Source of the DNA: a virus
Length of the DNA stretch: 20,470 nucleotides
Strand: one strand, 5' to 3'
Virus record (IMG/VR): IMGVR_UViG_3300025137_000392
Span: 1 to 20,470 of that record
The notes beneath the pieces are model-generated. The model ran no database searches, was not told where the DNA came from, and saw only the letters and a program-made list of their open reading frames with translations. A program made the translations under genes and the position numbers. Below, piece by piece: positions 1 to 20,470 of the stretch; position 1 is the stretch's first letter, and each line of letters opens with the position of its first letter.

Positions 1-261
1 AATAACACAACTGAATTGAACTCTACAGTTTATTTCTGTCGCGTTAATCACAATGAATTTAATTATTCTTCTAACCCGACTTATGTAAGTGGATCTAGAA
101 TCCAAGTAAAAACACAAGCCACTGATGAACCAGTGTCTTACATTACAACGGTAGGTCTGTATAATGATAATAACGAACTTCTTGCAACAGCTAAATTATC
201 AGAGCCACTCAAGAAGTCAGCAAGTAGTGAGTATACAATTAGAGCTCGCCTCGACTATTAA
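1..261 (+). CDS. Virion structural-type protein, C-terminal part only (5' end outside window)
   Basis: The frame is open from base 1 to the TAA at 259-261. A TTG at 16 could be read as a start, but it has no ribosome binding site and coding sequence continues upstream, so I read this as the last 86 codons of a larger gene. The visible part contains HNEFNYSSNPTY and ends in a block with TTVGLYNDNNELLATAKL followed by PLKKS and RLDY. The same order of motifs (HSNNPTY, then ICIYDKEKRLIGVCKL, then KLDL) closes the next gene, so the two share a C-terminal module. I recall proteins with this ending as predicted structural proteins in marine T4-like phages. The exact role (neck, tail or fibre) cannot be told from this fragment. 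Confidence 0.75.
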   Translation, partial: NNTTELNSTVYFCRVNHNEFNYSSNPTYVSGSRIQVKTQATDEPVSYITTVGLYNDNNELLATAKLSEPLKKSASSEYTIRARLDY

Positions 262-273
262 TCGGAGGCCCCT

Positions 274-1425
274 ATGTCCTATTATGAACTGAAAGACAAC
301 GATGTCTTTGTAAATACCATAGAGGCTCACCCAAGTTATAGGTTCTACACACACAGTGGGACTGTCTACATTAATGATAGACAGGCAATCTCTGGGACGT
401 ACTCTGATAACATACTTGGTGTACCGGAAGGTTTTATTTCATTGTTTGAATACAATGTTAATCGAGCAACAGACAATAGAATCCACCCATTTATTACCAA
501 GGGCGGCCAAAAACAAAAGTTTAAGACACAGACTGATGTAGAATTTAACACACAATTCGGCTATGGTGGCTCAACAATCGCTGGTGCATACAACATGTCT
601 GCATCTGTTACCCGAATGCTCGTCTCTACAACAACGGACGCTAACTATCGTAAGCTCCGAGCACTTAAATCTGCCTGTAACCACTACGAGTTTAAATCTC
701 AGAACTTTAACTTTGCAAATCATTACGAAGATGTTGCAACCACACCAGTAAACATGATCAACATACCATCAATTTTTTACGGAAACTCCGTGAAGAAAGG
801 AACAGTTAGACTAAAATACTACATCTCCGGAACATTAGCTGCAGAAGCATCTGATCTTCGAGAGAATGGAGTTCTAGTTCAAACAACCGGCTCAACAACT
901 GGAAATGTTGTTGGAACAATCATGTACAATGAAGGCATCATGTTACTAACAGCATCTACTGCAATAGACAGTACTGCAATCAACTATGAGTCATCAACGC
1001 AATCCTCTTGGATTCGCTACGGCTACGGTATGAATGATGGAAATACGATTGCTCTTACGACACTGTCGGCTTCTTATTCGATGGAGTTCGAGACAGTCAG
1101 TAATTTACAAAACATAACGATTTTAGCGAAAGCTCCTTATGGAGAACTTAATCACTCCAATAATCCAACTTATCTAAAGCACACTGGTCAAGAACCTACT
1201 GTTGACTCTGGCTCTTACATGTATGTCGAGACAGACAGGGAGATCATGAACGTAGTCTCCGGATCATCAACGGACATTGCCCCGCCATTCCAGAAAGAAA
1301 CTTACATCTCTAAGATTTGCATCTACGATAAAGAAAAGAGATTGATCGGTGTTTGTAAGCTTGCAACTCCAATCTTAAAGACCGAAGTTGATGAATTTTT
1401 ATTTAAAATGAAATTAGACTTGTAA
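274..1425 (+). CDS. Predicted virion structural protein (383 aa)
   Basis: The ATG at 274 follows a GGAGG at 264-268 and lies 12 bases after the preceding stop. The protein has no signal peptide, no membrane segment and no catalytic motif I recognise. It is rich in Thr, Ser, Asn and Tyr, which suits an extended beta-structured virion protein. A central stretch (IPSIFYGNSVKKGTVRLKYY, then AEASDLRENG and YNEGIMLLT) matches a pattern I remember from large structural proteins of uncultured T4-like phages. The last ~110 residues repeat the C-terminal module of the gene before it (NNPTY; YISKICIYDKEKRLIGVCKL; KLDL). It is probably a tail, neck or baseplate component; the exact position in the particle is unknown. 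Confidence 0.7.
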   Translation: MSYYELKDNDVFVNTIEAHPSYRFYTHSGTVYINDRQAISGTYSDNILGVPEGFISLFEYNVNRATDNRIHPFITKGGQKQKFKTQTDVEFNTQFGYGGSTIAGAYNMSASVTRMLVSTTTDANYRKLRALKSACNHYEFKSQNFNFANHYEDVATTPVNMINIPSIFYGNSVKKGTVRLKYYISGTLAAEASDLRENGVLVQTTGSTTGNVVGTIMYNEGIMLLTASTAIDSTAINYESSTQSSWIRYGYGMNDGNTIALTTLSASYSMEFETVSNLQNITILAKAPYGELNHSNNPTYLKHTGQEPTVDSGSYMYVETDREIMNVVSGSSTDIAPPFQKETYISKICIYDKEKRLIGVCKLATPILKTEVDEFLFKMKLDL

Positions 1426-1448
1426 TACCCAAAAATTTATGCTATAAT
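1420..1448 (+). promoter_or_regulatory. Predicted sigma70-type promoter (TTGTAA-17-TATAAT, extended -10)
   Basis: TTGTAA at 1420-1425 (4 of 6 matches to TTGACA) is followed by a 17-base spacer and a perfect TATAAT at 1443-1448. The -10 is preceded by TGC, an extended -10 element. The -35 overlaps the stop codon of the upstream structural gene. It would transcribe the small gene at 1464 and the resolvase behind it. Confidence 0.55.
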
Positions 1449-1463
1449 TCATTAGAGGTGCAA

Positions 1464-1643
1464 ATGTTTAAATTTTTATACAATCTTTTCTCCACCAGCA
1501 AATCGGAGAAGTTAAAAAATCAAATAGCTAAGAAATACGAGCAAGCAATAGTGTACCAAAGAAATGGTAACATTGCAGAGTACTCAAAATTAATGAGTGA
1601 AATTTCCAATCTTGAAGATAGCCTAGCGGAGTTGCAAGAGTGA
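1464..1643 (+). CDS. Small DUF6435/Lacal_2735-like protein (59 aa)
   Basis: The ATG at 1464 is chosen over an in-frame GTG at 1458 because AGAGG at 1454-1458 sits five bases before the ATG and overlaps the GTG. The protein starts MFKFLYNLF, then has a charged helix pair containing KKYEQAIVYQRNGNIAEYSK and ends near SLAELQE. The order (short hydrophobic start, K-rich helix, QRxGxIxxY, Leu/Glu-rich helix) resembles the short bacterial DUF6435 / Lacal_2735 family, whose function is unknown. It heads a two-gene unit; its TGA overlaps the GTG start of the resolvase (GTGA), so the two are probably translationally coupled. The family assignment is from memory and moderate. Confidence 0.6.
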   Translation: MFKFLYNLFSTSKSEKLKNQIAKKYEQAIVYQRNGNIAEYSKLMSEISNLEDSLAELQE

Positions 1644-2155
1644 TTTTAGGACTGGACGTCTCAACTACAAGAATTGGTTGGGCAATAATTAATCAAAAGC
1701 AAGAGTTAATCGACTCTGGTGTTTTTAAGACAAAGAAAGATCAGTCCCTAGAGGAAAGAGCAGAGAACTTAAGCAAGAATGTTCTAGAACCCCTCTCAGC
1801 AGTCCATAAGATCTCTGAGGTTCGCGTTGAGGAGCCTTTCTCAATGTTCTCTGGTGGTAAGACCACTGCGAAGACAATGTCGTCTCTACAACGCTTTAAC
1901 GGAATGGTAAGCCTATTGGCTCATCAGATCTGGAATAATCCTCCAACGATGGTCAACTCCCGCACGGCAAGAGCCAGATGCGGCATCAAAGTTCCGAGAG
2001 GAACAAAAGCAAAAGTGGTTATCATCGAATGGGTTGATAATTACTATGAAAAGTTTAATGTTGAGTTAACGAGACATGGAAACCCAAAGCCGGGAACTGA
2101 TGACGAAGCAGATGCTATTGTTGTGGCTCTTAGCCATTTTGACTTGAGAGACTAA
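1640..2155 (+). CDS. RuvC-like Holliday junction resolvase / RNase H-fold nuclease (171 aa)
   Basis: The protein has the acidic residues expected of the RuvC branch of the RNase H fold: D6 in GLDVSTTRIGW on the first strand, E64/E65 in VRVEEPF on the next acidic strand, and D154/D155/D158 in GTDDEADAIVVAL at the C-terminus. RuvC-type enzymes bind two metal ions and cut branched DNA, a job T4 gives to the unrelated gp49. A resolvase is needed to debranch replicating concatemers before packaging. The start is a GTG overlapping the stop of the preceding gene (GTGA); the reading frame gives the expected first strand immediately (MILGLDVS). Length is typical for RuvC (about 170 residues). Fold and active site are clear; the exact substrate is inferred. 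Confidence 0.85.
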   Translation: MILGLDVSTTRIGWAIINQKQELIDSGVFKTKKDQSLEERAENLSKNVLEPLSAVHKISEVRVEEPFSMFSGGKTTAKTMSSLQRFNGMVSLLAHQIWNNPPTMVNSRTARARCGIKVPRGTKAKVVIIEWVDNYYEKFNVELTRHGNPKPGTDDEADAIVVALSHFDLRD

Positions 2156-2224
2156 TTATTCCATTGCGCACCGCCTTAGCACAACAGACGAACGTAACTT
2201 TATAGATAATTTTACACTTTCTAC

Positions 2225-2253
2225 TTGACAAGTCTTTTCCAACATGTTATCTT
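2225..2253 (+). promoter_or_regulatory. Predicted sigma70-type promoter (TTGACA-17-TATCTT)
   Basis: A perfect TTGACA at 2225-2230 is followed by a 17-base spacer ending TGT and the -10 hexamer TATCTT at 2248-2253 (TGn extended -10). It lies in the 118-base gap between the resolvase and the nucleotidyltransferase, about 20 bases before a GGAGG. The spacer shares bases with the promoters at 3722 and 6205. The rest of the gap (2156-2224) shows no gene and no convincing terminator. Confidence 0.75.
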
Positions 2254-2273
2254 AATAATACACGGAGGACAAC

Positions 2274-2789
2274 ATGAAATGTACAATTTTAATGGCCGGT
2301 GGATTCAAGCCACCTCACAAAGGTCACTACGACTTTATTAAATTTTATCTAGATGATCCCACAGTTAAGAAAGTAATTTTATTCTGTGGAGATAAGAAGC
2401 GAGACGGTATTACTTTGGAAAACACTGAAGCGCTCTTAGCAATCTATGGGTTACTGGATCATCCCAAGCTAGATTACCGCAGAGCAACGATCAGAAACGG
2501 TCGCAAGGGTGCATACACAAATCCACTTAACGACTGTTATGATTGGGCCGACGATAATTCTGACATAGTTTGCGGACTTGGTTGGTCGGAGAAGGATGCG
2601 CTTTATCAAAACTCATTTCAGAGTTACTTCTATGGTGATAGCACGATTGTCCAACCGCCAATGTTTGAGATGAAAGATAAACTATCTGCAACAGATTTTC
2701 GCAAAGCATTGCGCAATGGCGACACAATCGCTCACTTTTTACCCGAAGGTGTTTGCGAACAAGAAGTAAGAAGTGTACTGGGAGCTTAA
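2274..2789 (+). CDS. HxGH nucleotidyltransferase, cytidylyltransferase/NMNAT-like (171 aa)
   Basis: This is a small alpha/beta nucleotidyltransferase. Residues 9-18 (GGFKPPHKGH) carry the HxGH signature that binds the nucleotide phosphates, and residues 138-143 (SATDFR) correspond to the second phosphate-binding signature (ISxTxxR). Enzymes of this superfamily transfer AMP or CMP to a phosphorylated acceptor: nicotinamide mononucleotide, phosphopantetheine, glycerol-3-phosphate or sugar phosphates. The acceptor cannot be told from the sequence; a role in NAD salvage, as in some large phages, is one possibility. The ATG at 2274 follows GGAGG at 2264-2268 and is the first gene after the predicted promoter at 2225. 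The primase begins directly after its stop, so both are probably one transcript. Confidence 0.8.
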   Translation: MKCTILMAGGFKPPHKGHYDFIKFYLDDPTVKKVILFCGDKKRDGITLENTEALLAIYGLLDHPKLDYRRATIRNGRKGAYTNPLNDCYDWADDNSDIVCGLGWSEKDALYQNSFQSYFYGDSTIVQPPMFEMKDKLSATDFRKALRNGDTIAHFLPEGVCEQEVRSVLGA

Positions 2790-3725
2790 ATGATCGAGGA
2801 CAAAAGAAAAATTGTAACCCAAGTTCTTGGGAGTTATTGGCAGAAAGGAGACGAACATCTTTATCACTGCCCTTATTGCAACCACCACAAGAAGAAAATG
2901 TCGGTGAACTTCACAAATGGCTACTGGAAATGCTGGGTTTGCGATGCAAGAGGAAAGAACATTTATCGAGTTGTAAGAAAGTTCGGCACGTACCAACAAC
3001 GACAGAAGTATCTTGAACTACAAGGCAGACTTGACCTCAATGAGTTCGAGGACCTTTTTAAAGAATTGAACAACGAGGAAGAAAAACAAAAGATTGATCT
3101 TCCCGAAGAATTTATTTCTCTCTGCAACAAAGACTTGCCGATGGATACAACGGACGTCTTCCGCTATCTATCGTCCCGAGGCATTAGCCGGAGAGAGATA
3201 TTGAAATGGAAAATTGGCTATTGTAAGGAGGGCCGCTATGGAGGACGAATCATCATCCCCTCGATTGACACTGATGGAGATTGCAATTACTTTATTGCTC
3301 GCAGTTATGTTGGGCACCAGCGTAGGTACCTCAACCCTCCAACAGATCGTGACATCGTATTTAACGAACTAAACATAGACTGGGACGACCCCATCGTTCT
3401 TGTTGAGGGCGTCTTTGATGCTATAGCAGCAGGAGAGAATGCAATCCCGATCTTAGGATCAACACTAAGAGAAAAGTCTCGGCTGTTTCAAGCCATTGCT
3501 GTTCATGATACACCAGTCTACATGGCTCTTGATCATGATGCCGAGAAGAAAGCAGAGTGGATTATCAAATCATTATTGAAATACGACCTTGAAGTGTTCA
3601 AAATCCCAATTGATGAAGAAGATGTCGGAGAAATGGGAAATCAAGAGTTCAAAGAAAGGTTGGAAGAAGCACAGCCTATCAAGAATGAAATGTATTTTTT
3701 CGAAAAAATGCTCCAAAGCATTTGA
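2790..3725 (+). CDS. DNA primase, T4 gp61-like (311 aa)
   Basis: The N-terminus has a zinc-binding domain with C27/C30 (CPYC) and C48/C51 (CWVC), the element with which bacterial-type primases recognise template. The C-terminal half has a TOPRIM domain: E206 in VLVEGVFDA and D248/D250 in ALDHDAE, the metal-binding acidic residues for RNA primer synthesis. A length near 310 residues fits the stand-alone T4 gp61 type, without a fused helicase; the helicase partner is not in the window. The ATG at 2790 follows directly on the previous stop, with GGGAG at 2780-2784. The terminal TGA (3723-3725) lies inside the -35 box of the next promoter. Function is well supported by the two domains. Confidence 0.88.
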   Translation: MIEDKRKIVTQVLGSYWQKGDEHLYHCPYCNHHKKKMSVNFTNGYWKCWVCDARGKNIYRVVRKFGTYQQRQKYLELQGRLDLNEFEDLFKELNNEEEKQKIDLPEEFISLCNKDLPMDTTDVFRYLSSRGISRREILKWKIGYCKEGRYGGRIIIPSIDTDGDCNYFIARSYVGHQRRYLNPPTDRDIVFNELNIDWDDPIVLVEGVFDAIAAGENAIPILGSTLREKSRLFQAIAVHDTPVYMALDHDAEKKAEWIIKSLLKYDLEVFKIPIDEEDVGEMGNQEFKERLEEAQPIKNEMYFFEKMLQSI

Positions 3726-3750
3726 CAAACCTTCTCCAATGGGTTACATT
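3722..3750 (+). promoter_or_regulatory. Predicted sigma70-type promoter (TTGACA-17-TACATT) overlapping the primase stop
   Basis: A perfect TTGACA at 3722-3727 is followed by a 17-base spacer and TACATT at 3745-3750. The stop codon of the primase (3723-3725) is part of the -35 box. The spacer carries the same CAA and terminal GT positions as the promoters at 2225 and 6205. It precedes the pol-beta nucleotidyltransferase and the tRNA gene. Confidence 0.7.
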
Positions 3751-3774
3751 ATTATTATAACCCTTGGAGGACAC

Positions 3775-4608
3775 ATGGGCGGAAACATTTTTAAAGACGA
3801 AGCAACTCGTATTTCAAAAGATAGAGTTGCACCAACATTTGAAGCATACAAAGATTTGCTTAAGACAACCTTTCCAATGAAAGAGACTGAATTTGACTTC
3901 TTTGAACTGGTAGGCTCTGCTGGAGTTGCAGAAAGTTCTGGAGATCTAGACATTGCGATTGACTGGACACACATCGTCCGCCACTTTGGTAAGGACGAGA
4001 TAGAGAAGTGGGGCGTTAACTACAATAAATGGGAAGCTCGTTATAAGAAGATCTCCAAGAGAGCACGCACTGCTACAGGTAGAATGTGTAAAATGCGAGC
4101 ATTGCTCGAAGAAATTGCAGCAATTTTGCAAGAAACAACGGTAAAAGTAGGAGGTCAAGTCACAGCGGGTAATATTTTTACCTGCTTTCCCCAACACAAT
4201 CAGTCCGGACCTACTGATGACTGCGTTCAAGTTGACTGGATGGTCGGTAACATTGAGTGGCTTCGCTGGAGCTATTACTCCCATGGCGAAAGGGGCCTTA
4301 AAGGCTTGCACCGCACTCAGTTGCTCGTTGCCGCATTTTCAGAAATTGGCTACACTTTTAATCACTTTTGTGGTATAAAGCAAAAAGGCTCGTCTGAATG
4401 GGAAATAACGTCTCCAACAATGGCTATAGAATTGCTTTCGGGACACTTTGGAAACATAGACATGCTCCAAACACAAACATTCGCACAATTGCATTCTTGG
4501 CTTCTTAAAGGAGATGCAAGACTCTATTTTGCTGTTGTAAATCGATACAAAGAGATCTTAAGATTAGCGAGAGCAAAGGTGCCGATTACATTACAACAAA
4601 CTATTTAG
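3775..4608 (+). CDS. Pol-beta superfamily nucleotidyltransferase (277 aa)
   Basis: Residues 45-63 read LVGSAG...SSGDLDIAID, the classic pol-beta nucleotidyltransferase pattern: hG[GS], a gap, then DxD (D57, D59). The third catalytic acid is probably D154 in VQVDWMVG. Such enzymes add nucleotides to RNA, proteins or small molecules using two metals. The helical C-terminal part (about 170-277) has no motif I can assign. The open frame extends upstream to 3589, but the ATG at 3775 is preferred: GGAGG at 3766-3770 precedes it and the promoter at 3722 would lie inside a longer gene. The stop is only six bases from the tRNA-Ala gene, so both are probably one transcript. The substrate is unknown; CCA repair, tRNA modification or protein nucleotidylation are all open. 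Confidence 0.75.
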   Translation: MGGNIFKDEATRISKDRVAPTFEAYKDLLKTTFPMKETEFDFFELVGSAGVAESSGDLDIAIDWTHIVRHFGKDEIEKWGVNYNKWEARYKKISKRARTATGRMCKMRALLEEIAAILQETTVKVGGQVTAGNIFTCFPQHNQSGPTDDCVQVDWMVGNIEWLRWSYYSHGERGLKGLHRTQLLVAAFSEIGYTFNHFCGIKQKGSSEWEITSPTMAIELLSGHFGNIDMLQTQTFAQLHSWLLKGDARLYFAVVNRYKEILRLARAKVPITLQQTI

Positions 4609-4614
4609 AAACAC

Positions 4615-4690
4615 GGGGGTATAGCTCAGTTGGTAGAGCGTCTGCCTTGCACGCAGAAGGTCAGGAGTTCGACCCTCCTTGCCTCCACCA
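4615..4690 (+). tRNA. tRNA-Ala (anticodon TGC), CCA encoded
   Basis: The 76 bases fold as a complete cloverleaf. The acceptor stem is GGGGGTA with TGCCTCC (7 pairs), including the G3-U70 wobble that is the alanine identity element. The D arm contains GCTCAGTTGGTAGAGC. The anticodon stem TCTGC/GCAGA closes the loop CTTGCAC, placing TGC as anticodon. The T arm is AGGAG-TTCGACC-CTCCT. The discriminator base A is followed by genomically encoded CCA (4688-4690). The gene lies six bases after the nucleotidyltransferase stop and just before a strong terminator. Confidence 0.97.
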
Positions 4691-4693
4691 TTT

Positions 4694-4718
4694 AACCTCA
4701 CTTCGGTGAGGTTTTTTT
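4694..4718 (+). terminator. Intrinsic terminator after tRNA-Ala
   Basis: An eight-pair stem AACCTCAC/GTGAGGTT closes a TTCG tetraloop and runs into seven T (4712-4718). It ends the transcript of the nucleotidyltransferase and the tRNA. Confidence 0.93.
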
Positions 4719-4781
4719 ATTTTATGTCCTAATTAATTAAACAAGCCTTCGGGCATAATCGGAGCTCTCACACTTCCTTTT

Positions 4782-4804
4782 AACCTCCCTCGGGAGGTTT
4801 TTTT
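4782..4804 (+). terminator. Second intrinsic terminator, in the leader of the Smr gene
   Basis: The stem AACCTCC/GGAGGTT closes a CTCG loop and runs into a T tract to 4804. Its outer stem (AACCTC/GAGGTT) is the same as in the terminator about 90 bases upstream. It lies only 16 bases before the ATG at 4821, and I see no promoter between it and that gene. A three-pair TTCG mini-hairpin lies at 4745-4754 between the two terminators; nothing else in 4719-4781 is recognisable. Confidence 0.85.
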
Positions 4805-4820
4805 CCATTTAGAGGTTGAA

Positions 4821-5030
4821 ATGTGCACAATAGATTTGCACGGATTGCGACATGAGGACGCGAAACGTAAACTTGAACTATTTATTAATGACCATTGGGG
4901 CATTCGTTTCAAAGTCATAACAGGTCACTCCACTCAAATGAGGGAGATAGTTGTGAAACTAGCGGACTTGTACAGCCTTGACTTTTGTTGTGACCCTCTA
5001 GGATCATACGTAATAATTAAAGAACATTAG
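4821..5030 (+). CDS. Stand-alone Smr (MutS2 C-terminal-like) domain protein (69 aa)
   Basis: The protein opens with IDLHGLRHEDAKRKLELFI, the conserved DLHGLxxxEA start of Smr domains. It continues with VITGHS at residues 33-38, which aligns with the second Smr signature (HGxG in most members, changed here to TGHS), then MREIVVKL and a final beta strand. Smr domains bind and often nick DNA or RNA; MutS2 uses one as an endonuclease. Here it is the whole protein, a little short for the domain (usually about 80 residues). AGAGG at 4811-4815 precedes the ATG. It is followed by the lipoprotein gene eight bases after its stop. Function in the phage is unknown; suppressing recombination or cleaving host RNA are speculative options. 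Confidence 0.75.
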   Translation: MCTIDLHGLRHEDAKRKLELFINDHWGIRFKVITGHSTQMREIVVKLADLYSLDFCCDPLGSYVIIKEH

Positions 5031-5038
5031 GAGAGGCT

Positions 5039-5953
5039 ATGCTGTTATCACTTTTACTATGGGCATGCAGCGGAGACATCGGTATCAGAACTGTCGATAA
5101 GATCCAAACAGAACCTGACTCTGGTATCACAGTGGTCGACACAGCATCCTCTCAACCTTCTTCAGAGCCTTCTGGGGAACCAGCAGGAGAACCTGCTGCT
5201 GAACCATCCGAAGAGCCTTTGGGGGGCACTGTTGGTCTTATAACTTACAATTTAGAACAAATAGCTTGTCTAGAGTGTATGGGCGTTACTCAAGAAATTA
5301 CAATAGAGTTTCAAGCAAAGTTTCATGATAAAATAACTGAGACCCATCCGACATGGTACCCACAATCAGGGCAATGTGTAAACGTAGTTAGTCCAGTATC
5401 GATTGGGGTCCAAGCAAAGAACGTTGGACAATCTTTGAACATCCAAGGTAACCCGAACTCTTTTGCTGCCTATAACAACGGGATGAACCTTTATACAGGC
5501 TTCGTTATGGAGTCTCAGTATGATCGAGACACAAACTTAAGAGTGATAACACCAGACGGATCATCTTTTCAGTTCATGTCTTTACGTGGTTTTGATTTTA
5601 TTGAACCGTGGGAGATGCGCTATGTTGACCCATCTTATGCTTTTGCAGCAGTAGTCTCGAAGTTTGGAACACAATTTTCGTGGGGACCATTTGGTTCACA
5701 AGACTTATTCAACATTACAATCGCAACTTATTCTTCTGACGGGTCACAATTACTTGGTGTTGTTTCCTGTTCTGGACCGGATAGTGGGATGATGACTATT
5801 GATGGTTCTTACTTCACTTCTTATCCAACGTGGTCACTCAACGCCATTCACATGACCAGATTTTCTCAACAAAGAGTTCCCTTTGAAGGGCTAAATGGTT
5901 ACGTGGATGTGCAGCTCGAATGGTCAGTCGTGGGTACTGGACACATCGAGTAG
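5039..5953 (+). CDS. Predicted lipoprotein with Ser/Gly-Glu-Pro linker (304 aa)
   Basis: The first ten residues, MLLSLLLWAC, form a very short signal peptide with a lipobox-like LWAC; C10 would be lipidated. There is no basic residue before the hydrophobic core, which is unusual. Residues ~35-60 are a low-complexity linker of SEP, GEP and AEP units. The remaining ~240 residues are beta-rich, with several cysteines (CLEC, QCV, SCSG), no membrane helix and no family I recognise. AGGAG at 5029-5033 precedes the ATG. The protein would be anchored in a host membrane during infection. Superinfection exclusion or cell-surface modification are the usual roles of phage lipoproteins, but nothing here proves either. 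The linker style suggests acquisition from, or adaptation to, a particular bacterial host. Confidence 0.7.
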   Translation: MLLSLLLWACSGDIGIRTVDKIQTEPDSGITVVDTASSQPSSEPSGEPAGEPAAEPSEEPLGGTVGLITYNLEQIACLECMGVTQEITIEFQAKFHDKITETHPTWYPQSGQCVNVVSPVSIGVQAKNVGQSLNIQGNPNSFAAYNNGMNLYTGFVMESQYDRDTNLRVITPDGSSFQFMSLRGFDFIEPWEMRYVDPSYAFAAVVSKFGTQFSWGPFGSQDLFNITIATYSSDGSQLLGVVSCSGPDSGMMTIDGSYFTSYPTWSLNAIHMTRFSQQRVPFEGLNGYVDVQLEWSVVGTGHIE

Positions 5954-5996
5954 GTTCCCGAGAATTCCGTCACTAATTAATAGTGGAGGGAACGAT

Positions 5997-6203
5997 GTGG
6001 AAAATGTCGAAGTTGGCTGCTTGGTTAAATTTATTGATGATTTTGAAAGCGAAACCATCCCGAACGTCGGAATTGTGCTAGCAGTCATACGCTTTGATGA
6101 CTTGGTCGGTGAAGAATTGGGAATGGGCATAACTTGGTACTCCGTTCAGTTTGGAGATGTGGACATGGTAGTCTCCTCAGAGATGATTATTTTAATTAAT
6201 TAA
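5997..6203 (+). CDS. Small beta-rich (SH3-like?) protein of unknown function (68 aa)
   Basis: A GTG at 5997 is the likely start: GGAGGG at 5985-5990 is six bases upstream, and the frame gives a coherent small domain, MENVEVGCLVKFIDD...GIVLAV...WYSVQFG...SEMIILI. An ATG at 5995 in another frame gives only 28 codons. The alternation of VGxLVKF, GIV, WYxVxF and a closing EMI strand resembles short SH3-like barrel proteins that I remember as common orphans in marine T4-like phages. No function is known. The next feature is the promoter at 6205, which begins two bases after its stop. Confidence 0.6.
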   Translation: MENVEVGCLVKFIDDFESETIPNVGIVLAVIRFDDLVGEELGMGITWYSVQFGDVDMVVSSEMIILIN

Positions 6204-6204
6204 T

Positions 6205-6233
6205 TTGACAAGCTTGTCTCAACGTGTTATATT
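6205..6233 (+). promoter_or_regulatory. Predicted sigma70-type promoter (TTGACA-17-TATATT, extended -10)
   Basis: A perfect TTGACA at 6205-6210 is followed by a 17-base spacer ending TGT and TATATT at 6228-6233. It is the best of the four promoters here. It lies 24 bases before the ATG at 6257 and fixes that start, because a longer reading from GTG 6224 would begin at the -10 box. Confidence 0.8.
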
Positions 6234-6256
6234 ACCTCATACGATGGAGGTATAAA

Positions 6257-6547
6257 ATGAATAAATTTATCAAAGAAGGAATAAGTGCCGGATTTGAATT
6301 TATAGTATTAGAACCAAAAGAGTCACTAAATGATGCAATTATAAACTTCGACAAAGAAGATGGACGCCTCGTTTATGAAGTAGAGAAGCTCTTGAGATGT
6401 TTTGAAGAAGACATGGACCCAAGAGATGCAGTCGATTGGTTTTATTACAATACTATAGAGACAACTCACATGAAGGGTGGACCCTTCTTTTATGATGAAA
6501 ATGAAGAGAACTACTTGACACATCATAAAAAACATGCTAACCTATAA
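6257..6547 (+). CDS. Small acidic protein of unknown function (96 aa)
   Basis: The ATG at 6257 follows a GGAGG at 6246-6250 and the promoter at 6205. The protein is acidic, with a Glu/Asp-rich middle (EEDMDPRDAVDWFYYNT) and a His/Lys-rich end (THHKKHANL). There is no signal peptide, membrane helix or catalytic motif. I do not recognise a family beyond a vague similarity to orphan proteins of marine T4-like phages. It stands directly before the recombination nuclease and is probably cotranscribed with it; its stop is 19 bases before the next start. A role in replication or host takeover would fit the position but is not shown. Confidence 0.65.
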   Translation: MNKFIKEGISAGFEFIVLEPKESLNDAIINFDKEDGRLVYEVEKLLRCFEEDMDPRDAVDWFYYNTIETTHMKGGPFFYDENEENYLTHHKKHANL

Positions 6548-6566
6548 TATAAGCCGTGGAGGGCAA

Positions 6567-9500
6567 ATGAAAAGAATCGCACACATTAGTGATACACACA
6601 TCCGTAATTTAAAATATCATGAAGAGTATCGACATGTATTTAAGCAAATATACGATTCTCTCAAGCAAGAACAACCAGACTACATTGTTCATACTGGTGA
6701 TCTTGCTCACACAAAGACACAATTGTCTCCCGAGTATTTCGAGATGGCTACAAGTTTTCTCAAGAACCTCGCAGACATAGCACCTACGATAATGATCTTA
6801 GGTAATCACGACGGAAACCTTAAGAATGGCGACCGCCAAGATGCCGTAACACCGATCATTGAGGCACTACAGCATCCAAATTTTACCCTATTAAAAGATT
6901 CAGGAGAGTATTCTCCCGAAGATGGTCTGACCTTTAATGTCTTATCGGTATTTGATCGAGACAATTGGAAGAAGCCCTCTAACGCTAATTCCATAAACAT
7001 AGCTTTGTACCATGGTGCAATCCAAGGCTCAAAGACGGGTTCTGATTTTTCTCTAGATCACGGTGAAGACGACATGTCTATCTTTTCTGGTTTTGATTAT
7101 GCAATGCTTGGAGACATTCATAGAACACAGCCTTTAGACAAGAAGGGTCGTGTATGGTATTCGGGATCTACTGTCCAGCAGAACTTTGGAGAGTCACAAC
7201 TCAAGGGATACTTGATGTGGAACATTCATTCTAAACTAAAACATAGTATTCAAAAGAGACTGTTTCAATCTCCGAGACCATTTATCACTGTTTATGTAAA
7301 TAAGGACGGTACCTTGCCAAATGAAGATGTACCCAAGAATTCTAGACTTCGACTCGTGTGCAATCATAACCTACCAATGGCTAAATTGAAGAGAGCGTGT
7401 GACTATGCCCAAGTGAAATGGTCTACGCACTCTGTTAGTTTCATTAATAATTCTGCTAGCAAAGGTGGCGTGTCATCTGCCCACGGTGGAAAGACGCTTA
7501 ACATGCGTGATCCCAAGAACCAAGAAAAGTTTTTGAGAGAGTTCATGGAGGGGAGAGAAATCGACGAATCGGTCCGAGATCGTGTGATCGAACTCTCTCA
7601 AGATTACCTCAAGAAAGTAGATACATCCACAGGAATGTCACGAAATGTCGTTTGGGATATTAGGAAAATGCAGTGGAACTACCTATTTAATTACGGAAAC
7701 GGAAACTCATTAGATTTTTCTAAGCTCAACGGTCTTGTTGGAATTTTTGGAAAAAACTACTCGGGTAAATCATCTATAATTGATGCTGCCCTCTTCGGGT
7801 TATTCAATACAACTTCTAAAGGAGAAAGAAAGAATGTCCATATCATCAATCAAAATCAACAAAAAGCTCTTTGTAAACTCGAGATCGCTGTCGGCGATGA
7901 TGTTTACAAAATTAATCGAAGCCTCGAAAAAACAACCGGAAGGTCTAAAGGTCGCGAAGTCATCTCCGCGAAAACGGAACTAGACTTTACAAAGTATACA
8001 CTCGGCACTCAAGCGGAATCTAATAACGGAGACACTAGAAATAAGACGGATGATAACATTCGAAATACTTTTGGGTCTCTAGAGGACTTTATGATGACCT
8101 CATTCGCTGCTCAAAATGATTCATTCGGTTTTATAAACGAAGGTTCTACGAAGCGTAAAGAAATCCTTGCTAAGTTTCTTGACTTGCAAATCTTTGACCA
8201 GATGCACAAGTTAGCAAAACAAGACTCATCAGAAATGCGTGGAGTTATTAAACACCTTAATTCAATCGATTGGGAGAGAAAGTTGTCTCGAGCAAACGCA
8301 GAATTAGAAGAAATCATTGAAGACATTGAAACTCAAAAAGGCTTGTGCGATAAACATAAAAGTAGATTGCATACCCTAACAGAAGATCAAGAATCAATCA
8401 ATGCTCAAGTAATTGCAGCGTCACAGAGAGACTTGGACATCGCCGTGTTGGAAGCAATTTTGCAATCGACCGAGAATGACCTTAGAAAGTCTTTTGAGAA
8501 TGTATCTATGTACCAATCCTCAATTGATCTTACAACGCAAGAAATCAACGATTTAAAGCTCCTAATCCCTAACTTAGAGATTGAAGCCAATAATGCTGAG
8601 GTTTCCATTGTTGCATACGAAAGCTTACTGTCTGAAATAGCAAAAGTTAAGCCAGTTGTTGATAAGTTGGATCGTCAAATTAAAAATCTTCAATCGAAGA
8701 TCGAAATGTTGCACGATCACGAGTATGATCCTGATTGTACGTTCTGCTCCGACAATGAGTTTGTAAAGCAGGCAGAACAAGCTAAGGTAGACATCGTATC
8801 TATTCGAGAAGAGAGAGATACTCAGAATAAAAACTTGGTAGAACTAAGAGCGTGTATAGAACCATTCGACATTGATAGTCTAAGACTGAAGGTTATAAAC
8901 TTCACTTCTTCGTCCACTCAGTTGAATACTTCACAAAAGAAATTCGAAAGGCTTGAGCTGCAGTTGCAAAACGAACAATCAAAGATCCAAGTCAATGAAC
9001 AGAAGAAGTCAAACGTCTTGGAAGACATTGCTTACTACAATGATAACATCGAAGCGTATGAGAACTTATCTAGTTTACGAAGAGACCTACAAGCAATCAC
9101 CAAATCTGTTGACCTTAAAAAGTCGGAGATTGGAAGATGCGAAGAAAAGGTTTTGGAGTACATGTCGGAGAAGGGATCTACCATTCGAATGATTGAGGAA
9201 GCAAACGAAAAGATACAACAGATAAAAGATGCTGAACGTGATTACATTGCTTACGACATTTTTGTCCAAGGCACCCATCCAAACGGCATCTCCTATGAAG
9301 TTATCAAGTCAATGCTCCCAGTTATAAACGAAGAAATCCAAAAAGTTCTCGCTTCTATTGTAGAATTCCAAGTGTTTTTTGCAGAAGATGTTGATAAGTT
9401 GGAAATCTATCTTAAGCATCCTAAATTTGAGCCAAGACCTTTATCCATGGGTTCTGGTGCAGAAAAGACGATTGCCTCTATGGCTGTTAGGCTTGCTTTG

Positions 9501-9722
9501 ATTTCTGTGTCTTCATTGCCAAAGTCGCAACTATTCATCCTTGATGAACCAGCAACGGCATTGGATGCAGAACACATGGAAGGGTTTGTGAGATTGTTGC
9601 AAATGATCAAGGCTCAATTTAAAACTGTCTTGCTCATTACTCATCTCGAGAGTCTCAAAGACGTAGTAGATACTACTGTTGAGATTGATAAAGTCGATGG
9701 TTATGCTCAGGTCAATTTGTGA
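6567..9722 (+). CDS. Fused gp47-gp46 (Mre11-Rad50 / SbcD-SbcC-like) recombination nuclease (1051 aa)
   Basis: Residues 1-~350 are a calcineurin-type phosphoesterase: DTH at 9-11, GD at 44-45, GNHD at 79-82, H149 and GDIH at 182-185, the metal ligands of Mre11/SbcD and T4 gp47. Residues ~375-1051 are a Rad50/SbcC/gp46 ATPase: Walker A GKNYSGKS at 395-402, long coiled-coil arms, a zinc hook CTFC at 724-727, the signature LSMGSG at 959-964 and Walker B ILDEP with D993/E994. In T4 these are two proteins of about 340 and 560 residues that resect DNA ends for recombination-dependent replication; here they are one chain. The ATG at 6567 follows GGAGGG at 6558-6563, and MKRIAHISDTH is the expected start. 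No stop or frameshift interrupts the junction. Confidence 0.95.
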   Translation: MKRIAHISDTHIRNLKYHEEYRHVFKQIYDSLKQEQPDYIVHTGDLAHTKTQLSPEYFEMATSFLKNLADIAPTIMILGNHDGNLKNGDRQDAVTPIIEALQHPNFTLLKDSGEYSPEDGLTFNVLSVFDRDNWKKPSNANSINIALYHGAIQGSKTGSDFSLDHGEDDMSIFSGFDYAMLGDIHRTQPLDKKGRVWYSGSTVQQNFGESQLKGYLMWNIHSKLKHSIQKRLFQSPRPFITVYVNKDGTLPNEDVPKNSRLRLVCNHNLPMAKLKRACDYAQVKWSTHSVSFINNSASKGGVSSAHGGKTLNMRDPKNQEKFLREFMEGREIDESVRDRVIELSQDYLKKVDTSTGMSRNVVWDIRKMQWNYLFNYGNGNSLDFSKLNGLVGIFGKNYSGKSSIIDAALFGLFNTTSKGERKNVHIINQNQQKALCKLEIAVGDDVYKINRSLEKTTGRSKGREVISAKTELDFTKYTLGTQAESNNGDTRNKTDDNIRNTFGSLEDFMMTSFAAQNDSFGFINEGSTKRKEILAKFLDLQIFDQMHKLAKQDSSEMRGVIKHLNSIDWERKLSRANAELEEIIEDIETQKGLCDKHKSRLHTLTEDQESINAQVIAASQRDLDIAVLEAILQSTENDLRKSFENVSMYQSSIDLTTQEINDLKLLIPNLEIEANNAEVSIVAYESLLSEIAKVKPVVDKLDRQIKNLQSKIEMLHDHEYDPDCTFCSDNEFVKQAEQAKVDIVSIREERDTQNKNLVELRACIEPFDIDSLRLKVINFTSSSTQLNTSQKKFERLELQLQNEQSKIQVNEQKKSNVLEDIAYYNDNIEAYENLSSLRRDLQAITKSVDLKKSEIGRCEEKVLEYMSEKGSTIRMIEEANEKIQQIKDAERDYIAYDIFVQGTHPNGISYEVIKSMLPVINEEIQKVLASIVEFQVFFAEDVDKLEIYLKHPKFEPRPLSMGSGAEKTIASMAVRLALISVSSLPKSQLFILDEPATALDAEHMEGFVRLLQMIKAQFKTVLLITHLESLKDVVDTTVEIDKVDGYAQVNL

Positions 9723-9762
9723 CTTGGGCAACTATTTATTGGAACCTTTGGAGGTACCAATC

Positions 9763-9957
9763 ATGGAAAAAACAGATAAAGGAGTACTCGATGCAGTTCA
9801 AGAAAAACTTATTTCTCGTAAACTTCTCGTATTCGGCGTGGCGACTGCTCTTATGTACTGGGCTGATCTAAGCTCTGATACTTGGGGCATGATTGCTGTG
9901 ACTTACATCGGCGGGCAAACCGCAATTGATTTTGCGACAGCTTGGAGGAACGGATAA
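9763..9957 (+). CDS. Holin-like small membrane protein (64 aa)
   Basis: The ATG at 9763 follows GGAGG at 9750-9754. A charged N-terminus (about 20 residues) is followed by two hydrophobic stretches at about 21-33 and 42-58 joined by a short polar turn (ADLSSD), and a C-terminal WRNG. The second helix contains VTYIGGQTAID, a pattern I recall in small holin-like proteins of marine phages. Holins form membrane pores that time lysis. The next two genes also encode membrane or coiled-coil proteins and overlap in start/stop, so this looks like a lysis cassette. No endolysin is next to it, so the role remains inferred. Confidence 0.6.
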   Translation: MEKTDKGVLDAVQEKLISRKLLVFGVATALMYWADLSSDTWGMIAVTYIGGQTAIDFATAWRNG

Positions 9958-10325
9958 TGCTAGCATGGTTAAAAGACAAGTGGGAATTTGTTGCTGCTGG
10001 CGTTGCCGTTCTTTTTGTTTTTGTGCTTGGTCGCAAAAGTAAGAGTGTGGATTTAGAAGTTGCAAAAGAAATTTCCGATAACAAAGATGAAGAGCTCAAA
10101 GTTGAAAGAGACCTATCTGCTAACGAGAAACTAAAGATTGCTCAAGCCCACAAAAAATACACGGATTCAAGAATTGCACTTAGATCGCAATACCGTGCTG
10201 CTCAAACCGAACTTGAAAGAACGACCGCTCAAAGAAAGATGGAACTTCTTGAGACAGCAAAAGATAATCCAGAAGAGATTGATAGAATACTAATGGAAGA
10301 ATTCAACATCAGCAAATTAAAATGA
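9957..10325 (+). CDS. Membrane-anchored coiled-coil protein, inner-spanin-like (122 aa)
   Basis: The ATG at 9957 overlaps the previous stop (TAATG), with GGAGG at 9944-9948 inside the upstream gene. One membrane helix (about residues 10-25, FVAAGVAVLFVFVLG) is followed by a long, highly charged helix to about residue 110, predicted as coiled coil. This is the architecture of an inner-membrane spanin (Rz type): N-terminal anchor, periplasmic coiled coil. Sequence alone does not identify the family. The gene lies between a holin-like gene and a signal-peptide coiled-coil gene, which supports a lysis role. A virion or scaffolding role cannot be excluded. Confidence 0.6.
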   Translation: MLAWLKDKWEFVAAGVAVLFVFVLGRKSKSVDLEVAKEISDNKDEELKVERDLSANEKLKIAQAHKKYTDSRIALRSQYRAAQTELERTTAQRKMELLETAKDNPEEIDRILMEEFNISKLK

Positions 10326-10735
10326 TTTGGTTGTTGATGTCCCTAGCATTTGCAGAGCCGCTCATGACCCCGCTAGCGGAAGGTGATGTGGCTCCTTTTG
10401 CTGGACGCTTGCTCAATGATGAGGCAATAACGTCTATAATTACGATGAAAGAATTCGCAGAAGAACAATGTTCTATTCAAGAATCATTAGATTTTTCACT
10501 AACGATGACGGAAAAACAGCTCGAAATTGACTATTTACAAGCAGAAAAAGAAATTTTGCAACAAAAGCATGACTTGCTTATGCAAATTAAAGACAATGAG
10601 ATAGAGATCCTTAGGTCGCACGTTAATCCTAAAAGACAAATGTGGGTATTTTTTGGAGGTTTCCTAGTCGGAACTACGTCATCATTGCTAACTTATTACG
10701 CTGTGGTAGAAATAAATGATCAAAATACGAATTAG
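10322..10735 (+). CDS. Exported coiled-coil protein with C-terminal membrane helix (137 aa)
   Basis: The start overlaps the previous stop (ATGA), and no separate ribosome binding site is visible. Residues 1-11 (MIWLLMSLAFA) look like a very short signal peptide with an AxA-like end and no basic residue. A conserved-looking element GDVAPFAGRLLNDEA (21-35) follows, then a coiled coil (about 42-100) and a membrane helix at about 107-128. I recall the GDxAPFxGxL element in phage proteins near holins. With the two genes before it, this suggests a lysis or envelope-spanning complex. It would sit in the periplasm, held by its C-terminal helix. Function is inferred from architecture and position only. 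Confidence 0.6.
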   Translation: MIWLLMSLAFAEPLMTPLAEGDVAPFAGRLLNDEAITSIITMKEFAEEQCSIQESLDFSLTMTEKQLEIDYLQAEKEILQQKHDLLMQIKDNEIEILRSHVNPKRQMWVFFGGFLVGTTSSLLTYYAVVEINDQNTN

Positions 10736-11135
10736 AGCTGCAAGAAAAGACGAACTAGTTTGCCCTCCCGCAACTCAAGACCTAAAGCTGAATACGAAAA
10801 ACCGCGATGCGGCTATTCAAGCTGGGCACATTAAATACGGACCGCTCAATGTTAGCGAGCCTGCCGACTATTGGAAAGACATTGCAAAATACTGGGATAC
10901 AACAGAAGATGCTGCAAAGAAATCAAACTGTGGCAACTGTGTTGCTTTCGACATTAGTCCTAGAATGGATGAGTGTATGCCCGGCGTGACCTCTGATGAC
11001 GAAGGTCGCCTTGGCTACTGTTGGATGCATCATTTCAAATGTCACAGTGCAAGATCTTGTTATACATGGGCAAAGGGTGGTCCAATCTCGGAGGATAAAA
11101 TTTCTTACGATTGGCAGAAACGAGGTGAAAGTTGA
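10716..11135 (+). CDS. Cys-rich protein with HiPIP-like cysteine spacing (139 aa)
   Basis: The ATG at 10716 lies 20 bases inside the upstream gene and has no clear ribosome binding site, so coupling is likely. The N-terminal half has TKNRDAAI and YGPLNV. The second half has C72-x2-C75 (NCGNCVAF), C87 (CMPG) and C102 (GYCW), with spacings 11 and 14. This pattern and the flanking aromatic/glycine residues resemble high-potential iron-sulfur proteins, which bind a 4Fe-4S cluster. Additional cysteines are at 16, 109 and 115. I remember close relatives in many uncultured marine T4-like phages, without a known function. A metal or Fe-S site is likely; an electron-transfer role is not established. 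Confidence 0.65.
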   Translation: MIKIRIRAARKDELVCPPATQDLKLNTKNRDAAIQAGHIKYGPLNVSEPADYWKDIAKYWDTTEDAAKKSNCGNCVAFDISPRMDECMPGVTSDDEGRLGYCWMHHFKCHSARSCYTWAKGGPISEDKISYDWQKRGES

Positions 11136-11503
11136 AATCAAAAGATCCAAATTATGCTGCAAAGGTTGAAAAAGCCATTGCAGAAAAATACGGAGAAGAA
11201 GCCGTAGCTAACCCAAAATCCCAATGGGATGATGATAAAGAAGAACAGTACCTAAGTGAACTCAAAAACAATTATCGTCAAGAAAAAGATACGGTAGAGC
11301 AAATTGAACTCGATGGAGTTTTAATCTCAAAAGAACTACTTAATAAAGAATCTGAAAGGTCGTGCCCTACTTGTAGCACTTACTCATTCAAATCAGTCGA
11401 TGACTTGTACATGACAAAATTTGATTGTTGCTATAGATGCTACATCCAATGGATCGAAGGCCGAGAAGATAGGTGGAAATCTGGATGGAGACCAAATAAA
11501 TGA
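11132..11503 (+). CDS. Zinc-ribbon protein of unknown function (123 aa)
   Basis: The start is a TTG at 11132 overlapping the previous stop (TTGA). A GAGG at 11122-11125, six bases upstream, supports it, and MKSKDPNYAAKVEKAI is a natural N-terminus. The first half is charged and helical. The second half holds a zinc-ribbon candidate: C78/C81 (CPTC) and C99/C100/C103 (CCYRC), with DLYMTKFD between. The C-terminus WKSGWRPNK is tryptophan-rich. I recall relatives as orphans in marine T4-like phage genomes, usually next to genes like its neighbours here. Nucleic-acid or protein binding through the ribbon is plausible but not shown. Confidence 0.65.
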   Translation: MKSKDPNYAAKVEKAIAEKYGEEAVANPKSQWDDDKEEQYLSELKNNYRQEKDTVEQIELDGVLISKELLNKESERSCPTCSTYSFKSVDDLYMTKFDCCYRCYIQWIEGREDRWKSGWRPNK

Positions 11504-12054
11504 GCAAAGAAACATTAGAAATTATTGAAGCACTCGGACAAGCTGCAGCAAACGTATACGACGGCGTTCACATGGAGAACTATACTCTAGACGGACAAGT
11601 ACGCAGCGTAGGTCTTAAGAGAGAAGAGGGTATGCCCCTTCTTGATAAAAGAGTTATTGACGGCTTTAAAGTAAAGTTTTATGGCGACTCAATGATCATC
11701 ACTTATCAATCTGATGTTATGATGAGAGACCTTAAGGACAACGGATTTGAGAACGACATCACTCGAACAATCAATGAAGTTAAGAAGTTCTTACAAAAAG
11801 AATACAAAACCATTACTGGTAAATCAGTATCTCTTACAAAGAAAGGCGATCCACAAATTGTTGTACAAACAACATCAAGAGTTCGCACCTTTGTGCAGGC
11901 ATACCAACACTATAAAATCGGCGGCTTAAAAATGGACCAAATCAATGCTCCATCTGAGCCGAATGGCCGAGACATTACAAGAAAATTCTTGGACGCCGCG
12001 AAAGCAAAACGTCCAAGCAATGAAACCATCAAATCGGGAGACAATCAAAAATGA
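11500..12054 (+). CDS. Conserved phage protein of unknown function (184 aa)
   Basis: The ATG overlaps the previous stop (ATGA). The protein begins with a helix (LEIIEALGQAAANVYDG), then GLKREEG, DKRVIDGFKVKFYGDSMIITYQ (a beta hairpin region), a helix ending FLQKEYKTITGKSVSL, and a charged tail. There are no cysteines, membrane segments or catalytic motifs. I recall similar proteins in marine T4-like phages between lysis-type and terminase genes, which suggests a structural or tail-completion role, but none is proven. Its stop overlaps the start of a tiny cysteine-rich reading frame. Confidence 0.65.
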   Translation: MSKETLEIIEALGQAAANVYDGVHMENYTLDGQVRSVGLKREEGMPLLDKRVIDGFKVKFYGDSMIITYQSDVMMRDLKDNGFENDITRTINEVKKFLQKEYKTITGKSVSLTKKGDPQIVVQTTSRVRTFVQAYQHYKIGGLKMDQINAPSEPNGRDITRKFLDAAKAKRPSNETIKSGDNQK

Positions 12055-12122
12055 ATAACGTAGAAGAAAAATGTTGCGGGAATTGTTGCCCGTGCTGCTC
12101 GTGTGAATGTTGCGAGAAATAA
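12051..12122 (+). CDS. Cysteine-rich micropeptide (23 aa, nine Cys)
   Basis: This small frame starts at an ATG overlapping the upstream stop (ATGA), with GGGAG at 12036-12040 ten bases before it, and ends TAA at 12120-12122, four bases before the next start. It encodes MNNVEEK followed by CCGNCCPCCSCECC and EK: nine cysteines in the last 16 residues, arranged as CC pairs and CxC/CxxC. The density recalls metallothionein-like metal binders, but 23 residues is shorter than any I know. It fits the run of overlapping genes perfectly, which favours real translation. It could bind a zinc, iron or copper cluster, or act as a thiol peptide. Function unknown. Confidence 0.6.
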   Translation: MNNVEEKCCGNCCPCCSCECCEK

Positions 12123-12126
12123 ATCA

Positions 12127-12468
12127 ATGAAACTCTCAAAAGAAACTTTGATGCAAATTATCAAAGAAGAATTGACAGCCATACTTGGGGAAGAGGGGCA
12201 TAGTTCCGCCCCAACTCATGCCGCAGAAGTAAATGCCAACATGAGGTCAATGCTAGCAGAAGAAGGTTTCGAATCAGATTATGTAAGAGACCCTTACATG
12301 GCTTTTGATGGAAATGGATTTATGGATACAAATGGTCAAGAGTTCACAGTAGAGTATAAATTAAAATTTAATGAACAAGAGATGTCAGATGTCATCCGAA
12401 CTTACAACTCCGCCAAAGATAGTCTGAATGACGAAGATTATTTCATGGCAATTTCAGAAGTCGACTAA
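12127..12468 (+). CDS. Small acidic protein with MKLSK...IIKEEL N-terminal motif (113 aa)
   Basis: The ATG at 12127 is chosen over a GTG at 12103 because the motif-bearing N-terminus then matches its two downstream neighbours exactly; ribosome binding is weak (CGAG at 12113), and coupling to the micropeptide four bases upstream is likely. Residues 1-16 are MKLSKETLMQIIKEEL, followed by an L20-x-E22 site (LGE). The rest is acidic (about residues 25-113) without a recognised domain; it contains FDGNGFMDTNG. The N-terminal motif recurs at 12484 and 12818 and looks like a targeting peptide that the gp21-like protease of this phage could remove. It may therefore be an internal head protein. Confidence 0.65.
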   Translation: MKLSKETLMQIIKEELTAILGEEGHSSAPTHAAEVNANMRSMLAEEGFESDYVRDPYMAFDGNGFMDTNGQEFTVEYKLKFNEQEMSDVIRTYNSAKDSLNDEDYFMAISEVD

Positions 12469-12483
12469 TTGAGGGAATAAGTA

Positions 12484-12813
12484 ATGAAATTTACAAAACA
12501 ACAATTAAAAGAAATTATCAAAGAAGAACTTGCGGCTGTCCTAACCGAAGCTGATGGCGACCCCATTGTTCAAGTTAATCCAAATGGGCTTGAGTTCTCA
12601 AACATCGGACCAGACTATAAAAACTTTGAAGTACCAATTTCCAGATTGAATAGTTCCGCTCAGGAACTAATGGACTCTGCAGCCGAAAAAGAAGGCAAGG
12701 TTCTAATTAGAGACATCAACGGCGCAGCTGAGTTTTTTGAAAAGCTTGTCTCTGGTGTTACCAAAGATGAAATCGGTGCTGCAAGAATTGAAAAAGGATT
12801 CTATAAGGAATAA
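12484..12813 (+). CDS. Small protein with MKFTK...IIKEEL N-terminal motif (109 aa)
   Basis: The ATG follows GAGGG at 12471-12475. The first 16 residues, MKFTKQQLKEIIKEEL, repeat the motif of the preceding gene, and LTE (20-22) followed by A is an exact match to the LxE/A cleavage rule of T4 gp21. A 17-base DNA stretch at this motif is identical to that at 12127, which suggests duplication or shuffling of the leader. The body (about 23-109) is mixed alpha/beta with IVQVNPNGLEF and EFFEKLVSG and does not resemble the bodies of its neighbours. The pattern of a shared leader with different bodies fits T4 internal proteins, which share a capsid-targeting sequence. Confidence 0.65.
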   Translation: MKFTKQQLKEIIKEELAAVLTEADGDPIVQVNPNGLEFSNIGPDYKNFEVPISRLNSSAQELMDSAAEKEGKVLIRDINGAAEFFEKLVSGVTKDEIGAARIEKGFYKE

Positions 12814-12817
12814 GCAA

Positions 12818-12967
12818 ATGAAACTTTCAAAAGAACAATTAAAACAAATCATCAAAGAAGAGCTCGAAGCAGTTCTTTCAGAAGAAGGTATGGTTGAAGA
12901 AGCAGTTCTCGCAGAAGAGGAAACTCTTGAAGAAGTTGAGCAAGAGGAACTTGCGGAGAGTGAATGA
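12818..12967 (+). CDS. Very acidic small protein with MKLSK...IIKEEL motif (49 aa)
   Basis: The ATG at 12818 follows AAGGA near 12804 and gives the same leader as the two previous genes (MKLSKEQLKQIIKEEL, then LSE at 20-22). The remaining residues are almost only Glu, Leu, Val and Ala; 18 of the 49 residues are Glu, and further LxE sites (LAE, LEE) follow. The composition resembles T4 gp67, a short acidic prohead core protein that gp21 cuts to acidic internal peptides; this is analogy, not homology shown by alignment. Its stop overlaps the terminase start (ATGA), so it is the last gene before gp17, in the position where T4 carries the small terminase. A small-terminase role seems unlikely at this size. 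Confidence 0.62.
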   Translation: MKLSKEQLKQIIKEELEAVLSEEGMVEEAVLAEEETLEEVEQEELAESE

Positions 12968-14541
12968 AACTCACCAAGAGTGAAATTGTTAAAGAACTTG
13001 TGAGATGTGGGAAAGACCCGCAGTATTTTATTGATAACTACTGTAAGATTTCCCACCCTCTCAAGGGACAAATCCCCTTCAAGACTTATGACTATCAGAA
13101 GGAGATGCTCCAAAACTTTAACGATTATCGTTTTAACGTAATCTTAAAAGCAAGACAGCTTGGGATCTCAACGATCTCTGCTGCTTATGTTGCATGGTTC
13201 ATGCTGTTTCATCGAGAAAAGAATGTTCTCGTAATCGCAACCAAACTATCCACAGCAACAAACCTCGTAAAGAAGGTGAAGATGATCTTTAAGAACCTTC
13301 CCTCTTTCATGTTGATCGCAAAGATTACAACAGACAACAAACAATCATTCGAATTATCAAACGGTTCTCAGGTAAAAGCCGGAACCACATCTGGAGATGC
13401 AGGTCGTTCAGAGGCGCTATCTCTTCTAATCATTGATGAGGCAGGTTTCGTAGATGGCCTTGAGGAGCTCTGGACGGGTCTTTATCCCACTCTATCAACA
13501 GGGGGTAGGTGCATAGCCCTCTCCACTCCTAACGGCGTAGGAAACTGGTTTCACAAGGCTTATAGTGAAGCTGAGAATGGAATGAATGATTTCTACCCAA
13601 CAAAGCTTATGTGGGATGTACATCCTGAAAGAAATCAAGAATGGTTCGAGAAAGAAACTCGGAACATGTCCAAGCGCCAAATCGCACAAGAGCTTGAGTG
13701 CTCTTTCAATGCTTCAGGTGAAACGGTCATCAATCCAGAAGATCTGACGTTGATGCACGAATTTATCCGAGAACCAGACTATAAAACAGGTTATGATAGG
13801 AACTATTGGATCTGGGAAAGGTACGAAGAAGGCGTACCCTATCTCCTTGTAGCAGACGTCGCAAGGGGAGATGGTAGTGACTTCTCCTGTTTTCACATTC
13901 TAAGAATTGATACCATGACGGTTGTAGCCGAATACCAAGGCAAACCAGATCTAGACATGTACTCCGACATACTTTTTTCTGCTGGAATGGAATACGGCAC
14001 CTGCCTTCTTGTTGTGGAGAACAATGGAATTGGAATTGCGGTCTTAGAGAAACTAAAAGAATTGCAATACGCAAAAATTTACTACTCAATTAAATCAACG
14101 CATGAGTATGTGGAGTCTTATTTAGCCGAAAATGACGATAGAGCCGTGCTCGGTTTTACAACTTCAACAAAGACAAGACCGTTAATCGTAGCCAAATTAG
14201 AGGAATACGTTAGAAATAAACTAATTAATATACATTCCAATCGTGTTTTTCACGAACTAAAAACTTTTATTTGGCACAACGGCAAACCTCAAGCCATGAG
14301 ATCTTACAATGATGATTTAGTTATGTCCCTAGCAATTGCTTGCTGGGTTCGGGACACGGCACTATCAGAAAGCGAAAGAGACATGGCTTATAAAAAAGCG
14401 ATGCTGGGTGGTTTGATGAAGTCTACAACGACTATGAACACTCAAATCAAGGGCCAAAAGATTTATAAAGAAACGTTCGAGCAAAAATACGAGGAGGAGA
14501 TAAAAAAATCAAAAGAATTTTTTTGGATTTATAAAGGATAA
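12964..14541 (+). CDS. Large terminase subunit, T4 gp17-like (525 aa)
   Basis: This is the ATP-driven packaging motor and nuclease. The N-terminal ATPase has the adenine-binding Q motif region (YDYQKEML), a Walker A variant LKARQLGIST at 61-70 in which the lysine precedes rather than follows the glycine, Walker B LLIIDE with D158/E159, and the coupling motif LSTPNG at 186-191. The C-terminal RNase H-like nuclease has D298 (VADVARGDGSD), E352 (VVENN) and D450/D451 (YNDDLVMS). Length is slightly below T4 gp17 (610). It starts at an ATG overlapping the previous stop (ATGA). The portal follows after three bases. Function is certain from motifs and context. Confidence 0.96.
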   Translation: MKLTKSEIVKELVRCGKDPQYFIDNYCKISHPLKGQIPFKTYDYQKEMLQNFNDYRFNVILKARQLGISTISAAYVAWFMLFHREKNVLVIATKLSTATNLVKKVKMIFKNLPSFMLIAKITTDNKQSFELSNGSQVKAGTTSGDAGRSEALSLLIIDEAGFVDGLEELWTGLYPTLSTGGRCIALSTPNGVGNWFHKAYSEAENGMNDFYPTKLMWDVHPERNQEWFEKETRNMSKRQIAQELECSFNASGETVINPEDLTLMHEFIREPDYKTGYDRNYWIWERYEEGVPYLLVADVARGDGSDFSCFHILRIDTMTVVAEYQGKPDLDMYSDILFSAGMEYGTCLLVVENNGIGIAVLEKLKELQYAKIYYSIKSTHEYVESYLAENDDRAVLGFTTSTKTRPLIVAKLEEYVRNKLINIHSNRVFHELKTFIWHNGKPQAMRSYNDDLVMSLAIACWVRDTALSESERDMAYKKAMLGGLMKSTTTMNTQIKGQKIYKETFEQKYEEEIKKSKEFFWIYKG

Positions 14542-14544
14542 AAA

Positions 14545-16428
14545 ATGGCTCGTAACGATAGAAACCCGAACAACAATCAAAATAGTTTGTTCAAATCTTT
14601 GACAAGAATGTTCTCTGGTCCGATAACACAAAGAAGAACCCAATCCGGTCGTCAATTAAGAAGAAGGCACTTGGATATGTACGCCAAGCGATTTAAGTCG
14701 GCGTCAGGACAACAGTTCAAGAAGACAGAATACAACCCAATGAATGTCATGGCGTTGAATATGATAACAAACAGGAATCGATCTGAACGTTACGTTGACT
14801 TTGACCAAATGGAATTCACACCAGAGATTGCCTCATCGCTAGATATTTATGCAGATGAGATGACGACTCACTCAGCATTGACTCCAATGCTCCACATTAA
14901 ATGCCCTAACGATGAAATCAAGTACATCTTGCATGGGCTATTTTACAATACTATGAACATAGAGCACAATCTTTTCGGTTGGGCAAGAACGATGTGTAAA
15001 TATGGAGACCTCTTTATTTATCTTGACATTGATGATGAAATGGGTATACAAAACTGCATCGGATTACCGCCACAAGAAGTTGAAAGACTTGAGGGAGAAG
15101 ATCCGTCAAACCCAAATTATGTTCAGTTTCAATGGAATAATGGCGGACTTACTTTAGAAAATTGGCAAGTTGCACACTTCCGTGTTCTAGGAAACGATCA
15201 ACATGCTCCATACGGGACAAGCGTCTTAGAACCCTCTCGAAGAATTTGGAGACAACTTACTCTTTTGGAAGACGCCATGATGGCTTATAGAATTACTCGT
15301 TCACCAGAACGACGTGTCTTTAAGATTGATGTTGGCGGGATTGCACCCCAAGATGTTGAGCAATACATGCAAAAGGTTATGACCCAGATGAAGCGTCACC
15401 AAGTTGTTGATGCCTCAACAGGTCGTGTAGACTTACGCTACAACCCTCTTTCAATTGAAGAGGATTACTTTATCCCTGTTCGCGGCGGACAGTCATCTAC
15501 AAACATTGAAAACCTGCCCGGCGGCCAATTCACGGCACAGATCGAAGATGTTAAGTATCTTCGAGACAAACTATTCTCGGCATTGAAAGTTCCGCAATCT
15601 TATCTTTCAATGGGCGAAGGTGCCACCGAAGACAAGACAACTCTCGCACAAAAGGACATCAGGTTCGCGAGAACAATTCAAAGATTGCAAAGAGTTATTT
15701 TATCTGAACTGGAAAAGATTGGAATTGTCCACCTTTATACATTGGGCTATAGAGGGGATGACTTGTTGGGATTTAAATTATCTTTAAACAACCCATCTAA
15801 GATTGCAGAAATGCAAGAGCTTGAACATTGGAAGACTAAGTTTGACATCGCAGCTACAGCAACAGAAGGGTTCTTTTCCCGTAGATGGATTTCAGAAAAC
15901 CTTCTGGGTCTATCACAAGATGAGTATGTCAGAATGCAAAGAGAAATGTATGGTGATAGAAAATTCATGGCCCGCCTTGAGGCGGCTGGTTCAGGCGATG
16001 ATGCCGGAGCTGCCGGCGGAGGAGGTCTTGGAGGAGATCTAGGTGGAGACTTAGGTGGAGATCTAGGTGGAGACTTAGGTGGAGATGACCTTGGAGGAGA
16101 CTTGGATCTTGGTGGAGACACCGGAGGCGATACTGGTGCCACTGCGGAACCAGACCTATTGGCCGAACCTCCAGCAAAACGAGATGACGGAAGAAAAAGA
16201 GCAGGCTTTGGTAAGCAAATGAAAAACCAAGCATTCAGCGGCGAAGTTCGCGGATCGACTTCTAGAACAACCTATCCGGGCAAAGTTGGTTTCGGGGGAT
16301 TGGACTCTCTAGCTAGAGGGGTTTATGAAAGTAATCAAATGGAAGAAGACAAACTATTTAGCATTGATCATGAACTGAAAACACTCATTGAATCTTTGAA
16401 CTTGAAAGGAGAACAAGATGAAGCATAA
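14545..16428 (+). CDS. Portal vertex protein, T4 gp20-like (627 aa)
   Basis: The protein forms the dodecameric ring through which DNA is packaged. It has the T4-family portal hallmarks in order: an R-rich N-terminus, YVDFDQMEFTPEIASSLDIY, a PYGTSVLEPSRRIWRQL segment, and KVPQSYLSMGEGATEDKTTLAQKDIRFARTI split across about 350-385. AAAGGA at 14533-14538 precedes the ATG. Residues ~490-532 are a low-complexity insert of GGDL repeats, encoded by an imperfect 12/24-base DNA repeat, followed by an Ala/Pro/Lys-rich linker. T4 gp20 is 524 residues, so this tail accounts for the extra length. The end overlaps the next start by 11 bases. The reverse-strand Pro/Ser-rich frame over the repeat is an artefact. 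Confidence 0.95.
   Translation: MARNDRNPNNNQNSLFKSLTRMFSGPITQRRTQSGRQLRRRHLDMYAKRFKSASGQQFKKTEYNPMNVMALNMITNRNRSERYVDFDQMEFTPEIASSLDIYADEMTTHSALTPMLHIKCPNDEIKYILHGLFYNTMNIEHNLFGWARTMCKYGDLFIYLDIDDEMGIQNCIGLPPQEVERLEGEDPSNPNYVQFQWNNGGLTLENWQVAHFRVLGNDQHAPYGTSVLEPSRRIWRQLTLLEDAMMAYRITRSPERRVFKIDVGGIAPQDVEQYMQKVMTQMKRHQVVDASTGRVDLRYNPLSIEEDYFIPVRGGQSSTNIENLPGGQFTAQIEDVKYLRDKLFSALKVPQSYLSMGEGATEDKTTLAQKDIRFARTIQRLQRVILSELEKIGIVHLYTLGYRGDDLLGFKLSLNNPSKIAEMQELEHWKTKFDIAATATEGFFSRRWISENLLGLSQDEYVRMQREMYGDRKFMARLEAAGSGDDAGAAGGGGLGGDLGGDLGGDLGGDLGGDDLGGDLDLGGDTGGDTGATAEPDLLAEPPAKRDDGRKRAGFGKQMKNQAFSGEVRGSTSRTTYPGKVGFGGLDSLARGVYESNQMEEDKLFSIDHELKTLIESLNLKGEQDEA
16016..16138 (+). repeat. Tandem GGAGAT/CTAGGT-type repeat in the portal gene
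   Basis: A 24-base unit (GATCTAGGTGGAGACTTAGG plus TGGA), itself two similar 12-base halves, is repeated imperfectly and encodes alternating Gly-Gly-Asp-Leu. Unit number could vary by slippage. It does not have the GGxGxDxLx order of RTX calcium-binding repeats. Confidence 0.85.
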
Positions 16429-17233
16429 TAAGAAAAGAAATACCGCTTTTCTTTATGAATGTCTAATTCGCGAATTAACAAAGGCAGTCATTAAAGAAGA
16501 TAAGGATCAGCAACAATTAATAAAATCAATCTTGATGGAATTTTTTGTAAAAGGAAGTCCGCTCAAAAATGAACTTGACTTATTTAGTTCTCTCTTGGAA
16601 ACAAAAGAATTAACTGAAAGTTTCTCCCGTCGCTTATTGATCGAGACTAAAAAAGATTTTGATTCTCTAGACAGAAAACAAATTTTCAATGAACAAACAG
16701 CGCTAATAGACCGTATTAACAAAGCACTCGGAAGCAAAACATTTAGTAATTTTGTACCAAATTATAAAGATCTTGCTACTCTTGGACTTTTCTTTCAAGA
16801 CAATAATTTAAATGCCAAAAAGAGAATCATGCTTGAAGATAAGATGGTTGTTTTCTTGGGACGCGAGGACCAAGTTTTAACGGAAATGAAACACATTGAC
16901 AAACTAGAATTTAAAATGTTTGTAAAAAGATTTAATGAAACATACGAACATTCACTGCTCAATGAACAGAAAGAATTGTTAAGTAATTTTATTGTATCAT
17001 TTTCCGACAATGGTCTTGGGCTTAAAGTTTATTTAAATAATGAAATAGGGCGACTCAAGGAGGCTGTAGATCTCGAAATAGTAGAAAGCTCAAACGAAGC
17101 CTTAACACAAAATTTTAAAAAAGTTAAGACAAAGCTTGATAGTTATGCACAAACACCTTTGAATTCTACAATTGTAGAGGAAGTGTTTTACATTCAAGAT
17201 CTTTTAGCGGAGGTAAGAAGAAATGTCAGTTAG
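16418..17233 (+). CDS. Conserved head-module protein of unknown function (271 aa)
   Basis: The ATG at 16418 lies 11 bases inside the portal gene, with AAAGGAG at 16405-16411. The protein starts MKHNKKRNTAFLYECLIREL and is almost wholly helical and charged, without cysteine pairs, membrane helices or catalytic motifs; NFVPNYKDLATLG lies in the middle. I recall proteins with the same start between portal and prohead protease in marine T4-like phages, always unnamed. Position suggests a head assembly or core function (the T4 order has gp67/gp68 here), but length and sequence do not match those. The stop overlaps the next start by 11 bases. Confidence 0.72.
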   Translation: MKHNKKRNTAFLYECLIRELTKAVIKEDKDQQQLIKSILMEFFVKGSPLKNELDLFSSLLETKELTESFSRRLLIETKKDFDSLDRKQIFNEQTALIDRINKALGSKTFSNFVPNYKDLATLGLFFQDNNLNAKKRIMLEDKMVVFLGREDQVLTEMKHIDKLEFKMFVKRFNETYEHSLLNEQKELLSNFIVSFSDNGLGLKVYLNNEIGRLKEAVDLEIVESSNEALTQNFKKVKTKLDSYAQTPLNSTIVEEVFYIQDLLAEVRRNVS

Positions 17234-17792
17234 TATCGACATCCAACCCTCCAATCGCCCCGAAGCTGCAGAGCAAGAAACCGTAACAATTAAAGTTGTA
17301 CAGAAAGATGAAATTGAGGCCAAATTAAAACTTAGGTCTGCCATCAATGGCGATCTAATGATTATGGATCATAAAGACATCGACATTGTTGTAAGTCAAA
17401 AGGATAATAAAATTATAGCTTTTGCAAAAGATACTCTATCAGATCTTGTCTATGGAGCTGAATCTAGGATGTTGGAATACTTGCGCAAACATGGTATTAT
17501 AGAGATTGATTCAATCCAAGCTGGGAACATCTATGGTTCTCTAGAGGGAAAGCTTCAAGATGGCGACAAGACGATTGAAATTACATTGCTAAAGATTTCT
17601 GATTGGCTAGAGACTGAAGAACCATCAATGGCTGGAAGAACTGCTTACGATGACATGGAAGACGAACGCCTACTTGACCCAGATACGGAATATTCAACCG
17701 AGCTTGGAGAAGTTCCGCAAGAAGAAAGAAAAGGATCAATTATGGACCAAGGAATGTTTTCCCCATATGCATACGGTCGATACACTTACTAA
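17223..17792 (+). CDS. Conserved head-module protein of unknown function (189 aa)
   Basis: The ATG at 17223 follows GGAGG at 17209-17213 inside the previous gene. An acidic, mixed alpha/beta N-terminal two thirds (IKVVQKDEIEAKLKLRSA; GDLMIMDHKDIDIVV; IIAFAKDTL) precede an Asp/Glu-rich linker and a Tyr-rich tail (MFSPYAYGRYTY). It contains no known motif. It is part of the unbroken run between portal and protease, and I recall relatives in the same place in marine T4-like phages. A head scaffold, assembly or packaging partner role is possible. The TAATG overlap couples it to the membrane protein that follows. Confidence 0.7.
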   Translation: MSVSIDIQPSNRPEAAEQETVTIKVVQKDEIEAKLKLRSAINGDLMIMDHKDIDIVVSQKDNKIIAFAKDTLSDLVYGAESRMLEYLRKHGIIEIDSIQAGNIYGSLEGKLQDGDKTIEITLLKISDWLETEEPSMAGRTAYDDMEDERLLDPDTEYSTELGEVPQEERKGSIMDQGMFSPYAYGRYTY

Positions 17793-18151
17793 TGAAACTT
17801 TGGAAGCCATTGTTCATCGAGAACAGTAGGATACCCGTGTGGCTATCTTACATTGCTCCGATTGATATCGGTGCGATTACTCTTGGTCCGATTGTTATTT
17901 CTCGCGATGAAATGTCCGAGGTAACAAAAAGACATGAGACAATTCACTTTCAACAATATTTAGAACTTGCTTTTGTTGGATTTGTCGTTCTTTATTTTGG
18001 CTGGTGGCTTTGGAACTTACTAAAAGGTCAAGATGGTGATGCTGCCTATTATAACATTCCATTTGAAGCTGAGGCTTATGACAATCATCATGATGAAGAT
18101 TATTTAAAAAATAGAAAGAGGTATTCTTGGAAACATTACATTTTATCTTAG
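17792..18151 (+). CDS. Membrane HExxH protein, minigluzincin-like (119 aa)
   Basis: Residues 48-52 read HETIH inside RHETIHFQQYLE, the HExxH zinc-protease signature, and FEAEAY (91-96) offers a glutamate third ligand about 40 residues later, as in gluzincins. One strong membrane helix (about 59-77, rich in Phe and Trp) lies between them. This compact layout resembles small bacterial membrane proteins with HExxHxxQ and IPFExEA, which are of unknown function. The start overlaps the previous stop (TAATG) with no visible ribosome binding site, so coupling is likely. Whether it is an active protease is open; targets could be host membrane proteins, peptidoglycan-linked peptides or a virion protein. 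It is odd to find it within the head module. Confidence 0.65.
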   Translation: MKLWKPLFIENSRIPVWLSYIAPIDIGAITLGPIVISRDEMSEVTKRHETIHFQQYLELAFVGFVVLYFGWWLWNLLKGQDGDAAYYNIPFEAEAYDNHHDEDYLKNRKRYSWKHYILS

Positions 18152-18456
18152 CCGCTTACGGTATGACTTTTATAATTGTTTACGGAAAAATCTTCGAAAA
18201 TATAAGGCCCAAAAAAGACTGTACGAAGAAGTGGAATGCACTTTGGCACTGCCCTTTGTGCGTCGGCTTTCACACAGGTTGGGTTCTAATGCTTCTTTCG
18301 CCATTTACCGAACTATTTAGTTTTAACATTTCTTTAGGAAATGGGTTTGTTCTAAGTTGTATTTCAGCTGGGACATCTTATTTAATTTCGGTCTTAGTCG
18401 ATGATTTCGGCTTGAGACTATCATCAAGATCAGGGGGTGAGTATGTTGATGATTAA
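18127..18456 (+). CDS. Small membrane protein with CPxC-GFHxGW motif (109 aa)
   Basis: A TTG start at 18127 is supported by AAGAGG at 18116-18121, five bases upstream, and lies 25 bases inside the preceding gene; the first ATG in frame (18163) has no binding site. An N-terminal hydrophobic helix (about 5-20) is followed by a basic loop with C32, then HCPLCVGFHTGW (41-52) leading into a second helix (48-60) and a third (about 73-92). Paired cysteines next to GFxxG are found in small membrane proteins of the DUF1360 type, to which it may be distantly related. It is presumably coexpressed with the HExxH membrane protein. Function unknown. Confidence 0.6.
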   Translation: METLHFILAAYGMTFIIVYGKIFENIRPKKDCTKKWNALWHCPLCVGFHTGWVLMLLSPFTELFSFNISLGNGFVLSCISAGTSYLISVLVDDFGLRLSSRSGGEYVDD

Positions 18457-18550
18457 GCGCTGGGTTTTACAACCCGTGAGACGCTGTTGCAGCGGCTCCT
18501 AGCTCGGGCAGGTAACGCCTGCTAAGGGTGGGGAAACCCACCCACCTTTT
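18457..18550 (+). ncRNA. Structured GC-rich RNA leader upstream of the prohead protease gene
   Basis: The 110-base gap before the protease gene is much richer in G+C than the rest of the window and folds into successive hairpins: GGGTT-TTAC-AACCC at 18462-18475, CGCTG-TTG-CAGCG at 18482-18494, GCAGG-TAACG-CCTGC at 18508-18522 and a perfect seven-pair GGGTGGG-GAAA-CCCACCC at 18526-18543. GGGTTT at 18462 could instead pair with AAACCC at 18534, which is exclusive with the first and last hairpins. I cannot match it to a riboswitch, ribozyme or intron class. It could be a leader, a processed small RNA or a DNA site. Confidence 0.55.
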
Positions 18551-18553
18551 ATT
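18526..18553 (+). terminator. Possible intrinsic terminator or attenuator before the protease gene
   Basis: The GGGTGGG/CCCACCC stem with GAAA loop is followed by ACC and TTTTATTT. The T tract is offset by three bases and interrupted, so it would be a weak terminator; an mRNA-stabilising or regulatory hairpin is as likely. It ends about 13 bases before the ATG at 18567, leaving the GAGGAG binding site free. Confidence 0.4.
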
Positions 18554-18566
18554 TCGAGGAGAAAAA

Positions 18567-19193
18567 ATGTCTAAAAAATTATTAAGAGAATTCCACGCAT
18601 TATGTCCAGACGGCAGATGTCTTGATCTACTAACTGAACTAGAAAAGAAGGAAGTTGTTGAAGAGGGTGTGGTTTACCTAACCGGTCGTATTCAAACTGC
18701 CGATAAGAAAAATGGCAATGGTCGTGTGTATCCAGAAAGCGTTCTCAAAAGAGAAATGGAAAATTACATGAAGATTGTTAAAGACAATAGAGCCACAGGT
18801 GAACTTGATCATCCCGATGATTCTGTTATTAATCTTAAAAATGTCTCTCACATGATCACAGATTGTTGGTGGGAAGGAAAAGACGTGATGGGCAAGATCA
18901 AAGTTCTTGAGACTCCATCCGGTAGAATTTTGAAAGACTTAATTAATGCCGGTGTAAAGCTTGGTATTTCCTCAAGAGGTTTGGGTTCGGTCAAAGAATC
19001 GATGGGAGTTACAACTGTTGAAGAAGATTTTCAACTTATTTGTTTCGACATCGTCTCTGAACCATCAACACCTGAAGCCTACGTCTATCCAGACGGAGAC
19101 GATAAAAATAACGTCACTACTTTTAATACTCGTTTGCGAGAGCAGAGAGAAAATAATATTGATAATCTATTTAAAAGGATTCTTGGAGACTAA
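18567..19193 (+). CDS. Prohead core protease, T4 gp21-like (208 aa)
   Basis: This is the serine protease (peptidase S80 type) that assembles in the prohead core and cleaves scaffold, internal and capsid proteins after (L/I)xE. Catalytic H82 lies in GELDHPDD and S135/S136 in KLGISSRGLGSV, in the expected order and spacing for T4 gp21 (212 residues). NLKNVSHMITDCWWEGKDV is a further family segment. The ATG at 18567 follows GAGGAG and gives MSKKLLREF; an upstream in-frame GTG at 18528 lies in the hairpin and is rejected. The gene stands alone behind a structured leader. Several small proteins in the window carry candidate cleavage sites for it. Confidence 0.95.
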   Translation: MSKKLLREFHALCPDGRCLDLLTELEKKEVVEEGVVYLTGRIQTADKKNGNGRVYPESVLKREMENYMKIVKDNRATGELDHPDDSVINLKNVSHMITDCWWEGKDVMGKIKVLETPSGRILKDLINAGVKLGISSRGLGSVKESMGVTTVEEDFQLICFDIVSEPSTPEAYVYPDGDDKNNVTTFNTRLREQRENNIDNLFKRILGD

Positions 19194-19619
19194 ATGAAAA
19201 GAGAAGAATTAAAAAAGACACTTAGACCACTTATAAAAGAGTGCATCAAAGAAGTTATCTTCGAAGAAGGAGTTCTATCAGGAATCATTTCTGAGGTTAT
19301 GAAAGGTACCAGCGGACAACGTATCGTTGAGACCCAACAACCCGTTTATCAAAAACCACAAGTAGATCACGATGCTCAACGTAAAAAATTGCAAGAGCAA
19401 AGAAGGAAAATGCTTGACTCAATTGGAAAAGATGCCTATAATGGCATTGACCTTTTTGAAGGCACAACACCTTTATCTAGCGGCGGAGGAGCATCTTCCT
19501 CACCTAGTCCTCACGGATCAAAAGCTCTAGACGGTGTTGACCCAAGAGACTCTGGCGTCGACTTGTCTGCTCTTGGTGTTAATACAAGTATCTGGTCTAA
19601 ACTAGCAAAGGGAAAATAA
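19194..19619 (+). CDS. Prohead core/scaffold-like protein (141 aa)
   Basis: The ATG begins directly after the protease stop, with GGAG at 19185-19188. Residues 1-40 are helical and rich in (L/I)xE sites (IKE, IFE, ISE), and the style of the N-terminus (KREELKKTLRPLIKECIKEV) is like the IIKEEL leaders at 12127-12967. The middle is Gln/Lys-rich, and the C-terminus has a Gly/Ser/Pro linker then VDLSALGVNTSIWSKLAKGK. T4 places the scaffold gp22 right after gp21; this protein has the position but is about half the length and I see no direct similarity. A core or internal protein processed by the protease is the best guess. Confidence 0.6.
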   Translation: MKREELKKTLRPLIKECIKEVIFEEGVLSGIISEVMKGTSGQRIVETQQPVYQKPQVDHDAQRKKLQEQRRKMLDSIGKDAYNGIDLFEGTTPLSSGGGASSSPSPHGSKALDGVDPRDSGVDLSALGVNTSIWSKLAKGK

Positions 19620-19813
19620 TGGCTGCAAATTATAGAGCAAAGCCTCGCAAAAACGAGAGCATGGAAAAATTCGTGAAGAGATTCACAAAAAAATGTAAAA
19701 AACTTGGTATCATCCAAGAGTGTCGTGATAGAAAGCACTTCGTAGGACAATCTGAAAAGAAGCGTCTCGCTCGGAAAAAGTGGAGATCGCGGCTCAAGAA
19801 GAATAATAAATAA
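19619..19813 (+). CDS. rpsU-like: Ribosomal protein bS21 homologue (64 aa)
   Basis: The sequence follows the bS21 pattern closely: NESMEKFVKRFTKKCKKLGI (12-31, matching the bacterial NExxxxxxxRFKRxCxKAG segment), then ECRDRKHF (34-41, for EVRRRxFY), SEKKR and a basic tail. Size and charge fit (bacterial S21 is about 55-71 residues). S21 sits near the anti-Shine-Dalgarno end of 16S rRNA and affects initiation; phage-encoded S21 is known from marine phages, including a SAR11 T4-like phage. It could bias host ribosomes toward phage messages. The start overlaps the previous stop (TAATG), with AAAGGG at 19607-19612. Its position among late head genes is unusual for a translation factor. Confidence 0.82.
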   Translation: MAANYRAKPRKNESMEKFVKRFTKKCKKLGIIQECRDRKHFVGQSEKKRLARKKWRSRLKKNNK

Positions 19814-19817
19814 CTAT
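19805..19817 (+). promoter_or_regulatory. Candidate T4-type late promoter motif
   Basis: AATAAATA at 19805-19812, followed by ACTATT, matches 7 of 8 bases of the T4 late -10 element TATAAATA and the NATAAATA form reported in cyanophages. It lies 28 bases before the structural gene at 19841. It overlaps the Lys/Asn-rich end of the S21 gene, so codon use alone could produce it. Confidence 0.3.
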
Positions 19818-19840
19818 TTAGTCCAAAAGAGGTATAAATT

Positions 19841-20269
19841 ATGAGCGCTTTTAGAACATACGGAGTCGGATTAAATCACGTAGGCTCTTACCAAGCCAGT
19901 GGGACACCGTTCCTAACATCATCTACTCCTCCACAGGATGATGGTGCGACATCTTTTAAAATTGCATTTCCAAATGTTACGAGAAGAATAACGTTTAAGA
20001 GCACATCAAATAAAGATTTGAGAATTCATTTTGCACCCTACACAGCTGGTCAAGACGGCTTTGTTGGTGGGGCTACAGCTGATGCTAATTTCTTTATACT
20101 TGGTGGTGCTGGTAGTGGAAGTGTTGTAATGGATGTTAAATGTAGCGCAGTTTACATTTCTGCAACAGCAGCATCTGCAACTGGTCAGGTTTATGTAACG
20201 GCAGAATTGACAAACATCCCTGCACAAAGAATGTTTAGTTTGGATCGTGTGGATGGAGTGACTAACTAA
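19841..20269 (+). CDS. Predicted virion structural protein (142 aa)
   Basis: AAGAGG at 19827-19832 precedes the ATG. The N-terminus has YGVGLNHVGSYQASGTPFLT; the rest is beta-rich, low in charge, with Gly, Ser, Ala and Thr stretches (GGAGSGSVVMDVKC) and a C-terminal ELTNIPAQRMFSLD. There is no signal peptide. The following gene starts with the same GLNxVGSYxxSGxP pattern, so the two are tandem paralogues. I recall runs of such proteins just before the major capsid gene in uncultured marine T4-like phages. A head decoration or other capsid surface role is plausible but unproven. Confidence 0.7.
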   Translation: MSAFRTYGVGLNHVGSYQASGTPFLTSSTPPQDDGATSFKIAFPNVTRRITFKSTSNKDLRIHFAPYTAGQDGFVGGATADANFFILGGAGSGSVVMDVKCSAVYISATAASATGQVYVTAELTNIPAQRMFSLDRVDGVTN

Positions 20270-20470
20270 TGAATATCTACAAAGCAGGTCTTAACAATGT
20301 TGGCTCTTATTTGGTATCTGGGCGACCTTGGTTGAAAACAAGCACGATTGCCGATGGTGCGATTGAATTTTATCACCTTCCAAACGTTGCAAAAGAAATT
20401 ACAATCCGCAATGATCACCAACGTGCAGGACACAATCTTAGCGTTGCTTTTCCAGAGCCACGTAGGGCAG
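20269..20470 (+). CDS. Predicted virion structural protein, paralogue of the previous gene (3' end outside window)
   Basis: The ATG at 20269 overlaps the previous stop (TAATG), with GGAG at 20255-20258. The frame stays open to the window end (67 codons seen). MNIYKAGLNNVGSYLVSGRP aligns with the start of the preceding protein, followed by FYHLPNVAKEITIRN, which matches its FPNVTRRITFKS. It is a tandem duplicate that has diverged strongly. The function is presumably the same virion role as its neighbour. Confidence 0.75.
   Translation, partial: MNIYKAGLNNVGSYLVSGRPWLKTSTIADGAIEFYHLPNVAKEITIRNDHQRAGHNLSVAFPEPRRA

Follow-up and report, generated by a model that had tools for sequence, protein, structure and literature searches.

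In bacteriophage T4 a 10-residue capsid-targeting sequence (CTS) directs proteins to the prohead core and is subsequently removed by the protease gp21, after which the internal protein IPI serves to protect the injected DNA (PMC9026906, PMC3012670). The protease gp21 cuts after L/I-x-E, and Alt, an injected ADP-ribosyltransferase of the same phage, is processed at both of its ends (PMC9026906). The published view of T4-type injected sets is that they are diverse and that only the CTS is conserved (PMC3012670); in the T4 sequences themselves the CTS reads MKTYQEFIAE in both IPII and IPIII. Head and ejection proteins of phages phiKZ and SPN3US likewise carry propeptides, and a gp21-related protease cleaves these on the C-terminal side of Glu (PMC5694885).

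The locus described here lies in the record of an uncultured virus, 20,470 bases long, which was analysed over its whole length and is referred to as the window. It contains a T4-type head module with terminase, portal and S77 prohead protease. The module is encoded on the + strand and includes the genes for the terminase large subunit (12964-14541), a T4-type portal protein corresponding to gp20 (14545-16428; PF07230 Portal_T4, E 8e-78) and a prohead protease (18567-19193), the presumed processing enzyme. The initial annotation had called the latter gp21-like, and this is confirmed: the protein lies above the Pfam cut-off for Peptidase_S77 (E 4e-32), and its alignment with T4 gp21 shows that the catalytic residues are kept (His82, Ser135/136 and Asp161). 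A search of cellular genomes for this protease found no relative and so gave no pointer to the host. A 32.5-kb IMG/VR contig (L122) extends the window and is identical to it over the protease.

Upstream of the terminase, three adjacent + strand open reading frames (ORFs) encode proteins of 113 (12127-12468), 109 (12484-12813) and 49 residues (12818-12967), which had been described as sharing an N-terminal leader that closes with L20-x-E22 while the remainder of each protein differs. This description holds, as residues 1-22 are MKLSKETLMQIIKEELTAILGE (12127-12192), MKFTKQQLKEIIKEELAAVLTE (12484-12549) and MKLSKEQLKQIIKEELEAVLSE (12818-12883), with LGE, LTE and LSE respectively at residues 20-22 and predicted cuts after E22 (LGE|E, LTE|A and LSE|E), and the bodies that follow are unrelated. 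A model of the leader matches the window record at these three places and nowhere else (E 9.5e-14, 5.6e-13 and 2.0e-10). The pairwise DNA identity of the leaders is 35/48, 37/48 and 41/48 and that of the bodies 25-36% (ungapped), and the 17 identical bases reported for the first two leaders were recovered as their longest common run. The codons of any two leaders differ both synonymously (2-5 of 16) and non-synonymously (2-6), which shows that the DNA was not freshly duplicated. Apart from the leader itself the proteins have almost no relatives: body 1 (91 residues, 12193-12468) has a single weak relative in L410 which bears the same leader, body 2 (87 residues, 12550-12813) has a distant relative in the same position in L026 that is also leader-tagged, and neither body belongs to a Pfam family. 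Pfam and PHROGs gave no function for any of the three proteins, the PHROGs matches being weak and of unknown function only, and the structure predictions of proteins 1 and 2, with a mean pLDDT of 49 and 47, respectively, are of too low quality to be used. The third protein contains 18 Glu among its 49 residues, and its Glu-rich tail of 27 residues (12884-12967) holds five further hxE sites, where h is hydrophobic, at E27, E28, E33, E39 and E47. The likeness to gp67-type core peptides that had been suggested for it is plausible in composition and in the repeated hxE sites but does not amount to gp67 homology, as no family match was obtained; this protein is more likely to be a core peptide that is chopped up in the prohead than cargo.

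The leader was searched for in IMG/VR with a degenerate DNA pattern covering residues 1-16, to which loci picked by their protease only were added; residues from 17 onward did not enter the selection. Such an environmental search for the leader at the N-termini of unrelated bodies had been proposed at the outset, and it returned the leader on at least 242 non-redundant bodies, which supports, at the level of sequence, the idea of a modular unit. The leader has the pattern MK[IL]TKxxLKQIIKEELxxhhxE (tag A), within which I12-K13-E14 is nearly invariant. The motif continues past the selected part with V19, L/M20 and E22, and its information content drops from 0.9 bits at residue 22 to 0.27 at residue 23 and 0.08 at residue 24, so that conservation ends at residues 22-23 and then reaches background. 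The conserved residues are encoded with synonymous codon variation, and selection therefore acts on the peptide. Long contigs encode between 2 and 11 tagged proteins each. Few tag-A bodies have known domains (exonuclease, GNAT), and relatives of the window also carry mini-proteins of 26-36 aa that consist of the leader only. The degenerate DNA pattern did not occur in any of 84,980 bacterial and archaeal species, each represented by one genome (GTDB), and tblastn of the leader peptides against phage records gave no matches, the query probably being too short or masked. Two leader cores, one of them internal, occur within one ORF in L192:473-1285, L020 (1632), L035 (1317) and L042 (6519), as if two tagged proteins had been fused.

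The end of the leader has the character of a protease site. The motif [LIVM]xE with its Glu at residues 18-27 is found in 83% of the at least 242 proteins (strict [LI]xE in 50%) and is lacking there in 17% of the leaders, compared with a control value of 11-18% for ten-residue windows farther inside the proteins. A Glu goes together with a hydrophobic residue exactly two positions before it in three registers (E19 with h17, OR 299, p 3e-15; E21 with h19, p 8e-7; E22 with h20, p 6e-14), with little or no coupling at spacings of -1, -3 and -4, and the residue after the leader Glu is enriched in G/A/S. Since the pair moves jointly across the three registers, a fixed helix fits poorly, and this behaviour is as expected for a protease site, although hydrophobic residues near positions 19-20 would also fit a continuing helix. 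All 20 leader phages inspected for it (20/20) encode a Gp23 capsid protein, and in all 20 the presumed end of the capsid propeptide has LLRE or LLKE with S or A as the next residue, in the region of FLTE|A in T4. The proposal of a gp21-type (L/I)xE site at E22 is thus strengthened both by the coupling and by its agreement with the predicted site of the capsid protein. From the near-invariance of I12-K13-E14 an alternative cut after E14 is possible. Within tag-A bodies hxE is depleted (observed/expected 0.84) relative to control phage proteins (1.14), the controls being annotated proteins and window proteins, whereas hxD, hxK and hxQ are commoner than expected (1.2); the depletion is modest in tag A (p 0.005 against the control) and weak in the bodies of the second tag described below (0.95).

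The occurrence of the leader together with gp21-like proteases had been put forward as a check, and 43 leader contigs of at least 40 kb were selected by the leader alone. An S77 protease is encoded by 26 of these and a T4 portal by 30; in the four contigs that have a portal but lack S77, the sequence stops at the portal or at most 2.2 kb beyond it on the protease side, the shortest portal-protease distance observed being about 2.4 kb, and the remaining 13 contigs without S77 also lack the portal. Every leader contig that extends far enough past the portal gene thus has S77 (26/26). Among 50 random contigs drawn with an arbitrary 14-mer, one has the leader and the same contig has S77. A leader common among phages that lack a gp21-type protease would contradict the initial annotation; such occurrences were looked for and not found, the leader being present in 0 of the 35 random contigs without S77. 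In contigs of at least 100 kb the plain contrast in S77 content is not significant (13/16 vs 3/7, p 0.14), the count that takes position into account being the stronger version of this comparison. Conversely, 14 of the 15 random S77 contigs do not carry the tag A leader, and the leader model finds none in T4, RM378 or P-SSM4, from which it follows that the leader is confined to one branch of S77 phages. As leader and protease share one T4-like lineage, their co-occurrence is partly a matter of descent.

A second N-terminal tag, MKLLxENWRxYLxE (tag B), is found in the same phages and gene clusters, for instance in L365:5254-7294 (- strand) and further loci. It occurs on at least 183 non-redundant bodies and has Glu at its last position in 90% of cases, or in 34/39 where loci were chosen otherwise than by tag B; its FLxE/YLxE ending is reminiscent of FIAE in T4. 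On our own reading the two tags appear to be laid out alike, with [LI]xE followed by hxE eight residues later. Nine tag-A bodies match tag-B bodies, most clearly in L023/L400 (76% identity over 51 residues), and the tags are interchangeable for several bodies. An untagged Cys-rich protein of the window (10716-11135) has the same body as tag-B proteins in L365:201-701 (-) and L437. Known domains are commoner among tag-B than among tag-A bodies and comprise GNAT, Zeta-toxin-type kinase, NUDIX, exonuclease, protein kinase, RNA-repair domains and peptidoglycan enzymes; two pentapeptide-repeat proteins in the tag-B domain set actually carry tag A. Gene context and fusions have been used to argue that myoviruses package NAD/ADP-ribose enzymes (PMC9503650), and no mention of tag A or tag B was seen in that work. 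It is tentatively suggested, at somewhat less than even probability, that an abundant uncultured T4-like lineage uses at least two interchangeable N-terminal tags to load a large and rapidly swapped effector set into the head, and that the tags may sort cargo by place or stage. If such a two-tag address system is real, the injected proteome of these phages could be read directly from sequence.

The tagged genes of the window occupy a slot (12055-12963, +) between a conserved gene without assigned function (11500-12054, +; conserved in 122 loci), which forms its upstream border, and the terminase, which forms its downstream border. The flanking genes are well conserved in more than 100 loci, commonly with 60-94% identity, and the genes that relatives carry between them are mostly leader-tagged and differ in their bodies. 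Across 65 non-identical loci, of which one is empty, the slot contains 81 genes that fall into 53 body clusters; 51 of these genes have the strict leader and the others mostly leader variants or tag B. When 25 loci were picked by the protease only, 31 of the 32 slot genes carried the leader, against 6.6% of arbitrary ORFs with the relaxed leader pattern, which is far beyond chance. Conserved flanks, tagged genes and differing bodies together identify the region as a cassette slot in which the tag stays constant and the cargo changes.

Like IPI, IPII and IPIII of T4, the tagged proteins are differing small proteins with a common short N-terminus that starts with MK and ends in (L/I)xE, and tag-A phages also resemble T4 in having a gp21 protease, a T4-type portal and a Gp23 capsid protein. 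The sequence-level features of the T4 CTS class are present, namely a shared N-terminus on unrelated bodies, an (L/I)xE-type end and an S77 protease in the genome. In contrast to the 10-residue CTS, tag A is about 22 residues long and has no sequence match to it; the leader model finds nothing in the T4 genome, and MKTYQEFIAE does not recur in tag A. Since their sequence differs from the T4 CTS, the tagged proteins are not members of the T4 IP family and would only work like them. Further differences from the T4 IPs are the 2-11 tagged proteins per long contig, the hundreds of bodies overall and the coexisting second tag, and the cargo slot adjoins the terminase while the T4 ip genes sit elsewhere. 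L363:798-2648 (+) encodes a pentapeptide-repeat protein with an N-terminal leader and a leader-like segment, KSKLFKMIKEEILKEMNDW, at its extreme C-terminus; it recalls T4 Alt, which is carried in the head and processed at both ends, but its body is not an ADP-ribosyltransferase. As in phiKZ and SPN3US, the propeptide is predicted to be cut after Glu by a gp21-type protease, but the sites in those two phages are A-x-E or S/A/G-x-E, whereas tag A has a hydrophobic residue three before the cut, as does T4. A cultured counterpart is Flavobacterium phage immuto (L322), in which the leader model recognises two proteins, starting MKKSQLRQIIKEAL and MKKSELVKLIKEEL, and terminase, portal, S77-type protease and Gp23 are ordered as in tag-A phages; its leader is diverged, and virion proteomics of immuto was not found in the searchable literature, a paper on Baltic Flavobacterium phages covering neither immuto nor its virion proteome. 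Another repeated N-terminus of immuto, FDLKKFLVENKLT or (N)F(D/N)L(K/R)(K/S)FL(V/T)ENKLT, stands on different proteins at 3174, 16999 and 18000 and is possibly a third tag.

By analogy with T4, the leader is most likely a capsid-targeting propeptide that is cut by the phage's own S77 protease, and the bodies would be kept in the head and probably injected. The modular leader, its site-like motif, the matching protease and capsid site, the slot and the exchange of tags are all observed, and from them we infer targeting, cleavage, packaging and injection. It is proposed that a charged amphipathic helix, made up of residues 1-16, docks the new protein onto the prohead core, and that core and shell assemble after the leader has bound the core. 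The S77 protease would then remove the leader during head maturation, probably after E22 (hxE, residues 20-22) and possibly also after E14, and the freed bodies would remain beside the DNA inside the head, probably to be delivered into the host. The bodies would thereby represent fast-changing cargo, mostly orphans, with exonucleases, acetyltransferases and pentapeptide-repeat proteins in relatives. The interpretation first given, of prohead internal proteins with a modular packaging leader, is supported in so far as it fits every sequence-level test.

It is improbable that the leader proteins are instead mainly scaffold components of the prohead core like T4 gp67 and gp68, which would build the core, be destroyed by the protease and deliver nothing into the host. 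The Glu-rich 49-residue protein with its five hxE sites beyond L20-x-E22 would suit such a role, as would the leader-only mini-proteins of relatives and the position of the slot among head genes, but most bodies are larger and of great diversity, enzymes (exonuclease, GNAT) are among them, and the depletion of hxE in the bodies is the opposite of what is expected of proteins destined for chopping. The chances are slimmer that the leader is an uncut helix which docks to terminase, portal, core or tail and in which Glu is merely a helix residue. Low-confidence models do predict the leader to be helical and hydrophobic positions 8, 12, 16 and 19/20 suit an amphipathic helix; however, the coupling of Glu to a hydrophobic partner is seen at -2 in several registers, with hardly any at -1, -3 or -4, conservation ends at the Glu, and the same motif closes the capsid propeptide as well as tag B. 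It is scarcely credible that the similarity stems from a local duplication of recent date, or from a DNA or RNA signal that is conserved without protein function, in spite of the 17 bases common to leaders 1 and 2, as the conserved residues vary in their synonymous codons and the leader stands on hundreds of unrelated bodies in many contigs. Duplication, DNA-level signal and chance were rejected on this codon variation, the unrelated bodies and the 31/32 slot genes compared with 6.6%.

The principle of the CTS in T4-like phages is known, and the sequence of the tag, as read here, differs from that of T4. No earlier description of tags A and B, of their scale, of the slot or of the tag exchange was found in the searchable literature, which lacks most subscription papers and contains no bioRxiv preprints. 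If the preferred reading of a cleaved targeting propeptide is correct, tag A would be a new targeting peptide with which phage heads could be loaded with proteins, a simple sequence rule would list candidate injected proteins in abundant and otherwise unannotated uncultured phages and point to new anti-defence and host-takeover proteins, and the question would arise why one phage maintains two tags.

Several other features of the window were observed. A 23-residue Cys-rich microprotein, MNNVEEKCCGNCCPCCSCECCEK (12051-12122), overlaps the stop codon of the conserved gene at 11500 (ATGA) and has near-identical copies in L150, L158, L164 and L041, and more distant relatives of the window carry other cysteine-rich mini-proteins. 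The conserved protein directly after the protease (19194-19619; 100 loci), which starts with MKREELKKTLRPLIKECIKEVIFEEG, has a faint likeness to the leader and no match to the leader model. It is followed by what is likely a phage-encoded ribosomal protein bS21 (19619-19813), and in Microcystis phage Mel-JY01 the matching position in the gene order is taken by an annotated RpsU. The ORF at 5039-5953 is lipoprotein-like and contains a region of PSSEPSGEPAGEP repeats, which is unusual in a phage and may be a hint to the host group.
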